Shown in pieces: positions 1 to 64,000 of a DNA stretch of 64,000 nucleotides; position 1 is the stretch's first letter; each line of letters starts with the position of its first letter. A program made the translations under genes and the position numbers. Under the pieces are notes generated by a model. That model made no database searches and had not been told where the DNA came from. It worked only from the letters and a program-made list of their open reading frames with translations. Origin of the DNA: Cellulomonas sp. Root485 (GTDB lineage Bacteria; Actinomycetota; Actinomycetes; Actinomycetales; Cellulomonadaceae). The stretch is taken from positions 547,789-611,788 of the forward strand of contig NZ_LMFC01000001.1 in assembly GCF_001426705.1 (NCBI RefSeq), in the 5' to 3' direction.

Positions 1-81
1 GCGAACCCTCCGACCAAGCTCTTCGGCGAGCTCACCGCCCAGCACACGCGTCGCATGAGCCGCCTCGGCCTGACGGCCTGA
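1..81 (+). CDS. C-terminal end of a truncated gene, possibly ferritin-like
   Basis: An open frame enters from the left edge and stops at 79-81. Only the last 26 residues are visible; the final ten are HTRRMSRLGL followed by TA. The start lies outside the window. In related actinobacteria a ferritin-like (MiaE_2-type) protein or a DEAD-box helicase lies close to the DUF3107/TetR pair, and the helical, basic tail would suit a ferritin-like protein, but this is a guess from context. It converges on the DUF3107 gene across a strong hairpin. Confidence 0.5.
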   Translation, partial: ANPPTKLFGELTAQHTRRMSRLGLTA

Positions 82-90
82 CCGCACGAG

Positions 91-124
91 AGAGCCCCGC
101 ACGGATCGCTCCGTGCGGGGCTCT
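91..124. terminator. Bidirectional intrinsic-type terminator hairpin
   Basis: A perfect 15-bp inverted repeat (91-105 with 110-124) with a four-base loop sits between the end of the left-edge gene and the stop of the convergent DUF3107 gene. No long T tract follows, as is common in high-GC actinobacteria. It can serve both strands. Confidence 0.75.
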
Positions 125-136
125 GTGGTGCACCCG

Positions 137-361
137 TCAGATGTTGCCGAAGCCGACGCGGCCCTTGCTCTCGGAGCCGATCTCGACGTAGCCCAGGCTC
201 GCGGTCGGCACGATGACCCGACGGCCGCGCACGTCCACCAGCTCCAGGGCGGGCCGGCCGCTCAGGGCGGCGGCCACGGCGGCAGCGACCTCGTCCGGCG
301 TCTGGTCGGACTCGAGGCTGATCTCCCGAGGCAGGTTCTGCACGCCGATGGTGATCTCCAC
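137..361 (-). CDS. DUF3107 domain-containing protein
   Basis: Small conserved actinobacterial protein of 74 residues with the family signature IGVQNLPREI near the N-terminus and the ending YVEIGSESKGRVGFG; it resembles the mycobacterial TB9.4 type. Function is unknown. I chose the GTG at 361 because AAGGAG lies six bases upstream and the protein then begins MEITIGV like its homologues; an ATG two codons earlier (367) is possible but would overlap that ribosome binding site. It lies downstream of, and in the same direction as, the TetR gene, 93 nt away, and may be cotranscribed with it. Confidence 0.85.
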   Translation of the reverse strand: MEITIGVQNLPREISLESDQTPDEVAAAVAAALSGRPALELVDVRGRRVIVPTASLGYVEIGSESKGRVGFGNI

Positions 362-454
362 CGTCATCTCCTTCACGTCCTCACTCCACGCTGTGGTATT
401 TCGGGGGCCGTTCCCGGCTGCCACTGCCGGTGGGCGGTGGCACGTCGTCCGATC

Positions 455-1123
455 CTAGGCGTCCTCGTACTCGAAGTCGGGCCGGATCAGCGCGGACACC
501 CCGCCCCAGGCCAGCTGGGTGACCAGCTCGACGGTGCGCTCGGGTCCGGCGTCCGACGGCTGGCGCAGCCGGTACGTCGCAGCGCCCTGCGCCATGGAGA
601 TCAACGAGACGGCGAGCATGCTCGCGTCGTCGAGCGGCAGGGCTGTGACCTGCGACAGGACGACCGAGATGCGACGGGCCGCCTCGGACGACGCGTGCTC
701 GACCCGCGCGCGCACGTCGGCGTCGTGCGTGACGTCGGACTCGAAGAGGAGCGCGGACGACTCTCCTGCGCCCTCGACGAACATGATGTACGCCTCGACG
801 ATCGCGGCGATGACGTCGCGCCCGTCGCCCCGGCGCACCGGCCCCTGCTCGATCCCCGACACCGCGGCGTCGACCGCGACCAGCAGATCGGCTCCGTTCT
901 GGTCCACGACGGCGAGGTAGAGGTCGAGCTTGGAGGGGAAGTGGCGGTACAGGACGGGCTTGCTGACCTCGGCACGCTCGGCGATGTCGTCCATGGAGAC
1001 GTGGTGGAAGCCCTCGGAGGAGAAGAGCTCCTGGGCGATGCGCAGCACCTGGGCGCGGCGTTCGTCGCGAGCCATCCGCGGGCTGCGCGCCCGCGGGGTC
1101 GAGTCGTCTGTCCCGTCCGTCAT
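455..1123 (-). CDS. TetR/AcrR family transcriptional regulator
   Basis: 222 residues. The N-terminal HTH domain is clear (about residues 20-68: LRIAQELFSSEGFHHVSMDD, then IAERAEVSKPVLYRHFPSK), followed by an all-helical ligand-binding domain of normal TetR length. The start ATG at 1121-1123 has no Shine-Dalgarno sequence, but TACCAT lies exactly six bases upstream, so a leaderless mRNA is likely. It is divergent from the DUF3152 gene and precedes DUF3107, an arrangement also found in mycobacteria. The ligand is unknown. Confidence 0.9.
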   Translation of the reverse strand: MTDGTDDSTPRARSPRMARDERRAQVLRIAQELFSSEGFHHVSMDDIAERAEVSKPVLYRHFPSKLDLYLAVVDQNGADLLVAVDAAVSGIEQGPVRRGDGRDVIAAIVEAYIMFVEGAGESSALLFESDVTHDADVRARVEHASSEAARRISVVLSQVTALPLDDASMLAVSLISMAQGAATYRLRQPSDAGPERTVELVTQLAWGGVSALIRPDFEYEDA

Positions 1124-1129
1124 CCCGCG

Positions 1130-1135
1130 ATGGTA
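1130..1135 (-). promoter_or_regulatory. Leaderless -10 element of the TetR gene
   Basis: On the minus strand TACCAT is followed by six bases and then the ATG, the spacing expected when transcription starts on the first base of the start codon. A TTGACA also lies upstream on the minus strand but only 11 bases away, too close to be its -35 box. Confidence 0.5.
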
Positions 1136-1170
1136 GCCACGGGATGTGTCAAGGATGCGACGATGATCGG

Positions 1171-2106
1171 GTGACGACCCCGGATCCCCTCCGAACGGGC
1201 CAGGGACCGACGCGCGCGTCCCTGCGGCAGTCGGTCCGTCGTCGTCGACCCCGCCCGCGTCAGCGCAGGTCAGCCGGACTCGTCCTCCCGGCCGTCGTGG
1301 CGGCCGTCGGGCTCACGCTCGGCGCCGGCAGCGCGCTCTGGGCCGCGGACGCCCCGCAGACGGCGGCGCTGGTGGACGCAGCGATCGGGCCGTCGGCGGC
1401 TCCCGCCGAGACCGTCGACCGGGTCGGTTCGCAGAGCCGGTCGTCCAGCAGGCGTGACCTGCTCGTGCCGCAACCGGTGGACGCGCCCGTCGGGATGCTG
1501 CCGACGGACCCGCCGCCCGGCATCGTCGCCCTGCCCCCTGGCCTGACGGCCCAGGACGTCGCCGCTGGACTGCTCTCGCCCGAGGTCGTCGAGTCCGCGG
1601 CGGGCACGTTCAGCGCGGTCCCCGGCACCGACCCCGGCCCGGGTACCGGCGCGGTGCGCACGGTGCGGGTCGAGGTGGAGGACGGGCTCCTCGTGGACGG
1701 GCCGGCCTTCGCCGCGACGGTCATGGCGACCCTCAACGACGCACGCGGCTGGGGCGCCGACGGCTCGGTGTCGTTCGCGCGGACGGACGGCGACGCGGAG
1801 CTCCGCGTGATCCTGGCCTCCCCGGCGACGGTCGACGACCTGTGCGCACCCCTGGACACGGGCGGCGAGGTGTCGTGCGGCACCAACGGTCGTGCCGTCC
1901 TGAACCTGCGCCGGTGGGTGCAGGCGACGCAGGAGTACGGCGCCGACAAGTCGGGCTACCGGCAGTACCTGGTCAACCACGAGGTCGGGCACCTCCTCGG
2001 GCACCGGCACGAGCGGTGCCCCGGGGCCGGCCAGCCCGCACCGCTGATGCAGCAGCAGAGCTACAAGGCGGCCCCCTGCACGCCGAGCTCCTGGCCGTTC
2101 CCGTAA
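1171..2106 (+). CDS. DUF3152 domain-containing protein, zincin-like
   Basis: About 311 residues from the GTG at 1171. It has a basic N-terminal tail, one membrane-spanning segment (about residues 35-60, LVLPAVVAAVGLTLGAGSAL), a Pro/Ala-rich extracellular linker, and a C-terminal DUF3152 domain ending with the zincin motif HEVGHLLGH (residues 270-278) and an H-x-x-C segment. This indicates a membrane-anchored extracellular metallopeptidase-like protein; substrates are unknown. A longer frame opens at 1144 but would place the start inside the divergent promoter region. The same family lies next to the TetR gene in mycobacteria. Confidence 0.85.
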   Translation: MTTPDPLRTGQGPTRASLRQSVRRRRPRPRQRRSAGLVLPAVVAAVGLTLGAGSALWAADAPQTAALVDAAIGPSAAPAETVDRVGSQSRSSSRRDLLVPQPVDAPVGMLPTDPPPGIVALPPGLTAQDVAAGLLSPEVVESAAGTFSAVPGTDPGPGTGAVRTVRVEVEDGLLVDGPAFAATVMATLNDARGWGADGSVSFARTDGDAELRVILASPATVDDLCAPLDTGGEVSCGTNGRAVLNLRRWVQATQEYGADKSGYRQYLVNHEVGHLLGHRHERCPGAGQPAPLMQQQSYKAAPCTPSSWPFP

Positions 2107-2169
2107 CACGTCCACCGGTGCGCGCGGGTCGTGCGCCAGGGTGTCGGTGGCTCGTGATGGGATCGTCGC

Positions 2170-5100
2170 GTGACCGGCTCCCCGCACGCCCTGCGCCTCG
2201 TGCGACCGGCCTTCGCGGACGTCCCCGGTCACGGTGCCGGCGCCCTCGTGGAGCTGGATCCCGAGCAGGCTGCGGCGGTCGCCGCGAACGATCCCGCGGT
2301 GCTCGTGCTCGGTGCGCCGGGGACCGGCAAGACCACGGTCGCGCTCGAGACGGTCGTCGCCGCGGTCGAGGGGGGACTGTCCCCGGAGGACGTGCTGGTC
2401 CTCTCGTCGGGCCGGCGTGCGGCGGCGGACCTGCGGGACCGGGTGTCCGCGCGGCTGCGCCGGACGTCGGGCCGGCCGCTCGTGCAGACCGCGGCCGCGG
2501 CGGCGTTCTCGGTGCTCCGGGCGCGCGCGTCCCTCCTGGGCGACCCGGCCCCGACGCTGGTCTCGGGCGCCGAGCAGGACCTGCTGCTCGGTGACCTGCT
2601 CGCCGGCCACGCCGCCGGTGAGGGGGTGCCGCTCGCGTGGCCGCCCGAGGTCCGGCCCGACGTGCTCGGCCTGCGCCCCTTCCGCGACGAGCTGCGCGAC
2701 CTGCTCATGCGCGCGGCCGAGCGTGGCCTGACCCCGGTGGACCTCGCTGCTCTCGCCGACGCGCACCGCCGGCCCGCCTGGGCCAGTGCGGCGCGGCTGT
2801 ACGAGGAGTACCTCGACGTCGTGCAGCTGCGCGCCGGCACCCCCGACCTGGGGGCCAGGCTGGATCCGGCGGTCGTCGTCGACGAGGCCGCGCAGGCGCT
2901 GCTGACCTGGGAGGACGAGGTCTCCGGGGCGGTGCGCCCGCGCTGGCGGCTGGTCGTCGTCGACGACTACCAGGAGAGCACCTCGGCCACGGCCCGCCTG
3001 CTGCGGGTGCTCGCCGACGACGGCGCGCGGGTGCTGCTGCTGGCGGACCCGGACGCGGCCGTGCAGACGTTCCGCGGCGCGACGCCGTCGCTGGTCGGAC
3101 GGGCAGGGGTGCGGGGGCCGGGACCCGGCGAGCTCGGTGCGCGCACGATCGTGCTGCGCACCGCGTGGCGGCACGACGCCGGGCTGCGGGCGGTGGTCGG
3201 TCGGGTCGCGGAGCGCGTCGGTGCGGTCGGCGCCGTGCAGCACCGGAGGGCGGTCCCGGCCCGGCCCGGCGACGGGGACGTCCGGGTGGCCGTGCTGCCC
3301 AGCACGGCGCAGGAGGCGGCGTTCGTGGCGCACGCGCTGCGCAGCGCGCACGTCGAGCGCGGGGTGGCGTGGTCGCAGATGGCCGTCGTGGCGCGGTCCG
3401 GCGCCCAGGTGACCGCGCTGCGGCGCGCCCTGACGGGGGCGTCGGTTCCGGTGAGCGTGCTGGGCAGCGACGTGCCGTTGCGCGAGGAGCCGGCGGCGCG
3501 GCCGCTGCTGGACGCCATGCGTGTGTGCGTCGGCGCCGAGCCTCTCGACGCCGCCACCGCGGCGCGGCTGGCGTGCTCGCCGCTCGGTGGCCTCGACACG
3601 GTCGGTCTGCGCCGGGTCCGTCGGGCGTTGCGCGCCCAGGAGCTGGCGCAGGGGGGCGGTCGGACCAGCGACGCACTGCTCGTCGAGGCGCTCTGGTCCG
3701 GCGAGGTCACCGAGGTCCCGGGCGCGCGTCCGGTGGCCCGTCTGGCCCGGGTCCTCGAGGCGGGTCGGCGGGCTGCCGCCGTGGCGGGCGCCGACGCGCA
3801 GACCGTCCTGTGGGCGCTGTGGAGCGCGGCCGAGCAGGCCGAGCCGTGGCGCAGGTCCGCGCTCGCCGGGGGTGCGGCGGGGGAGCGGGCCGACCGTGAC
3901 CTGGACGCAGTGCTGGCGCTGTTCCGTGCCGCCGAGACGTTCGTGGACCGCATGCCCCGCTCGGCACCGGGCGCGTTCGTCGACTGGCTCCAGGCGCAGG
4001 ACCTCCCGTCGGACTCCCTGGCGGCCCGTGCTCGTCGCGAGTCCGTGCAGGTGCTGACGCCCGCGGGGGCCGCCGGCCGCGAGTGGGACCTCGTCGTCGT
4101 CGCGGGGGTGCAGGAGGGTGCGTGGCCGGACCTGCGGCTGCGGGACTCGCTCCTGGGTGCGCAGGCGCTGGTCGACGTCGTGGCCGGCCGCGCGGTGCCT
4201 GGCACGGCCGACGACGCCGAGACAGCGGCGGCCGCGCGGGACGCGGTCCTGGCCGACGAGCTCCGGTCGTTCGCCGTCGCGTGCTCGCGCGCCCGCCGCT
4301 CGCTGCTGGTGACGGCCGTGGACGACGTCGACCAGCAGCCGTCCCCGTTCCTCGAGCTCGTGGACCCGTCCGACGACGAGGGCGAGACCCGGCGCACGAG
4401 CGTGCCCGCGCCGCTGGACCTGCGCGGCCTCGTCTCGCAGCTGCGGGCGCACCTCGAGCAGGCCGTGGTCGACGGCCGCGAGCCCGACCCGGCGGCGGCG
4501 CGCACGCTCGCGCGACTGGCGACGGCCGACGTGCCCGGTGCGGACCCGGCGCAGTGGTACGGCCTCGCCGCACCGTCCAGCGACGCGCCCCTGTGGGACG
4601 CGGGCACCCGCGTGCCCGTCTCCCCGTCCAAGGTCGAGACCGCGCAGCGCTGCGCGTTGCGTTGGGCGCTGGAGGCCGCCGGTGGCACGTCGACCGCCAG
4701 CGGCGGCCAGAACCTCGGCACGCTGCTGCACGCGATCGCGCAGGAGCATCCGCAGGGCACCGAGGCCGAGCTGTCGGCGGCGCTCGACCGCAGGTGGGCG
4801 GAGCTCGGTCTCGGCACCGGCTGGCCGGCCCTGGCCACGCGGCGCAAGGCCGACACGATGGTGCACCGGCTCGCCGTGTACCTGCGCACCGCCGGCGAGC
4901 CGCTCCTGGTCGAGGGTGCGTTCGCCGTCGACACCGACCGGGCGTCGCTGCGCGGGTCGGTCGACCGCATCGAGCTGCTCGACGATGGCAGCGGGACGGG
5001 GCCGGTCGTGCGGGTCGTCGACCTCAAGACCGGCGCCAGCCCGCCCAGCGTCAGCAAGGCCGCCGAGAACCCGCAGCTGGGTGCCTACCAGCTCGCGGTC

Positions 5101-5373
5101 GACGCGGGCGCGTTCGACGGGCTCCCCGACGGGACGACGAGCGGCGGCGCGCAGCTCGTGTTCCTCGGCACGGGCGCCACCGCGGTGACCCGGTCCCAGG
5201 AGCCGCTCGGCCCCGAGGTCGACGGACCCAGCTGGGCGCGGACCATGGTCGACCAGGTGGCCGACAAGATGGCCGCGTCCACGTTCCAGGCGACCGCGAA
5301 CGACCTGTGCGACCGCTGCCCGGTCCGGCGCTCGTGCCCGGTCCGTGGCGAGGGCGGACAGGTGGTCGCATGA
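2170..5373 (+). CDS. adnA: AdnA-like helicase-nuclease subunit (UvrD/REP helicase with PD-(D/E)xK nuclease)
   Basis: 1067 residues from a GTG start, a size typical of AdnA. The N-terminal SF1 helicase has a Walker A GAPGTGKTT (K54) and a Walker B segment VVVDDYQE (D265-D266) in which the second acidic residue is Asp rather than the usual Glu. The C-terminal nuclease shows GSVDRIE (D932) and VVDLKTG (D951-x-K953). It carries the four cysteines of an AddB/AdnA-type iron-sulfur nuclease: C828, C1047, C1050 and C1056. With AdnB it should form the actinobacterial end-resection motor-nuclease that processes double-strand breaks. Its stop overlaps the adnB start (ATGA), indicating translational coupling. 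Confidence 0.92.
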   Translation: MTGSPHALRLVRPAFADVPGHGAGALVELDPEQAAAVAANDPAVLVLGAPGTGKTTVALETVVAAVEGGLSPEDVLVLSSGRRAAADLRDRVSARLRRTSGRPLVQTAAAAAFSVLRARASLLGDPAPTLVSGAEQDLLLGDLLAGHAAGEGVPLAWPPEVRPDVLGLRPFRDELRDLLMRAAERGLTPVDLAALADAHRRPAWASAARLYEEYLDVVQLRAGTPDLGARLDPAVVVDEAAQALLTWEDEVSGAVRPRWRLVVVDDYQESTSATARLLRVLADDGARVLLLADPDAAVQTFRGATPSLVGRAGVRGPGPGELGARTIVLRTAWRHDAGLRAVVGRVAERVGAVGAVQHRRAVPARPGDGDVRVAVLPSTAQEAAFVAHALRSAHVERGVAWSQMAVVARSGAQVTALRRALTGASVPVSVLGSDVPLREEPAARPLLDAMRVCVGAEPLDAATAARLACSPLGGLDTVGLRRVRRALRAQELAQGGGRTSDALLVEALWSGEVTEVPGARPVARLARVLEAGRRAAAVAGADAQTVLWALWSAAEQAEPWRRSALAGGAAGERADRDLDAVLALFRAAETFVDRMPRSAPGAFVDWLQAQDLPSDSLAARARRESVQVLTPAGAAGREWDLVVVAGVQEGAWPDLRLRDSLLGAQALVDVVAGRAVPGTADDAETAAAARDAVLADELRSFAVACSRARRSLLVTAVDDVDQQPSPFLELVDPSDDEGETRRTSVPAPLDLRGLVSQLRAHLEQAVVDGREPDPAAARTLARLATADVPGADPAQWYGLAAPSSDAPLWDAGTRVPVSPSKVETAQRCALRWALEAAGGTSTASGGQNLGTLLHAIAQEHPQGTEAELSAALDRRWAELGLGTGWPALATRRKADTMVHRLAVYLRTAGEPLLVEGAFAVDTDRASLRGSVDRIELLDDGSGTGPVVRVVDLKTGASPPSVSKAAENPQLGAYQLAVDAGAFDGLPDGTTSGGAQLVFLGTGATAVTRSQEPLGPEVDGPSWARTMVDQVADKMAASTFQATANDLCDRCPVRRSCPVRGEGGQVVA

Positions 5374-8300
5374 CGCTGTCCGCGGCACAGATCGCTGCCC
5401 TGGTCGGGCAGCCGCCGCCCACCCCCGAGCAGCGCGTCGTGATCGAGGCGCCGTTCGGACCGTCGCTCGTCGTGGCGGGTGCCGGGTCGGGCAAGACGGA
5501 GACGATGGCCGCGCGGGTCGTCTGGCTGCTGGCCAACGGCATCGTCGAGCCCGACCAGGTGCTCGGCCTGACGTTCACCCGCAAGGCCGCCGGCGAGCTC
5601 GCGGAGCGTGTGCGCAAGCGTCTGCGCACGCTCGCCCGGGCGGCGGCGGCCGAGGGAGTGACGCTCGGGGGCACGGTCGACGCGGCACGGACCGACGGGC
5701 TGGCGGGCCTCGCGCGGCCGACGATCTCCACGTACAACTCCTACGCGGCCTCCCTCGTGTCCGACCACGCGCTGCGGCTCGGCCTCGACCCGTCTGCGCG
5801 GCTGCTCGGCGAGGCCGCGCAGTGGCAGCTGGCCTCCGAGGTGGTCGAGGCATGGAGCGACGACCTCGACACCGACGCCGCGACCTCCACGGTGATCGAG
5901 GCGGTGCTCGTCCTGTCAGGTGCGCTGGACGAGCACCTGCTCGACGCGGCCCAGGCCCGGTCCGGGATCGAGTCGATCCTCGAGGCGCTCGCCGCGACGC
6001 CGCCGGGCACGCCGCCGCGCGAGCCGTACGCGGAGGTCAAGAAGCTGCTGCGGTCGCTGGGGGAGCGCGTGCGCGTCCTCGAGCTCGTCGCCGAGTACCG
6101 CGCCCGCAAGCGCGCCGCCGACGCGATCGACTTCGGGGACCAGGTGGCGCTCGCGGCCCGGCTCGCGCTCGACGTGCCCGAGGTCGGCGCCGGAGAGCGG
6201 CAGCGGTTCCGGGTGGTGCTGCTCGACGAGTACCAGGACACGTCCTACGCGCAGCTGACCCTGCTCGGCGCACTGTTCGGCGGCGGGCACCCGGTGACGG
6301 CGGTGGGAGACCCGAACCAGTCGATCTACGGGTGGCGTGGAGCGAGCGCGGGCGGCCTGGAGGGCTTCCCGACGTCCTTCCCGCAGGTCCATGCCGACGG
6401 CTCGCGCGCGCCGGCCGACGTGCACCAGCTGTCCACGTCCTGGCGCAACGACCGTCTGATCCTCGCGGCGGCCAACCACGTCGCCACCCCCCTGCGCGCG
6501 TCGGCGACCCGCGTGGCGGTGCCGGTGCTCGCCGCCCGTCCCGGCGCCGGCGAGGGCCGTGTGCACGCCCACGTCGCCGAGACCGTCGAGGACGAGGCGC
6601 GTGCCGTCGCGCGGTTCGTCCGCGACCGCTGGCAGCCGGCCGGGCCGGGCCGCGACCGGGTCACCGCCGCCGTGCTCTGCCGGAAGCGGTCGCAGTTCGA
6701 GACCCTGCGTCGGGCCCTGCGCGACGCAGGGCTGCCGGTCGAGGTCGTCGGCCTCGGCGGGCTGCTGTCCGCGCCCGAGGTGGTCGACCTGGTGGCCCTC
6801 CTGCAGACCGCGCACGACCCGTCGCGCGGCGACGCGCTCATGCGCCTGCTCACCGGCGCCCGCACGCGGCTCGGCGCGTCCGACCTGCACGCGCTCGCGG
6901 CCTGGTCCGGCGAGCTGGCCGCGCGGCACGGTGGCAGCACGCGGACCCGCGGTCGCCGGCCGGAGGTCGACGTGTCCGCCGGCGCTGACCTCTCCGCCGC
7001 CAGTGCCGACGCGTCCGCCGACGTGGTCGTCGAGGCCGACGCGGTCGACGAGCGCAGCATCGTGGACGCGCTCGACGCGATCACGGAGCTCCCCGCCGAG
7101 GGCTGGACCAGCCGCGGCGGGCGGACCCTCAGTGCGGTCGGCCGGGCGCGGCTGGCGGACCTCGCCCTGACGCTGCGGGCGTTGCGCGCGCACAGCTACC
7201 TGTCGGTGCCCGAGCTGGTCGGTGAGGCGGAGCGGCTGCTGGGGCTCGACATCGAGGTCGCCGCGCGCGCACGGACCTCGCCGGGCCGGGCGCGCGCGCA
7301 GCTGGACGCGTTCCGGGACGTCGCCGTCGAGTTCGCCCGGTCCGCCGACCACCCGAACCTCGGCGGCTTCCTCGCCTGGCTGGAGGCGGCCGACACCCGG
7401 GAGAACGGCCTCGACATGCCGGTATCCGAGCCGGATCCCGACGCCGTCCAGCTCATCACCGTGCACGCGGCCAAGGGCCTCGAGTGGGACGTCGTCGCGG
7501 TCGCGGGCCTGGTCGACGGCGGTCTGCCGGCGACGGCGACCCAGGGCAAGGACGGCCCGAAGGACTCGGCGTGGCTGACCGGCCTCGGCTCGTTGCCGTA
7601 CCCGCTGCGCGGCGACCGCCACGACCTGCCGGTCTTCGCGTACGCCGGTGCGGAGGACCCCAAGGAGCTGGAGGAGCGACGCAAGCAGTTCGTCCTCGAC
7701 GCCGGCGACCACCAGGTCGCCGAGGAACGTCGTCTCGTCTACGTCGCGCTGACCCGCGCCCGCTCCGACCTGCTCCTCACCGCGGCGTGGTGGGGTGACG
7801 GCACCCGCGTGCGCAAGGTCTCCGTGTTCCTCACCGAGCTCGCCGAGGCCGGGCTCGTCGAGTCGGGCGGCTGGGACGAGGTGCCCGACGAGAACGGCAC
7901 CAACCCACGCGCCTCGCTCGTGCTCAGCGCGACCTGGCCCGCGGACCCCTTCGGTGCCGAGGTCGGGCCGAGCCGCCGCACGCACGTCGAGGAGGCCGCC
8001 GCGCGCGTCCGCGAGGCGATGGCGGCGTACGACGAGTCGACCGTCGTCGACGGTTCGTCCCCGACCGAGCCGACCGACGCGCACCCGTGGGACGTGCTCG
8101 CCGACCGGCTGCTCGCCGAGCGCGAGCGGGTGCGCAGACCCTCCGGCGACGTCGAGCTCCCGGCGCACCTGTCGGCATCGGCGCTGGTCAGGCTGGAGAG
8201 CGACCCGGGGGAGTTCGCGCAGCACCTGCGCCGACCGGTGCCGGCCGAACCGTCCCCGCAGGCTCGCCGGGGCACCCGCTTCCACGCGTGGGTCGAGGGC

Positions 8301-8933
8301 TGGTACGGCAGCGCCTCCCTGGTGGACGTGGACGCGCTGCCGGGCGCGGACGACGACTCGGCGACCCTCGACGTCGACGAGCAGGCGCTCCGGGACGCGT
8401 TCCTGGCGACCGAGTGGGCGGACCGGTCGCCCGTGGCGGTCGAGGTGGACATCGAGATCTCGGTCGACGGCTACGTGCTGCGCTCCCGCATCGACGCGGT
8501 CTTCCCCGACCCCGACGCGGACGGCGCCGAGCAGCCTGCCGTGGTCGTCGTCGACTGGAAGACCGGCGCCCCGCCGAAGGACGACGCCGCGCGGGCGTCC
8601 CGCGAGCTCCAGCTCGCCGTCTACCGGCTCGCGTGGTCGCGCTGGACCGGCACCCCGCTCGACCGGGTGCGCGCGGCGTTCTGCTACGTCGGTGCGGGCG
8701 CGACCGTGTACCCGGAGCGGCTGCTCGACGAGGCCGAGATCACCGCCCTGCTGCGCACCGCGACGCAGGCCCAGGACGCGCAGGCCGTCGGCGCGGTCGA
8801 ACCGAGGCCCAACCGGCGGGGATCGAGGACGAACGCGCCTACCGGCCGCCGCCCGGGGTGGGAGGGCGCGAAGGCCCGTCCGCCGCGCCGGACGTCACAA
8901 CCGGCCGCCCCCACGCTCTTCGACGCCGACTGA
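5370..8933 (+). CDS. adnB: AdnB-like helicase-nuclease subunit
   Basis: 1187 residues from the ATG at 5370, which overlaps the adnA stop by four bases. The motor has Walker A GAGSGKTET (K42) and a canonical Walker B DEYQD (286-290); the C-terminal nuclease has RSRIDAVFP (D1042) and VVDWKTG (D1062-x-K1064). In the characterised mycobacterial complex AdnB carries the leading 3'-5' motor, which fits the intact motifs here. A low-complexity Ala/Asp insert (about residues 530-560) lies inside the helicase region. The frame is open far upstream (to 4083) only because of GC bias; the ATGA overlap fixes the start. Confidence 0.93.
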   Translation: MTLSAAQIAALVGQPPPTPEQRVVIEAPFGPSLVVAGAGSGKTETMAARVVWLLANGIVEPDQVLGLTFTRKAAGELAERVRKRLRTLARAAAAEGVTLGGTVDAARTDGLAGLARPTISTYNSYAASLVSDHALRLGLDPSARLLGEAAQWQLASEVVEAWSDDLDTDAATSTVIEAVLVLSGALDEHLLDAAQARSGIESILEALAATPPGTPPREPYAEVKKLLRSLGERVRVLELVAEYRARKRAADAIDFGDQVALAARLALDVPEVGAGERQRFRVVLLDEYQDTSYAQLTLLGALFGGGHPVTAVGDPNQSIYGWRGASAGGLEGFPTSFPQVHADGSRAPADVHQLSTSWRNDRLILAAANHVATPLRASATRVAVPVLAARPGAGEGRVHAHVAETVEDEARAVARFVRDRWQPAGPGRDRVTAAVLCRKRSQFETLRRALRDAGLPVEVVGLGGLLSAPEVVDLVALLQTAHDPSRGDALMRLLTGARTRLGASDLHALAAWSGELAARHGGSTRTRGRRPEVDVSAGADLSAASADASADVVVEADAVDERSIVDALDAITELPAEGWTSRGGRTLSAVGRARLADLALTLRALRAHSYLSVPELVGEAERLLGLDIEVAARARTSPGRARAQLDAFRDVAVEFARSADHPNLGGFLAWLEAADTRENGLDMPVSEPDPDAVQLITVHAAKGLEWDVVAVAGLVDGGLPATATQGKDGPKDSAWLTGLGSLPYPLRGDRHDLPVFAYAGAEDPKELEERRKQFVLDAGDHQVAEERRLVYVALTRARSDLLLTAAWWGDGTRVRKVSVFLTELAEAGLVESGGWDEVPDENGTNPRASLVLSATWPADPFGAEVGPSRRTHVEEAAARVREAMAAYDESTVVDGSSPTEPTDAHPWDVLADRLLAERERVRRPSGDVELPAHLSASALVRLESDPGEFAQHLRRPVPAEPSPQARRGTRFHAWVEGWYGSASLVDVDALPGADDDSATLDVDEQALRDAFLATEWADRSPVAVEVDIEISVDGYVLRSRIDAVFPDPDADGAEQPAVVVVDWKTGAPPKDDAARASRELQLAVYRLAWSRWTGTPLDRVRAAFCYVGAGATVYPERLLDEAEITALLRTATQAQDAQAVGAVEPRPNRRGSRTNAPTGRRPGWEGAKARPPRRTSQPAAPTLFDAD

Positions 8934-9035
8934 GCAGGTTCGCTGCCAGGGCCGCGCGGCACGGGCCCCCGCGACTCCCTCGCACGTCGCCCCCGTCATC
9001 ACGGGGCTCGGCACCCGGATGCCCCCCCACACGGC

Positions 9036-9734
9036 TCAGTCGAGCAGTCGAGCCCTCACGCGTGCGAGCTCGTCGGCGGACAGCCCGTGCTCCGTCAGGT
9101 ATCCGGCGACGTCGAGGTCGGACAGGAAGGCGCGCAGGTGCCCGGTCACCTCGGCCAGCCGTGCCGCGAGCTCGTCGTCGGAGCGCCCCGTCTCGTCCCC
9201 GTGCCCGGCCAGCGCGTAGTCGTTCATCGCGGCGACGGCGAGCGTGTAGTCCTCGACGATCGTCTCCTGCGGCACCCCGGCCAGCGACAGCAGGAGCGCG
9301 GTCACCAGACCGGTCCGGTCCCGACCTGCCGAGCAGTGGATGACGACCGCGCCCTCAGGGGCGTTCGCGACGGCGCGGACGGCCGCGACGATGAGTTCCG
9401 GCCAGGCGTCGAGGTTCGCACGGTAGTACTCCGGCGAGTCGAGCACCTCGCCCCAGCGCGCCATGAACTCGCGGTCCTCCCACACCTCGACGGGGCGGTG
9501 GTGCCGCGTGACGCCGGTCGGCAGCGGCAGGGGCGCGATCTCGTGCGGGTTGCGCAGGTCGACGATCGTCCGCACCCCCGCGTCGACCAGCTCCGACCAG
9601 CCCTGCTCGTCGAGTCCGTCCAGGCGCGGGGTGCGGAAGATGCGCCCCGAGCGCGTGACGGTCGTGCCGGCGGGCAGACCTCCGAGGTCGCGCGCGTTGT
9701 GCAGCCCGCCCCAGGTGACGGAACGGTCGGTCAC
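9036..9734 (-). CDS. Tyrosine-protein phosphatase (dual-specificity/PTP fold)
   Basis: 232 residues. It contains the P-loop HCSAGRDRTG (HC-x5-R) with the catalytic Cys and Arg, and the N-terminal NARDLGGLP signature of the bacterial Y_phosphatase3/Siw14-like family, which act on phosphotyrosine or inositol/lipid phosphates; the substrate cannot be told from sequence. The GTG start at 9734 overlaps the stop of the upstream phosphotransferase gene (GTGA), so the two genes are coupled. It converges on adnB. Confidence 0.88.
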   Translation of the reverse strand: MTDRSVTWGGLHNARDLGGLPAGTTVTRSGRIFRTPRLDGLDEQGWSELVDAGVRTIVDLRNPHEIAPLPLPTGVTRHHRPVEVWEDREFMARWGEVLDSPEYYRANLDAWPELIVAAVRAVANAPEGAVVIHCSAGRDRTGLVTALLLSLAGVPQETIVEDYTLAVAAMNDYALAGHGDETGRSDDELAARLAEVTGHLRAFLSDLDVAGYLTEHGLSADELARVRARLLD

Positions 9735-10678
9735 GCGAGCAGGGACTCGGCCTCGGCGCCCTGGTCCTCGCGCGTGTGGGCGTCGAGGTCCTCCAGCATC
9801 GCGACGGCGTCGTCGATGATCTCGGGGTCCTGCGTGCGCACGCCGTAGAGCAGCCACCGGGCCAGCGCGAGCTCTCCGGCGAGGAGTGCGCGCTCGGCCA
9901 GGTGCGGGTCGGTGAGCTCGGTCCGGCGCAGCTGGTACGCCTCCATGATCGAGTCGGTGGTGTCCGGGTCCGCCGCCACCAGGAGCCAGGCGAGGTCGTC
10001 GGCGGGGTCCGCCACGCAGGCGTCGCCCCAGTGCAGGATGCCGGTGACCTTCTCGCCGTGCACCAGGACCCGCTCGCTGGTGAGGTCGCCGTGGGTGACG
10101 GTCGGCCGGAAGCGCCAGAGGGCGACGTCCTCGAGCCGGTCCTCCCAGCGCCGCAGCAGCGCGGGCGGCACCTTTCCGGTGCGCGCTGCCTCGTCGACCT
10201 CGGCCTGGCGGCGGTCGCGGTACCCGCCGGCGTCGTAGGCGGGCAGGCCGGCGTTCTCGACGAGGCTGGTGGGGAGCTCGTGCACCGCGGCGATCGCGCG
10301 ACCCAGGTCGGCGGCGAGGCCCGGCCCGGGGCGGAGGCGGTCCAGACGGAGCGGCTCGCCGGGGATCTCGGTGTGCACGGCCGCTCGACCGCCCTCGGGC
10401 AGGTGCGCGAACCCGACGGGTGCGGGGACGGCGAAGGGGAGCTTCCCGCGGTCGGTCTCGGCGGCGAGCATGCTGAGGAGCACGACCTCGGCCTCGAGCG
10501 CGGCGCCGGCCGCTGCGTGCTGCGGTGCGCGGACCACCCAGCGGTTGCGGTGGGCGTCGATCACGACCGCCGTGTCGAAGTCGGACCCGGGCTGTGCGGG
10601 CCGCCGGACGTCGTAGGCGTCGAGTCCCGGCACGGCGACGGTCGCCAGCGCGGCGAGGGCGAGAGGGGATCGAACCAC
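9731..10678 (-). CDS. Aminoglycoside/macrolide phosphotransferase-fold protein
   Basis: 315 residues with an APH/choline-kinase fold: a catalytic-loop equivalent VTHGDLTSERVLVH, then a HWGDACVADPADDLAW segment in which the usual Asp of the IDWxxxxxGDP motif is replaced by His, although D-P-A-x-D-L-A is kept. This could be an antibiotic phosphotransferase or a metabolite kinase; core-genome location favours a housekeeping role. The GTG start (10676-10678) lacks a Shine-Dalgarno sequence and has TATCCT six bases upstream, so it is probably leaderless. The neighbour downstream is a phosphatase (4-nt overlap), giving a kinase/phosphatase pair. Confidence 0.8.
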   Translation of the reverse strand: MVRSPLALAALATVAVPGLDAYDVRRPAQPGSDFDTAVVIDAHRNRWVVRAPQHAAAGAALEAEVVLLSMLAAETDRGKLPFAVPAPVGFAHLPEGGRAAVHTEIPGEPLRLDRLRPGPGLAADLGRAIAAVHELPTSLVENAGLPAYDAGGYRDRRQAEVDEAARTGKVPPALLRRWEDRLEDVALWRFRPTVTHGDLTSERVLVHGEKVTGILHWGDACVADPADDLAWLLVAADPDTTDSIMEAYQLRRTELTDPHLAERALLAGELALARWLLYGVRTQDPEIIDDAVAMLEDLDAHTREDQGAEAESLLA

Positions 10679-10684
10679 CCGCCC

Positions 10685-10690
10685 AGGATA
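10685..10690 (-). promoter_or_regulatory. Leaderless -10 element of the phosphotransferase gene
   Basis: TATCCT on the minus strand is separated by six bases from the GTG start. No clear -35 box is visible. Confidence 0.5.
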
Positions 10691-10794
10691 GGTGGGCCAC
10701 GGAGCGGTCCTGGGCGAGCCGCTCGGCGTGTCTTCGTCCGGTTGCTCCCGTCGCGCCTGATTGCGGTCCCGTGCGCAGGCTCCGCCGCCGCCGC

Positions 10795-10800
10795 GTACGG
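10795..10800 (+). promoter_or_regulatory. Probable -10 element of nudC
   Basis: TACGGT lies eight bases before the GTG at 10809, compatible with a leaderless or nearly leaderless transcript divergent from the phosphotransferase gene. Confidence 0.35.
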
Positions 10801-10808
10801 TGACCGGC

Positions 10809-11789
10809 GTGATCGTTCCGGATGACCTGCCGCTGTCCCGTGCCGGTGTCGACCGTGCTGCTCTCTCGCGGACCGACGACGGGTTCGTCGCCGCCGCGCT
10901 GACCGACGACGCGACCCGCGTGCTGCTCGTGTGCGACGGCGCGGTCGTCACCACGACGGGCTCGCGGGTGGCGCTGCTGCCGCCGTCCGAGGTCCGGGTG
11001 CCCGCGTCGGACGACGACGGCTGGCTCCTGCTCGGTCGTGGTGAGGATGGCGAGACGTACCTCGCCCTGCGGGTCCCGGACCGCCGGCCGGCGCCCCGGG
11101 TGGGGGAGGCGTCCGACGTCCTGGTCCACGCGGTACCGACCGAGGTCGGACCCCCGACCGCCTCGGGGCTTCCCGACGGGCTGACGTGGACGCCGCTGCG
11201 GGACATCGGTGCGGACCTGACCGCGCACGAGGCGGGACTGGCCACCACCGCCGTCGCGCTCGACGCCTGGCACGCCCGGCACCCGCGGTGCCCGCGCTGC
11301 GGTGCGCGGACCCGGGTCGCCCAGTCCGGCTGGACCCGGGTGTGCGTCGACGACGGATCGGAGCACTACCCGCGCACCGACCCCGCCGTGATCATGGCGG
11401 TCGTGGACGCCGACGACCGGATCCTGCTCGGGCACGCGGCGCACTGGCCGGCCGGGCGGTGGTCGACGCTCGCGGGCTTCGTGGAGGCGGGGGAGTCGCT
11501 CGAGCACGCCGTGCGCCGCGAGGTGGCCGAGGAGACCGGGGTGCTCGTGGGTGAGGTCTCCTACCGGGGGAGCCAGCCGTGGCCGTTCCCGGCGTCGCTC
11601 ATGATCGGCTTCCGCGCCCACGCGCTCTCCACGGACGTGACGGTGGACGGCGTCGAGCTCACGGAGGCGCGCTGGTTCTCCCGCGACGAGCTCGCCGAGG
11701 CTGTGCGGTCGGGCGACGTGATCCCGCCGGGACGCGCGTCGATCGCGCGGGCGCTGGTCGAGGAGTGGTTCGGGGGAACGCTCAGCTGA
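10809..11789 (+). CDS. nudC: NAD(+)/NADH pyrophosphatase, NUDIX family
   Basis: About 326 residues. A NudC-type N-terminal domain is followed by a zinc ribbon (C161, C164, C179) and a complete Nudix box starting at G223 (GFVEAGESL, then REVAEETGV), with the NudC-specific SQPWPFP motif after it. The enzyme hydrolyses NADH, NAD or NAD-capped RNA to NMN(H) and AMP. The fourth zinc ligand expected three residues after C179 is Asp182, so the metal site is C3D or lost. The GTG at 10809 is preferred, with a -10-like TACGGT just upstream; GTG at 10800 is an alternative. It converges with mycoredoxin, overlapping by eight bases. Confidence 0.9.
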   Translation: MIVPDDLPLSRAGVDRAALSRTDDGFVAAALTDDATRVLLVCDGAVVTTTGSRVALLPPSEVRVPASDDDGWLLLGRGEDGETYLALRVPDRRPAPRVGEASDVLVHAVPTEVGPPTASGLPDGLTWTPLRDIGADLTAHEAGLATTAVALDAWHARHPRCPRCGARTRVAQSGWTRVCVDDGSEHYPRTDPAVIMAVVDADDRILLGHAAHWPAGRWSTLAGFVEAGESLEHAVRREVAEETGVLVGEVSYRGSQPWPFPASLMIGFRAHALSTDVTVDGVELTEARWFSRDELAEAVRSGDVIPPGRASIARALVEEWFGGTLS

Positions 11790-12042
11790 GCCGGGCGCGG
11801 ACCTGCGCGAGCGACGGGTTCGTCGCCGCGGACCCGTCGGGGAACACGACAGTGGGCACCGTCTGGTTCCCGTCGTTGAGGGACTCGACCAGGGACGCCG
11901 CGTCGGGGTGCTCCTCGATATTGACCTCGGTGTAGCCGATCCCCTCGGAGTCGAGCTGCGTCTTCAGCCGGCGGCAGTAGCCGCACCACGTCGTGGAGTA
12001 CATCGTGATGGTGCCGGCGTCGGGCAGGGTCTGCGTGGTCAT
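11782..12042 (-). CDS. mrx1: Mycoredoxin (glutaredoxin-like)
   Basis: 86 residues, a single thioredoxin-fold domain with the active-site motif WCGYC (C20, C23) and TVPTVVFPDG (cis-Pro region), both characteristic of actinobacterial mycoredoxin-1. It reduces mycothiol mixed disulfides. The start ATG has GAGGGA about seven bases upstream. In mycobacteria mrx1 likewise lies between nudC and uvrD2, which supports the symbol. Its 3' end overlaps nudC, so the two convergent transcripts are complementary there. Confidence 0.9.
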   Translation of the reverse strand: MTTQTLPDAGTITMYSTTWCGYCRRLKTQLDSEGIGYTEVNIEEHPDAASLVESLNDGNQTVPTVVFPDGSAATNPSLAQVRARLS

Positions 12043-12201
12043 CGGTCCCTCGGTGGTCGGAAGCGGTCGGGCGAGATCGTCGCCCAGGGCAGCAACGTTC
12101 ACACCCCTCGGCTTCTTCCCGCGTCGCGCGGACGGGTGACGGTACCCGATGTGCACAGGGTGGCGACGGGGGTGTCGGCCGGTGCTGAGAGACTGTGCCC
12201 G

Positions 12202-14202
12202 ATGTCCGCCGAAGCCCTCCTGGACGCCCTCGACCCCGAGCAGCGTGCCGTCGCCACCACGCTCCGGGGACCCGTGCGCGTGCTCGCCGGTGCGGGGACG
12301 GGCAAGACGCGGGCGATCACGCACCGCATCGCGTACGGCATCCAGGTCGGCGCCTACCGCCCGGCCAACGTGCTGGCCGTGACCTTCACCGCCCGCGCCG
12401 CCGGGGAGATGCGCACCCGTCTGCGGCTGCTGGGCGCGCCCGGTGTCCAGGCCCGCACGTTCCACGCGGCCGCGCTGCGGCAGCTCGGGTTCTTCTGGCC
12501 CAAGGTCGTGGGTGGTCCGCCGCCCCGGATCCTCGAGCAGAAGGTGAAGCTCGTCGCGCACGCGGCGCAGCTCGTCGGTCTGGAGACGGACCGGGAGAGC
12601 GTGCGGGACCTGGCCTCCGAGATCGAGTGGGCCAAGGTCAGCCTGGTCACCCCGGACGACTACGCGAAGGCCGCCGCCGCGACGGACCGCCCCGGGCCCG
12701 GCGGCACCGACCCGCAGTCGGTGGCCCGCCTGATGGCCGCCTACGAGTCCGCCAAGGACCAGCAGGGCGTCATCGACTTCGAGGACGTGCTGCTCCTGCT
12801 CGCGGCCATGCTGGCCGAGCGGCGCGACGTCGCCGACTCGGTGCGGGAGCAGTACCAGCACTTCGTGGTCGACGAGTACCAGGACGTCAGCCCGCTCCAG
12901 CAGTATCTGCTCGACCAGTGGCTGGGCGGCCGGCAGGAGCTGTGCGTCGTCGGTGACCCGAGCCAGACCATCTACTCGTTCGCCGGCGCGTCGGCCCACC
13001 ACCTCACGACGTTCACCAGGACGTACCCGCGCGCGACGACGGTCGAGCTCGTCCGGGACTACCGCTCCACCCCGCAGGTGGTGTCGCTGGCCAACCACGT
13101 GATGCACGCGTCGCGCAAGGCAGGCGGACCGGTGCCGCTGGAGCTGCGGGCGCAACGGCCCGACGGGCCCGACGTCTCCTACGTGACCTATCCCGACGAC
13201 GATGCGGAGGCCGCGGGCGTCACCGACGCGATCGCGGCGCTGGTCCGTGGGGGCGTGCCGGCGGCCGAGATCGCGGTGCTGTTCCGGACCAACGTGCAGT
13301 CGGAGGCGTTCGAGGCGGCGCTGGCGGACCGGGGGATCGCGTACCAGGTGCGCGGGAACGCCCGCTTCTTCGCTCGTGCGGACGTGCGCAAGGCGATGGT
13401 GCTGCTGCGGGGCGGGGCGCGCTCCGCAGACCCGGGGACGCCCATGCCGGAGTCCGTCCGGGACATCCTGCGCAGCGCGGGCTGGACGGATGCTCCGCCG
13501 GAGGGCCGGGGAGCGAGCCGCGAGCGCTGGGACGCGCTGCAGGCACTCGTGTCGCTGGCCGACGCCCTCGCTGCAGCCCCCCCGACGGGCGACGGGCCGC
13601 CCACCGTCGCGGACCTCGTCGCCGAGCTCGACGAGCGTGCGGCGGCTCAGCACGCGCCGACCGTCGAAGGCGTGACGCTCGCGTCGCTGCACGCCGCCAA
13701 GGGTCTCGAGTGGGACGCGGTGTTCCTCGTGGGGCTGTCGGACGGTCTCCTGCCGACGGTCCAGGCGCAGACGGACGCGACCGTGGCCGAGGAGCGGCGC
13801 CTGCTCTACGTCGGGATCACCCGCGCGCGCGAGCACCTGCAGCTGTCGTACTCCCGCGCCCGCCATCCTCGGGCGCGGGCGAGCCGAGGGGTGTCGCGGT
13901 TCCTCACGGACCTGTGGCCCGACGAGCGCCGTCGGCCGGGCGTCCCGCGGCGCGATCTCGACGTGCGCCAGCAGGCGGTGGTCGACGGCCTGACCGCCTG
14001 GCGCGACGCGCACGCGGCGGAGCTGCGTCGCCAGCCCGCGTCGGTGCTGACCAGCGCGACCATCCGCGCGATCGCGGAACGGTGCCCCGGCACGCTCGAG
14101 GAGCTCGGCGCGGTCCGTGGCGTCGGTCCGATGACTCTCGCGGACATCGGCGAGGACGTGCTGGCGGCGGTGCGCGCGACCGTGCGAGCGCCCGCTCGTT
14201 GA
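12202..14202 (+). CDS. uvrD2: ATP-dependent DNA helicase UvrD2 (with HRDC domain)
   Basis: 666 residues. SF1A helicase with Walker A GAGTGKTR (K35), Walker B DEYQD (from D224), GDPSQTIYSFAGA, and motif VI LLYVGITRAREHLQLSY. A C-terminal HRDC domain (about residues 585-660, LTSATIRAIAERCPGTLEEL) identifies the UvrD2 subtype. The tetracysteine element described between the helicase core and HRDC in the mycobacterial enzyme is not visible: the linker has no Cys cluster. The start is the ATG at 12202; upstream frame is open but overlaps the divergent mrx1 promoter. It probably acts in DNA repair and replication restart. Confidence 0.92.
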   Translation: MSAEALLDALDPEQRAVATTLRGPVRVLAGAGTGKTRAITHRIAYGIQVGAYRPANVLAVTFTARAAGEMRTRLRLLGAPGVQARTFHAAALRQLGFFWPKVVGGPPPRILEQKVKLVAHAAQLVGLETDRESVRDLASEIEWAKVSLVTPDDYAKAAAATDRPGPGGTDPQSVARLMAAYESAKDQQGVIDFEDVLLLLAAMLAERRDVADSVREQYQHFVVDEYQDVSPLQQYLLDQWLGGRQELCVVGDPSQTIYSFAGASAHHLTTFTRTYPRATTVELVRDYRSTPQVVSLANHVMHASRKAGGPVPLELRAQRPDGPDVSYVTYPDDDAEAAGVTDAIAALVRGGVPAAEIAVLFRTNVQSEAFEAALADRGIAYQVRGNARFFARADVRKAMVLLRGGARSADPGTPMPESVRDILRSAGWTDAPPEGRGASRERWDALQALVSLADALAAAPPTGDGPPTVADLVAELDERAAAQHAPTVEGVTLASLHAAKGLEWDAVFLVGLSDGLLPTVQAQTDATVAEERRLLYVGITRAREHLQLSYSRARHPRARASRGVSRFLTDLWPDERRRPGVPRRDLDVRQQAVVDGLTAWRDAHAAELRRQPASVLTSATIRAIAERCPGTLEELGAVRGVGPMTLADIGEDVLAAVRATVRAPAR

Positions 14203-14234
14203 GCCGATCGGGCGATGGCAGAAACTCGTCGGCG

Positions 14235-14281
14235 AAAGTTCGTTTATTCGGTTGTCCCCCGTGCAAAGCCAGTTCTAGTCT
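14235..14281 (+). promoter_or_regulatory. whiB7 promoter with AT-rich activator element
   Basis: TTGTCC (14252-14257) and TAGTCT (14276-14281) are separated by 18 bases and give a good -35/-10 pair in an intergenic gap. Immediately upstream lies an unusually AT-rich stretch for this genome (14235-14250, containing GTTTATTCG). WhiB7 of mycobacteria recognises an AT-rich element just upstream of the -35 box through its AT-hook, so autoactivation is likely. Predicted transcription start is near 14288, giving a leader of about 390 nt. Confidence 0.7.
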
Positions 14282-14348
14282 GGGCGACGTCCTTGTAGAG
14301 GGACCGCGCCGACAGGCGAGGGTCCGAACCGGAGAGGGGGTGGGTGCA

Positions 14349-14537
14349 TTGAAGAACCAGATGATCGACACGGCGAACGCTCACGCGTTCCTGCCGCGAT
14401 CCGTCGCGCCCACCACGTTCCGGTTCCAGGGGATCGCTCTGCCCATCGGCGGCAGCGCCCTCGAGCCGATCGGCGGGTCGAAGCGTCGCACGGCGACCGA
14501 TCCCCGCACGTACCTGATCCGGACTCCCATGATCTGA
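14349..14537 (+). CDS. Upstream leader ORF (uORF) of whiB7
   Basis: A 62-residue frame starts at TTG (14349) with AGGGGG eight bases upstream and stops at 14535-14537; an in-frame ATG (14361) could also start it. It contains FRFQGIALPIGGS and ends TYLIRTPMI. It lies inside the whiB7 leader, and its last codons (14520-14527) are complementary to the 5' arm of the terminator that follows. This is the arrangement expected for ribosome-mediated attenuation: slow or stalled translation of the uORF frees the antiterminator and allows whiB7 transcription. The peptide itself is probably not a functional protein. Confidence 0.7.
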   Translation: MKNQMIDTANAHAFLPRSVAPTTFRFQGIALPIGGSALEPIGGSKRRTATDPRTYLIRTPMI

Positions 14538-14567
14538 CCTCGAACGAGGCACAGGCCGCGGAGTCCG
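14520..14567 (+). promoter_or_regulatory. Antiterminator pairing in the whiB7 leader
   Basis: CGGACTCC at 14520-14527, inside the last uORF codons, is perfectly complementary to GGAGTCCG at 14560-14567, which forms part of the ascending arm of the terminator hairpin. The two structures cannot coexist, so this 8-bp helix is a natural antiterminator. A small hairpin (14538-14549, arms CCTCG/CGAGG) lies between. Confidence 0.65.
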
Positions 14568-14594
14568 AACTCGGACCCGCGGCCTTTCTGTTCT
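14553..14594 (+). terminator. Intrinsic terminator/attenuator upstream of whiB7
   Basis: Outer stem 14553-14561 with 14577-14585 (9 bp), inner stem 1463-67 region (14563-14567) with 14572-14576 (5 bp), one bulged A and a tetraloop, followed by the T-rich run TTTCTGTTCT. It lies between the uORF stop and the whiB7 start and is one of the few hairpins in the window with a proper T tract. Confidence 0.85.
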
Positions 14595-14676
14595 CCCGAT
14601 GAGTCGGGTGAACGGGTTGGCAGTCGGTCCGGCACCGACGCAACACGCTCACCAGCAAGGACATCAGGAGGACATC

Positions 14677-15030
14677 GTGCGGCTCACGACGCTGCTCGAC
14701 ACGGTGAACCATGGCGGATCCGGCCCGTGGCCCGTCACCGACAGCACTTCGACGACCGACGACCGCCAGACGTTCGACCAGCTCGTCGCCGACTTCATCC
14801 CGTGCCGGGCGGGCGACCCCGAGCTCTGGTTCGCCGAGCGGACCGCCGAGGTCGAGCAGGCCAAGGCCCTGTGCCGCGAGTGCCCGCTGATGGAGGGGTG
14901 CCTGGCAGGCGCCATCGACCGCGCCGAGCCGTGGGGCGTGTGGGGTGGCGAGGTGTTCGTCGGCGGTGTGGTGGTCGCGACCAAGCGTGGTCGTGGTCGC
15001 CCCCGGAAGAACGCGGCCCCGGCCGCCTGA
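14677..15030 (+). CDS. whiB7: WhiB-family redox/antibiotic-resistance regulator WhiB7
   Basis: 117 residues from GTG with AGGAGG at ideal spacing. It has the four iron-sulfur ligands C43, C66, C69 and C75, the WhiB turn EPWGVWGGE, and a C-terminal AT-hook RGRGRPRK that is specific to WhiB7. The regulator binds sigma region 4 and activates intrinsic antibiotic-resistance genes in response to ribosome inhibition. It is preceded by an autoregulatory-type promoter, a uORF and an attenuator, and sits next to uvrD2 as in mycobacteria. Together these make the assignment secure. Confidence 0.95.
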   Translation: MRLTTLLDTVNHGGSGPWPVTDSTSTTDDRQTFDQLVADFIPCRAGDPELWFAERTAEVEQAKALCRECPLMEGCLAGAIDRAEPWGVWGGEVFVGGVVVATKRGRGRPRKNAAPAA

Positions 15031-15046
15031 CGGCGGCAAGGGCGAC

Positions 15047-16066
15047 TCAGCCCGGCGCGCCCACCAGCGACGCCGGGAGGGCGGTGCACCCGCACTCGGG
15101 GTGCACCGCCCACGTGCGTCTGCGCGGCACCGCGTCCGGCTGTGCCACCTCGAGCGTGGTGCCCGGTGCGAGGCCGGGGACCCGGTCGAGGTGCGCGAGC
15201 ACGGCCGCGGCACCGAGACCGGCGCAGACTGCGGCGACCAGTCCCGACTCGTCGGCGACGTCCCCGGCGTGCAGCTGCGCGGCGATCGTGGGCCATGACG
15301 CGTCCGAGTCGGTGCGGTGCAGGTCGAGGCAGCGCAGGCACGGGCCGGCGCCGGGCACGACGAACGGGCCGACGACCGTGTCGGCCTCGCGCACGACGAC
15401 GCCGAGGTGGGTGATGCCACCGGCGACGAGGACCGGGCCGCGCCGGGGGTCCGCCACCCTGTCCTCGACGAGGACCACGACGTCCGGTGCGCGGTCCGAG
15501 GCGGTCGAGACGTGCGGGGCGACGTCGCGCAGCAGCCTCGCCGTGACGTGCTCGCGCACCGAGCCGGCGTCGGCCCACCGGTAGCCGCACACGCCGACGT
15601 CCGTCGAGCGCACCGGCCGTTCGTCGTCGACCAGCACGGTGCCGACCCCCGCCGCCGCGAGTCCGACCGCGATGCCGAGCCCGGTCGGTCCGAGCCCCAG
15701 GACCGCGACGACCCTGTCCGCGCGCGCCCGGACCACGTCCGCACCGTTCCCGTCAGCGCGCAGGAGGGACCACACTGCCGCGTCGACCGACGCCGGTCCG
15801 CGAAGGTCGGCCCTGGACGGACCGGCCGTGGTGAGCCGCGCCTCGACCAGCACGTCGACGAGCGCACGCACCCGGTCCGGCTCCACGTCGCGTCCGGCGA
15901 CGAGACGTGTGACCTCGGTCAGGTCCGTGCGCGTGTCCACGGACTGGAGCAGGTCCGCCTCGGCGGGGGTGAGGTCGGGCAGGCGGACGGCCCAGCGTGG
16001 GTCGGTGCCCACCTGGACCTCGGTGGCCGTGCGTCGCAGCACCCGCAGCCCGGCGCGCAGTCGCAT
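15047..16066 (-). CDS. ThiF/E1-like protein (TOMM leader-binding type)
   Basis: 339 residues. The N-terminal part (about 1-90) resembles the winged-helix precursor-recognition domain of TOMM cyclodehydratase partners. A Rossmann ThiF/MoeB core follows (VLGLGPTGLGIAVGLAAAGV, about residues 118-138), with a GPCLRCLDLHR motif and a C-terminal HPECGC that together could bind zinc. No cyclodehydratase, precursor peptide or dehydrogenase gene is nearby, so a housekeeping role is more likely than RiPP synthesis. The start ATG has AAGGGAG upstream. A comparable gene lies near whiB7 in other actinobacteria. It converges on whiB7. Confidence 0.75.
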   Translation of the reverse strand: MRLRAGLRVLRRTATEVQVGTDPRWAVRLPDLTPAEADLLQSVDTRTDLTEVTRLVAGRDVEPDRVRALVDVLVEARLTTAGPSRADLRGPASVDAAVWSLLRADGNGADVVRARADRVVAVLGLGPTGLGIAVGLAAAGVGTVLVDDERPVRSTDVGVCGYRWADAGSVREHVTARLLRDVAPHVSTASDRAPDVVVLVEDRVADPRRGPVLVAGGITHLGVVVREADTVVGPFVVPGAGPCLRCLDLHRTDSDASWPTIAAQLHAGDVADESGLVAAVCAGLGAAAVLAHLDRVPGLAPGTTLEVAQPDAVPRRRTWAVHPECGCTALPASLVGAPG

Positions 16067-16151
16067 GGGGCTCCCTTCAGGACGAGGGAGTCACTGTCGC
16101 AGCGTCGGCGGACACGCCGTGCCGGTCATCCACAGCCCCGGACATGCCGAA

Positions 16152-16177
16152 GGGCACCGTCCGGACGGACGATGCCC
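16152..16177 (-). terminator. Terminator hairpin after the DUF5679-type gene
   Basis: An 11-bp stem (one G-U pair in the minus-strand RNA) with a four-base loop lies 20 bases past the stop of the small zinc-ribbon gene and before the ThiF-like gene. There is only a weak T run. Confidence 0.65.
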
Positions 16178-16197
16178 TCGGGCGACGAGGAGAAAGC

Positions 16198-16356
16198 TCA
16201 GGCCTTGCCGAGGATCCGGTTGAGCTTGGTGCCGCAGACCGGACAGACGGCCTTGGCCATCCTGCGGCCAGACTCGGAGACGACGACGTCACCCTCCGCC
16301 TGGCGCTTCTCCTTGCACTTCACGCAGTAGAACTCGCCTGCATACGTCTCAGCCAT
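16198..16356 (-). CDS. DUF5679 small zinc-ribbon protein
   Basis: 52 residues with two CxxC knuckles, YCVKCKEKRQ and AVCPVCGTKLN, typical of the tiny actinobacterial DUF5679 family. The ATG at 16354-16356 has GAGGGAGG six bases upstream, an excellent ribosome binding site. The function is unknown; the double CxxC suggests a structural zinc. It forms its own unit ending at the hairpin at 16152-16177. Confidence 0.88.
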   Translation of the reverse strand: MAETYAGEFYCVKCKEKRQAEGDVVVSESGRRMAKAVCPVCGTKLNRILGKA

Positions 16357-16535
16357 GGTGCCCTCCCTCGGTGTCCTGCACCGGACCGGGAAACCGCCGG
16401 CCGGCGGCCGGGCGTGGTGGTGCTGCCACGTCCGCGCGGCTTTCACAGTAGTAGCCGAGGCGCCCACAGCCCGCGGAATCGTGCAGGACGCGCCGTGCGG
16501 CCACGGGTGAACGCGGGCGCGTGGGCCCTGCGCGC

Positions 16536-16541
16536 TAGCGT
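16536..16541 (+). promoter_or_regulatory. Leaderless -10 element of the YgjP-like gene
   Basis: TAGCGT followed by six bases and the GTG at 16548; there is no Shine-Dalgarno sequence. Confidence 0.5.
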
Positions 16542-16547
16542 TCTTCC

Positions 16548-17300
16548 GTGCAGCCCACGCAGGACCTGTCGCAGGTCGAGATCCGCCGCTCACGCAAGCG
16601 CGTGCGCACGGTGACGGCCTGGCGCGAGGGCGACCGGACGATCGTGGCCATCCCCGCGCGGTTCACGCGGGCGCAGGAGCACGAGTGGGTGCGCCGGATG
16701 CTGGCCCGGCTCGCGGCGCAGGAACGGCGGCGCCGACCGTCGGACGACGAGCTGATGTCGCGGGCGACGGACCTGTCCGCCAAGTACCTCGGCGGGCGGG
16801 CGCGGCCGACGACGGTCCGGTGGTCCACCAACCAGGGTCGGCGGTGGGGGTCCTGCACGCCGTCGGACGGCACCATCCGGATCTCCGACCGCGTGCGCGG
16901 GATGCCACGGTGGGTGCTCGACTACGTGCTGCTGCACGAGCTGGCGCACCTGCTGCACGCCGGGCACGGGCCGGAGTTCTGGGCGGAGCTCGACGCCTAC
17001 CCGCGCACCCTGCGCGCCCGCGGGTTCCTCGAGGGGTACGCGTACGCGGCGGAGCGTGGCGCGCACACCCCGCCCGGCGAACCTGGGGCCGACGACGACG
17101 TGGGGGACGCGGGCAGGGACGAGGTCGACGACGGCGGGATCGAGGAGCCGGACGGGGTCGTGGCCGACGAGGTGGACGTCGACGACTTCCCGTCCGACGA
17201 CGACACCGACGGCGGCCCGGTCGGTCAGCTGGAGCTGGAGCTCGACGACTGGGGTCCGAGCACCACAGCTGAGACCGCGGAGCGCGGTCGACCGACGTGA
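16548..17300 (+). CDS. YgjP/SprT-like zinc metallopeptidase (DUF45)
   Basis: 250 residues. The core contains WGSCTPSDGTIRIS and the zinc-binding HELAHLLHAGHGPEFW (HExxH plus a downstream His), as in the YgjP/WLM-type metallopeptidases. The C-terminal 80 residues are a very acidic, low-complexity tail (Asp/Glu-rich). GTG start at 16548 with TAGCGT six bases upstream implies leaderless expression. The substrate is unknown; the same family is found near uvrD2 in related genomes. Confidence 0.88.
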   Translation: MQPTQDLSQVEIRRSRKRVRTVTAWREGDRTIVAIPARFTRAQEHEWVRRMLARLAAQERRRRPSDDELMSRATDLSAKYLGGRARPTTVRWSTNQGRRWGSCTPSDGTIRISDRVRGMPRWVLDYVLLHELAHLLHAGHGPEFWAELDAYPRTLRARGFLEGYAYAAERGAHTPPGEPGADDDVGDAGRDEVDDGGIEEPDGVVADEVDVDDFPSDDDTDGGPVGQLELELDDWGPSTTAETAERGRPT

Positions 17301-17321
17301 GGGGTTCGAGCGCGCGGCCGA

Positions 17322-17337
17322 CGTCGGGTTCCCGACG
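17322..17337. terminator. Short hairpin between convergent genes
   Basis: CGTCGGG and CCCGACG separated by two bases form a compact stem in the 67-nt gap between the YgjP-like and DUF2342 genes. No T tract; a weak bidirectional terminator at best. Confidence 0.4.
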
Positions 17338-17367
17338 GCAGCCGTGGTGTACGCCGTGCGGAGGCGA

Positions 17368-18768
17368 TCAGGCGGTCGGACCGGCGTCCGGGTCCTCGCC
17401 CAGGATCTCCGCCAGGGCGCGGTCCACCTCGGCGGCGTCGTCGACGGCGGTCGCCCGGCGCGCGGCGTAGCCGGCGGGGTCGTCGAGGTCCTCGGTGCCG
17501 GGCAGCAGGTCGGGGTGGTCCCAGACGGCGTCGCGTGCGGTCGCCCCGTTGTCACGGGTGATCTGCGCCCACAGCGCCGCGGCGTCGCGGAGCCTGCGGG
17601 GCCGCAGCTCGAGACCGACGAGGTTGGCGAACGTCTGCTCGGCCGGCCCTCCGGCGGCGCGGCGGCGACGGATCATCTCGCGCAGCGCCATCGTGTGCGG
17701 CAGGTGGGGGAGCGCTGCGGTGGCCGTGACCTCGTCGACCCAGCCCTCGACCAGTGCCAGCGCGGTCTCCAGCCGTTCGAGCGCGGCCTTCTGCGCCGGC
17801 GTCGTGTGCGGCGCGAAGACGCCACCCGACAACGCCTGCTGGAGCGCCGCGGTGTCGGTCACGTCGATCGAGCGCACGGCCTCCTCGAGCTGGTCGGCGT
17901 CGATGGTGATGCCGCGCGCGTAGGCCTCCACGGTGGCGAGCAGGTGCGCCCGCAGCCACGGCACGTGCGTGAACAGGCGGGTGGCCGCGGCCTCGCGCAG
18001 GGCGAGGAACAGGCGGACCTCCTCGGCGGGTGCGTCGAGCCCCTCGGCGAACGCGTCGACGTTCGCCGCCACGAGCGCGGGCGTCGGCCGGTCGAGCAGC
18101 GGGAGCCCGATGTCGGTGGTGCCGAACACCTCGTGCGCGAGCGTGCCCGCCGCCTGGCCCACCTGCATGCCGAACACGGCTGAGCCGAGCTGGCGCAGGA
18201 GCTGGCTGGGCTCGATGCCGCCGGGGAGGGTGAGGTCCTCCGGGCCACCGTCGGGCAGTGCACCGCCGAGCGCTCCGACGAGCGCGATCGACAGCGAGGA
18301 CGCCACCGGCTCCGTCAGCGTGCGCCACGTCGGCAGGGTCGCCTCGACCCACTCCGCGCGGCTCCACGCCCGGGGCGTGCCGGTGGACGGTGGCAGGTCG
18401 GTGGCGGCGTCCAGCCACAGCTCGGCGACGGCGAGCGCGTCGAGCACCTGGCGTGTCTGGGCGGTGGTCAGGGACGGGTCTCCGCCGGCCGCGGCCTGCT
18501 GCCGGGCGAGGTCGTGGGCCATCTGCCAGTTGACCGGGTCGTCGCCGGACGCGGCGAGCAGGGCCTGGACCTGCGCGAACACCTGCTGGAGAGCGGCGGG
18601 GTCGTCGGGCAGCCCGGATGCAGCGGCCATCGCGCCGGGGTCGAACCCGCGCTCCTGCAGCTCACGGATCGCTTCGTCGGCGCCGTCTCCGAGCATCGCG
18701 CGCATCACCTGCTCCCAGGCGGGCACGCCGCCATCGGCTCCCGGGACGGCGGAGTTGTCGGGGCTCAC
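17368..18768 (-). CDS. DUF2342 family protein (zinc-dependent metalloprotease-like)
   Basis: 466 residues. It matches the conserved actinobacterial DUF2342 family by segments such as LVEGWVDEVTATAALPHLPH and FANLVGLELRPRRLRDAAAL. Databases often call the family zinc-dependent metalloprotease or F420-associated, yet no HExxH motif is visible here, so an enzymatic role is not supported by motif. The GTG start at 18768 has GGAGG eight bases upstream; a longer frame to 18822 is unlikely. It is divergent from the Rossmann-fold gene. Confidence 0.85.
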   Translation of the reverse strand: MSPDNSAVPGADGGVPAWEQVMRAMLGDGADEAIRELQERGFDPGAMAAASGLPDDPAALQQVFAQVQALLAASGDDPVNWQMAHDLARQQAAAGGDPSLTTAQTRQVLDALAVAELWLDAATDLPPSTGTPRAWSRAEWVEATLPTWRTLTEPVASSLSIALVGALGGALPDGGPEDLTLPGGIEPSQLLRQLGSAVFGMQVGQAAGTLAHEVFGTTDIGLPLLDRPTPALVAANVDAFAEGLDAPAEEVRLFLALREAAATRLFTHVPWLRAHLLATVEAYARGITIDADQLEEAVRSIDVTDTAALQQALSGGVFAPHTTPAQKAALERLETALALVEGWVDEVTATAALPHLPHTMALREMIRRRRAAGGPAEQTFANLVGLELRPRRLRDAAALWAQITRDNGATARDAVWDHPDLLPGTEDLDDPAGYAARRATAVDDAAEVDRALAEILGEDPDAGPTA

Positions 18769-18833
18769 GTGGACCTCCTGCGACGATAGGGCCGGCTGCG
18801 AACCACGGTAACCGCGCAGCACAGGAACGAGGG

Positions 18834-19925
18834 ATGGTGGGCGAGCAGATTCGCTCAGGGCGCAGCACGCGACGCAGCAGCCCGTCGACGAGCCCGGCCG
18901 ACGCGGTGCGCGCGGCCGAGCCCGACGACGTCGTCGTCGTCGGTCGTGGACCCATCGCGACCGCGGTCGCCGCCGCGTGGGGCGAGGGCGTGCGGACGAT
19001 CGACGAGGTCCCCGTCGACACTCCGCACGACGCCCTGGTCGGTGCCACCGTCGTGGTGCTCGTCGCGCACCCGGGTGACCTCGTCGGCTCGTCCGTGAAG
19101 GGACGTCGCGAGCACGAGGCGGCCGTCGTCGCGCACACGCAGCGTGTCGTGGGCGCGGCGCGGGCCGTCGGGGCCCGGCACGTCGTGGCGATCGGGTCGG
19201 CCGTCGTGCACGGAGCGTGGGCGGACCGTCCCGTCATCCACGACACCGACCCGCTCCCGCGGGCCGACGAGGCGGCCCGCGAGGGCCTCGTCGGCGACCT
19301 GCTGGCGGCGGAGGCGGTGCTCGAGCGTGCCCGGCGCCGCAAGGCTCCGCTCGTGACGGTGCTGCGTCCGGCAGCGGTGGTCGGGGTGGGGATCGACACG
19401 TTCGTGACGCGGCACTTCGAGGCGCCCCGCCTGCTGACGGTCCGCGGCGCGGTCCGGCAGTGGCAGTTCGTGCACGTCGAGGACCTGGCGTCCGCCGCCA
19501 AGTTCGCGGTGACGCACCGGCTGGCAGGGGTCCTCGCCGTCGGCGCGGACGACGTGCTCGAGCCCGCGCAGGTCGAGGCGGCCGCTGGGATGCGGCGGGT
19601 CGAGCTGGCCGCGGCCACGGCGTTCGGCACCGCCGAGCGGCTCCACCGCGTAGGGGTCCTGCCCGCACCGGCCTCAGAGCTCGCGTTCGTCGTCTACCCG
19701 TGGACCGTCGCCGCCGACCGTCTGCGCGAGGCGGGCTGGGTCCCGCGCTGGTCGAGCGCCGACTGCCTGGACGTGCTGCTCGAGGGCGTGCAGGGCCGGG
19801 TCGCCGTGGCCGGACGACGTGTCGGCACCCGCGACGCGGCGGCGCTCGGGGCGGCAGGGGCGGCGGTCGCCCTCATCGGAACCGCCGCCGTGTGGCGCCA
19901 GGCGCGGGCCCGGCGGCGGCCGTGA
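18834..19925 (+). CDS. NAD(P)-binding Rossmann/epimerase-like protein with C-terminal membrane helix
   Basis: 363 residues. An extended-SDR Rossmann fold is suggested by VVVVGRGPIATAVAAAW near the N-terminus (an unusual GRGPIA variant of the Gly motif), the VLRPAAVVG segment and FVHVEDLASA. A hydrophobic C-terminal helix (about residues 335-355) may anchor it to the membrane. It is an NAD-dependent epimerase/dehydratase-like protein of unknown substrate. The ATG at 18834 follows GGAACGAGGG. The next gene begins within its stop codon (GTGA), so it is likely cotranscribed with the PDZ protease. Confidence 0.75.
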   Translation: MVGEQIRSGRSTRRSSPSTSPADAVRAAEPDDVVVVGRGPIATAVAAAWGEGVRTIDEVPVDTPHDALVGATVVVLVAHPGDLVGSSVKGRREHEAAVVAHTQRVVGAARAVGARHVVAIGSAVVHGAWADRPVIHDTDPLPRADEAAREGLVGDLLAAEAVLERARRRKAPLVTVLRPAAVVGVGIDTFVTRHFEAPRLLTVRGAVRQWQFVHVEDLASAAKFAVTHRLAGVLAVGADDVLEPAQVEAAAGMRRVELAAATAFGTAERLHRVGVLPAPASELAFVVYPWTVAADRLREAGWVPRWSSADCLDVLLEGVQGRVAVAGRRVGTRDAAALGAAGAAVALIGTAAVWRQARARRRP

Positions 19926-21091
19926 GCGACGCGGGTGCAGGAGCGGGTGCAGGGACAGGTGCCGAGCCGGGGGATGATGTGGGCGTGCTCGACCAGCCCA
20001 CCTCACCGCCCGACGTCGATGACGACCTCGGTCAGCCCGACCGCATCAGCCCTCGGTCGCTGACCCTCTCCGTGGGCATGATGGCCACCGCGCTGCTGCT
20101 CGCCGTGCTCGTGGTGCTCCCCGTGCCCTACGCGATCAGCAGCCCCGGGCCCACGCGCAACGTGCTGGGCGAGCACGACGGCACCCCGCTGATCCAGATC
20201 TCCGGCGCCGAGACGTTCGACTCGACCGGTGAGCTGCGGCTGACCACCGTGTCCGGGACGGGCGGACCGGGGTTCCCGTCGAGCGTCGTGGGTGTCGTGC
20301 AGGGCTGGCTGTCGCCCTGGGTGGTGGTCCAGCCGGTCGAGCTGCTCTACCCGCCGGACCGGACGCAGGACGAGATCGACGAGTCGAACACCGCGGAGAT
20401 GGTGTCCTCGCAGGAGAACGCCGCCGTCGCAGCGCTCACCGAGCTGGGCTACGAGGTCCCCGCGACGCTCGTCGTCGCCGGGACGGTCGAGGGGTCCGAC
20501 GCGGAGGGCAAGGTCGAGGAGGGGGACGTCATCGTCGCCCTCGACGGGACCGCCGTCCCCGACTACCAGGGGCTCATCGGGCTGCTCGACGACGTCCAGG
20601 CCGGGGACACCGTGACGCTCACGGTCCGTCGGCACGGGCAGGCGGTCGACATCCCGATCGTGACGACCGAGAAGCCCGACGGTGGCGCGCAGATCGGGGT
20701 GTTCATCGACCCCGCGTTCGACATGCCCGTGGACGTGACCATCAGCATCGACGACATCGGCGGTCCCAGCGCCGGGACCATGTTCGCGCTCGGCATCATC
20801 GACAAGATGACGCCGGAGGACGAGGCGAACGGCAAGGACATCGCGGGGACCGGCACCATCGACGTGACCGGCGAGGTCGGTCCCATCGGCGGCATCCGGC
20901 AGAAGCTCGCGGGCGCGACGCGGGACGGCGCGACGTGGTTCCTGGCTCCGGCCGCGAACTGCGACGAGGTGGTCGACCACGTGCCGGACGGTCTGCGCGT
21001 GGTGAGCATCGCGACCCTGCACGAGGCGCGTGAGGCCATGACGGCGATCGGTGCCGGCGCGGTCGACGACCTGCCCACCTGCACGAGCTAG
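19922..21091 (+). CDS. PDZ domain-containing Lon-type serine protease (YlbL-like)
   Basis: 389 residues if translated from the GTG at 19922, which overlaps the previous stop; GTG codons at 19979 and 19985 behind GGGGGA are good alternative starts and would remove a Gly/Ala-rich tail. It has one N-terminal membrane helix, then a PDZ domain (about 190-265) and a Lon-type S16 protease domain with GGPSAG (catalytic Ser283) and GIRQKLAG (catalytic Lys328). It is probably a membrane-anchored extracytoplasmic protease; the same family member lies beside the UPF0182 gene in mycobacteria. Confidence 0.88.
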   Translation: MSDAGAGAGAGTGAEPGDDVGVLDQPTSPPDVDDDLGQPDRISPRSLTLSVGMMATALLLAVLVVLPVPYAISSPGPTRNVLGEHDGTPLIQISGAETFDSTGELRLTTVSGTGGPGFPSSVVGVVQGWLSPWVVVQPVELLYPPDRTQDEIDESNTAEMVSSQENAAVAALTELGYEVPATLVVAGTVEGSDAEGKVEEGDVIVALDGTAVPDYQGLIGLLDDVQAGDTVTLTVRRHGQAVDIPIVTTEKPDGGAQIGVFIDPAFDMPVDVTISIDDIGGPSAGTMFALGIIDKMTPEDEANGKDIAGTGTIDVTGEVGPIGGIRQKLAGATRDGATWFLAPAANCDEVVDHVPDGLRVVSIATLHEAREAMTAIGAGAVDDLPTCTS

Positions 21092-21113
21092 CCCTGCGAC
21101 AGCCCGCACGATC

Positions 21114-21148
21114 CTGGCTCGGCCGTCGACGACCTGCGGCGGAGCCAG
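21114..21148. terminator. Hairpin between the protease and PPA1309 genes
   Basis: CTGGCTC (21114-21120) and GAGCCAG (21142-21148) form a 7-bp stem with a long GC-rich loop in the convergent gap. Weak terminator candidate. Confidence 0.35.
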
Positions 21149-21160
21149 CCCGACGGCGTG

Positions 21161-21706
21161 CTACTCGAGCGTGGTCCGGACCGCTGCGACCAGCCCCGGC
21201 ACCAGGTCCGGTCCCTGACCGACCTGGTCGGCGGAGTCGTTCGTGCGGCTGCGCACCGCGCACCAGGACGGGCCGCCGCGCAGCGCGCCCACGACGAGCC
21301 GCACGTCCTGCCTCTCGGGGTGGGCCAGCAGGTACTCCAGCGCGGCCTCGGTGTCCTGCGGCATCGCCTCCTCGGCGGCCGGCGGGAGGACGACGCGCTC
21401 GACGGTGACGGCCATCCCGTCCACCGTCGCCGGCCACGACAGTCCCGCGAGCAGCGTCTCGAGGTCGGGAGCAGCCGGCAGCTCCTCCTGCTCGACGGAG
21501 GTGAGGTGCGACGGCTGCGACCGGGCGGCGGCCAGGACGGTCGGGTCGAGCTGGGTGGCGAGGCCGGGTTCGGTGCGCAGCATCTCCTGCGTCCGGACCA
21601 GCGCGAACACCCGCACAGGGCCGTCCCAGCCGGCCTCGGCGACGTGCTGCTCGATCTCGCGGACGGATTCGGCCAGCGCGGCCAGGTCGGGGGAGGGTTC
21701 ACTCAC
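21161..21706 (-). CDS. PPA1309 family protein
   Basis: 181 residues of a small, acidic, cytosolic actinobacterial family with the features TSVEQEELP and VDGMAVTVERVVLPP. The function is unknown. The GTG at 21706 is the most upstream in-frame start before a stop. It is divergent from the UPF0182 gene, an arrangement conserved in actinobacteria, which may indicate a linked role in envelope biology (inference). Confidence 0.8.
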   Translation of the reverse strand: MSEPSPDLAALAESVREIEQHVAEAGWDGPVRVFALVRTQEMLRTEPGLATQLDPTVLAAARSQPSHLTSVEQEELPAAPDLETLLAGLSWPATVDGMAVTVERVVLPPAAEEAMPQDTEAALEYLLAHPERQDVRLVVGALRGGPSWCAVRSRTNDSADQVGQGPDLVPGLVAAVRTTLE

Positions 21707-21853
21707 AGGTTCATGGTCCCATTCCTGTGGGAACCTGTGCCTCGACCGGCACGTTCTCCCGTGCGAGTGGCGGCGTCCCGTGTACGCCGCCCGGCACGGT
21801 CGTGACCCTGCCGAACGTGCTCACCTGTTGCCGACGACGAGGACTGCCACGCC

Positions 21854-24850
21854 GTGACCTTCGGAAGCCCGCCGCCCCGCCCGAGCCCGGCGCGTCCGCG
21901 CCGACGCGGAGCGCTCGCCCCCACGCTCGTCGTCCTCGGGGTGCTCGTCGTCGCCGTGCTGATCCTGGCCCAGGTGTGGACCGAGGTCCTCTGGTACCAG
22001 CAGCTCGGGTTCGGCAACGTGATCCGCACCGAGTGGGGCACGCGCGCGATCCTGTTCGTCCTCGGCTTCCTCGTCATGGGCGGCGCCGTCTACTGGAGCC
22101 TCAACTTCGGCTACCGGTCCCGGCCCGTGTACGCGCCGTCCACGCAGGAGCAGGCGAACCTCGACCAGTACCGCGAGGCCATCGAGCCGCTGCGCCGGCT
22201 GGTCATGATCGTCGGCCCCGCGGTCCTCGGTCTGTTCGCCGGTGCCGCCGCGTCGCAGCAGTGGCAGACCATCCAGCTGTGGATGCACGGCGGGTCGGTC
22301 GGGAAGACCGACCCCCAGTACGGCATCGACCTGGGCTTCTACCTGTTCACGCTGCCCGGGCTGCGGTTCGTCGTGTCGTTCCTCATGGCGGTCGTCGTGC
22401 TGTCCGGCATCGGCGCCCTGGCCACCCAGTACCTCTACGGCGGCCTGCGGGTCGGGGGTCAGCGCGGCGGTGCGCCGCGGACGACGAGGGCGGCGCGCAT
22501 CCAGCTGTCGGTCATCGCGGCCCTGCTGATGCTGCTCATCGCGGCGAGCTACTGGCTCGACCGGTACTCGATCCTGACGAAGACGGGCCGCAAGTTCGCG
22601 GGCGCCTCGTTCACCGACGTGCACGCCGTCATCCCGTCGAAGGCGATCCTGGCGGGCATCGCGATCTTCGTCGCGGTCATGTTCATCGTCACCGCGATCC
22701 GCGGCAACTGGCGCCTCCCCGCCATCGGCGTCGGTCTGATGGTGGTGGCGGCCGTGGCCGTCGGCGGTATCTATCCTGCCGTCGTCCAGCGCTTCCAGGT
22801 GCAGCCGAACCAGCAGGACGCCGAGGCGGAGTTCATCCAGCGCAACATCGGCGCCACCCTCGACGCGTACGACCTCGAGGACGTCGAGAAGACCGACTAC
22901 AACGCCGAGGTCACGGCGGAGGCGGGCGCACTGCGCGCCGACGCCGACACCACGGCCTCGATCCGGCTCCTCGACCCGCAGATCGTCAGCCCGTCGTTCA
23001 AGCAGCTCGAGCAGATCCGCGCGTTCTACGACTTCCCCGACTCGCTGTCGGTGGACCGGTACGAGGTCGAGGGGGAGAGCCGCGACACGGTGATCGCCGT
23101 CCGCGAGCTGTCGCTCGAGGGGCTCGACGCGCAGCAGCGCAACTGGACCAACGACACCACGGTCTACACGCACGGGTTCGGCGTCGTCGCCGCCTACGGC
23201 AACACGACCGCCGGTCGCGGCGCCCCCAACTTCTGGGAGGGCGGCATCCCGTCGACGGGGCAGATGGGCGAGTACGAGCCGCGCATCTACTTCAGCCCGA
23301 AGGCCCCGCTCTACTCGATCGTCGGTGCCCCCGAGGGCACCCGGGCGTGGGAGCTCGACTACCCGGCCGACGACTCCGAGGGTGCCGTCAACAGCACGTT
23401 CCCGACGCAGGACGTCTCCGCCGGCCCGTCGATCGGCAACCCGCTGACCAAGCTGCTCTACGCGCTGAAGTTCGGGTCCGAGCAGATCCTCTTCTCCGAC
23501 CGCGTAACCAGCGACTCGCAGATCCTCTACGAGCGTGACCCCCGCGACCGCGTCCAGAAGGTCGCGCCGTACCTGACGCTCGACGGCCGCGCGTACCCCG
23601 CCGTGGTCGACGGCCGGGTCAAGTGGATCGTCGACGGCTACACGACGTCGGACCAGTACCCGTACTCCGAGCCGAAGTCCCTCGACGACGCGACGACGGA
23701 CTCGCTCACCGAGTCGTCCGAGACCATCCAGGCGCTCCAGCCGAAGACGGCGAACTACATCCGCAACTCGGTCAAGGCCACGGTCGACGCCTACGACGGC
23801 TCGGTCACGCTGTACGCCTGGGACGCCGAGGACCCGATCCTCAAGGCGTGGGACTCGGTGTTCCCGTCCACGCTGGAGCCACTGTCCTCCATCAAGGGCA
23901 GCCTCATGAGCCACCTGCGCTACCCCGAGGACCTGTTCAAGGTGCAGCGCAGCCTGCTCGCCCGGTACCACGTGACCGACGCCGGCCAGTTCTTCTCCGG
24001 CAACGACTTCTGGGCCAACCCGAACGACCCGACGAGCAGCGTCGCCGTCCCGCAGCCGCCGTACTACCTGACGCTGCGGATGCCGGACCAGGACGAGGCC
24101 AGCTTCTCGCTGATGTCGTCGTTCATCCCGACCGGCACCAACGCGCGCAACGTGCTCACCGGGTACCTGGCGGTCGACGCCGAGGCCGGGAACGAGGACG
24201 GGAAGCCGTCGCCGGACTACGGCAAGATGCGGCTGCTCGAGCTGCCACGCGACTCGACGGTCCCCGGACCCGGTCAGGTGAACAACAACTTCGTCGCCGA
24301 CCCGGACGTGTCCAACGAGCTGAACATCCTCGGCCGTGGCGACTCGCAGGTGGTTCGCGGCAACCTGCTGACCCTGCCCATGGGCGGTGGCCTGCTGTAC
24401 GTGCAGCCGGTCTACGTCCAGGCCCGGTCCGGCACCACGTTCCCGCTGCTGCAGCGCGTGCTCGTCGCGTTCGGTGACGACATCGGGTTCGCGGACACCC
24501 TCGACGGTGCCCTCGACCAGGTGTTCGGCGGCGACTCGGGTGCCGACGCCGGCGACGCCGGGACCGACCCCGACGCGGGTACGCCCCCGACGGACGAACC
24601 GACGCCCGAACCGACCGACGGAGCGACGCCTGCGCCGACCGACCCCGGAACCGGCACCGGCACCGGCACCGGCACGGACGCGACCGCCCGTGCGGACCTC
24701 GACCGGGCGCTGCAGCAGGCCAAGGAAGCTATCGCCGACAGCCAGTCCGCGCTGGCGCGCAACGACTTCGCCGCCTACGGCGAGGCGCAGCAGCGGCTCG
24801 ACCAGGCCGTCCAGAGCGCCCTCGAGGCGGAGGCCCGGCTCGACGAGTGA
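21854..24850 (+). CDS. UPF0182 family large membrane protein
   Basis: 998 residues, close to the size of the mycobacterial homologue. About seven membrane helices occupy the first 320 residues (for example LVVLGVLVVAVLILAQVW and the segment following it), then a large extracytoplasmic domain with the conserved NFWEGGIPSTGQMGEYEPRI region. A Pro/Thr/Asp linker (about 900-945) leads into a C-terminal helix rich in Ala/Gln that could form a coiled coil. The molecular function is not known. GTG start at 21854. Confidence 0.9.
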   Translation: MTFGSPPPRPSPARPRRRGALAPTLVVLGVLVVAVLILAQVWTEVLWYQQLGFGNVIRTEWGTRAILFVLGFLVMGGAVYWSLNFGYRSRPVYAPSTQEQANLDQYREAIEPLRRLVMIVGPAVLGLFAGAAASQQWQTIQLWMHGGSVGKTDPQYGIDLGFYLFTLPGLRFVVSFLMAVVVLSGIGALATQYLYGGLRVGGQRGGAPRTTRAARIQLSVIAALLMLLIAASYWLDRYSILTKTGRKFAGASFTDVHAVIPSKAILAGIAIFVAVMFIVTAIRGNWRLPAIGVGLMVVAAVAVGGIYPAVVQRFQVQPNQQDAEAEFIQRNIGATLDAYDLEDVEKTDYNAEVTAEAGALRADADTTASIRLLDPQIVSPSFKQLEQIRAFYDFPDSLSVDRYEVEGESRDTVIAVRELSLEGLDAQQRNWTNDTTVYTHGFGVVAAYGNTTAGRGAPNFWEGGIPSTGQMGEYEPRIYFSPKAPLYSIVGAPEGTRAWELDYPADDSEGAVNSTFPTQDVSAGPSIGNPLTKLLYALKFGSEQILFSDRVTSDSQILYERDPRDRVQKVAPYLTLDGRAYPAVVDGRVKWIVDGYTTSDQYPYSEPKSLDDATTDSLTESSETIQALQPKTANYIRNSVKATVDAYDGSVTLYAWDAEDPILKAWDSVFPSTLEPLSSIKGSLMSHLRYPEDLFKVQRSLLARYHVTDAGQFFSGNDFWANPNDPTSSVAVPQPPYYLTLRMPDQDEASFSLMSSFIPTGTNARNVLTGYLAVDAEAGNEDGKPSPDYGKMRLLELPRDSTVPGPGQVNNNFVADPDVSNELNILGRGDSQVVRGNLLTLPMGGGLLYVQPVYVQARSGTTFPLLQRVLVAFGDDIGFADTLDGALDQVFGGDSGADAGDAGTDPDAGTPPTDEPTPEPTDGATPAPTDPGTGTGTGTGTDATARADLDRALQQAKEAIADSQSALARNDFAAYGEAQQRLDQAVQSALEAEARLDE

Positions 24851-24858
24851 CGTACGGT

Positions 24859-24900
24859 GCCTGGCCGGTGGAGGGTGACGTACGACACCACCGGCCAGGC
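24859..24900. terminator. Strong stem-loop after the UPF0182 gene
   Basis: A perfect 13-bp inverted repeat (24859-24871 with 24888-24900) and 16-base loop start eight bases past the stop. GACGTACG occurs twice, once just before the stem and once in the loop. No T tract, but position and strength support termination. Confidence 0.7.
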
Positions 24901-24909
24901 GCCCGCGAT

Positions 24910-24938
24910 TTGGTCCCCCCTGGGGGGTGAGGTAAGTT
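24910..24938 (+). promoter_or_regulatory. Promoter of the initiator tRNA gene
   Basis: TTGGTC (24910-24915) and TAAGTT (24933-24938) are separated by exactly 17 bases; the tRNA begins 12 bases after the -10 box. The GC-rich spacer contains CCCCCTGGGGGG. Confidence 0.75.
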
Positions 24939-24949
24939 GTAACCACCGA

Positions 24950-25023
24950 CGCGGGGTGGAGCAGCTCGGTAGCTCGCTGGGCTCATAACCCAGAGGTCGC
25001 AGGTTCAAATCCTGCCCCCGCTA
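24950..25023 (+). tRNA. Initiator tRNA-fMet (CAU anticodon)
   Basis: The 74-nt cloverleaf begins CGCGGGGTGGAGCAG and has the loop CTCATAA with anticodon CAT. Three G-C pairs (GGG/CCC) stack on the anticodon loop, and the first base cannot form a Watson-Crick pair with position 72 (C-U): both are marks of initiator tRNA. The T-arm GCAGGTTCAAATCCTGC is intact. CCA is not encoded. Confidence 0.95.
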
Positions 25024-25030
25024 CACAGAA

Positions 25031-25066
25031 GACGAAGGCCCGGACCTGCTGGTCCGGGCCTTCGTC
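25031..25066. terminator. Terminator of the tRNA and of the convergent polymerase gene
   Basis: A perfect 16-bp stem (25031-25046 with 25051-25066) with a TGCT loop, followed by GTTCTCG. It lies eight bases after the tRNA and 20 before the stop of the convergent LigD-type gene. Confidence 0.85.
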
Positions 25067-25085
25067 GTTCTCGATCCCTGGCCGG

Positions 25086-26051
25086 CTACTCGTCGTGGTC
25101 CGGGAGTGCGGGGGCGCCGTCGCGTTCGTCGCGGTCGGCCCACTGGAGCAGCGGCGCCAGGTCGAAGACCGCGTCGTCGATGCCGGCATGGAGGTCGCCG
25201 AGCTCGGCATAGCGTGCGGGGACCGTGTGCAGGGTGCAGTCGCGGGGATCGACGTCGTCGATCTCGTCCCAGCGCAGGGGCGTCGACACGGTGGCCTCCG
25301 GGGTCCCGCGCACCGAGTAGGCCGAGGCGATGGTGTGGTCGCGGGCGTTCTGGTTGTAGTCGACGAACACCAGGGACGGGTCCCGGTCGCGTCTCCACCA
25401 CGCGGTGGTGACGTCGTCCGGCGCGCGGCGCTCCACCTCCCGCGCGAAGGCGAGCGCCGCTCGTCGCACATCCGTGAACCCGTGCTCGGGGGTGATCCGG
25501 ACGTAGACGTGCAGGCCGGAGCCGCCGGAGGTCTTCGGCCAGCCGACTGCGCCGAGCTCGTCCAGTACCTCCCGCGCCACGTGCGCTACTCGCCGCACGC
25601 GGTCGAAGGGGCAGTCCGGCATCGGGTCCAGGTCGATGCGCCACTCGTCGGGGCGCTCGGTGTCGGCCCGGCGGCTGTTCCACGGGTGGAACTCGACGGT
25701 CGACATCTGCACAGCCCAGATCACGTGGGCCAGCTCGGTCACGCACAGCTCGTCGGCGGTGCGGCCGAAGCGCGGGAAGTAGAGCTCCACCGTCTCCATC
25801 CACGGCGGGGCGCCGCGCGGCAACCGCTTCTGGTGCACCTTCTCCCCGGCGACGCCCGTGGGGTAGCGGTGCAGCATGCAGGGACGCTCCTCCAACGCCC
25901 GCACGATCCCGTCACCCACGGCGAGGTAGTAGTTCGCGAGGTCGAGCTTGGTCGCCCCGCTGGCGGGGAAGTACACGCGGTCAGGGTTCGAGAGCCGCAC
26001 GGTGCGGGTGCCGACCTCGAGCTCGACAGCGGGGGAGTGGTCCGGGGCCAT
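25086..26051 (-). CDS. Stand-alone LigD-type primase-polymerase (NHEJ)
   Basis: 321 residues covering only the archaeo-eukaryotic-primase polymerase domain of LigD: NPDRVYFP at the start, the metal-binding WRIDLDP (D140 and D142), SGGSGLHVYV and VFVDYNQNARDHTIASAYS. The ligase and nuclease domains are absent and no Ku gene lies within the window. Such stand-alone PolDom proteins add ribonucleotides or fill gaps at broken ends. The start ATG at 26051 fits the family N-terminus. It is divergent from the glycosyltransferase operon. Confidence 0.9.
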   Translation of the reverse strand: MAPDHSPAVELEVGTRTVRLSNPDRVYFPASGATKLDLANYYLAVGDGIVRALEERPCMLHRYPTGVAGEKVHQKRLPRGAPPWMETVELYFPRFGRTADELCVTELAHVIWAVQMSTVEFHPWNSRRADTERPDEWRIDLDPMPDCPFDRVRRVAHVAREVLDELGAVGWPKTSGGSGLHVYVRITPEHGFTDVRRAALAFAREVERRAPDDVTTAWWRRDRDPSLVFVDYNQNARDHTIASAYSVRGTPEATVSTPLRWDEIDDVDPRDCTLHTVPARYAELGDLHAGIDDAVFDLAPLLQWADRDERDGAPALPDHDE

Positions 26052-26186
26052 GCCTCATTCAAGCGCGCCGCATGCGTCTGCGGCGGCACGGGGGCGGCCC
26101 GCACCGTGGGTCGCTTCCGGCTCGATCCTGAGAGCTTTGCCAGGAACTCGACAGGCCGGTCCGCGGCAGCCGACCTAGCATCGGCC

Positions 26187-26218
26187 GTGCTGGACCGACG
26201 GTCGTGTCGGCCCAGCAC
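26187..26218 (+). promoter_or_regulatory. Stem-loop in the 5' leader of the glycosyltransferase operon
   Basis: GTGCTGG/CCAGCAC (7 bp) and CCGAC/GTCGG (5 bp) stack across a single A-C mismatch around a six-base loop, 20 bases before the GTG start. TAGCAT (26176-26181) just upstream could be the -10 box, which would place the hairpin at the very 5' end of the mRNA. Confidence 0.45.
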
Positions 26219-26237
26219 CACAACGCAGAGGAACCCC

Positions 26238-28397
26238 GTGGGCATTCAGACCTCGCTCGATGAGCTGCGTGCGGCGACGCGCATCGTCGACGGCATGCGG
26301 CTCGCCGACGACCTCGCCTTCGAGAGCACCCGTGACCCAGGCGTCCGGACGATCCGGGTGCTCCGGGGCGCGCTGCTCGACGCCGACCAGCTGGTGGTGA
26401 TCGCCGCGGTGCACGCGCTGGGGAAGATCGGCGACGACGAGGCATCGCGCGCGGTGGCGCGGCTGCTGTCCGACGACCGGCCCTTCGTGCGTGAGCACGC
26501 CGCGTGGGTGCTGGGCTCGGGGCTTCCCCGCGCGGACGCGGTCGCGCGCCTCATCGGCATGACCCAGGTGGGCGGGTTCGGCGGGATGCTCGCCCAGCGG
26601 ACGCTGGAGCAGTGGGCCGCCGGCGCCCCGGAGCACGTGGCGGTCGGGCTCGAGGCGGCGCTGCTCGGGGTGCGGGAGCCGGAGGCGCGGGCCCGTGTGG
26701 TGGAGACCCTCGGGCTCGTGCGGCACGCCGTCGCCGTCCGGACGCTCCTCGAGCTCGCCGGCGACACCGGCGAGGACGAGCTGGTGCGCACTGCTGCCGT
26801 CGCCGCGCTCGGTCAGCGCCCGGGTGACCGCGCGGTCGTCGGGCTGCTCCACGGCCTGGCCGCCCGGGACGACGAGCTGGCCGACGTCGCGAGGCTCTCC
26901 CTCGTCGACATCGAGGCTGCCGCGTCGTGGCGGCGGGAGCCCGCGGCTCACGGGCTGACCGTCGCCCAGCTGTTCCTGCACGCCGACGTGGACGCGGGCC
27001 TGACCGCCGCCGGGGCGGGCGACAACGGCGGGATCGCGACGCTGCTGGTGCGGCTCGGCGACGCGCTCGTCGCCCCGAGCCCTCGCACGCGGCCGGTGGA
27101 CCGGGTGATCACCATCTCGCGGGGATCGGTCGCGGAGGCCGTCGCCGACCTGCGCGCGCTGGACGGCAGCGGGCACCACTACGGTCGCGTCCCGCTTCGT
27201 CACGAGCCGGTTCCGATGGCCGCCGCCTGGTCGCTGCGGGTGGCCGCGCGACGGGGTATCCGGCGCGTCCTGCGTGCCGCGGGCGGGGTCGACCTGGTCC
27301 ACCTGCGGATGGCGGATGTCGGCAGCCTGGCAGCCGCCGACGTCGCGAGCGAGCTCGACATCCCCACCGTGTTCACGGTCGCGCCCGACCCGCACGCCGT
27401 CATCCAGTCGCTCGACCTGGCCGGCCGCCTGACCCGGCAGAACTTCGGGGAGGTCGACGCAGCAGAGCACTTCTGGTTCCGCGCGCGGCTCGTGCAGCGG
27501 CTGGCCGCCAACGCCGCGCACACCGTCCTGTTCCCTCGTCCGGCCTTGCAGCGTGACATGCGCGAGCTGGTGGGGATCGACGTCCTGGCGCACCCGGAAC
27601 GGCACACGATCGTGCCGGAGGGTGTGGACCTCGTCGTCGTCGACCGCGCCGTGGCGGAGGCGCAGGCGTACGCCGCGGGCGGCGAGCCGACGGACGCGCT
27701 GGCCGACCTTCGCGACCTGGTCGACGCGCTGCCGAGCGAGCGCCGGCCGCTGCCCCTGATCGTGAGCGTCGGACGCCTGCACCGGGTCAAGGGAGTCGCG
27801 ACGCTCGTGCAGGCGTGGGCGAGCGGCGACCTGCGCGATCGGGCCAACCTGCTCGTCGTCGGCGGTGACCTGGAGCACCCGTCGGCCGACGAGCGCGAGC
27901 AGCTGGACCTCATCGATGCCGTCGTGCCCTCCACCGGGCGCGCCGACGCCGGGCTGCTGCTCCCGGGCCATCGACCCAACGACGTGGTCGCTCGCTGGGT
28001 CGCGGCCGCGCGCACGGGGCTGCCCGGACGCAGCGCGCCGCACGGGATCTACGTGTGCGCGAGCCTCAAGGAGGAGTTCGGCATCGCGCTGCTCGAGGCG
28101 ATGGCGTCCGGTCTCGTCGTCGTGGCGCCCGACGGCGGCGGCCCGGCCACCTACGTGGACGAGGGCGACACCGGCTTCCTCACCGCCACCTGGCACGCGG
28201 ACCGTCTCCGCGCGGCGATCGGGTCCGCGCTCGACGCCTCGCTCGCCGAGACGGACGATCGGCGTGCGCACCGGTCCCGCTCGACGGTCGCCCAGAGCTT
28301 CACCATCCAGCGCATGGCAGACACGCTCGGGCACCTCTACCGACGGGTCGCGGCGGACGAGATCGCGGACCGGTCGGCCCTGGTCGGCCCCGGATGA
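26238..28397 (+). CDS. HEAT-repeat / GT4 glycosyltransferase fusion
   Basis: 719 residues from GTG with GAGGAA at good spacing. The first 240 or so residues are HEAT/PBS-lyase-like helical repeats (LIVIAAVHALGKIGDDEASR-type units; in this protein VVIAAVHALGKIGDDEASR). The rest is a GT-B fold: a first Rossmann half with LVHLRMADVGS, then the GT4 nucleotide-sugar domain with IVSVGRLHRVKGVATLVQA and KEEFGIALLEAMASG (about 610-625). HEAT repeats presumably bind a partner or regulate the enzyme. The stop overlaps the next glycosyltransferase gene (ATGA). Donor and acceptor are unknown. Confidence 0.85.
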   Translation: MGIQTSLDELRAATRIVDGMRLADDLAFESTRDPGVRTIRVLRGALLDADQLVVIAAVHALGKIGDDEASRAVARLLSDDRPFVREHAAWVLGSGLPRADAVARLIGMTQVGGFGGMLAQRTLEQWAAGAPEHVAVGLEAALLGVREPEARARVVETLGLVRHAVAVRTLLELAGDTGEDELVRTAAVAALGQRPGDRAVVGLLHGLAARDDELADVARLSLVDIEAAASWRREPAAHGLTVAQLFLHADVDAGLTAAGAGDNGGIATLLVRLGDALVAPSPRTRPVDRVITISRGSVAEAVADLRALDGSGHHYGRVPLRHEPVPMAAAWSLRVAARRGIRRVLRAAGGVDLVHLRMADVGSLAAADVASELDIPTVFTVAPDPHAVIQSLDLAGRLTRQNFGEVDAAEHFWFRARLVQRLAANAAHTVLFPRPALQRDMRELVGIDVLAHPERHTIVPEGVDLVVVDRAVAEAQAYAAGGEPTDALADLRDLVDALPSERRPLPLIVSVGRLHRVKGVATLVQAWASGDLRDRANLLVVGGDLEHPSADEREQLDLIDAVVPSTGRADAGLLLPGHRPNDVVARWVAAARTGLPGRSAPHGIYVCASLKEEFGIALLEAMASGLVVVAPDGGGPATYVDEGDTGFLTATWHADRLRAAIGSALDASLAETDDRRAHRSRSTVAQSFTIQRMADTLGHLYRRVAADEIADRSALVGPG

Positions 28398-29701
28398 CCC
28401 TGCTGATCATCAGCCCGGACTACGCCTCGCACCTGATCCCGCTGGCCGCTCTGGGCGCTGCGTGGCGTGACGCGGGGAAGCGTGTGGTCGTCGCCAGCGG
28501 TGAGGCCACCGCGGGCATCGCAGCCTCGTTCGGCTACGAGACGGCGTTGCTGCAGCTCGGCCGCGGGTCCAACCCCGGGGTGATCCGGGCGGAGAAGCAG
28601 CCGGACGACGAGGCGGACTCGTTGCGGGGCTTCTTCGACGCCACCCGGCACGGAATGGTGCCGACTCTCGCGTACCAGGCGCGGGAGCGGCTGGTCGACC
28701 TCATGTGGCGGCCCGTCGAGAAGGCGCGCGCCACCCTCGACGTCGTCGAGGCCGTGCGCCCCGACGCCATCCTGGTCGACCACCTCGCGTACAGCGCGCG
28801 CCTCGGCCTGTGGGCCGGTGACGTGCCCTACGCCGATGTCGTCCTCGGGCACCCGACGGCCCTGCCGGTGGGCGACGAGGTCTACGGCAGGCCCCCGCAG
28901 TGGCCGCGCGCGTTCCACCCCGACCCGGACGAGCTGGCCGAGCTCGACGTGCTGTGCCGGAGGGTGGCGGCCGGCTTCACGGTCGAGTGGAACACGGCCG
29001 GCGCCGAGCTCGACCCGGGGAAGGCGCCGGTCGACGACGCCTTCGCCCTGCACGGTTCGCTCGTGCTCTTCCACTACCCGGAGGCGCTGGCGGCGCCCGA
29101 GCGCGCAGCGCACCTCCCACCGAACAGCTACCTGGGAGGCAGCCTGCGTGCCGAGCCTGCCGACCCCGAGGTCGACGCGTGGCTCGGCGACGCGGAGCCG
29201 TTCGTCTACGTCAGCTTCGGCAGCTTTCTCTCGGTCCGCTCCGACGTGCTGCGGACCGTCGTCTCGGCGCTGCGCGAGGCGGGCGTGCGGGCCGCGATCG
29301 CCCGCGGTGCGACCCCTGTCTCCGAGCTGGGCGAGCTGCCCGCCGGGTGGCTCGTGCGCGAGTACCTCCCGCAGGTGCGTCTGCTCCGCCAGGCGGCCGT
29401 GCTGGTGACGCACGGCGGCAACAACTCGGTCACCGAGGCCGTCGGCACCGCGACGCCGATGCTGGTCCTGCCGTTCTCGACCGACCAGTTCGCCGGTGCC
29501 GCGGCCATCGAGCGCGTCGGTGTCGGCGAGGTGCTCGACCCCAACCGGGCCTCGGTCCGTGAGGTCCGCGAAGCGCTCCTGCGGCTGCTGGGCCTCACCG
29601 GCGCGGGCGCCGAGCTCCTCGCGTCCGCGGCAGGTTCCCTCGCCGCGGACCCGGGACCCGCCAGGGCGCTCCGGGCAGTCGGCGCCTCGGCGATCAGCTG
29701 A
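28394..29701 (+). CDS. GT1 (MGT/UGT-type) glycosyltransferase
   Basis: 435 residues. GT-B fold with an N-terminal acceptor half (IISPDYASHLIPLAALGAAW) and the C-terminal donor motif THGGNNSVTEAVG (about 338-350) followed by LPFSTDQFAGAA, as in macrolide or lipid glycosyltransferases. The ATG overlaps the stop of the HEAT-GT4 gene, so the two are translated together and may glycosylate one product in sequence (inference). No biosynthetic genes for an acceptor are nearby. Confidence 0.88.
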   Translation: MTLLIISPDYASHLIPLAALGAAWRDAGKRVVVASGEATAGIAASFGYETALLQLGRGSNPGVIRAEKQPDDEADSLRGFFDATRHGMVPTLAYQARERLVDLMWRPVEKARATLDVVEAVRPDAILVDHLAYSARLGLWAGDVPYADVVLGHPTALPVGDEVYGRPPQWPRAFHPDPDELAELDVLCRRVAAGFTVEWNTAGAELDPGKAPVDDAFALHGSLVLFHYPEALAAPERAAHLPPNSYLGGSLRAEPADPEVDAWLGDAEPFVYVSFGSFLSVRSDVLRTVVSALREAGVRAAIARGATPVSELGELPAGWLVREYLPQVRLLRQAAVLVTHGGNNSVTEAVGTATPMLVLPFSTDQFAGAAAIERVGVGEVLDPNRASVREVREALLRLLGLTGAGAELLASAAGSLAADPGPARALRAVGASAIS

Positions 29702-29803
29702 GCCAACGCCTGGGTGTCGCGTGGCTTCGACGCCCCGCTGGTGGATATGTCCTGGTTGTCAGGATTCGTTGACGAGCCGGCCGCGGAGGGCCAGGCTGCG
29801 CTC

Positions 29804-30670
29804 ATGGGCCTCTCGGGGTCGACGGTTCGCAGGCCGGAGCCCCACCGCGTGTGCCGACGGCGGGCGATGGTCCTCGCGCTCCTGACCGTCGCGGCGGCCG
29901 CATCGGCGTGCACGGCACCGGCCGGCCCGGACGACGCCGCTGAGCCGACGCTCCCTGCGGAGCACCCGACCGTCGTGCAGCCGTCGACAGCGAGCACAGA
30001 GATGTTCGTCGTTCCGGCGTTCGACGGTCCACGCCCGGAGCCGGTGGCGGACGGAACCGTGCACCGCTACGAGAACCCGCGTCGTGGCGCGGTTGGCGCG
30101 CCGGCCCCGGACTACCGGTGGCTCGAGTACACCCTTCCTCCGGGGTGGGAGGTGGGTGACGTCTACATCGGGAAGCATCTCGGCCAGCCGGACGAGGTGG
30201 CGCTGAGCTTCTGGACGACGGCCGGCGTGTACCCCGATCCCTGTCGGCGGGACGAGAAGCTCAGTCCGCACGACCTGGCCGACCACGACCATCCTGACGG
30301 CGCCTCCATCTCTCTGGCCCACTACCCCGAGCTCGGTCTGTCAGCGCAGCACGATCGCGAGGCCTCGGAGCCACGGACCGTGGTCATCGCCGACCCGACC
30401 GAGGAGGACGGCACGCTCGCGGTGCGGTTCGAGCTGACCGTGCCCGCGGACCTCGACATCGCGACCTGCGACGAGGGCGCCTACCGTGCCTGGCCGGGCT
30501 ACGACGTACCGAACGACAACCACGTCGCGGGGCAGACGGACATCGTCCTGCTCGTCGACGTCGACCGCTCGCCGCTCACCATCGACGCGTCCTTCCGACC
30601 CGAGTCGTCGGCGCAGGACGTCCGTGAGCTGTGCTCGGTGCTCGGATCGATCGTCATGGACCGCTGGTGA
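29804..30670 (+). CDS. Predicted lipoprotein of unknown function
   Basis: 288 residues from the ATG at 29804. A signal peptide with an Ala-rich hydrophobic core ends in the lipobox AASAC, after which the chain is Thr/Pro-rich for about 40 residues and then forms a globular domain with no motif I recognise. Upstream ATGs (29714, 29747) exist; the one used puts the signal peptide about 20 residues in, so the ATG at 29867 directly before LALLTVAAAASAC is also possible. It stands alone between the glycosyltransferases and the scramblase-like gene. Confidence 0.65.
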   Translation: MGLSGSTVRRPEPHRVCRRRAMVLALLTVAAAASACTAPAGPDDAAEPTLPAEHPTVVQPSTASTEMFVVPAFDGPRPEPVADGTVHRYENPRRGAVGAPAPDYRWLEYTLPPGWEVGDVYIGKHLGQPDEVALSFWTTAGVYPDPCRRDEKLSPHDLADHDHPDGASISLAHYPELGLSAQHDREASEPRTVVIADPTEEDGTLAVRFELTVPADLDIATCDEGAYRAWPGYDVPNDNHVAGQTDIVLLVDVDRSPLTIDASFRPESSAQDVRELCSVLGSIVMDRW

Positions 30671-30798
30671 GGGTCGACATCGCAGAGTGATCCGGGCGAG
30701 CGGTCCGATCCGCGCAACGGGCAACCGGGCGGTTGGGCCGGCTCCTGCTGCTCAGCGCGTCGGGGAAGCGAGGTGCCGGAATCATCTGCGGCTGCTCC

Positions 30799-30804
30799 TA
30801 CACT
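30799..30804 (+). promoter_or_regulatory. Leaderless -10 element of the scramblase-like gene
   Basis: TACACT followed by six bases and the ATG at 30811; no Shine-Dalgarno sequence is present. Confidence 0.5.
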
Positions 30805-30810
30805 CCGCAC

Positions 30811-31707
30811 ATGTCGCAGACCGCGCCGGCGAACTGGTATCCCGACCCCCACGGCCGCTACGAGCACCGCTACTGGGACGGCAGCCGATGGACCGAGCAC
30901 GTCGGGTCGGCTGGGGGTCAGGCAATCGATCCGCCCCTCGCCGCGCCGCCGAGGCCACCGGTCGTCGCTCGGATCGAATCACCGGCGCCTGCCGCTCCCG
31001 CGGCACCGACCGCGGCCCCGGCGAGCAAGAAGGTTCAGCGACAGGTGCGCAAGCTCGGTGTCGACAGCGACGCCATCGGCGGCGGAACGCTCTTGACCGA
31101 GTCGGTACTTGTCGTCAACCAGAGAGCCACGCTCTTCGGCACGAAGTCCGAGTTCGGGGTGTTCGACCAGCGCGGCCGGAGGATCGGCGCTGTTCGGGAG
31201 AAGGGCCACAGCGTCTCCCGAGCGATGATGGGTGGCGAGAACGGGACGCGCAGGCTGCAGATCGTCGACGTGGACGGCCGGGCGCTCATGACGATCACCC
31301 GGCCGGCCAAGGTCTGGAAGTCGAGGTTCGTTCTCGTGGGCGCCGACGGCAGGCAGGTGGGCGAGATCGTCCAGGAGAACCTCGGGCTCCTGGCCGGCGC
31401 GTTCGGGGGAAAGTACAACGTCCGGTTCCGCCTGGAGTCCGCAGGCCAGACGCTCGGTTCGATCAACGCAGAGAGCTGGCGTGCGTGGGACTTCAGCGTC
31501 CAGGACGCGCAGGGGATCGAGATCGCCAGGATCACCAAGACGTGGGCAGGGTTGGTCAAGGAGCGGTTCACGAAGGCGGACAACTACGTCGTGGAGATAC
31601 ATCGGCCGCTGGAAGAACCGTTGCGTTCACTGGTGGTCGGGGCCGCGCTCGCAGTCGACACCGCGCTCAAGCAGGACGGCGAGTGGCGTCATCGGTCGTC
31701 CAGGTGA
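30811..31707 (+). CDS. DUF2510 / phospholipid scramblase-like (LURP-one-fold) protein
   Basis: 298 residues. It starts with a DUF2510 module (NWYPDPHGRYEHRYWDGSRW), then a Pro/Ala linker and a C-terminal beta-barrel of the scramblase/LURP-one-related type (segments TLLTESVLVVNQRATLFGTK and LAGAFGGKYNVRFRL). Such proteins are thought to bind membranes or lipids in actinobacteria; catalytic scrambling is not established. The ATG at 30811 has TACACT six bases upstream, so it is probably leaderless. Confidence 0.8.
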   Translation: MSQTAPANWYPDPHGRYEHRYWDGSRWTEHVGSAGGQAIDPPLAAPPRPPVVARIESPAPAAPAAPTAAPASKKVQRQVRKLGVDSDAIGGGTLLTESVLVVNQRATLFGTKSEFGVFDQRGRRIGAVREKGHSVSRAMMGGENGTRRLQIVDVDGRALMTITRPAKVWKSRFVLVGADGRQVGEIVQENLGLLAGAFGGKYNVRFRLESAGQTLGSINAESWRAWDFSVQDAQGIEIARITKTWAGLVKERFTKADNYVVEIHRPLEEPLRSLVVGAALAVDTALKQDGEWRHRSSR

Positions 31708-31810
31708 CGACGTGCGAAGCGGGAGACAGGCCGCCGAGTGCTGGCAGGGTGTGTCCGCTCCGATTCTCCAGGCGGACAGCTTCCTTGCGTTCGCTGTCCG
31801 GTGCGGACAT
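31667..31810 (-). CDS. Possible small ORF coupled to the PhzF gene
   Basis: A 47-residue frame begins at an ATG that shares one base with the PhzF stop (TGATG) and has GGAGGA five bases upstream, inside the last PhzF codons. The peptide is hydrophilic, starting MSAPDSERKEAVRLE, with no known domain. It runs 41 bases into the 3' end of the convergent scramblase-like gene. The strong ribosome binding site argues for translation, the overlap against. Confidence 0.3.
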   Translation of the reverse strand: MSAPDSERKEAVRLENRSGHTLPALGGLSPASHVVTWTTDDATRRPA

Positions 31811-32637
31811 CACATCTCCTCCGCGGTCCCCCTGACGCGCACGCGGCCCTGGCGCGGGACCTCGACGACGAGGAGCGACGGCCGCCCGGTCTCTGCCCCT
31901 TGATCGACCGTGAGCACGGCAGGGGTGTCGAGGTGCCGGGCTGCCCGCAGGTACGCGCCGAGACCGGCCGCCGCTGACCCTGTCGCGGGGTCCTCGCGCA
32001 TCCCGCCCCGCGGGAACGGGTTCCGCGAGGCGAAGCGGGTCGCCGAGAGGCGCTGGACGACCGGCACCGTGCCGTCCCACCCCTGCGCGTCCTGCAGGGC
32101 CAGCACCGCCTCGGCGTCGTGGTCGAGGCGCTCGAGGACGCCTGCCCGGACCGGGACGAGGGGGTGCAGGTTGCCGCCGTGCACGAGGGCGGGACGCAGC
32201 ACCGGGTCGAGGTCGCTCCGGTCGAGCCGCAGGGTGGCGAGAAGCTCGTCGAGGAGCCCGCCGTCGAGCTCCTCGACCTCGGTGTCGACCGCCACCAGGG
32301 TCGCCCGCTCCGTGGACACCTCCACGGGGACGAGGCCGGCGTTCGTCGCCAGGTGCACCACCGGAGCCGCGTTCCGGCGCCGTGCCAGGGCGACCCCTGA
32401 TGCGATCGTCGCGTGCCCGCAGAAGGCGATCTCCGCGCGTGGGGTGAAGTAGCGCACACGCGCCGCGTCGGCCTCGATCGCGGTGAGGAACGCTGTCTCG
32501 CTGAAGCCGAGGTCCGCCGCGATCCGGAGCATGTCGGCGTCGCCGAGCTCTTCGGCGTCCAGCACGACGCCGGCCGGGTTCCCCGATCGTGGGTTCGGCT
32601 CGGCGGTGGTGAACGCCCGGTACCGCAGAGTCTCCAT
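31810..32637 (-). CDS. PhzF family isomerase-like protein
   Basis: 275 residues of the PhzF/diaminopimelate-epimerase fold: FSETAFL with the catalytic Glu near residue 47, FCGHATIASG, and the C-terminal EDPATGSAAAGLGAYL phosphate/substrate loop. PhzF proteins isomerise small acids; the true substrate is unknown because no phenazine genes are present. The ATG at 32637 starts the protein just before its conserved N-terminus. Confidence 0.88.
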   Translation of the reverse strand: METLRYRAFTTAEPNPRSGNPAGVVLDAEELGDADMLRIAADLGFSETAFLTAIEADAARVRYFTPRAEIAFCGHATIASGVALARRRNAAPVVHLATNAGLVPVEVSTERATLVAVDTEVEELDGGLLDELLATLRLDRSDLDPVLRPALVHGGNLHPLVPVRAGVLERLDHDAEAVLALQDAQGWDGTVPVVQRLSATRFASRNPFPRGGMREDPATGSAAAGLGAYLRAARHLDTPAVLTVDQGAETGRPSLLVVEVPRQGRVRVRGTAEEM

Positions 32638-32770
32638 CCGCCGATCGTGCCCGCGGACACCCGAAACCGCGATAGCCAAACGGAGGGCGATGGCCTTGCG
32701 GCCGACGCCTCGGCGCCGCCGGGCGGCCTGTGCTTCGATCGGGACAGCAACCCGTCCTGAGGCACGCGGA

Positions 32771-32784
32771 CGGGGTCGACCCCG
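32771..32784. promoter_or_regulatory. Perfect 14-bp palindrome upstream of the 32803 gene
   Basis: CGGGGTCGACCCCG is a perfect palindrome 18 bases before the ATG. It could be an operator or a chance SalI-type GC palindrome. Confidence 0.25.
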
Positions 32785-32802
32785 ACAGAAGGAAGCATTG
32801 CG

Positions 32803-33654
32803 ATGACCGACACCCTGCTCGTCCCGTTCGGCGCCGCCCCCGTGCCGTCGAGCGGTGCCGAGGTCGAGCGTCGGATCGGCGACCTCCTGGCGACCCTCGC
32901 GCAGCCGGGGGTGGGAGGGCTCGGCGGGGTCCGGGTAGCGGCTGAGCTCGATGGTGCCGACATCGCGTCCCTGCGCGTCGACGCCTCGGGGCTCACCGTC
33001 GACGACCAACGGCTGAAGGCCGTGTCCGCCGCGGCGCCGCCCGTCGGCGTCGTGCACCGCGTCCCGGGCACGATCCGGAGGCTGGAGGTCGTCGCACACC
33101 CGGTGTCGGTCAGGGGTGTCCCCGCCCAGGTGGACATCGCGGCGAGCGACGTCCGCTTCGACTGGGTGGTCGGAGCGGACGACCAGGTCTACGTCGAGGT
33201 GCGGCAGCCGTCGGACGCCGAGCCGGTGGTCGGCACGGCACGCATCTCCGTCGCGCACCGGGATCTGGTCGCCGCGGTGCGGACGGTGCTGACCGGGGTC
33301 CTCCAGGAGAAGGGCTTCACGCTCACGGCGCTCGACCTGGACCTGCAGAACCGCGGACCTCGCGCGTTGGCCGTCCGTGCAGATGCCAAGGTCCAGCGGA
33401 GCTTCCTGCGTGCGGGGGTGACCGTGACCGCGTCGGCCTCGATCGACCGGTCGCTGGTGCTCGAGGTCGGCGACACGACGATCTCGAGCAGCAACCCGAT
33501 CGTCGAGGGATTCCTCGGGCCCTTCCGGTCGAAGGTCGCGGCCGAGGCCGACCGGAAGATCGACCTTGCCGCGCAGCTTCCTGCCGGTGTCACGGTGTCC
33601 GACGTGAGCATCGCGGCGGGCGACGACGTCGTGATCTCGGTGACGCTCGGGTAG
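32803..33654 (+). CDS. Conserved hypothetical, LmeA/DUF2993-like
   Basis: 283 residues, no signal peptide, rich in beta strands. Segments such as LQNRGPRALAVRADAKVQRS and IVEGFLGPFRSKVAAEAD recall the lipid-binding LmeA/DUF2993 (BPI/TULIP-like) family, but I cannot be sure. The ATG has AAGGAAG seven bases upstream. Divergent from the PhzF gene and convergent with the SulP gene. Confidence 0.6.
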   Translation: MTDTLLVPFGAAPVPSSGAEVERRIGDLLATLAQPGVGGLGGVRVAAELDGADIASLRVDASGLTVDDQRLKAVSAAAPPVGVVHRVPGTIRRLEVVAHPVSVRGVPAQVDIAASDVRFDWVVGADDQVYVEVRQPSDAEPVVGTARISVAHRDLVAAVRTVLTGVLQEKGFTLTALDLDLQNRGPRALAVRADAKVQRSFLRAGVTVTASASIDRSLVLEVGDTTISSSNPIVEGFLGPFRSKVAAEADRKIDLAAQLPAGVTVSDVSIAAGDDVVISVTLG

Positions 33655-33678
33655 CGGCGTCGGATCGCGACCGGTGCG

Positions 33679-35349
33679 TCAGGCGGCCGCCGCGTCGTCG
33701 GTGAGCGGGTAGCCGGCCCGGCGGACGTGGTCGCGAGCGTGCGCGACGGCGGCGGGGAGGTCGTCGAACAGGTGCTCGTGATGGCGCAGCGCGTCCAGGA
33801 CGCCGACGGTGCGGAACAGCTCGACGTGCCCGTCGCGCACCCCCTTGATGAGCACCGTCACGCCGCGGGCCTCGAGCTGCTGGACGATCTCGCTGAGCAC
33901 GTGCGCTCCGGTGGCGTCGACGAGCTCGAGCTGCGACATGCGCAGCACGACGACGGTCACGCCGTCGAGACCCGTGACCTCGTCGAGCACCCGGTCGGCG
34001 GCTGCGAAGAAGAGCGGACCGTCGATGCGGATGACGGCGATCTGCTCGTCGCCGAGCTCTGGTTCGCCCGGCACCGGCTCGCGGGCGACACCCGCCGAGC
34101 GCGCGAGGCCGCGCAGCGCGAACCCGCCGGCGACGACGACCCCGATGCCGACGGCGACGATGAGGTCGACCGAGACCGTGACCACGGCCGTGACGACGAA
34201 GGCGGCGGCATCGGCGCGGGTCGAGCGCAGGATCGACCGGGCCGTCGCGACGTGGACCATGCGCACGGCCGTCACCATCAGCACGCCGGACAGCGCGGCG
34301 AGCGGGATGTGGGCGACCGGGCCCGCGACGACGAGGACGACGGCGAGCAGCACGGCGGCATGCGTCGCTGCCGCGGCCCGGGTTCGCGCGCCGGAGCGGA
34401 CGTTGACCGCGGTGCGGGCGATCGCCCCGGTGGCCGGCATGCCACCGAACAGACCCGCGGCGAGCGAGGCCAGGCCCTGGCCGACGAGCTCGCGGTCGGG
34501 GTCGTACGCGCCGGTGTCGGTGAGGGAGGCGGCGACCCGCGCGGACAGCAGCGACTCGATGGCGGCCAGTGCCGCGATGGTGAGCGCCGCCGGCAGGAGC
34601 GCCTGCATCGTCGCCGGGTCGAGGAGCGGGATCGACGGGGCGGGCAGGCTGTGCGGCAGGGCGCCGATGGTCGCGAGCGGGGCGTGCAGGGCCTGCGCCG
34701 CGACGGTTGCGACGACGATGCCGACGAGCGATCCGGGGATCCCCGGACGCAGCCGGGGGAGCCCCAGCATGCAGGCCGAGACGATCCCCACGGCGGCGAG
34801 CGACCACGCGAGGGTGGCGGGATCGGCGTTCGTCAGTGACCTCACCGCGGAGGCGACGACGTTGGTGTGCGGTCCCGCCTGCCCGCTCGCGCCGGTGACG
34901 GCGGGCACCTGCTGCAGGAAGATGATGGCGGCGATGCCGAGCGTGAAGCCCTCGATGACGGGCCAGGGGATGAACGACACGGCCCTGCCCAGCCGGGCGA
35001 CCCCGGCGAGGACGACCACGACCCCGGCCATGAGCGTGACCAGCGCGATGGCCCCCGCGCCGTGGGTCGCGACGATCGGTGCCAGGACGACGACCATGGC
35101 GCCGGTCGGTCCGGACACCTGCACGTGCGAGCCGCCGAACACGGCCGCGACCAGGCCGGCGACGATCGCGGTGATGAGCCCTGCTTCGGCGCCGGCACCG
35201 GACGCGATGCCGAACCCGAGCGCCAGCGGGAGGGCGACGATGCCGACCGTCAGCCCTGCGAGCAGGTCGGTGCGCCACGAGCGCGGCAGCTCGGCGTAGT
35301 CGGAGCGGCCCGGGAGAAGACGCTGCGCAGCTGCCCGCACCCGCGTCAT
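33679..35349 (-). CDS. SulP family anion transporter with STAS domain
   Basis: 556 residues. About 11 to 12 membrane helices, with the SulP signatures GIVALPLALGFGIASGAG, the HVQVSGPTGAM segment and GGMPATGAIARTAVNVRSGA, followed by a cytoplasmic STAS domain (about 435-545, LVDATGAHVLSEI). It transports sulfate, bicarbonate or another small anion. Its ATG overlaps the stop of the ArsR gene by four bases, so ArsR most likely controls it. Confidence 0.92.
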   Translation of the reverse strand: MTRVRAAAQRLLPGRSDYAELPRSWRTDLLAGLTVGIVALPLALGFGIASGAGAEAGLITAIVAGLVAAVFGGSHVQVSGPTGAMVVVLAPIVATHGAGAIALVTLMAGVVVVLAGVARLGRAVSFIPWPVIEGFTLGIAAIIFLQQVPAVTGASGQAGPHTNVVASAVRSLTNADPATLAWSLAAVGIVSACMLGLPRLRPGIPGSLVGIVVATVAAQALHAPLATIGALPHSLPAPSIPLLDPATMQALLPAALTIAALAAIESLLSARVAASLTDTGAYDPDRELVGQGLASLAAGLFGGMPATGAIARTAVNVRSGARTRAAAATHAAVLLAVVLVVAGPVAHIPLAALSGVLMVTAVRMVHVATARSILRSTRADAAAFVVTAVVTVSVDLIVAVGIGVVVAGGFALRGLARSAGVAREPVPGEPELGDEQIAVIRIDGPLFFAAADRVLDEVTGLDGVTVVVLRMSQLELVDATGAHVLSEIVQQLEARGVTVLIKGVRDGHVELFRTVGVLDALRHHEHLFDDLPAAVAHARDHVRRAGYPLTDDAAAA

Positions 35350-35717
35350 CGGGACAGGGCGGGCAGTCCCGCGACGTCGTCGAGCCGGGCGCCGTCGGTG
35401 GTCACGATGTCGACGAGCAGCCGGCGGGCGACGGCGAGCAGATCGGCGACGTCCGGGTGCGCGAGCCTGTAGTGGACGTGGCTCGCGCGCCGGTCGGACT
35501 CGACGAGGCGGTGGCGGCGCAGGACGGCCAGGTGCTGCGACAGGTGCGACGGCTCGAGCCCGGTCTGTGCCTGGAGCTCCGCGACGGTGTGCTCGTCGCC
35601 GTCGGCGAGCAGCTCGAGGAGGCGGATCCGGATCGGGTGCGACAGGCCCTTGAACAGGCCTGCCTTCACCTCGTAGAGCGGACGTTGGCTGCGCGAGTAC
35701 GGCTGACTGTGCGACAT
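35346..35717 (-). CDS. ArsR/SmtB family repressor
   Basis: 123 residues with a winged helix (LSHPIRIRLLELLADGDEHT, then LSQHLAVLRRHRLVE). It has no cysteine at all, so it cannot use the classic thiolate metal site. The ATG overlaps a 16-bp operator-like palindrome and lies nine bases after TATGAT, suggesting tight autoregulation. It is the first gene of an operon with the SulP transporter. Confidence 0.88.
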   Translation of the reverse strand: MSHSQPYSRSQRPLYEVKAGLFKGLSHPIRIRLLELLADGDEHTVAELQAQTGLEPSHLSQHLAVLRRHRLVESDRRASHVHYRLAHPDVADLLAVARRLLVDIVTTDGARLDDVAGLPALSR

Positions 35718-35732
35718 GATGAAGTCATCATA
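35716..35732 (-). promoter_or_regulatory. ArsR operator over the -10 box and start codon
   Basis: The inverted repeat ATGATGA-2 nt-TCATCAT (35716-35731) covers the minus-strand -10 hexamer TATGAT (35727-35732) and the ATG of the arsR-like gene. A repressor bound there would block its own transcription. Confidence 0.65.
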
Positions 35733-35773
35733 TCGTGCTCAGCGGTCGACCCTGACCGAGGAGCGGGAGGGCA

Positions 35774-36877
35774 TCAGCGACGAGCGGAGCCCGCCACGGG
35801 TCCGAGCGTGTCCGGTGTCGCGAGGACCTGGCGCTCGACGCGGGTGACGAACGGTGACGTCATGGCCCTGACGAGTGCGCCGTAGCCGAGCCCGAAGCGG
35901 AGCTCGTCGCCGACCGTCATCGGGTGGTCGCCGAGGTCGAGGACCAGGTGGTCGCTGCTCATCCCGAGCACGGACATCCCGTCCGGCGGGAGGAGGCCGA
36001 CGATGTCGACGTCCTGGCGGCCGAGCGCCACGATGGCTTGGCGGCGAGTGCCTCGCGCGCTGTGGGCCGGAGGTTCGCCGTACGTGGCCAGCGCCTGGGT
36101 GCCCCACGGGCGCGCGGGCTTGTCGGCGACCTCGATGATCTCCCCCACCAGGGCGAAGGCGTTCGTGCTCAGGCCGGCGATCGGTGTACGGCGGAGGGGC
36201 TCGGTACCGAGCAGGATCGACTCGCCGAGGCGCAGCTCGTCGGTGCGTCCGAGCCGGGCCGTCGTCAGCGCCCACTCCAGGGCGGCGGAGTTGCCGCCGG
36301 AGACGACGTCGAGCGTGATGCCGTGGTGCGCCTCGGTCCGGTCGACGAGCCGGTGCAGGACGTCCATGTTCGCGTCGTCGGGCACCACCCCGTTCTGGCA
36401 GGCCAGGTTCGTGCCGAGGCCGCGCAGCCGCAGCGACCGCGACGCCAGCACGACCCGGACCGCTGCCGGCACGTCGTCGACGGCGATGCCTTCGCGGAGG
36501 TCGCCGAGCTCGACCATGAGGATCACGTCGTGGCGGATCCCCGCGTGCGTCGCGGCGTCGTCGAGCGTGGCGATGACGGCGGGCTCGGTGTTGAGGCTGG
36601 CGGTCGCGGTGCGCACCACCTGCCCCACCTGGCTGATCATGGGGGAGCGGATCAGGGTCCGTGGCACCGAACCGTCCAGGCGGGCGAGGTTCTCGACCCG
36701 GGCGTCACCCAGGCCGATGGCTCCGCCGGCGAGCATCGCGGCAGCGACCCGCGGCGAGCCGAGGACGGCCTTGGTGACCCCGAGGACCCGGATGTCGCGC
36801 GCGGCCAACCGGTCCACCAGGACACGGGTGTTGCGCTCGACCAGGTCGAGGTCGATCTCGATCCGTGGGGCGCTCAC
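35774..36877 (-). CDS. Alanine/ornithine racemase family PLP enzyme
   Basis: 367 residues with the fold-III PLP architecture: IDLDLVERNTRVLVDRL at the N-terminus, PLP lysine in GVTKAVLG (about residue 35), DVVSGGNSAALEWAL (phosphate binding) and LRLGESILLG. It belongs to the racemase family that includes clostridial ornithine racemase, so it interconverts enantiomers of an amino acid whose identity is unknown. GTG start at 36877 overlaps the stop of the DUF1611 gene (GTGA), indicating a common function. Confidence 0.82.
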   Translation of the reverse strand: MSAPRIEIDLDLVERNTRVLVDRLAARDIRVLGVTKAVLGSPRVAAAMLAGGAIGLGDARVENLARLDGSVPRTLIRSPMISQVGQVVRTATASLNTEPAVIATLDDAATHAGIRHDVILMVELGDLREGIAVDDVPAAVRVVLASRSLRLRGLGTNLACQNGVVPDDANMDVLHRLVDRTEAHHGITLDVVSGGNSAALEWALTTARLGRTDELRLGESILLGTEPLRRTPIAGLSTNAFALVGEIIEVADKPARPWGTQALATYGEPPAHSARGTRRQAIVALGRQDVDIVGLLPPDGMSVLGMSSDHLVLDLGDHPMTVGDELRFGLGYGALVRAMTSPFVTRVERQVLATPDTLGPVAGSARR

Positions 36878-38052
36878 CGGATCGACGTGGAGGATTCCGC
36901 CTTCGGTGCGAGCTCGGGGAACGCGCGCAGGACCATGTCCACCAGGTCCTGGCCCGGCCGGGTCAGCGGGTCGGTGACCGGGAGGCCGAGCTCGAGTCGG
37001 TGGTCGTCGATGGACTGGTCGAGCTCGGCTGCGGTCATCGACTCGTGGTTGATGGTCACGCCGATCACCTGGGTGTCGGCGAACGCCTCGATCAGCGCGA
37101 TCTCGCTGGCCACGGTCGGCATCGGCATCATCGGGAAGTCCCCGAGGACCTCGCGCTTCGGTGCGTGCTGCACGATCACACCCTGGGGGCGGCTGCCTCG
37201 CAGGATGTGCCCGGACGTCAGGTACGCCGGGTGGCTCAGCGCGCCCTGCCCCTCGACGACGATCACGTCGGGGTTCTCGCCCTCGAACGCGGCGACGACC
37301 TGGTGCTCGACCTCGCCGGAGCAGAACTGCGGGACCAGGGCGTCCAGGGCGACGCCGTACTTGCCGCCCTGGATCAGCGTGGTCTGGCCCGTCCCGACCA
37401 TGACCGCGTGGATCCCTCGGGCGTTCAGCGCCTGGACCAGCAGCGTCGCGGTGGTCCGCTTGCCGATGGCGCCGTCGGTACCCAGCACCGCGATCCGCGG
37501 GCAGGTGACGTCGAAGATCCGCCCCGAGAACAGGTGCAGGTCACGCTTGTCCTTCGGGCGGCGGACGTCGGTGATGGTCACCCGCGCGAGAAGGGCGGCG
37601 GCGACGAACTCGGCGTCGTCGTTGAGGAACTCGTGCAGACCGTTGATGACGTGCATGCCCTGGGCGATCCCGTCGAGCAGCACGACCCGCTGCTCCTGCG
37701 ACAGCAGGCCGTCGGCCGGCGCGAGACCGCAGATCAGGTAGTCGGGGACCGGCCCGGCGTCGGCGATCGCCTCACCCAGCGTGGCGACGATGGGGATGCC
37801 GTTCGGGACCCCGTCGAGGAACGTCCCGGCGTCGGTGCCGGCGCACCTGCTGTCGATGACGGAGAGGATCTCGTACTTCTCCGAGTGCCGGACCAGGCCG
37901 TTGCCGGTCTTGCCGTCCTGCTCCCCGAACTGGCCCTCGCAGTAGACGACCGCGGTCGAGCCGACCGGGAGGGCGAAGGGTTCGGCCGGGGCGGTCTCGT
38001 CGAGACTCCGGAAGGCGTGGGGCAGCGAGGAGCTGTTGGTGAGCGCAGACAT
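36874..38052 (-). CDS. DUF1611 (DgcN-like) protein
   Basis: 392 residues. An N-terminal Rossmann-like domain precedes a P-loop domain (GTDGAIGKRTTATLL, about residue 190) and VVEGQGALSHPAY, typical of DUF1611/COG3367. A member (DgcN) has been reported as a D-glutamate N-acetyltransferase, so acyl transfer to a D-amino acid is a reasonable guess, and the coupled downstream racemase fits. The ATG at 38052 has AGAGGG seven bases upstream. It follows the FdhF-like gene by 114 bp. Confidence 0.8.
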   Translation of the reverse strand: MSALTNSSSLPHAFRSLDETAPAEPFALPVGSTAVVYCEGQFGEQDGKTGNGLVRHSEKYEILSVIDSRCAGTDAGTFLDGVPNGIPIVATLGEAIADAGPVPDYLICGLAPADGLLSQEQRVVLLDGIAQGMHVINGLHEFLNDDAEFVAAALLARVTITDVRRPKDKRDLHLFSGRIFDVTCPRIAVLGTDGAIGKRTTATLLVQALNARGIHAVMVGTGQTTLIQGGKYGVALDALVPQFCSGEVEHQVVAAFEGENPDVIVVEGQGALSHPAYLTSGHILRGSRPQGVIVQHAPKREVLGDFPMMPMPTVASEIALIEAFADTQVIGVTINHESMTAAELDQSIDDHRLELGLPVTDPLTRPGQDLVDMVLRAFPELAPKAESSTSIR

Positions 38053-38138
38053 GTGGTCCCTCTGAGAAGGCTCAGAGGAGGCGACGGGATCGTGGCCGGG
38101 CGATGCGCCCAACGGTCAACGAGTGGTCTGCACTGAGT

Positions 38139-38156
38139 GCCGGCAAAGTTGCCGGC
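38139..38156 (-). promoter_or_regulatory. Hairpin between the FdhF-like and DUF1611 genes
   Basis: GCCGGCAA and TTGCCGGC (8 bp, minimal loop) lie in the 114-bp gap after the FdhF-like stop. It may separate the two transcription units or be an operator. Confidence 0.4.
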
Positions 38157-38166
38157 GAGCCCGACC

Positions 38167-40467
38167 TTAGCCGCTCGGCACCGACTTCCCTGCATCGTCG
38201 CCCGTTCGCCGCTCCAGCCGGACCACGATCGCCTTCGACACGGGGGTGTTGCTGCCGAGCGCTGTGCTGGCCAGGGGGATCAGCACGTTCGCCTCGGGGA
38301 AGTACGCGGCGGCGCAGCCGCGGGACGTCGGGTACGCGACGACGCGGTAGTTGCGCAGCGACCGGTCGGGCTCGCCGGGCCACTCGCTGTGGATGTCGAC
38401 GCGGTCCCCGTCGGCCAGGTCGAGGTCGACGAGGTCCTCCGGGTTCACCAGGATGACGTCACGGCCACCGCGGATGCCGCGGTAGCGGTCGTTGAGGCTG
38501 TACATCGTGGTGTTGAACTGGTCGTGGGAGCGGATGGTCTGCAGGATCAGGCGGCCGGGCGGGCACTCGACGGGGACCAGGTCGTTGACCGTGAGCATGG
38601 CCTTGCCGGTCGCCGTCGGGAAGGTCCGGGAGTCCCGGGGGCCGTTGGGCAGGACGAAGCCTCCGGAGCGACGGACCTTCTCGTTGAAGTCGCCGAACCC
38701 GGGGACGACTCGGGAGATCGAGTCGCGGATGGTGTCGTAGTCACGCTCGAAGGCGGCCCAGTCGATGGGGCCGTCGTCGCCGAGCACCGCCCGGGCGAGG
38801 CGCGTGACGATGGAGACCTCGGAGAGCAGCAGGTCCGAGACGGGCGGGAGGGGTCCGTGCGTCGCGTGGACGGCGCACACGGAGTCCTCGACGGACACGA
38901 ACTGCGGTCCGGTCTCCTGCAGGTCGACGTCGGTCCGGCCGAGCGTCGGCAGGATCAGCGCCTCGGCGCCGGTGACCACGTGCGACCGGTTGAGCTTGGT
39001 GGACACCTGCACCGTGAGGTCGGTCCCGTGCATCGCGGCCTCGGCCGCCGCGGTGTCGGAGATCGCCGCCACGAGGTTGCCCCCGAGCGCGAACCACACC
39101 TTGATCTCGCCGCGGCGCATCGCCTCGATCGACTGGACGGAGTCGAGCCCGTGCCGGCGCGGCGGCTCGAACGAGAACTCGGCACCGAGGGCGTCGAGGA
39201 AGCTGTCCGGCATCCGCTCCCAGATGCCCATCGTGCGGTCGCCCTGCACGTTGCTGTGCCCGCGGATCGGGGAGGCGCCCGCGCCCGGCTTGCCGATGTT
39301 CCCGCGGAGCAGCAGGAGGTTGATGATCTCCTTGATCGTGTCGACGCCCTTGCGGTGCTGCGTCAGCCCCATCGCCCACGTGATGATCACGCGGTCGGCG
39401 GCGAGGTAGCGCTCGGCCAGCCGGTCCATCTCAGCCACGGTCAGGCCGGTGGCCGTGAGCACCTCCTGCTCGTCGAGCGCTGCGAGGTGGGTCCGCAGTT
39501 CGTCGAGGCCGAGCGTGTGCTCCGCGAGGAACTCGTGGTCGAGGACCGTGCCGGGGGCGCGGTCCTCCGCCTCCAGGACCCGGCGGGAGATCCACTGCAG
39601 GAGCGCCATGTCGCCGCCGCTGCGGATCTGCAGGAACTGGTCGGCCAGGTCCGTCCCGTGGCCGAGGACCCCGCGCACGGTCTGCGGGTTCTTGTAGCGC
39701 CGCAGTGCTGCCTCCGGCAGCGGGTTCACCGAGACGATCGTCGCGCCGTGCCGCTTCGCGTTCTCGAGCGCGGTCAGCATGCGCGGGTGGTTGGTGCCGG
39801 GGTTCTGCCCCATGACGATGATCAGGTCCGACTGCGCGAAGTCGTCGTACGCGATGGTCGACTTCCCGACGCCGACCGTGGCGAGCATCGCGGTGCCCGT
39901 CGACTCGTGGCACATGTTGGAGCAGTCGGGCAGGTTGTTGGTGCCGAAGGCGCGCACGAAGAGCTGGTAGACGAACGCCGTCTCGTTGGCCGTGCGACCG
40001 CTGGTGTAGAACGCGGCCTGGTCGGGCGAGTCGAGCCCGCGCAGCTTGTCGGCGACCAGCCGGAACGCGTCGACCCAGCTGATGGGGACGTAGTGGTCGC
40101 TGCCGGCGGCCTTGTGGACGGGTTCGACGAGCCGGCCTTGCTGGCCCAGCCAGTACTCCGACCGGTCCCGCAGGTCGGTGAGCGAGTGCTCGGCCCAGAA
40201 CGACGTCGGGACGGTCGCCGTGGTGGCCTCCCACGCGACCGCGCGCGCACCGTTCTCACAGAACTCGACCCTCCCGCGATGGTCCGGGTCCGGCCACGCG
40301 CAGCTCATGCAGTCGAAGCCGTCCTTCTGGTTCACCTTGGTGAGCAGCCTCAGCGCGCGGCTCGGACCCAGCCCGTCGAGCACGTAGCCCATCGCACTGA
40401 CGACGGAGGGGAGCCCGACGGCCCACGCCTCGGGTGGGCGGACGGTGAACCGGGGCTCGCGGGCCAT
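38167..40467 (-). CDS. FdhF/YdeP family molybdopterin oxidoreductase
   Basis: 766 residues. It has molybdopterin-guanine dinucleotide binding features (GQNPGTNHPRMLTALENAKR, WAMGLTQHRKG, IRGHSNVQGDRTMG) and the C-terminal MopB domain (LNDRYRGIRGG). The metal ligand is probably Cys186 in NMCHESTG. N-terminal cysteines C53, C56 and C70 do not make the full four-cysteine cluster motif of true formate dehydrogenases, consistent with the YdeP branch, whose substrate is unclear. ATG overlaps the fdhD stop by one base (TGATG). Confidence 0.9.
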   Translation of the reverse strand: MAREPRFTVRPPEAWAVGLPSVVSAMGYVLDGLGPSRALRLLTKVNQKDGFDCMSCAWPDPDHRGRVEFCENGARAVAWEATTATVPTSFWAEHSLTDLRDRSEYWLGQQGRLVEPVHKAAGSDHYVPISWVDAFRLVADKLRGLDSPDQAAFYTSGRTANETAFVYQLFVRAFGTNNLPDCSNMCHESTGTAMLATVGVGKSTIAYDDFAQSDLIIVMGQNPGTNHPRMLTALENAKRHGATIVSVNPLPEAALRRYKNPQTVRGVLGHGTDLADQFLQIRSGGDMALLQWISRRVLEAEDRAPGTVLDHEFLAEHTLGLDELRTHLAALDEQEVLTATGLTVAEMDRLAERYLAADRVIITWAMGLTQHRKGVDTIKEIINLLLLRGNIGKPGAGASPIRGHSNVQGDRTMGIWERMPDSFLDALGAEFSFEPPRRHGLDSVQSIEAMRRGEIKVWFALGGNLVAAISDTAAAEAAMHGTDLTVQVSTKLNRSHVVTGAEALILPTLGRTDVDLQETGPQFVSVEDSVCAVHATHGPLPPVSDLLLSEVSIVTRLARAVLGDDGPIDWAAFERDYDTIRDSISRVVPGFGDFNEKVRRSGGFVLPNGPRDSRTFPTATGKAMLTVNDLVPVECPPGRLILQTIRSHDQFNTTMYSLNDRYRGIRGGRDVILVNPEDLVDLDLADGDRVDIHSEWPGEPDRSLRNYRVVAYPTSRGCAAAYFPEANVLIPLASTALGSNTPVSKAIVVRLERRTGDDAGKSVPSG

Positions 40468-41309
40468 CAGGCGTGCACCCGCACGAGCACGCGCTCCGGC
40501 CGGGAGTACACGACCATCGACGCCCCCCGCAGGAAGCCCACGAGCGTGATCCCCGACTCCTGCGCGAGGTCGGCGGCGAGCGACGACGGCGCCGACACGG
40601 CCGCGAGGACGGGGATACCCGCCATGAGCGCCTTCTGGGTGAGCTCGAACGACGCGCGGCCCGACACCATGAGCACCGTGCCGCGCAGCGGCAGCCGGCC
40701 CCCGGTCAGCGCCCACCCGACCACCTTGTCGACGGCGTTGTGGCGACCGACGTCCTCCCGCAGCACGAGAAGCTCGCCCGTCGCACCGTCGAACAGGGCC
40801 GCGGCGTGCAGCCCACCCGTCCTGTCGAAGACGTCCTGGTGCTCGCGGAGCCGGTCCGGGAACGTCGCCAGGAGGTCGGCGGGCAGGACGAGCTCGTCGG
40901 CGTCGACCGTCCAGTGCGAGTGCGTGCGGACGGCGTCGATGCTGGCCTTGCCGCACAGCCCGCAGGACGACGTCGTGTAGAAGGAGCGCTCGAGGGACGG
41001 GTCCGGTGCGGGGACGTCGCGCGCGAGCGTCACGTCGAGGACGTTGTAGGTGTTGAGGCCCTCGTCGGTCGCGCCGGCGCAGTACCGCGCCGCGACGACG
41101 TGGTCCGCGGCGGTGACGACGCCCTCCGACACGAGGAACCCGGCAGCGAGCTCGACGTCGTGGCCGGGGGTCCTCATGGTGACGGCGAGCGACCGTCCCC
41201 CGACGCGGATCTCGAGGGGCTCCTCGGCAGCGAGGACGTCCTCGGCCCGGTGGACGCCGGTGTCCAGGTCGATGCGCGTCACCCGTCGACGGGCCGTGAT
41301 TCTTGCCAT
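40467..41309 (-). CDS. fdhD: FdhD sulfurtransferase (formate dehydrogenase accessory)
   Basis: 280 residues with the catalytic SSCGLCG motif (CxxC) and the family segments [19 protein letters not shown] and [20 protein letters not shown]. FdhD passes sulfur from a cysteine desulfurase to the molybdenum cofactor of formate dehydrogenase-type enzymes. Its coupling to the FdhF-like gene identifies that oxidoreductase as its client. Divergent from the small membrane protein at 41384. Confidence 0.95.
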
Positions 41310-41371
41310 GCCCCACTATCGCTCGTCGGGCCGCCCGCGGAGTGGTGCGTCGCCCCACCGGCCGCCGTCGC

Positions 41372-41377
41372 CATACT
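41372..41377 (+). promoter_or_regulatory. Leaderless -10 element of the small membrane protein gene
   Basis: CATACT followed by six bases and the ATG at 41384. Confidence 0.45.
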
Positions 41378-41383
41378 GCGGGC

Positions 41384-41815
41384 ATGGACGACGCCCCTGC
41401 GCCGCGTGCGCTTCGCCGCCTCCCCGCCGTGATCGCGGCTGCGGCCGCCGCCTGGTGGACGGGGACGGTGTCGTGGGCCTACCTGGTGAACACGCAGGGC
41501 CCGATGGGCGAGGCGGGGCTCGGAGCGGTGATCGCCGCGCTGGCGGCCACGGTGCTCGCGGCCTGCGCCGTCTTCGCCGGGACGAGCGCGCTCACGCGGC
41601 GCAGCACGGTGGCCGGGATCGGCTGCGCCGTGGTGGTGGTCGCTGCTGCGGCGGTGCTCGCGCCGACCGTCGTGGACCGGCACCACAGCTTCGTCGACCG
41701 CCCGGACCGCACGGCGACCTGCACCGGGTGGCAGTTCGACCACTACCCCCCGGGCACGTCGGACGCGCCGGAGCTCGTGTACTGCGTGGGCGTGGAACGC
41801 CCGGTCGAGGGCTGA
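41384..41815 (+). CDS. Small predicted membrane protein
   Basis: 143 residues with about three hydrophobic helices (AVIAAAAAAWWTGTVSWAYL, then a second and third in the AVIAALAATVLAACAVF and GIGCAVVVVAAAAVLAPTV segments). The C-terminal 40 residues are soluble with two cysteines (TCTGWQ and VYCVG) that could form a disulfide outside the cell. No family recognised. Confidence 0.6.
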   Translation: MDDAPAPRALRRLPAVIAAAAAAWWTGTVSWAYLVNTQGPMGEAGLGAVIAALAATVLAACAVFAGTSALTRRSTVAGIGCAVVVVAAAAVLAPTVVDRHHSFVDRPDRTATCTGWQFDHYPPGTSDAPELVYCVGVERPVEG

Positions 41816-41893
41816 GCACGCACGTCCCGCGTACGCGGCGGCCCCCGCTGCAGAGCACGCCGACACCCCCGGCGACCGCGCCGAGAGACTTCC

Positions 41894-43138
41894 TCAGCAG
41901 GAGGCAGAGGACTTCTTCGGCACGGTGAGCGGGGCGCCGGGGGTGGCGGGGAGAACCCAGGCATCGCTCCAGCCCTGTGCGGCCAGGGAAGCGTCGAGCT
42001 CTCGGCCGCCCGCGCTCCACGGCAGCTCGAGCGCACCGCAGATGAGCATGCCCTGGAGGAGCTCGTCCGACGGCTCCACGTCGGCCGCTTCGGCAAAGGT
42101 CCGGCCCGCGACGTCATACGTCCGCCACCCGAACGGCTCGGCGCCGCTGCAGGAGACGAGTGCGGAGGTGGCGAGGACGTGCGTGAGACCGCACTCGGAG
42201 CTGCCCTCCGGCGCGGCACCGAGCGGGCCGCTCGCGGTCGAGTCGTTCGTCAGGTCGATGCTCGTGAGCTCGTACCCGTCCACCGAACGTGCCAGGAACT
42301 CGACCACGTCGTGGGCGACGGGGTCGAGCCACACGTCTCCCTCGATCTCGTCCCCGGCGAGCGGGGTGATGGTGCCGTCGGTGGTCTGCCAGTAGAGCCC
42401 GTGGACGCCCGTCGGGAAGTGCGGGTCCGCGTCGGCCCAGAGCACGCGACCGTCCGCCTGCTGGAGGATCGGCGCCGCGTCGTGGGACGTCGGGCCGAGG
42501 CGGAACGGGCTGAGGCTCCCGTCGCGCAGGTCGACCTCGGTGTACCACCAGCTCTCGCCCAGGCCCTTGAAGTACAGCCAGGCCTTGCGCTGCGTCGCGT
42601 CCCACCACATGATCTCGCCGCCGCCGTCGGCCGGGAGCGAGGACAGGCGGTACGTCGCGCTGTCCGGTGCGACGAGGAAGAGGGCCTGCGTACCCGCCGG
42701 GTCGAAGGTGCCGTCGTCCTCGCCGGGGATGACCGTGACTGTCGAGAAGAGGGTGAGGGCCCACCCCGGACCGACCGTGTCCCAGGTGTCGTCGGTCATG
42801 ACCCAGGCGTCAGGCTCCGACGTGTGTCCCTTCGGTGCGAGAGCACGGGCGGTCGCGGTCGCCGTCGGTGTGCTCGAGGGCTCGACGGACGGTGTCGGCG
42901 TCGTGGTGTGCGCCGGCGGGGCGGGTGCCGGAGCGCTTCGGTCCAGGAGCGCGGAACCCGTGAGCGCGACCAGGACGAGTGCGGCCGCGGACCCGGCCGC
43001 GATCAGCGACTCGTGCCGGCGACGCCGGCCGCGGGCTGCGCGGGCGATGAGCGGGACGGAGAGACCCGGCCGGCGGCGGTGGCGCTCGGTGACCTCGAGA
43101 CTCAGCTCCTCGAGTCCCCTGCGGAAGTCGTCGGTCAT
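41894..43138 (-). CDS. Membrane-anchored partner of the sigma factor (putative anti-sigma or sensor)
   Basis: 414 residues. A short cytoplasmic N-terminus with several basic residues is followed by one membrane helix (about 45-65, LIAAGSAAALVLVALTGSAL), a Thr/Pro linker and a large extracytoplasmic domain rich in W/D and short repeats, suggesting a beta-propeller. The ATG overlaps the sigma factor stop (ATGA). The position implies an anti-sigma or sensing role, but no ZAS (HxxxCxxC) anti-sigma motif is present. Confidence 0.65.
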   Translation of the reverse strand: MTDDFRRGLEELSLEVTERHRRRPGLSVPLIARAARGRRRRHESLIAAGSAAALVLVALTGSALLDRSAPAPAPPAHTTTPTPSVEPSSTPTATATARALAPKGHTSEPDAWVMTDDTWDTVGPGWALTLFSTVTVIPGEDDGTFDPAGTQALFLVAPDSATYRLSSLPADGGGEIMWWDATQRKAWLYFKGLGESWWYTEVDLRDGSLSPFRLGPTSHDAAPILQQADGRVLWADADPHFPTGVHGLYWQTTDGTITPLAGDEIEGDVWLDPVAHDVVEFLARSVDGYELTSIDLTNDSTASGPLGAAPEGSSECGLTHVLATSALVSCSGAEPFGWRTYDVAGRTFAEAADVEPSDELLQGMLICGALELPWSAGGRELDASLAAQGWSDAWVLPATPGAPLTVPKKSSASC

Positions 43139-43662
43139 CGTGTCCTCCGGATCGTCGTGACGTCGATGCGGTCACCCTCGTTGTCGCCGAGCAGCGGGCT
43201 CAGGTTCTGCCGTGCCTCGAACAGGTACCGCTTGACCGTCCCGGGGGACACGCCCATGCGGTCCGCCACGTCACGGACCGCGAGGTCGTCGACGTAGTGG
43301 AGCACCACGGCTGCCCGCTGCTGCGGGGGGAGCGACGCCAGAGCCCGGGCGATGTCGGCACGGCGGACGGCGGTGGTGTCGGGTCCGTCCGGTGCCGGTC
43401 CGCGGTCCGCGACCAGCGGGACCAGCCCGAGCCAGCGTCGGCGTCTGCGGTAGCCGTCGAGGAACACGTGCAGGATGGCGCGTCGGACGTACGCCTCGAG
43501 CCACTCGACGTCGGCACCGGACCGGCGCCGGGAGAACGTCCGGATGAGAGCCTCCTGGACGACGTCCTGTGCGGTCGCGTCGTCGCCGGTGAGCAGGTAG
43601 GCGTACGCCGTCAGCGCCGGTCCTCGTTCGCGGACCAGGCCGGCGAGCCGTTCGTCACCCAT
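43135..43662 (-). CDS. SigE-family ECF RNA polymerase sigma factor
   Basis: 175 residues with sigma region 2 (AYAYLLTGDDATAQDVVQEA, EWLEAYVRRAI) and region 4 (LPPQQRAAVVLHYVDDLAVRDVADRMGVSPGTVKRYLFEAR). The SigE-type ECF family of actinobacteria fits. Coupled to a membrane protein, so probably responsive to an envelope signal. Divergent from the YyaL-like gene, with a 144-bp shared regulatory region. Confidence 0.9.
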   Translation of the reverse strand: MGDERLAGLVRERGPALTAYAYLLTGDDATAQDVVQEALIRTFSRRRSGADVEWLEAYVRRAILHVFLDGYRRRRRWLGLVPLVADRGPAPDGPDTTAVRRADIARALASLPPQQRAAVVLHYVDDLAVRDVADRMGVSPGTVKRYLFEARQNLSPLLGDNEGDRIDVTTIRRTR

Positions 43663-43806
43663 GGATCACCTCTCTCGTGCCCTGCAGCCCCGACATCCTT
43701 GTGCCCCCAGACGTGCGGGAGGGCCGATCGGTTGTGCGGCGCGGCATGTTCACCCCGTCGCGGCGCTGCGGTAGCCCCGCTCCTGGTTCCGGCGGACGCT
43801 GGGTCG

Positions 43807-45828
43807 GTGACCAACCGCCTCGCGTCCGCGACGAGCCCCTACCTGCAGCAGCACGCCGGCAACCCGGTGGACTGGGTCGAGTGGGGCGACGCCGCGTTCG
43901 AGGAGGCGGCCGCCCGTGGTGTGCCCGTGCTGGTCTCGGTCGGGTACGCGGCGTGCCACTGGTGCCACGTCATGGCGCACGAGTCGTTCGAGGACCCGGC
44001 GACGGCCGCGTTCATGAACGAGCACTTCGTGTGCGTCAAGGTGGACCGCGAGGAGCGGCCCGACGTCGACGCCGTCTACATGGCGGCGACGCAGGCGATG
44101 ACGGGGTCGGGCGGCTGGCCGATGACGGTGTTCACGACGCCGACGGGCGAGCCGTTCTTCTGCGGCACGTACTTCCCGCCGCGGCGGGTGCGGGGGACGC
44201 CGTCGTTCACGGAGGTGCTGGCGAGCGTCGCGGCGGCGTGGACGACGCGCCGCGGCGAGGTGGAGGAGAGCGCCGGGATCATCGCGGAGGCCCTCGCCGA
44301 GCGGCCGGCGGAGGGTGAGGAGGTCGAGCCGTCCGTCGTCGACCGCGCTCTCACCGGACTGACGACCACGTTCGACGCCGCGCGCGGAGGGTTCGGCGGC
44401 GCCCCCAAGTTCCCGCCGTCGATGGTGCTGGAGTGGCTGCTGCGCCACCACGCGCGCACAGGGGACGCGCAGGCGCTCGCGATGGCGGAGACGACGCTCG
44501 ACGCGATGGCCCGCGGCGGGATGTACGACCAGCTGGCCGGTGGCTTCGCCCGGTACTCGGTGGACGCCGCATGGGTGGTGCCGCACTTCGAGAAGATGCT
44601 CTACGACAACGCGCTCCTGCTGCGGGTGTACCTGCACGCGTGGCGGGCGACGGGCTCGGCGCTCGCGCGCCGCATCGCGACGGAGACCGCGCAGTGGATG
44701 CTCGACGAGCTGCGCACGGGCGAAGGTGGGTTCGCGTCGTCGCTCGACGCGGACAGCGAGGGCCGCGAGGGTGCGTTCTACGCCTGGAGCCCCGCGCAGC
44801 TGCGGGAGGTGCTGGGGGACGACGACGGCGCCTGGGCGGCCTACGTCCTGGGCGTGACCGACGAGGGCACGTTCGAGCACGGGACCTCGGTGCTGCAACG
44901 GCGCGCCGACCCGACCGACGGCGGGCGGTTCGACGACGTGCGGGCGCGGCTGCGCGCGGACCGGGAACGGCGCCCGCGGCCTGCGCGCGACGACAAGGTC
45001 GTCTCCGGGTGGAACGGGCTGGCCGTCGCGGCGCTCGCGGAGGCGGGTGGTCTGCTCGACCGTCCCGACCTGCTCGATGCCGCGACGGAGGCAGCCCGCT
45101 TCCTGCTCGAGACGCACGCGCGCCGGGCGCCCGACGGGTCCGTGCGGCTGGTGCGGGCCTCGCGCGACGGGGCGGCCGGCTCCGCGCCCGGCGTGCTGGA
45201 GGACTACGCCCACGTGGCCGACGGGCTGCTGACACTCAGCGCCATCACGGGCGAGCAGGTGTGGTTCGGTGCCGCCGGGGAGCTGCTGGAGACAGCGCTG
45301 GTGCACTTCGCTGCGACGGACGGCGGGCTGCGGGACACGGCCGACGACGAGACCGACGCCGTCCTCGGCAGGATCCGGGCCCTCCAGGACCCCGCCGACG
45401 GGCCCACCCCGGCTGGTCAGTCCGCGGCGGCCGGCGCCCTCCTGACCTACGCCGCCCTCACGGGGTCGCTGCGGCACCGGGAGGCGGCCGAGCGCGCGCT
45501 GCGGGGTCCGCTGGGGATCGCGACCCGCTTCCCGCGGGCCGCGGGCGCCGCGCTCGCGGTGGTGGAGGCGCTCCTCGACGGGCCGCGCGAGGTGGCGGTC
45601 GTCGGGCGGGACGGCGACCCGGCCCGGCGGGCGCTGCACCTCGCGGCGTTGCGCTCGTCGGCCCCCGGGGTGGTCGTCGCGGTGGGGGAGCCGGGGGGTG
45701 ACGGGCTGCCGCTGCTCCGAGACCGACCGCTGGTCTCCGGCGTCGCGGCCGCCTACGTGTGCCGAGGGTTCGTGTGTGACCTCCCCACGACGAGCCCGGA
45801 CGCGCTGGCCAGGGAGCTCGGGCGGTGA
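43807..45828 (+). CDS. DUF255/YyaL thioredoxin-domain protein
   Basis: 673 residues. The N-terminal thioredoxin-like domain has CHWCH (C50 and C53) with [13 protein letters not shown]-type residues before it (here [14 protein letters not shown]), followed by a large alpha/alpha-barrel resembling N-acylglucosamine 2-epimerases ([35 protein letters not shown]). The family is widespread; the biochemical role is unsettled. GTG start at 43807 is set by the conserved N-terminus; the frame is open to 43297 only by GC bias. Confidence 0.9.
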
Positions 45829-45856
45829 GCGGGAGGCGTCCGGCATCCGAGACTGC

Positions 45857-45885
45857 TTGACAGCATGTGGACGCGTGCTCACACT
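45857..45885 (+). promoter_or_regulatory. Promoter of the polycysteine leader peptide
   Basis: A consensus TTGACA (45857-45862), 17-base spacer and CACACT (45880-45885). The leader ATG lies six bases after the -10 box, so the transcript should start at the ATG. Confidence 0.75.
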
Positions 45886-45891
45886 CGTGGC

Positions 45892-45966
45892 ATGTCCACC
45901 ACCAGCATCGTGCGCCACGTCGACGTCATGTCGACGCGCCGGTGTCTGTGTCGAATGTGTCTCTGA
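45892..45966 (+). CDS. Leaderless polycysteine leader peptide (attenuator ORF)
   Basis: A 24-residue frame with no Shine-Dalgarno sequence, starting at the predicted transcription start and ending RRCLCRMCL: three cysteines in the last seven codons. It matches the pattern of leaderless polycysteine sORFs shown in mycobacteria to act as cysteine-responsive attenuators, and of the short actinobacterial leader peptides with an HVDxxxxxR motif (here HVDVMSTRR). About 154 nt of hairpin-rich RNA follow before the next gene. Confidence 0.7.
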   Translation: MSTTSIVRHVDVMSTRRCLCRMCL

Positions 45967-46005
45967 GGACTCCGTCCTCCCGGTCCCAGCAGCTCTGAGC
46001 AGCTC

Positions 46006-46082
46006 CCTGCAGGCGTCACGCCGCAGGTAGGACCTGACCCGCCGCCCCGCGGCGCAGCCCGACACCGTCCTCGACGACGGTG
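46006..46082 (+). promoter_or_regulatory. Hairpin-rich leader between polycysteine peptide and downstream gene
   Basis: Three hairpins follow one another: 46006-46027 (CCTGC/GCAGG and GGCG/CGCC stacked over a bulge), 46040-46054 (6 bp) and 46063-46082 (CACCGTC/GACGGTG, 7 bp). None has a T tract, so attenuation would be Rho-dependent or translational. A direct repeat AGCAGCT (45988-46003 region) precedes them. Confidence 0.45.
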
Positions 46083-46120
46083 CGGACCGACAGTGGACAT
46101 CGCCCGACCTGGAGCAGACC

Positions 46121-46375
46121 GTGCCGAACCGTACCCGTATCGACCTTCTCCCCATCCAGGAGGCCGTCGCGACAGCCTCGCCCAGCGCCTGGCGCGACGG
46201 GATCGTCATCTCCCGCGAGCCCGACACCGTCACCGTCGCCCTGCTGGACGGTGGCGCGACCGTGCTGGCCACGAGGGCAGCACCCGCGACCGGGGAGCCC
46301 GTCGCCGTGCACCTCGTGGCCGAGGTGGTCGCTCTCGGAGGCGCCTGGTACTCGGCGCGTCCGGTCGCCGGCTAG
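46121..46375 (+). CDS. Hypothetical protein downstream of the cysteine leader
   Basis: 84 residues from GTG with GGAG seven bases upstream. No cysteine, signal peptide or known domain; it reads as a small beta-rich protein (DTVTVALLDGGATVLATRA). It is the only gene downstream of the polycysteine leader on this strand, so it may respond to cysteine supply. It converges on and slightly overlaps the copper-protein gene. Confidence 0.6.
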   Translation: MPNRTRIDLLPIQEAVATASPSAWRDGIVISREPDTVTVALLDGGATVLATRAAPATGEPVAVHLVAEVVALGGAWYSARPVAG

Positions 46376-46776
46376 GCCGTCTGCATCGAGGACATCGCCG
46401 CCCGGCACGCCTCGACCATCGCCGTGCACGCCGAGGCGCAGATCCGGCAGTGCTCGGACATCTCCGCGTGCATCGCGCACTCGGCCGCGCAGGCCTCACC
46501 CATCGTCATGCACGCCGTCATCATCGAGGTCATGACGCCCATGTCGTAGCCGGCCGGGCGCATCATCATCCGCATCATCGTCGTCGCGACGTCCGCGGTG
46601 CTCATGCACATCGAGGCACATCGCCCCATGCCCTCGCCGCCGTCCGCGTCGGCACACATGGTGGCGGCCATCGCGGCTGCCGAGCACGCCTCGATGCAGT
46701 CCTGCATCATCGGCATCTTCATACCGGCCATGTCCGCCATCGGCATGGACTTCATCATGTCGGCCATCATGCTCAT
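46372..46776 (-). CDS. Met/Cys-rich Csp-like copper-binding four-helix protein (DUF326)
   Basis: 134 residues, of which 33 are Met and 12 are Cys. An N-terminal Met-rich tail (MSMMADMMKSMPMADMAGMK) precedes a helical bundle with CxxxC spacings (DCIEAC, GRCASMC, HCRICASAC, MVEAC) like copper-storage proteins and DUF326 ferredoxin-like families. It probably binds many Cu(I) ions in the cytosol, as no signal peptide is present. ATG has GAGGGTGA at good spacing. Confidence 0.8.
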   Translation of the reverse strand: MSMMADMMKSMPMADMAGMKMPMMQDCIEACSAAAMAATMCADADGGEGMGRCASMCMSTADVATTMMRMMMRPAGYDMGVMTSMMTACMTMGEACAAECAMHAEMSEHCRICASACTAMVEACRAAMSSMQTA

Positions 46777-46880
46777 CGCTGGTCACCCTCCGTCGCTGCC
46801 CGTCCGGACCTGGTCCGAGCGACGTTACGCCGCGCTCGGGAGCCGCGCACCACCCCGGGACCGCGGACCGGGGGAGGGCC

Positions 46881-46912
46881 GAAACCGTCGACGAAACCGA
46901 CGTTTCTGAAAC
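46881..46912 (+). promoter_or_regulatory. GAAAC/GTTTC operator cluster before the lectin operon
   Basis: GAAAC occurs at 46881, 46893 and 46908 and GTTTC at 46902. They make one inverted repeat GAAAC-4 nt-GTTTC (46893-46906) and an overlapping GTTTC-T-GAAAC. The cluster sits just upstream of the -35 box and looks like binding sites for a LacI-type or other dimeric regulator. Confidence 0.5.
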
Positions 46913-46923
46913 ACTTCACATGA

Positions 46924-46952
46924 TTGACGGCATACATCATACGAGTTACGTT
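46924..46952 (+). promoter_or_regulatory. Promoter of the lectin-tagged secreted operon
   Basis: TTGACG (46924-46929), 17-base spacer and TACGTT (46947-46952), in an unusually AT-rich pocket. Predicted start near 46959 leaves a 112-nt leader before the first gene. Confidence 0.7.
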
Positions 46953-47070
46953 TTCGACCGGTTCGACCGCCCGAACAACGCCGTTCGAGAGAGCCGTCGG
47001 CTGCCAGCAGCGAGCGCCCTCACCGTCGAGGCGCGCTCAGCCGGCCCGCACCGTCAGGAGGCACGCCCGG

Positions 47071-49911
47071 ATGCTCCGCACTCGTCCACCACGTCGATCA
47101 GCCGCAGCGATGGCGCTCGCGCTGGTCGTCGGAGGTGTCACGGCGGTCGCCGTCGCCACGGCGACGCCGGCCGCAGCCGCCATCGACCCCACGGACTTCC
47201 AGCAGGTCACCCTCGCCAAGGGCCTCGGCGAGGTCGGTGAGCCGTTGACCATCTCGGTGCTGCCGGACCGGTCGGTCCTGCACACCGCGCGCAACGGCAC
47301 CCTGCGCCGCACCGACGTGAACGGCACGACCTCGGTGATCGGCAACATCCCCGTCTACACGCACGACGAGGAGGGTCTGCAGGGCGTCGCGGCGGACCCG
47401 AACTTCGCCACGAACCGCTACGTCTACCTGTACTACGCACCGCCGCTGAGCACCCCGAGCGGCGACGCGCCGGCCACCGGCAACGACTCGACCTGGGCGA
47501 CCTGGGCGGGGGTCAACCGCCTGTCGCGGTTCACGCTGAACTCGAACTTCACGGTCAACATGAGCAGCCAGGTGAACATCCTGGACGTGCCCGCGAACCG
47601 GGGCATCTGCTGCCACGTCGGCGGCGACCTCGACTTCGACGCGGCCGGCAACCTGTACCTGTCGACGGGTGACGACTCCAACCCGTTCGACTCGGCGGGG
47701 TACTCGCCCCTCGACGAGCGGACCAACCGCAACCCGGCCTACGACGCGCAGCGTTCCGCGGGCAACACCAACGACCTGCGGGGCAAGATCCTGCGGATCA
47801 AGGTCAACGCCAACGGCACGTACTCGATCCCGGCGGGCAACCAGTTCGCGCCCGGTACGGCGCAGACCCGGCCGGAGATCTACGCGATGGGGTTCCGCAA
47901 CCCCTTCCGGATGACCGTCGACAAGGGGACCGGCGTGGTCTACGTCGGCGACTACGGCCCGGACGCCGGCACCACGAGCTCCGCCCGCGGCCCCTCCGGC
48001 CAGGTCGAGTTCGACCGGGTCGCCGCGCCGGGTAACTACGGCTGGCCGTACTGCACCGGCAGCAACAGCACCGCCGAGACCTACAACGAGTGGAACTTCG
48101 CGACGAACAGCACCGGTGCGAAGTTCAGCTGTGCCGGCGGTCCGACCAACAACTCGTTCCGCAACACCGGCCGGCAGACGCTGCCACCCGCGCAGCCGGC
48201 CTGGATCCGCTACGCCGGTGACGCCGGCTCCCCGGCCGAGTTCGGCAGCGGCTCCGAGTCGCCGATGGCCGGCCCCGTGTACCGCTACGACGCGGCGAAC
48301 CCGTTGACGACGAAGTTCCCGCAGTCGCTGGACGGCAAGTTCTTCGCCGCCGAGTTCGGCCGCGGCTGGATCAAGCCGATCACGGTCAATGCCGACGGCT
48401 CCCGTGGCCTGATCGACTCGTTCCCGTGGAGCGGCAAGCAGGTCATCGACCTGCAGTTCGGCCCGGACGGCTCGCTGTACGTGCTGGACTACGGCGCCGG
48501 CTTCGGCAACGGCGACGCGAACTCCGCGCTGTACCGGTTCGACTACGTCGGCAGCGGCAACAACCGTGCCCCGACGGCCGCCGCCAGCGCCACCCCCACC
48601 TCAGGGACGGCACCGTTGACGGTGAGCTTCTCGTCGGCCGGCAGCAACGACCCGGACGGCGGCACGCTGTCCTACTCCTGGGCGTTCGGCGACGGCACCA
48701 CCTCGACCGCGGCCAACCCCACCAAGACGTACTCCGCCAACGGCTCCTACACCGCCACCTTGACGGTGCGGGACCCGCAGGGTGCCACCGGCACGTCCAG
48801 CGTGCAGGTCAGTGTCGGCAACACCGCGCCGAAGGTGGTCGTCAACCTGCCCTCCGCCGGGCAGCTGGTGTCGTTCGGCGACAGCGTCCCGTGGAGCGTC
48901 ACGGTCACCGACCCCGAGGACGGCACGATCGACTGCTCGAAGGTCACCATGGCCTATCAGCTCGGTCACGACCAGCACGCGCACAAGATCACCGAGCAGA
49001 CCGGGTGCTCCGGCACGATCGTCATCCCGGTGGACGGTGAGCACGACGACGCGGCGAACATCTTCCCGGTCTTCGACGCGTCGTACACCGACAACGGCGG
49101 GCTGACCACGCACGGCCAGAGCCTCCTGCAGCCGCGGCACCGTCAGGCGGAGCACTTCAGGACCTCCTCCGGCATCCTCACGTACTCCAAGACGACGGCC
49201 GAGGGGGGCATGACGGTCGGCGACATCCACAACGGCGACTGGATCCAGTTCGACCCGTACACGCTCAACAACGCCACCTCGGTGCTGCTGCGGGTGTCGT
49301 CGGCCGGCGCCGGGGGGACGGTGCAGCTCCGCACCGGCTCACCGACCGGCACGGTCATCGGCTCGGCGCAGATCCCGGTGACCGGCTCGTGGGAGACCTT
49401 CACCACCGTCACCGCCCCGATCAGCGGTGCCCCCGCGGGCACCACGTCGCTGTACCTCTCCTTCAGCGGCGGCACGGGCCTGCTGTTCGACGTGGACAGC
49501 TTCACCTTCAGCACCGGCACCCCGCCGTCCGGGGTGGGTCCGGTGAAGGGTCTGGCAGGCAAGTGCCTGGACGTGCGGGGCGGGGTCTCGACGGACGGCA
49601 CGCAGGTCCAGCTGTACTCCTGCTCGGGTGGTGCGCCCCAGACCTGGACGCGCACCGGTCAGACGCTGCGGGCGTACGGCAAGTGCCTGGACGTCAGCGG
49701 CGGAAGCACCGCAGACGGCGCCAAGGTGCACATCTGGACGTGCAACGGGGGCGCGAACCAGAGCTGGACCGCGCAGTCCGACGGCACGTTGCGCAACGCG
49801 CTCTCCGGCAAGTGCCTGGACGTGTACGGCAACAACTCCGCGGACGGCACCGTCGTGCACCAGTGGTCGTGCATCGCCAACGCGGCCAACCAGAAGTGGA
49901 TCTTGCCCTGA
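47071..49911 (+). CDS. Secreted PQQ-dependent sugar dehydrogenase-like protein, PKD-CBM6-ricin B lectin
   Basis: 946 residues from an ATG with AGGAGG upstream. Sec-type signal peptide ending near TPAAAAI; then a GSDH-type six-blade beta-propeller (about 40-495, with GICCHVGGDLDFD and MGFRNPFRMTVD), a PKD domain (about 505-590, YSWAFGDGTTSTAANPTKTY), a CBM6-like domain (about 690-815, GDWIQFDPYTLN) and a ricin-type beta-trefoil (822-946) with three KCLDV repeats and QxW boxes. It would oxidise sugars on the cell exterior if PQQ is available. First gene of a three-gene operon. Confidence 0.85.
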   Translation: MLRTRPPRRSAAAMALALVVGGVTAVAVATATPAAAAIDPTDFQQVTLAKGLGEVGEPLTISVLPDRSVLHTARNGTLRRTDVNGTTSVIGNIPVYTHDEEGLQGVAADPNFATNRYVYLYYAPPLSTPSGDAPATGNDSTWATWAGVNRLSRFTLNSNFTVNMSSQVNILDVPANRGICCHVGGDLDFDAAGNLYLSTGDDSNPFDSAGYSPLDERTNRNPAYDAQRSAGNTNDLRGKILRIKVNANGTYSIPAGNQFAPGTAQTRPEIYAMGFRNPFRMTVDKGTGVVYVGDYGPDAGTTSSARGPSGQVEFDRVAAPGNYGWPYCTGSNSTAETYNEWNFATNSTGAKFSCAGGPTNNSFRNTGRQTLPPAQPAWIRYAGDAGSPAEFGSGSESPMAGPVYRYDAANPLTTKFPQSLDGKFFAAEFGRGWIKPITVNADGSRGLIDSFPWSGKQVIDLQFGPDGSLYVLDYGAGFGNGDANSALYRFDYVGSGNNRAPTAAASATPTSGTAPLTVSFSSAGSNDPDGGTLSYSWAFGDGTTSTAANPTKTYSANGSYTATLTVRDPQGATGTSSVQVSVGNTAPKVVVNLPSAGQLVSFGDSVPWSVTVTDPEDGTIDCSKVTMAYQLGHDQHAHKITEQTGCSGTIVIPVDGEHDDAANIFPVFDASYTDNGGLTTHGQSLLQPRHRQAEHFRTSSGILTYSKTTAEGGMTVGDIHNGDWIQFDPYTLNNATSVLLRVSSAGAGGTVQLRTGSPTGTVIGSAQIPVTGSWETFTTVTAPISGAPAGTTSLYLSFSGGTGLLFDVDSFTFSTGTPPSGVGPVKGLAGKCLDVRGGVSTDGTQVQLYSCSGGAPQTWTRTGQTLRAYGKCLDVSGGSTADGAKVHIWTCNGGANQSWTAQSDGTLRNALSGKCLDVYGNNSADGTVVHQWSCIANAANQKWILP
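49534..49908 (+). repeat. Lectin module copy A (375 bp)
   Basis: This ricin-type lectin coding segment matches copy B at 51299-51673 along its whole length with no indels. Near identity in the first 60 bases (GGTGGGTCCGGTGAAGGG) and the last 40 suggests duplication or gene conversion between the neighbouring genes. Confidence 0.75.
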
Positions 49912-49978
49912 CCTGACGGGTCGCGCGCCCGCGCACCGCGCCGGCGCCCGACCCGCCCTCGTAGACGGAGGAAATCTG

Positions 49979-51676
49979 ATGCGCAGCCAACTCGTCGGTG
50001 CGGGCGCCGTTCTCGCGCTCGCCGCCGGCACCCTCGCCACAGCGATGCCGGCCTCGGCCGCGGACCCGCCGTACGACGTCCTCGTGTTCTCGAAGACCGC
50101 CGGCTTCCGGCACGACTCCATCCCGGCCGGCATCCAGGCGATCCGTGACCTGGGCGCGGCGAACTCCTTCACGGTCACCGCGACCGAGGACGCCGCCGCC
50201 TTCACGACGGCCAACCTCGCCCAGTACGAGACGGTCGTGTTCCTCAGCACCACCGGCGACGTGCTCAACGCCACCCAGCAGACCGCTTTCGAGTCGTACG
50301 TCCGCGGCGGCGGCGGCTATGTCGGCATCCACTCCGCGGCGGACACCGAGTACGACTGGTCCTTCTACGGGCAGCTCGTCGGCGCCTACTTCTCCTCGCA
50401 CCCGGCGATCCAGCAGGTCGGCGTCAGGACCGAGAACCGGGCGCACCCGGCGACGTCGCACCTGGCGCAGGTCTGGACCCGCACCGACGAGCTGTACAAC
50501 TACCGCACCAACCCGCGGTCCACCGCGCGTGTCCTGTCGACGCTCGACGAGTCGACCTACTCCGGCGGGACGATGGGCGCCGACCACCCGATCACCTGGT
50601 GCAAGACGCTCGACGGCGGACGGTCGTTCTACACCGGCCTCGGGCACAGCCAGTCGTCGTTCTCGGAGGCGGCGCTCCGCACCGAGATCCTCGGTGGGAT
50701 CCGCTACACCGCCAAGCGCGCCGACGCCGACTGCCGCCCGGAGACCGGGTACACGACGCTGTACAACGGCTCCACCACCGGCTGGTCGCAGGCCGGCCCC
50801 GGAGGTTTCACGAACACCGACGCCACCCTGACCACGTTCGGTGGGATGGGCCTGCTCTGGTACAACGCCAAGCAGTTCGGCTCGTACTCGCTCAAGGCGG
50901 ACTTCCGGGTGACCGGGGACAGCAACTCCGGCGTCTTCGTCGGGTTCCCCAACCCCGGCAACGACCCGAACATCGCGCAGAACCAGGGGTACGAGGTCCA
51001 GATCGACGCGACGGACGCCGCCGACCGCACCACCGGCGCGATCTACGGCGTCAGGTCCGCCGACATCGCCGCGCGCGACGCGGCGCTGAACCCGCCGGGG
51101 GAGTGGAACACCTTCGAGCTGCTCGTGGAGGGCCAGCGGCTGCGGGTGTACCTCAACGCGACCCTGATCAACGACTTCACCAACACGGACCCGAACCGCA
51201 ACCTCGACGGCTACGTCGGCATCCAGAACCACGGCGGCACGGACGCGGTCTCCTACCGCAACCTCCGGATCAAGGAGTCCGGGTCCCCGCAGACCGGGGT
51301 GGGTCCGGTGAAGGGGCTCGCGAGCAAGTGCCTGGACGTGCGGGGCGGGAGCTCGGCGAACGGCACGCAGATCCAGCTGTCCTCGTGCTCGGGTGGTGCG
51401 GGGCAGACCTGGACGCGCAGCGCCTCGACGCTGCAGGCGCTCGGCAAGTGCCTCGACATCAGCGGCAACAGCACGGCGAACGGCGCCAAGGTGCAGCTGT
51501 GGACGTGCAACGGCGGCGCGAACCAGACCTGGACGGCGCAGTCCGACTCCACGCTGCGCAACCCGCAGTCGGGCAAGTGCTTGGACGTCTCGGGCAACAA
51601 CCCCGCCGACGGCACCGTCGTGCACCTGTGGACGTGCATCGCGAACGCCGCCAACCAGAAGTGGATCCTGCCCTGA
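49979..51676 (+). CDS. Secreted ThuA / 3-keto-glycoside hydrolase-type (DUF1080) / ricin B lectin protein
   Basis: 565 residues from ATG with GGAGG upstream. Signal peptide (ending PASAAD), ThuA domain (about 30-250, with VFSKTAGFRHDSIPAGIQAI), a DUF1080 domain (about 260-435, YTTLYNGSTTGWSQAG; NSGVFVGFPNPG; GYVGIQNHGG) as in 3-keto-disaccharide hydrolases, then a ricin-type beta-trefoil (441-565). ThuA and DUF1080 proteins are linked to 3-keto-sugar metabolism. The product of the upstream dehydrogenase may therefore be its substrate. Second gene of the operon, 67 bp after the first. Confidence 0.85.
   Translation: MRSQLVGAGAVLALAAGTLATAMPASAADPPYDVLVFSKTAGFRHDSIPAGIQAIRDLGAANSFTVTATEDAAAFTTANLAQYETVVFLSTTGDVLNATQQTAFESYVRGGGGYVGIHSAADTEYDWSFYGQLVGAYFSSHPAIQQVGVRTENRAHPATSHLAQVWTRTDELYNYRTNPRSTARVLSTLDESTYSGGTMGADHPITWCKTLDGGRSFYTGLGHSQSSFSEAALRTEILGGIRYTAKRADADCRPETGYTTLYNGSTTGWSQAGPGGFTNTDATLTTFGGMGLLWYNAKQFGSYSLKADFRVTGDSNSGVFVGFPNPGNDPNIAQNQGYEVQIDATDAADRTTGAIYGVRSADIAARDAALNPPGEWNTFELLVEGQRLRVYLNATLINDFTNTDPNRNLDGYVGIQNHGGTDAVSYRNLRIKESGSPQTGVGPVKGLASKCLDVRGGSSANGTQIQLSSCSGGAGQTWTRSASTLQALGKCLDISGNSTANGAKVQLWTCNGGANQTWTAQSDSTLRNPQSGKCLDVSGNNPADGTVVHLWTCIANAANQKWILP
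51299..51673 (+). repeat. Lectin module copy B (375 bp)
   Basis: Counterpart of copy A; the encoded 125-residue lectin domain has the same length and the same ending NAANQKWILP. Confidence 0.75.
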
Positions 51677-51722
51677 CCAGGCCCGACCTGACCTGCCTGA
51701 GCTGACAACCGAGGAGATTCTC

Positions 51723-54134
51723 GTGGCACTGCGTTCCGTCACCCCCCGACCGTCGCCACCCGGCCGGTCCGTCCTGCGGCTCGCCGTCGCCGCGGTCCTC
51801 GCCGTCGGTGGCGTCACGGCCCTGGCGCCGCCGGCGAGCGCCGCCGTGATGCAGACCGTGTACGTGTCGCCGTCCGGCTCCGGCACCGCCTGTACCTCCG
51901 CGGCGCCGTGCTCCTTGTCCCAGGCGCAGGCCACCGTCCGGACGATCGCTCCGAGCATGACGGGTGACATCGTCGTGCAGCTCGCCGCCGGCACGTACAC
52001 CCTGAGCGCGCCGCTCACGTTCACGGCGGCCGACTCCGGTGCCAACGGGTACACGGTCATCTGGCAGGCGGCGGCCGGCGCACGGCCGATCATCTCCGGC
52101 GCGCAGCGCGTCACCGGGTGGTCCGTCGCGGACTCCGCGCAGAACATCTGGCGGGCCTCCGTCGGCACCGGCTTCGACGCGCGGCAGCTGTTCGTCGACG
52201 GCCGGATCGCCACCCGTGCCCGGACCCAGGTCAACCGGGGCGACTTCACCTTCACGAACACCGGCCTGACGTTCACCAACGGCGCGCTGTCGTACCTCAA
52301 CAACCTGGCCAACAAGAGCCGGGTCGAGCTCGAGACGGTCAACTCGTTCACCGACCGCTACGTGCCGGTGCAGACCATCGCCAACAACACGCTCACCATG
52401 CAGCAGCCCGCCTGGAACAACAACGCGTGGGGCTACGACACGCTCACCAAGCCGTTCCGCGCCGGGCCGATGTACCTGCTGAACGCGCGGGAGTTCCTGA
52501 ACGAGGCAGGGGAGTGGTACCTCGACACGGCCGCCGGGACGCTGTTCTACAAGCCGCTCTCCGGGCAGAACATGGCCACCGCCGACGTGCAGCTGCCGCG
52601 GCTCGAGTCCCTGCTGCGGGTCGGTGGCACCTATGCCGCGCCGGCGCACCACCTGTCCTTCGTGGGTCTGCAGTTCTCGGGCACGAGCTGGCTGCAGCCC
52701 AGCAGCAACCAGGGCTACGCCGACCAGCAGACGGGCGCGTACATGTACGGCGCCTGGAACCGGCCGGGCGACGCTCTCACGTCGTGCCAGTCCGGCTGCC
52801 AGCTCTTCGAGGCGACCCGGCCCGCCTGGCGCCAGATGCCGGCGGCCGTCCAGGTGTCGGCGGCCAACACCGTCGCCTTCACCAACAACCGGTTCACCAA
52901 CCTCGGCCAGGTGGGGCTCGGCATCGGCAACGACGCCAACGCGCACGGCACCGGCGTCGGGCTCGGTGCCAGCGGCGTCACCGCGAACGGCAACGTGTTC
53001 GAGTACCTCTCCGCCGGAGCGGTGATCGTCGGCGGTGTCCAGGCCGACGCGCACCACCCCAGCGACAGCCGGATGACGAACCGCAACATCACCCTGAGCA
53101 ACAACGTCGTCCACGACGTCGCGACCGAGTACCGCAGCCACGTCGGTCTGCTCATGACGTACACGGCGAGCTCGGCGATGGCGAACAACGAGCTGTACAA
53201 CCTGCCGTACTCCGGCATCGCCCTGGGCTACGGCTGGGGCGCGAACGACCCGGGCGGCAGCCAGGACTACATCGACCGCGGCCTGTACAACTACCAGCCG
53301 AGGTACACCACGGCCACGGTCGCGGCGAACAACCGCGTCACGGCGAACTACGTCCACGACGTGGTGCAGCAGATGACCGACGCCGGTGCCTTCTACCACC
53401 TCTCGGCGAGCCCCGGCACGACCGTCAACCAGAACTACTTCCGCAACACCAACGGCTGGCTCGGGCTGTACTTCGACGAGGGCTCCCGCTACGTGTCGGC
53501 CGCGAACAACGTGTTCGAGAGCACCGGCACCTGGGCCTACACGCAGGAGTGGGCGAACAACAACACCGGCAACCTGACGCTGACCAACAACTGGACGGTG
53601 AACAACGGCAGCAACGTCAGGACCGGTACCCGCGGCAACACCAACACCGGGACGGTCGTCGTCACGGGCGGCAACTGGCCGAGCGGCGCACGCGCCGTCA
53701 TGGCCGCGGCCGGTGTGCAGGGCACCCAGCAGCCGACCACCACGTTCGCGCTGCGCGGCGTGGCGTCCAACCGGTGCCTCGACATCGCGGGGGCGTCCCA
53801 GACGAACGGGGCGCTGGCCGCCATCTGGGACTGCCACGGCGGTGCGAACCAGCAGCTCACCCTGACCGCAGCCGGTGAGCTGCGCCTGTACAACGGCACG
53901 AAGTGTCTCGACGTCGTCGGCCGCGGCACCGCCAACGGCACCGGGGTGGAGATCTGGGACTGCAACGGGGGGACCAACCAGCAGTTCCGCCTCAACAGCA
54001 ACGGCAGCATCACCGCCGTCGGCGCGAACAAGTGCCTCGATGTCAGCGCCTTCGGCACCGCCAACGGCACCAAGGTCCAGATCTGGGACTGCCTGGGCGC
54101 CACCAACCAGCAGTGGACCAGGGTCGGGGCCTGA
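51723..54134 (+). CDS. Secreted right-handed beta-helix protein with ricin B lectin
   Basis: 803 residues from GTG with GAGGAG seven bases upstream. Signal peptide ending PPASAAV, then a right-handed parallel beta-helix (about 45-660) of the pectate-lyase-like superfold with Asn ladders (ANNRVTANYVHDVV, NITLSNNVVHDVA). A C-terminal beta-trefoil follows (about 675-803, three KCLDV/RCLDI units with QxW). Family members cleave polysaccharides, but no catalytic residues can be named from sequence. Third gene of the operon. Confidence 0.82.
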   Translation: MALRSVTPRPSPPGRSVLRLAVAAVLAVGGVTALAPPASAAVMQTVYVSPSGSGTACTSAAPCSLSQAQATVRTIAPSMTGDIVVQLAAGTYTLSAPLTFTAADSGANGYTVIWQAAAGARPIISGAQRVTGWSVADSAQNIWRASVGTGFDARQLFVDGRIATRARTQVNRGDFTFTNTGLTFTNGALSYLNNLANKSRVELETVNSFTDRYVPVQTIANNTLTMQQPAWNNNAWGYDTLTKPFRAGPMYLLNAREFLNEAGEWYLDTAAGTLFYKPLSGQNMATADVQLPRLESLLRVGGTYAAPAHHLSFVGLQFSGTSWLQPSSNQGYADQQTGAYMYGAWNRPGDALTSCQSGCQLFEATRPAWRQMPAAVQVSAANTVAFTNNRFTNLGQVGLGIGNDANAHGTGVGLGASGVTANGNVFEYLSAGAVIVGGVQADAHHPSDSRMTNRNITLSNNVVHDVATEYRSHVGLLMTYTASSAMANNELYNLPYSGIALGYGWGANDPGGSQDYIDRGLYNYQPRYTTATVAANNRVTANYVHDVVQQMTDAGAFYHLSASPGTTVNQNYFRNTNGWLGLYFDEGSRYVSAANNVFESTGTWAYTQEWANNNTGNLTLTNNWTVNNGSNVRTGTRGNTNTGTVVVTGGNWPSGARAVMAAAGVQGTQQPTTTFALRGVASNRCLDIAGASQTNGALAAIWDCHGGANQQLTLTAAGELRLYNGTKCLDVVGRGTANGTGVEIWDCNGGTNQQFRLNSNGSITAVGANKCLDVSAFGTANGTKVQIWDCLGATNQQWTRVGA

Positions 54135-54155
54135 GCACCGACCGATGAGCTGATC

Positions 54156-54196
54156 CGGGGTGCCCGGGCCGCCGCACCGGCGAGCCGGGCACCCCG
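54156..54196. terminator. Terminator after the lectin operon
   Basis: A perfect 12-bp stem (54156-54167 with 54185-54196) and 17-base loop between the end of the operon and the convergent AraC-type gene. Confidence 0.75.
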
Positions 54197-54227
54197 CTCG
54201 GTGGATCCCGGGCGGTCCGCGTCCGGA

Positions 54228-55187
54228 TCAGCCGGCGTGCACCGACGAGGACCGGCGGGTGCTGCCGGGGGACACACCGACCTCCCGTTTATAGGCGCGG
54301 CTGAAGGATGCCTCCGAGTCGTAGCCCAGGTCCCCGGCCACCTCGCGCACCGTGGCGCGCCCGTACCCGAGCCGGTCGGCCGCGACGTGCATGCGGACGC
54401 GGGTGACGTACTGCATCGCCGGCTCTCCGACGACCTCCGTGAAGCGCGCGGAGAACGCGGACCGGGACATCGCGGCCTCGTGCGCCATCGTCGCGACGGT
54501 CCACGGCCGGCCCGGCTCGCGGTGCACCGCGGTGATCGCCGCGCCGAGCTGCGGGTCGCGCAGGGCGCCGAGCCAGCCGGTGGTGACGTGCTGCGCGTCC
54601 AGCCAGGCGCGGATCGACTGGATCACGAGGATGTCTGCCAAGCGGGTGGTGACGGCCTCGCCGCCCGGCCGGGTGTGGGTCAGCTCCTCGGTGGTGAGCG
54701 CGAGCGTGGCCGCCATCCACGCTCCGCCCTGCCGGCCGTCGACGTGCACGACCGAGGGCAGCAGGTCCAGCAGGAGCCGGGAGGCGGCCCCGTCCACCGA
54801 GAGCACGCCGCAGATCAGCTCCACGTGGCTCCCGGTTCCTGTGTGGCGCAGGACGGAGTAGTTCGGGCTGAGGAACTCCTGCGGCAGCTCGTCGACCCGG
54901 CCCAGCGACGGCACCCCCGGGGCGCTGCGCAGCAGGTGGCCCCGGCCGTGCGGGACGAGCGCGAGGTCGCCCGGGACGAGCCGGACGGGCGGGGCGCCCT
55001 CGACCTCGACCCACGCCTCGCCGACCGTCACCACGTGGAAGCTGACGCAGTCGCCGAACGCGGGCATGTCGACCGCCCACGGGCCGTCCGCCTCGGTGCG
55101 GCTGTAGAACACGCCCGTGACGCGCAGATGGCGCAGGGCCTCGCCGACGGGGTCGACGGGCGTCCAGGGAAGGTCGACGACCGTCAC
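54228..55187 (-). CDS. AraC family regulator (cupin-type, AraC_binding_2/AraC_6)
   Basis: 319 residues. N-terminal cupin ligand domain (LVPGDLALVPHGRGHLL), C-terminal double HTH (VATMAHEAAMSRSAFSARF; VREVAGDLGYDSEASFSRAY). I prefer the GTG at 55187 because AGGAGG precedes it by four bases; ATGs at 55211 and 55229 lack a ribosome binding site. It is divergent from the NAD(P)H-binding gene, the usual target arrangement for this family. Confidence 0.88.
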   Translation of the reverse strand: MTVVDLPWTPVDPVGEALRHLRVTGVFYSRTEADGPWAVDMPAFGDCVSFHVVTVGEAWVEVEGAPPVRLVPGDLALVPHGRGHLLRSAPGVPSLGRVDELPQEFLSPNYSVLRHTGTGSHVELICGVLSVDGAASRLLLDLLPSVVHVDGRQGGAWMAATLALTTEELTHTRPGGEAVTTRLADILVIQSIRAWLDAQHVTTGWLGALRDPQLGAAITAVHREPGRPWTVATMAHEAAMSRSAFSARFTEVVGEPAMQYVTRVRMHVAADRLGYGRATVREVAGDLGYDSEASFSRAYKREVGVSPGSTRRSSSVHAG

Positions 55188-55219
55188 GAATCCTCCTGGA
55201 TGATCTGCCATGAATGTGC

Positions 55220-55240
55220 GACGGTTCATCATAGACCGTC
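55220..55240. promoter_or_regulatory. Operator-like inverted repeat in the AraC/NAD(P)H-protein divergent region
   Basis: GACGGT and ACCGTC arms separated by nine bases lie between the two divergent genes. Confidence 0.4.
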
Positions 55241-55301
55241 CAGGCTGTCGCTGGTGAGGTGGGAACCACAGCACTCCCCACCGCATCGAAGGAGACAGAT
55301 C

Positions 55302-55967
55302 ATGAAGGTTCTCGTCGTCGGAGCGACGGGCGGCTCCGGCCGTGCCGCCGTGACCGAGCTGGTCAGCCGAGGTCACGACGTCACCGCGCTCTCGCGCCAC
55401 GCCTCGACGCTGCCGGGGGTCCGCGGGATCGACGGGGACGCCACCGACGCCGCACTGGTCGGGCGGCTGGTCGAAGGTCAGGACGCCGTCGTCGTGACGC
55501 TCGGCATCACCGAGAACGCCGTGCGGGTGCGCCTGCGCGGACCGTCGGGCACCCCGCTCGACATCCGCTCGCGCGGCACGCACACCGTGCTGGCCGCGAT
55601 GCGTCGCCACGGGGTCCGCCGCGTGGTCGTGCAGACGTCCTACGGCACCGGGCCGACGAGCGTCGGCCTCCCGCTGGTCAACCGGCTGATCTTCGCGGTG
55701 CTGCTGCGGCCGCAGATCGCGGACACCGAGCGCCAGGGCGCCGAGCTGCGCGCGAGCGGGCTCGACTGGGTCGAGGTCCAGCCGGTCACCCTCACCGACG
55801 AGCCGTGGGCCGGTCCGCCGACGACGTCGACCGACGGGTCCATCGAGGGCACGAAGGTCTCGCGCGCGCAGGTCGGGTGGTTCCTCGCGGAGGCGGTCGA
55901 GGACGCCACGCTGACCGGGCGGACGGTCTCGGTGTCGGCCGGTGCGGCGGTCCCGGTCACGGCGTGA
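55302..55967 (+). CDS. NAD(P)H-binding (atypical SDR / NmrA-like) protein
   Basis: 221 residues. Rossmann fold with VVGATGGSGRAAV at the N-terminus and HGVRRVVVQTSYGTG, typical of atypical SDRs that act as NAD(P)H-binding flavin reductase-like or sensor proteins. AAGGAG precedes the ATG by seven bases. It converges on the GH95 gene with an 11-base overlap. It probably belongs to the AraC regulon. Confidence 0.85.
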   Translation: MKVLVVGATGGSGRAAVTELVSRGHDVTALSRHASTLPGVRGIDGDATDAALVGRLVEGQDAVVVTLGITENAVRVRLRGPSGTPLDIRSRGTHTVLAAMRRHGVRRVVVQTSYGTGPTSVGLPLVNRLIFAVLLRPQIADTERQGAELRASGLDWVEVQPVTLTDEPWAGPPTTSTDGSIEGTKVSRAQVGWFLAEAVEDATLTGRTVSVSAGAAVPVTA

Positions 55968-58221
55968 GCGACCACGCCTCGCCCGCGCGCAGGTCCAGCC
56001 GCCGGGTCGTGCCGGCGTGACGGAGCAGGACCGTCGTGTCCCGGTCCGCCACGAGGCGCGCGCGGGTGAGGGTGTGCCGGTCCCACGCGAGGTCGACCGA
56101 CACCCCGCCGCGCGCACGCAGCCCGCGCACGGACCCCGACGGCCAGGACGCCGGGAGCGTCGGCAGCAGGTCGAGCTCCCGCAGCGCCCCGACCGTGCGG
56201 TGCGACTGGAGCAGCAGCTCGGCGACGCCCGCGGTGAAGCCGAGGTTCCCGTCGATCTGGAAGGGTGGGTGCGCGCAGAAGAGGTTGCGGTAGACGCCCG
56301 GCCCCGTCCCCGCGGGTCGCAGGAACGCGTCCACCATCGCCTCGGCTCCCGCAGGGTCGCGCAGCCGGGCGCGCAGGTTGAGGCGCCACGCCAGCGACCA
56401 GCCGGTCGTGTCGGGGCCGCGCGCGTCGAGGCTGGCACCGGCGGCGCGCGCGAGGTCGGGTGCCTGGTCGGGGTCGATCGAGGTGCCCGGGTGGACGCGG
56501 AACAGGTGGCTCTGGTGGCGGTGCTCCGGCTCGGCGTCCGCCACGTCGTCGTACCACTCGGCCAGACGTCCGTCGAGCGCCACGCGTTCGGCCGGCAGCC
56601 GCTCCAGCGCGGCGGCCGCCTCCGCGACCAGGTCCGCCGGTCCGCCGAGGCGCACGACGCTCTCGAGGAGGTCCCGGGCCATCGCGAGGTCCGCGGTGGT
56701 CGACGTCGTCACCGCGGCGGGCCGGCCGTCCGGGGCGAGGAACGAGTTCTCGGGGGACGTCGACGGTCGGGTGCCGAGCGTGCCGTCGGGGAGGTCGACC
56801 AGCCAGTCGAGCAGGAAGCGTGCGGCACCGAGCACGACGGAGCGGCCGACCTCCGCGCCCGTGAACTCGTCGTGGTCGACCAGGTGCCGGGCGAGCCAGA
56901 CGCCCCCGAACGGCCAGAACGACCAGGTCGGGTCGCTCGTGCCGTCGCCCACGGGCTCGGTGAACGCCCAGGCGTCGGAGTTGTGGTGGGCCACCCAGCC
57001 GCGCAGCCCGTACAGCTCGGCCGCCGTGCGGGTGCCCGACGCGGCCAGGTCGCCCACCCAGCGCAGCAGCGGCTCGTGACACTCCGCGAGGTCGGTGCTC
57101 AGCGCGGGCCAGTAGTTCATCTCCGTGTTGATGTTGATCGTGTAGTTGCTCGACCACGGCGGTCGCACGGCGTCGTTCCAGATCCCCTGCAGGGTCAGGG
57201 GGAGGGTGCCCGGACGCGATCCGGCGATCAGCAGGTAGCGGCCGAGGTGGAACGCGAGAGCGGCGAGCCCGGGGTCCGCCTCGCCCGCCGCGTGCCGACG
57301 GACGCGTTCGTCGGTGGGCAGGTCGCTCGCCGCGCTCGGGAGCTCGAGCGTCACCCGGTCGAAGAGTCGGGAGTGGTCGGTGACGTGCTCGTCGCGCAGG
57401 GCTGCCGCACCCCGTGCTGCCGCGGTCGCCGCGGTGGTCACCGCTCGCGCCCGCAGCGCGTCGGCGTCCCCGTGCAGCGGGGTGGTCGGCCCCGCGTAGT
57501 CGGTCGACGTGGCGACCACGACGGTCGCCCACGTCGCGTCGTGGAGCAGCAGCCCGTCCGGACCGGCGACGACGACGCCGTCGGTGACCACCTCGAGCGC
57601 GACGGCGGCGGTGATGCTGGTCCCGGGGCTGAGGTCGCGGGTCACGTGCGTCCCCGGCACGTAGTCGGGCGGTGCGTCCGACGGCATGCGCAGCGTGGCC
57701 GACCAGCCGGAGCCGCCGCCGGTCGGCGCATCGAGCGGGTGCTCCGACGTGACCCGGACGCGCAGCGGTCCGCCGGACCACGTGCGGTGCACGACGACGA
57801 CGGACGCCGGGTGGCTGACGAACGCCTCCTGGGTACCCGACGCCCACGACTGGCCCGCGACGCCCTCGTCGAGCCGGAGCCAGCGCTCGTACCCGTCCGG
57901 CGCCTCGGACTGCTCCAGCCAGAGGTCGACGAGCGGCTGGTACGCCTGCACGAACCCGCCCTGCAGGCGCTGGACCTGCCGCTCGGCCGCACGGACGTCG
58001 CCCCGCTCGAGCGCCTCCCGGGCGGCGGCCAGGGCGGCCGGGCCGTCTGGGGCCGAGCCGGAGCGCGGTGCTCCCGACCAGCACGTGTCGTCGTTGAGCT
58101 GGAGCCGCTCGACCGCCACGCCGCCGAAGACCATCGCGCCGAGACGGCCGTTGCCGAGCGGGAGGGCGTCCGTCCAGAGGTCCGCGGGGGAGTCGTACCG
58201 CAGGGTCGTCTCGGTGGTCAC
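55957..58221 (-). CDS. Glycoside hydrolase family 95 (alpha-L-fucosidase/galactosidase-type)
   Basis: 754 residues with the GH95 architecture: an N-terminal beta-sandwich (DALPLGNGRLGAMVFGGV), an alpha/alpha-barrel with SNYTININTEMNYWPAL and the acidic motif PEHRHQSHLFRVHPG carrying the likely general acid Glu. Family members release alpha-L-fucose or alpha-L-galactose. There is no signal peptide, so it is probably cytoplasmic and acts on imported oligosaccharides. GTG start with TGGAG upstream. Confidence 0.9.
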   Translation of the reverse strand: MTTETTLRYDSPADLWTDALPLGNGRLGAMVFGGVAVERLQLNDDTCWSGAPRSGSAPDGPAALAAAREALERGDVRAAERQVQRLQGGFVQAYQPLVDLWLEQSEAPDGYERWLRLDEGVAGQSWASGTQEAFVSHPASVVVVHRTWSGGPLRVRVTSEHPLDAPTGGGSGWSATLRMPSDAPPDYVPGTHVTRDLSPGTSITAAVALEVVTDGVVVAGPDGLLLHDATWATVVVATSTDYAGPTTPLHGDADALRARAVTTAATAAARGAAALRDEHVTDHSRLFDRVTLELPSAASDLPTDERVRRHAAGEADPGLAALAFHLGRYLLIAGSRPGTLPLTLQGIWNDAVRPPWSSNYTININTEMNYWPALSTDLAECHEPLLRWVGDLAASGTRTAAELYGLRGWVAHHNSDAWAFTEPVGDGTSDPTWSFWPFGGVWLARHLVDHDEFTGAEVGRSVVLGAARFLLDWLVDLPDGTLGTRPSTSPENSFLAPDGRPAAVTTSTTADLAMARDLLESVVRLGGPADLVAEAAAALERLPAERVALDGRLAEWYDDVADAEPEHRHQSHLFRVHPGTSIDPDQAPDLARAAGASLDARGPDTTGWSLAWRLNLRARLRDPAGAEAMVDAFLRPAGTGPGVYRNLFCAHPPFQIDGNLGFTAGVAELLLQSHRTVGALRELDLLPTLPASWPSGSVRGLRARGGVSVDLAWDRHTLTRARLVADRDTTVLLRHAGTTRRLDLRAGEAWSLTP

Positions 58222-58237
58222 GCGTCTCCAGAAGGCC

Positions 58238-58277
58238 GCCGGTCGGACCGCCAGGAGGGGGCGACGGTCCGACCGGC
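58238..58277. terminator. Terminator between PL11 and GH95 genes
   Basis: A perfect 13-bp stem (58238-58250 with 58265-58277) with a 14-base loop just after the rhamnogalacturonan lyase stop and before the GH95 start. It separates the two genes, or attenuates GH95. Confidence 0.75.
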
Positions 58278-58285
58278 AGCGTAGA

Positions 58286-60523
58286 TCAGGGGGTGCTGAT
58301 CCTCGGCTGGGCGGGCAGCGTGAACGGCGTGCCCAGGAAGAACCCGGTGTGCGGCGGCTGGTTGTACGCCGTGTTCTGCGACGCGATCGCGACCCGGTAG
58401 GTCTGGTCGTGCAGCAGGGTCCACACGCGGGTGCTCGTCGGCGTCGGCGTCGCGTAGATGCGCAGCGCCGACTCGTCGGACCGCGCCCAGATGACCTCCT
58501 CGCGCCAGTCGCCCAGGATGTCTCCCGACAGCGTCGGGGTGGACTTCGTGCCGTTGTTCGACCGCACGTCGGCGCCGGTCAGCAGGCGGGTGTCGCCGCC
58601 CGTGCCGTACTTGTCGATGTGCGTGCCGTCGAGCAGCTCACGGGTCGTGTCCCCGTCCCAGTACGACAGGAAGTTGGCCGACCCGGGCTTGCGGCCGATG
58701 GTCTGGCCGGACGTGTTGCGCAGCTGCGAGTCCGACGACGACCACGACTCGGCGCCGGCGCTGCCCGACCAGATGTCGTCGGAGACGCCGCGACCGTTGT
58801 CGGTGGTGGCCGGGGTGCTCCACAGGATCTGGCCCGTGCGGGCGTCGGCCATCCAGGAGTCCGGCTGGGTCGTGCTCTCCGTGACCTTGTAGTACTCGAG
58901 GCCCGGGCGGCTCGGGATCAGGTCGCCGACGTGCCCGGCGTCCCCGTGGCCTGTGCGGTTGTTCCACAGACCTGCCCCGTTGTCGTCGATCGCCGAGGCG
59001 CCGTACAGGATCTCCTGCTTGCCGTCCCCGTCGACGTCGGCGACCGACAGCGAGTGGTTGCCCTGCCCGGCGTAGGTGCTGTTGCCGGAGGTGCTCGAGC
59101 TCGAGTCGAACGTCCACCGCCGGGTCAGCTGGCCGTTGCGGTAGTCCCACGCCACGACGACCGCCCGCGTGTAGTAGCCGCGGGCCATGATGATCGACGG
59201 CCGCTGACCGTCGAGGTAGGCGGTCCCGGCCAGGAACCGGTCGACCCGGTTGCCGTAGCTGTCGCCCCAGCTGGACACCGTGCCGCGGGCCGGCACGTAG
59301 CTCGTCGTCGCGCCGATCGCGCCGGTCTGACCGGTGAACACCGTGAAGTACTCCGGGCCCGACAGCACGTAGCCGGACGAGTTCCGGTGGTCCGCGTTGG
59401 CGTCGCCGATGACCTGCCCGGTGCCCGAGCGGGTGCCGTCGGCGGTCTTCATCGCGACCTCGGCCTTGCCGTCGCCGTCGTAGTCGTAGACCTGGAACTG
59501 CGTGTAGTGCGCGCCGGCCCGGATGTTGCGGCCCAGGTCGATCCGCCACAGGCGGGTGCCGTTCAGCCTGTACGCGTCGACGTACACGTTGCCGGTGACG
59601 CCGGCCTGGGAGTTGTCCTTGGCGTTGGTCGGGTCCCACTTCAGGACGATCTCGAGCTGGCCGTCACCGTCCAGGTCGCCGACGCTGCCGTCGTTCGCCA
59701 CGTAGTCGCCGCTGGGCTTCTGGATCGGGACGTCGAGGTAGCCGTTGCCGAACGTCAGCGACGTCGCCGACGCCGCCTGCTCGGTGCCGTTGACCACCGC
59801 GCGGACGGTGTAGGTGGCGCCTGCGGACGCCCCGGCGTCGAGGTAGTTGGTCGAGTCGGTGATCGGGCCGGCGATCTTGGTGCCGCCGCGGTAGACGTTG
59901 AACCCGGTGCTCGCCGGCTCGGTGCCGAGCAACCGCCACTGGACCAGGTTGTTGTTCCCGGAGCGCACGCTGATGAGCCCGCGGTCCAGCTTCTCCGCCT
60001 GCCAGGCGCCCGCGGGCGGCGTGGTGGCGGTAGGCGTCGGCTCCGGCGTGGCGGTGGGAGTCGCCGTGGGCGTGGTGGTCGGCGTGGTCGTCGGGCTGGT
60101 GGTCGGCGTCGACGTGCCGCCCGTGCAGGTGGTGCCGTTGAGCGCGAAGGACGTCGGGATCGGGTTGCTGCCCGACCACGTGCCGTTGAACCCGAACGAG
60201 GTGCTCGCGCCGGACGCGATCCCGCCGTTGTAGGAGACGTTCCTGGCGGTCACCTGGGCGCCGCTCTGCGTCGTCGCCGCGTTCCACGCCTGGATCACCG
60301 TCTGCCCGGCGCCGAACGACCACGTCAGGGTCCAGCCGTTGACCGCGTCCCCGAGGTTCGTGATCTTGACGTCGGCTCCGAAGCCGTTGGACCACTGGTT
60401 GGTCACCGTGTAGTCGACGCGGCAACCTGCTGCCGCGGTCGCGGGTGGTGCGACGGCGATCCCGACACCGGTGGCCATCGTGGCCACCATCAGCCACGGG
60501 ATGGTTCTGCGAGGGTGCGACAT
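58286..60523 (-). CDS. CBM2 / rhamnogalacturonan lyase family 11
   Basis: 745 residues from the ATG at 60523, which has AGGAGG seven bases upstream. Signal peptide, then an N-terminal CBM2 (about 33-132, CRVDYTVTNQWSNGFGADVK and NGWTLTWSF), a Thr/Pro linker of ATPT-type repeats, and a PL11 beta-propeller (about 165-745) with Ca2+-type acidic loops GDLDGDGQLEIVLKWDP, VYDYDGDGKAEVAMKTADG and VADVDGDGKQEILYG. It cleaves the rhamnogalacturonan I backbone of pectin, with the CBM targeting crystalline plant cell wall. Confidence 0.93.
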   Translation of the reverse strand: MSHPRRTIPWLMVATMATGVGIAVAPPATAAAGCRVDYTVTNQWSNGFGADVKITNLGDAVNGWTLTWSFGAGQTVIQAWNAATTQSGAQVTARNVSYNGGIASGASTSFGFNGTWSGSNPIPTSFALNGTTCTGGTSTPTTSPTTTPTTTPTATPTATPEPTPTATTPPAGAWQAEKLDRGLISVRSGNNNLVQWRLLGTEPASTGFNVYRGGTKIAGPITDSTNYLDAGASAGATYTVRAVVNGTEQAASATSLTFGNGYLDVPIQKPSGDYVANDGSVGDLDGDGQLEIVLKWDPTNAKDNSQAGVTGNVYVDAYRLNGTRLWRIDLGRNIRAGAHYTQFQVYDYDGDGKAEVAMKTADGTRSGTGQVIGDANADHRNSSGYVLSGPEYFTVFTGQTGAIGATTSYVPARGTVSSWGDSYGNRVDRFLAGTAYLDGQRPSIIMARGYYTRAVVVAWDYRNGQLTRRWTFDSSSSTSGNSTYAGQGNHSLSVADVDGDGKQEILYGASAIDDNGAGLWNNRTGHGDAGHVGDLIPSRPGLEYYKVTESTTQPDSWMADARTGQILWSTPATTDNGRGVSDDIWSGSAGAESWSSSDSQLRNTSGQTIGRKPGSANFLSYWDGDTTRELLDGTHIDKYGTGGDTRLLTGADVRSNNGTKSTPTLSGDILGDWREEVIWARSDESALRIYATPTPTSTRVWTLLHDQTYRVAIASQNTAYNQPPHTGFFLGTPFTLPAQPRISTP

Positions 60524-60620
60524 GGTGCTTCCTCCTGCGTTCACGGCCGACGCCTTCGTCGGGGGCGCGGCTCAGCCCTCAGGGGAACGTAGGTACGGAC
60601 GCAGGTGAGCAACTACGGAG

Positions 60621-60660
60621 TGAAACCTTTCATCGGAACACGCTTACCGTCGATAACGTT
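60621..60660 (-). promoter_or_regulatory. Regulatory region of the rhamnogalacturonan lyase gene
   Basis: TGAAA-CC-TTTCA (60621-60632) is an imperfect palindrome near the LacI-type consensus TGAAACGTTTCA. On the minus strand it falls between TTCCGA and TAGTTG, a possible -35/-10 pair with 17-base spacing. GATAACGTT (60652-60660) lies further upstream. Confidence 0.45.
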
Positions 60661-60663
60661 CTC

Positions 60664-61029
60664 CTACCCGCCATCGGGCAGGTGATAGGTCCCGTGCCCC
60701 TCCACCACCAGCCCGTCGGCGAACACCAGCACCTCGTCCACCAGGCCACCGGCCTGGTTGCGGTAGCCGAGCACGAGCACGTTCACGCCGGCGTACAGGC
60801 GCTCCACGGTGAAGTGCAGGTCCGGGACCAGTGCGAGCGCCTCGGTCCAGTACGAGCGCAACGCGGCCTTGCCGCGCACCACCCCGCCGCTGGCCGGCAC
60901 CACCCGGGCAGCCGTGGGGGACGTGAAGACCACGTCGTCGTGGAAGTGCGCCAGGACGGCCTCGATGTCGTGGGCGTTCCACGCCGCGACCCAGTCGGCG
61001 CTGAACGCGCGAGGTTCGGGGATGCTCAT
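60664..61029 (-). CDS. NTF2-like (SnoaL-type) nuclear transport factor 2 family protein
   Basis: 121 residues with the alpha+beta cone signature: WVAAWNAHDIEAVLAHFHDD and VFTSPTAARVV, then FTVERLYAGVNVLVLGYRN. Function could be a polyketide cyclase-like enzyme or a steroid-delta-isomerase-like fold; substrate unknown. CACACT lies six bases before the ATG, so it may be leaderless. It reads divergently from the Ser/Thr kinase. Confidence 0.85.
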   Translation of the reverse strand: MSIPEPRAFSADWVAAWNAHDIEAVLAHFHDDVVFTSPTAARVVPASGGVVRGKAALRSYWTEALALVPDLHFTVERLYAGVNVLVLGYRNQAGGLVDEVLVFADGLVVEGHGTYHLPDGG

Positions 61030-61035
61030 CGCCGC

Positions 61036-61041
61036 AGTGTG
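61036..61041 (-). promoter_or_regulatory. Leaderless -10 element of the NTF2-like gene
   Basis: CACACT on the minus strand followed by six bases and the ATG at 61029; the same hexamer and spacing as the polycysteine leader. Confidence 0.4.
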
Positions 61042-61089
61042 CCACCGGGATTCGCCCGGTCCCCGGATGCGACCGCCGGGTGGTGCGCC

Positions 61090-61095
61090 TAGCGT
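61090..61095 (+). promoter_or_regulatory. -10 element of the Ser/Thr kinase gene
   Basis: TAGCGT lies eight bases before the ATG at 61104, as at the YgjP-like gene, with no Shine-Dalgarno sequence. Confidence 0.4.
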
Positions 61096-61103
61096 CGGTT
61101 CCC

Positions 61104-62375
61104 ATGCTCGACCATGTCAGTGAGTCGCCCCCGGACTCGTCCGTTCCGGACGAGCGCCCGCTCCTGGGCGACCGCTACCGGCTCGACGGGGTCATCGGCC
61201 GCGGCGGCATGGCCACCGTGCACCGGGCGCACGACGTGCTCCTCGAGCGGGACGTGGCCGTCAAGCTCTTCCCCGCGGTCCTGCACGGGACGGACGACCT
61301 CCTGCGCAACCGCGCCGAGATCCGCGTGCTCGCCACGCTGAGCCACCCGGGCCTGGTCACCCTGCACGACGCCGGGACCGTGCACGGCGACGACGGCTCC
61401 GAGCAGGTGTACCTCGTGATGGAGCTCGTCGAGGGTCCCACGCTCGCCGAGCGTCTCCGGGACGGGGCCCTGGACGTCGACCAGACCGCGCGGGTCGGCC
61501 GGGACGTCGCCGCGGCGCTCGCGACCGTGCACGAGCGGGAGATCGTGCACCGCGACCTCAAGCCCGCGAACATCCTGCTGACCAGCGCCGACGCGCTCGA
61601 CACCGGTCGGCGTCGGGGTGAGCCCGCGGTCAAGCTCGCCGACTTCGGCATCGCACGGCTGGCGGACGCGACCCGGCTGACGATGACGGGCATGACGCTG
61701 GGCACGATGAGCTACCTGAGCCCCGAGCAGGCCACCGGGAGCGAGCTGGGACCGGCGAGCGACGTGTACGGGCTCGGCCTGGTCCTGCTCGAGTGCGCGA
61801 CCGGTCGCCCGGCCTTCACCGGCACGATGGCCGAGGTCACGACCGCTCGGCTGATCGCACCGCCCGACGTGCCGGAGGACCTCGATCCCCGGCTCGGTGA
61901 CCTCCTGGCGCGCATGACCCGGCTGGCGCCGCAGGACCGGCCCGACGCGTGGGAGGTGGCGCAGGACCTGGCGGCGATCCTGGCGGGTGCGTCGGGGGAG
62001 ACCCTCGTGCTGCCTGCCGCCGAGAGCCCGACCGCCGGGAGCCCCCCCGACGAGGGCCCCACTGCAGCGAGCCCCACCGCCGTGAGCCCCACCGCCGCGA
62101 GCCCCACCGCCGTGAGCCCCACCGCGGAGAGTGACTCCGCAGAGAGCACGGCCGACGGGAGCCCGGCCCCGCCGAGCATCGCCGTGCCGCCCCCGCGCCG
62201 GTGGGTCCGGACCGCGCTCGTCGGAGGTGCGGTGGTCCTCCTCGCCGGCGGCACGCTGCTGGTCGGCCGGCTCGCCGACGGCGCCGGGACCCCGGTCGTC
62301 CCGCCGTCCTACCCCGCGGTCGAAGGTCCCGTGGGCGAGTCCCTGACGCAGCTGCAAGAGAGCGTCGAGCCATGA
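61104..62375 (+). CDS. Eukaryotic-type Ser/Thr protein kinase (PknB-type)
   Basis: 423 residues. Complete Hanks kinase domain: GRGGMATVH (P-loop), VAVKLF (K54), IVHRDLKPANIL (D151), ADFGIARL (D180) and SPEQATG. A Pro/Thr/Ala-rich juxtamembrane linker with seven imperfect 15-bp repeats follows, one membrane helix (about 370-392) and a short extracellular tail without PASTA repeats. It probably signals envelope stress; the partner lipoprotein gene overlaps its stop (ATGA). Confidence 0.92.
   Translation: MLDHVSESPPDSSVPDERPLLGDRYRLDGVIGRGGMATVHRAHDVLLERDVAVKLFPAVLHGTDDLLRNRAEIRVLATLSHPGLVTLHDAGTVHGDDGSEQVYLVMELVEGPTLAERLRDGALDVDQTARVGRDVAAALATVHEREIVHRDLKPANILLTSADALDTGRRRGEPAVKLADFGIARLADATRLTMTGMTLGTMSYLSPEQATGSELGPASDVYGLGLVLLECATGRPAFTGTMAEVTTARLIAPPDVPEDLDPRLGDLLARMTRLAPQDRPDAWEVAQDLAAILAGASGETLVLPAAESPTAGSPPDEGPTAASPTAVSPTAASPTAVSPTAESDSAESTADGSPAPPSIAVPPPRRWVRTALVGGAVVLLAGGTLLVGRLADGAGTPVVPPSYPAVEGPVGESLTQLQESVEP
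62024..62128 (+). repeat. Seven 15-bp tandem repeats in the kinase linker
   Basis: Units such as GAGCCCCACCGCCGT repeat in register at 62024, 62039, 62054, 62069, 62084, 62099 and 62114, encoding SPTA[A/V]-type pentapeptides. Likely to vary in copy number. Confidence 0.85.
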
Positions 62376-62830
62376 GTCACGTGCGGATCCCGGCCCTTGT
62401 GCTCGGCGCCGTGCTGGTGTGCGCGGGCTGCGGCAGCGCGCCGGAGCTCGCTGCCGACCGCGCGTCGTCGCTCCAGCAGTCGGTGCTCGACGTGACGCAG
62501 GCGGCGAGCGAGGCGCGGTGGGCCGACGCCCAGGTCCTGCTCGTCGACACGCAGGCGTCCCTCGACGCAGGGGCCGACGCGGGGGAGGTGTCCACGACGC
62601 GCTACCGGGAGATCGACGCCGCTCTCGACCGCGTCGCTGCGGAGCTCGCGGCAGCGAAGGCCGCAGCGGACCAGGCGGCGGCAGCACAGGCAGCCGCAGA
62701 GCAGGCAGCCGCCGAGCAGGCGGCCGCGGAGCAGGCTGCGGCCGAGCAGGCTGCGGCGGAGCAGAAGACGGCGCCCGCGCCCGCCAAGGAACCCCCGAAG
62801 GGCAAGGGTCCGGGCAAGGGGGACAAGTAG
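62372..62830 (+). CDS. Lipoprotein with Ala/Gln coiled coil
   Basis: 152 residues. Lipobox LVCAGC after a short signal peptide, a helical domain (about 20-90), a low-complexity AAEQ-type repeat coiled coil (about 93-130), and a Lys-rich C-terminus. It is translationally coupled to the Ser/Thr kinase (ATGA) and so may be a ligand or sensor for it at the outer face of the membrane. No family is recognised. Confidence 0.75.
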   Translation: MSHVRIPALVLGAVLVCAGCGSAPELAADRASSLQQSVLDVTQAASEARWADAQVLLVDTQASLDAGADAGEVSTTRYREIDAALDRVAAELAAAKAAADQAAAAQAAAEQAAAEQAAAEQAAAEQAAAEQKTAPAPAKEPPKGKGPGKGDK

Positions 62831-62937
62831 GCGCACTCAGGGTCGGTTTCCGGGCGATCACCGATGCAGAGGCGTGCACCGGCGCGGCATGCTGGGGACG
62901 TCCGGTCGCCCCTGACCGGCACGAGAGGAGCAGCACC

Positions 62938-63189
62938 ATGGGCACCATCCACGACGGCATGGCTCGACAGGGCCTGGTCCGGCCGGTCGACGGCCGTGTG
63001 CTGGGCGGTGTGTGCGCCGGGCTGGGTCAGCGGTTCGGCATCGCGCCGTTCCATGCGCGACTGCTGTTCGTCCTGATCCTGTTCGTGCTGCCGGGCAGCC
63101 AGCTGCTGGTCTACCCGCTGCTGTGGATCCTCATGCCGAGCGAGCACCGGGCCTCGACGCCGGTGGACGCTGCCCCCGGGCGGTTCTAG
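62938..63189 (+). CDS. PspC domain-containing protein
   Basis: 83 residues with the PspC motif (LGGVCAGLGQRFGIAP) followed by a membrane helix (LLFVLILFVLPGSQLLVYPL). PspC domains sense or stabilise membranes. ATG has GAGGAG seven bases upstream. Confidence 0.88.
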   Translation: MGTIHDGMARQGLVRPVDGRVLGGVCAGLGQRFGIAPFHARLLFVLILFVLPGSQLLVYPLLWILMPSEHRASTPVDAAPGRF

Positions 63190-63191
63190 CG

Positions 63192-63228
63192 ACCTGACCT
63201 GGTCAGATCCCGCCCGACCAGGTCAGGT
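63192..63228. terminator. Terminator between PspC and the Mrr-like gene
   Basis: A perfect 13-bp stem (63192-63204 with 63216-63228) with an 11-base loop. It overlaps the last codons of the convergent Mrr-like gene, including its stop at 63203. Confidence 0.7.
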
Positions 63229-64000
63229 GGCGGGCGCGGCGAGGCACCGGGACGTCGCCGAGCAGCGGCGCCGGCAGGGCCTTGCCCAGCTCGCTGACGA
63301 GGGACCGCCAGGACAGCTCGGCCGCCTTGAGCTGCGTCGCCACGTGCTCGGGCGCGACGTGACCCACGCTGCCGGCGCCGTCCGCCGCGTCGAGCGCGTC
63401 GAGGCCGCGTTCGACCGCGGCGCGTGAGGTCCGGTAGTTCGCGGTGTCGCGTGCGGTCGGCGGGGTCAGGACCTCGAGCACCGCGGCGGCGTCGTCGAAC
63501 ATCGAGCGCAGGAGCGCCACCGCATGCGGGCGGTCGCCCATCGAGAGGCGGTCCGCGGAGTCCGTCACGGCGGCGACGATCGTGGAGTGCTCGAGCCGGT
63601 CGACGGTCGCGGCGAGGGCGCCGGGCTCGATCTGGATCTGCAGGAGCAGTGCGACGGTCCGGCCCAGGACCCGCTCCGAGCGGTCCCGACGGACCCGGCG
63701 CCGCTCGGCCGCCCGGCGGGCCTCGTCCTCCGCGCGCAGCTCGAGCGCGAGCGCCTCGCGCTCCCGGCGCTCGGCCTCCTGCCGGGCCGCGTTCGCGCGT
63801 CGCGAGACCAGCTCCGTGGCCGTCCGCACGTGGTGCTCGGACTCGGTCTGGGCGCGGTGCACGAGCTCGGCCGCGCACGGGTTGGCCGGACTGGCGTACC
63901 CGGTGTCGGTGTAGCCGAACAGGGCGATGTGGTGCTCCTCCGCCCACAGGAGGGCGGTCTTGGTGAACCCGGAGCGGGAGTAGAAGACAGCGACGAACGA
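63203..64000 (-). CDS. C-terminal part of an Mrr-like restriction endonuclease-domain protein
   Basis: 265 visible residues; the start lies beyond 64000. The upstream end reads SFVAVFYSRSGFTKTALLWA then EEHHIALFGY, resembling the end of the Mrr/PD-(D/E)xK catalytic domain (a nucleic-acid-cleaving fold) as seen in type IV restriction enzymes. A basic, Glu/Arg-rich coiled coil (about 65-105 of the visible part) and an all-helical C-terminal domain follow. The catalytic motif cannot be confirmed because it is outside the window. Confidence 0.6.
   Translation of the reverse strand, partial: SFVAVFYSRSGFTKTALLWAEEHHIALFGYTDTGYASPANPCAAELVHRAQTESEHHVRTATELVSRRANAARQEAERREREALALELRAEDEARRAAERRRVRRDRSERVLGRTVALLLQIQIEPGALAATVDRLEHSTIVAAVTDSADRLSMGDRPHAVALLRSMFDDAAAVLEVLTPPTARDTANYRTSRAAVERGLDALDAADGAGSVGHVAPEHVATQLKAAELSWRSLVSELGKALPAPLLGDVPVPRRARHLTWSGGI

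Follow-up and report, generated by a model that had tools for sequence, protein, structure and literature searches.

The whiB7 locus and its leader

The window (the whole stretch of 64,000 nucleotides that was analysed) comes from an actinobacterial genome of 4.65 Mb and carries a whiB7 gene preceded by a leader, in which we distinguish the following features.

14240..14249, plus strand: AT-rich stretch TCGTTTATTC ahead of the -35 region (by-eye AT-rich decamers in 71 leaders)
14252..14257, plus strand: -35 region, TTGTCC inside GGTTGTCC (conserved promoter pattern)
14276..14281, plus strand: -10 region TAGTCT, after an 18-nt spacer (conserved promoter pattern)
14326..14347, plus strand: 5' arm of hairpin P1, holding the uORF ribosome-binding site (folds, covariation and permutation tests in the genus)
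14349..14537, plus strand: uORF of 62 codons, from TTG at 14349 to TGA (ORF call; related open frames in relatives)
14406..14426, plus strand: 3' arm of P1, ending at the conserved element (folds, covariation, permutation tests)
14427..14444, plus strand: conserved element CAGGGGATCGCTCTGCCC, pause-like, with T-3 at 14438, -1 at 14440 and G+1 at 14441 (conservation; putative pause function)
14520..14527, plus strand: antiterminator 5' arm CGGACTCC, in the last uORF codons (folds, complement and conservation tests)
14538..14549, plus strand: small hairpin just past the uORF stop, nested within the antiterminator (fold)
14554..14594, plus strand: terminator, a hairpin at 14554-14584 with a bulged A at 14562, followed by the T-tract TTTCTGTTCT at 14585-14594 (fold, covariation)
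14560..14567, plus strand: antiterminator 3' arm GGAGTCCG, overlapping the terminator 5' arm (fold, complement test)
14677..15030, plus strand: whiB7, GTG start, 117 aa (Pfam PF02467, 4.6e-15; GVWGG motif; RGRGRP AT-hook; alignment A1)

The gene downstream of the leader is identified as whiB7 by its WhiB domain, its GVWGG motif and its AT-hook, all of which are present; NCBIfam assigns no family to the product. Its GTG codon at 14677 is preceded by the Shine-Dalgarno sequence AGGAGG, which begins at 14666. The closest named WhiB7 loci are those of Cellulomonas (C. terrae, 95% over WhiB7), which is most likely the genus of this DNA. A WhiB-type match was found in all 58 genomes surveyed, with strong whiB7-like matches (E of 5.8e-27 or better) in every one of the 36 from the genus and in 12 of the remaining 22. 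The upstream neighbour is a UvrD-type helicase with an HRDC domain (PF00580, PF13361, PF00570), which we count in favour of the attenuator reading set out below, and the downstream neighbour is a ThiF-like gene on the opposite strand. Farther out, we judged by eye from translations that a glutaredoxin-like ORF with a CGYC motif (about 11782-12045, minus strand) adjoins a NUDIX-like ORF (10761-11789, plus strand); a small protein with a C-terminal DUF5679 match is encoded at 16201-16593 on the minus strand.

The initial annotation of this DNA had given the order promoter, 62-codon uORF, terminator and whiB7, and each of these parts lies where it had been placed, while the hairpin P1 over the ribosome-binding site and the conserved element within the uORF had been overlooked. 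The uORF, a predicted ORF with alternative in-frame starts at GTG 14340 and ATG 14361, ends 16 nt before the terminator hairpin. It lacks a stretch of regulatory codons specifying a single amino acid (by hand count, 7 of 62 codons are for alanine, and these are scattered). The impression that it is unlike the mycobacterial uORF was right for the eight Mycobacterium leaders compared (L075, L080, L082, L090, L091, L103, L121 and L122), whose uORFs look alanine-rich, as that of the window does not. Six of the eight have VGVA near the uORF N-terminus, and all eight have the terminator arm GGCCACGGA.

The promoter is recognizable from its conservation. Among 209 leaders with a terminator, GGTTG[TC] followed after 16-19 nt by TANNNT was found in 71, Mycobacterium and Nocardia among them, and in none of 209 reverse-strand controls; AT-rich sequence precedes these 71 sites although the pattern does not demand it. 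In the window this sequence is TCGTTTATTC (14240..14249), which we presume is probably the binding site for WhiB7 autoregulation, and transcription would be expected to start near 14288. A generic promoter and terminator scan listed neither at the whiB7 leader, presumably on account of the bulged A in the stem and of boxes that depart from the E. coli type.

A terminator and an antiterminator that share one arm

A Rho-independent terminator, G+C-rich but with a weak T-tract, stands before whiB7, and its 5' arm can be engaged by the end of the uORF. The segment CGGACTCC, 8-15 nt upstream of the uORF stop codon, and GGAGTCCG are exact reverse complements, which bears out the complementarity between the last uORF codons and the terminator arm that had been noted at the outset. 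The two predicted states depend on how much of the RNA is present: a segment that stops at 14570 (14513-14570) forms the 8-bp antiterminator at -23.9 kcal/mol, and one extended to 14590 (14513-14590) forms the terminator at -39 kcal/mol (z -5.4). An Rfam search of 13000-16500 gave 0 matches up to E=1. In the single sequence the 8-nt complement is marginal, being reached in 4 of 100 shuffles and, by duplex energy, in 6% of 200, so that conservation across relatives has to decide.

For this we used alignment A2, whose 36 segments comprise 34 of the genus and two taken from assemblies of related Actinomycetales, and counts that need no alignment. Compensatory changes and loss of pairing in close relatives had been named beforehand as a check and as a refuting outcome, respectively, and here the terminator and the antiterminator differ. 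The terminator is kept (92.9% of cells paired) and covaries, with a score reached by 1 of 500 shuffles. The antiterminator has 79.5% of cells paired, and slid versions do not exceed 53.1%, but it does not beat the shuffle control on A2, neither by cells paired (53/500) nor by covariation score (93/500); its further pair types were reached in 19 of 500 shuffles. The alignment-free count, in which the 83 nt preceding a GGAGTC arm were scanned, is clearer: GGACTCC or GACTCCG is kept in 24 of 33 Cellulomonas leaders, against 1.9% of shuffles, and in 13 of 15 leaders from Promicromonosporaceae, Cellulosimicrobium, Oerskovia and Sanguibacter, against 1.7%. The window belongs to the leaders with GGACTCC, which lies 33-37 nt upstream of the terminator core; GACTCCG lies 41-55 nt upstream of it, and the antiterminator register therefore differs between clades. 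Relatives also have, as judged by eye, hairpins that resemble 14538-14549 but differ from it in sequence.

Six of 39 Cellulomonas leaders (L006, L029, L033-L036) fall outside this count, no GGAGTC arm having been found in them. Altered antiterminator arms appear to be matched in part by altered partners: ranked among 14, the leader's own arm comes first in L033 and L034, second in L036 and fourth in L006 and L029. Own arms have a small advantage over swapped ones (-18.22 vs -17.23). The longest exact complement averages 6.19 nt over 208 leaders, against 5.17 nt in shuffles, yet only nine of the 39 Cellulomonas leaders, and 39 of all 208, attain p<=0.05; with 4 of 27 Streptomyces, 0 of 10 Nocardia and 1 of 5 Mycobacterium leaders at that level, we claim no antiterminator register for these three genera. 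One of the leader comparisons left out L003, L021, L032 and L052 as duplicates and L035 for want of a pattern match.

It might be argued that the terminator is constitutive and the uORF incidental, whiB7 being controlled by its promoter only. The terminator is indeed very stable, as this would have it; however, relatives carry related uORFs and retain the antiterminator segment, and control in other actinobacteria depends on the uORF (PMC10727445 and PMC11550727, both in excerpt), so that we regard a constitutive terminator as highly improbable. We are instead confident that the leader is a ribosome-worked transcription attenuator of whiB7, which is the best reading because of its anatomy, its conservation in relatives and the occurrence of the same mechanism in other actinobacteria. 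The same three lines support the earlier proposal that the position of the ribosome on the uORF switches between terminator and antiterminator. With the parts of the switch, its predicted folding and its conservation established, we infer its direction and its inducing signal from published whiB7/wblC work. RNA polymerase would start near 14288. A ribosome that reaches the uORF stop would cover CGGACTCC, the terminator would form, and transcription would end near 14590; if translation were slowed or blocked before the end of the uORF, CGGACTCC would pair with GGAGTCCG, no terminator would form and whiB7 would be transcribed. WhiB7 would then probably reinforce its own promoter.

A predicted hairpin over the ribosome-binding site of the uORF

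In 37 Cellulomonas leaders the own arms of P1 pair at -26.84 kcal/mol, against -24.25 kcal/mol for permuted arms, a difference reached in 0 of 5000 permutations. Alignment A3 comprises 38 leaders, and 66.0% of its P1 cells are paired, a level attained by 0 of 500 shuffles and missed by slid versions, which do not exceed 45.3%; the covariation score was reached by 1 of 500 shuffles. In L023 and L024, GTGGCC/GGCCAC replaces GTGGG/CCCAC. Pairs changed on both sides are no more numerous on A3 than in shuffles (279/500), and RNAalifold on the same alignment gave seven pairs, four of them in P1, none of the four with double changes. Own arms were no better than permuted ones in Streptomyces (P 0.75) or Nocardia (P 0.52), and the mixed remaining leaders gave P 0.13. 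When 74 leaders were resampled with synonymous codons, P1 did better than the resampled sequences (p<=0.05) in 15.

A conserved element within the uORF

Directly 3' of P1 lies the 18-nt element CAGGGGATCGCTCTGCCC, and related uORFs carry CAG GG[G/C] NNN G[G/C]T [C/G]TG [T/C]CC at this place. Leaders were gathered by a peptide-pattern score of at least 4 (63 leaders, 58 non-redundant), so that positions fixed by the pattern are no evidence; third positions are not fixed by it. Among the 58, the third position is T in 57 at codon +4 and G in 58 at codon +5. In nine ORFs of the window GCT, ACT, AGT and GGT make up 3.2%, 1.0%, 0.9% and 18.8% of their codon sets, and the T at codon +4 is thus kept against codon usage, NNT codons being 1-19% of their sets; at codon +5 the options CTG and GTG make up 53% and 45% of theirs. 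This third-position conservation weakens an explanation of the element by the peptide only. A local hairpin within the element (CAGGG/CTCTG), considered by eye, would be disrupted in leaders that have GTG for CTG.

A matrix derived from Cellulomonas leaders alone, whose score within that genus (39 of 41) is by construction, was run on 114 leaders from elsewhere: 29 of them outscore every reverse-strand and shuffled control, and 25 of the 29 hold the match in frame. Some of these leaders are closely related, and they do not count as independent cases. A broader sample, 90 leaders drawn from 32 families with the window among them, has 11 leaders from nine families that score above all 180 controls, while 79 leaders and 23 families give no above-control match. 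All 11 have the element in frame with a candidate uORF, and in two it also overlaps a second open frame. The element was not detected in the eight Mycobacterium leaders. As a genome-wide motif it was discarded, with two matches in its own genome (G000) and one and three per strand for the reversed-pattern control. A similar element occurs in Promicromonosporaceae in another frame (above control in L065, L066 and L070, weak in L060 and L064). One leader comparison left out L036 and L053, which lack the element, and the duplicate L054. The element lies 69-87 nt from the presumed start codon in Cellulomonas, 81-96 nt in Streptomyces and 78-123 nt in Nocardia, and 102 to 339 nt from the terminator across these three genera.

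Polymerase pause, ribosome signal or initiation gate

With the T of [C/G]TG taken as the RNA 3' end, the conserved bases of the element correspond to G-11/G-10, T-3, Y-1 and G+1, and its sequence fits the elemental pause consensus of RNA polymerase. G-11 and T-3 belong to that consensus. So do G-10, Y-1 and G+1, and hairpins stand 10-13 nt upstream of stabilised pauses (PMC12288461, in excerpt); in the window 13 nt separate the end of P1 at 14426 from 14440, where the pause is proposed. Against a pause we count the report by Ju et al. that the pause sites of M. tuberculosis follow no strong consensus (PMC10937400, likewise in excerpt).

The element may serve to synchronise polymerase and ribosome. 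P1 and the pause-like element would hold the polymerase about 80-100 nt past the uORF start codon, while the first ribosome loads and then keeps pace. In trp attenuators a leader pause lets the first ribosome load. We hold this hypothesis less firmly than the attenuator reading. Extended to the wider group, it would mean that a timing device is common to many whiB7 leaders of actinobacteria: the ribosome-binding site of the uORF would be buried in a hairpin abutting a consensus polymerase pause, and the polymerase would wait about 80-110 nt past the uORF start for a ribosome to load, with promoter and terminator fixed and the antiterminator register drifting; we put this forward tentatively, as a conjecture that may well prove wrong. 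If it is true, drugs that block initiation or early elongation would be read out directly.

The main rival to a pause is a role at the level of the ribosome, in which the element would be a codon-specific slow site or would encode a nascent-peptide motif (QG[TIR][GA][LV][SP], mostly 23-41 codons into the uORF) that gives sensitivity to inhibitors. The frame of the above-control matches in both leader sets suits such a role, as do the rarity of NNT codons in this genome and the narrow distance to the start codon within Cellulomonas and within Streptomyces. Third positions are kept, however, while the amino acids vary (A/G/S/T; L/V), which is not expected of the peptide alone; the frame may persist by descent, since the uORF must stay open; and four of the 29 above-control leaders (L042, L065, L066 and L070) hold the match out of frame. 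We judge a ribosome-level role possible but doubtful. Another alternative does without polymerase pausing: P1 would be a gate for translation initiation only and the element a binding site for protein or RNA. A P1 arm does cover the Shine-Dalgarno sequence of the uORF, and the pause is a prediction from sequence; but T-3 and G+1 of the pause consensus coincide with the positions conserved against codon usage, and weaker, below-threshold matches (f34, f41, f43) swap CTG for GCG and so keep Y-1 and G+1. We consider this arrangement unlikely.

Comparison with known systems

Attenuation of whiB7/wblC by a uORF has been described in other actinobacteria, as excerpts of PMC10727445, PMC11550727, PMC4128351 and PMC13236596 indicate; that of PMC11550727 gives the same attenuation model, and that of PMC4128351 the case of M. 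bovis and M. marinum. As in the systems so excerpted, the window has a promoter, a uORF, a Rho-independent terminator, an antiterminator overlapping uORF and terminator, and whiB7 downstream. It differs from the attenuator of Mycobacterium in its uORF sequence, as judged from the eight leaders compared, and from the whiB7/wblC attenuator in that the antiterminator register varies between clades. Other papers cite Lee et al. (2022) and Burian & Thompson (2018) for this attenuator.

The attenuator is thus known in kind and the window is an added instance: where the initial annotation offered a mechanism for antibiotic-induced whiB7 in this lineage, the instance is what we add, the mechanism itself having already been published. 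A known antibiotic-sensing switch is in this way extended to Cellulomonas with comparative support. In the excerpts consulted from the whiB7/wblC literature we saw no description of P1 or the element, whose novelty is unproven. Antibiotic-induced stalling within the whiB7 uORF is stated in an excerpt of PMC12121999 to be not yet tested. The element and P1 name exact nucleotides at which to seek ribosome stalling or polymerase pausing.

In trp-type attenuators, as in this leader, the position of the ribosome picks terminator or antiterminator, and there may be a leader pause. The same holds for the ilvB1 attenuator of M. tuberculosis (PMC13236596, excerpt). Unlike these, the uORF of the window has no regulatory codon run, and the signal expected is general translation stress. 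Excerpted accounts of the uORF-controlled ABCF genes are5sc and tiaA (PMC12421871) and vmlR (PMC9226507) likewise present antibiotic-induced uORF attenuation, but the downstream gene here is a transcription factor, and the uORFs of are5sc and tiaA have 3 and 9 codons against 62 in the window.
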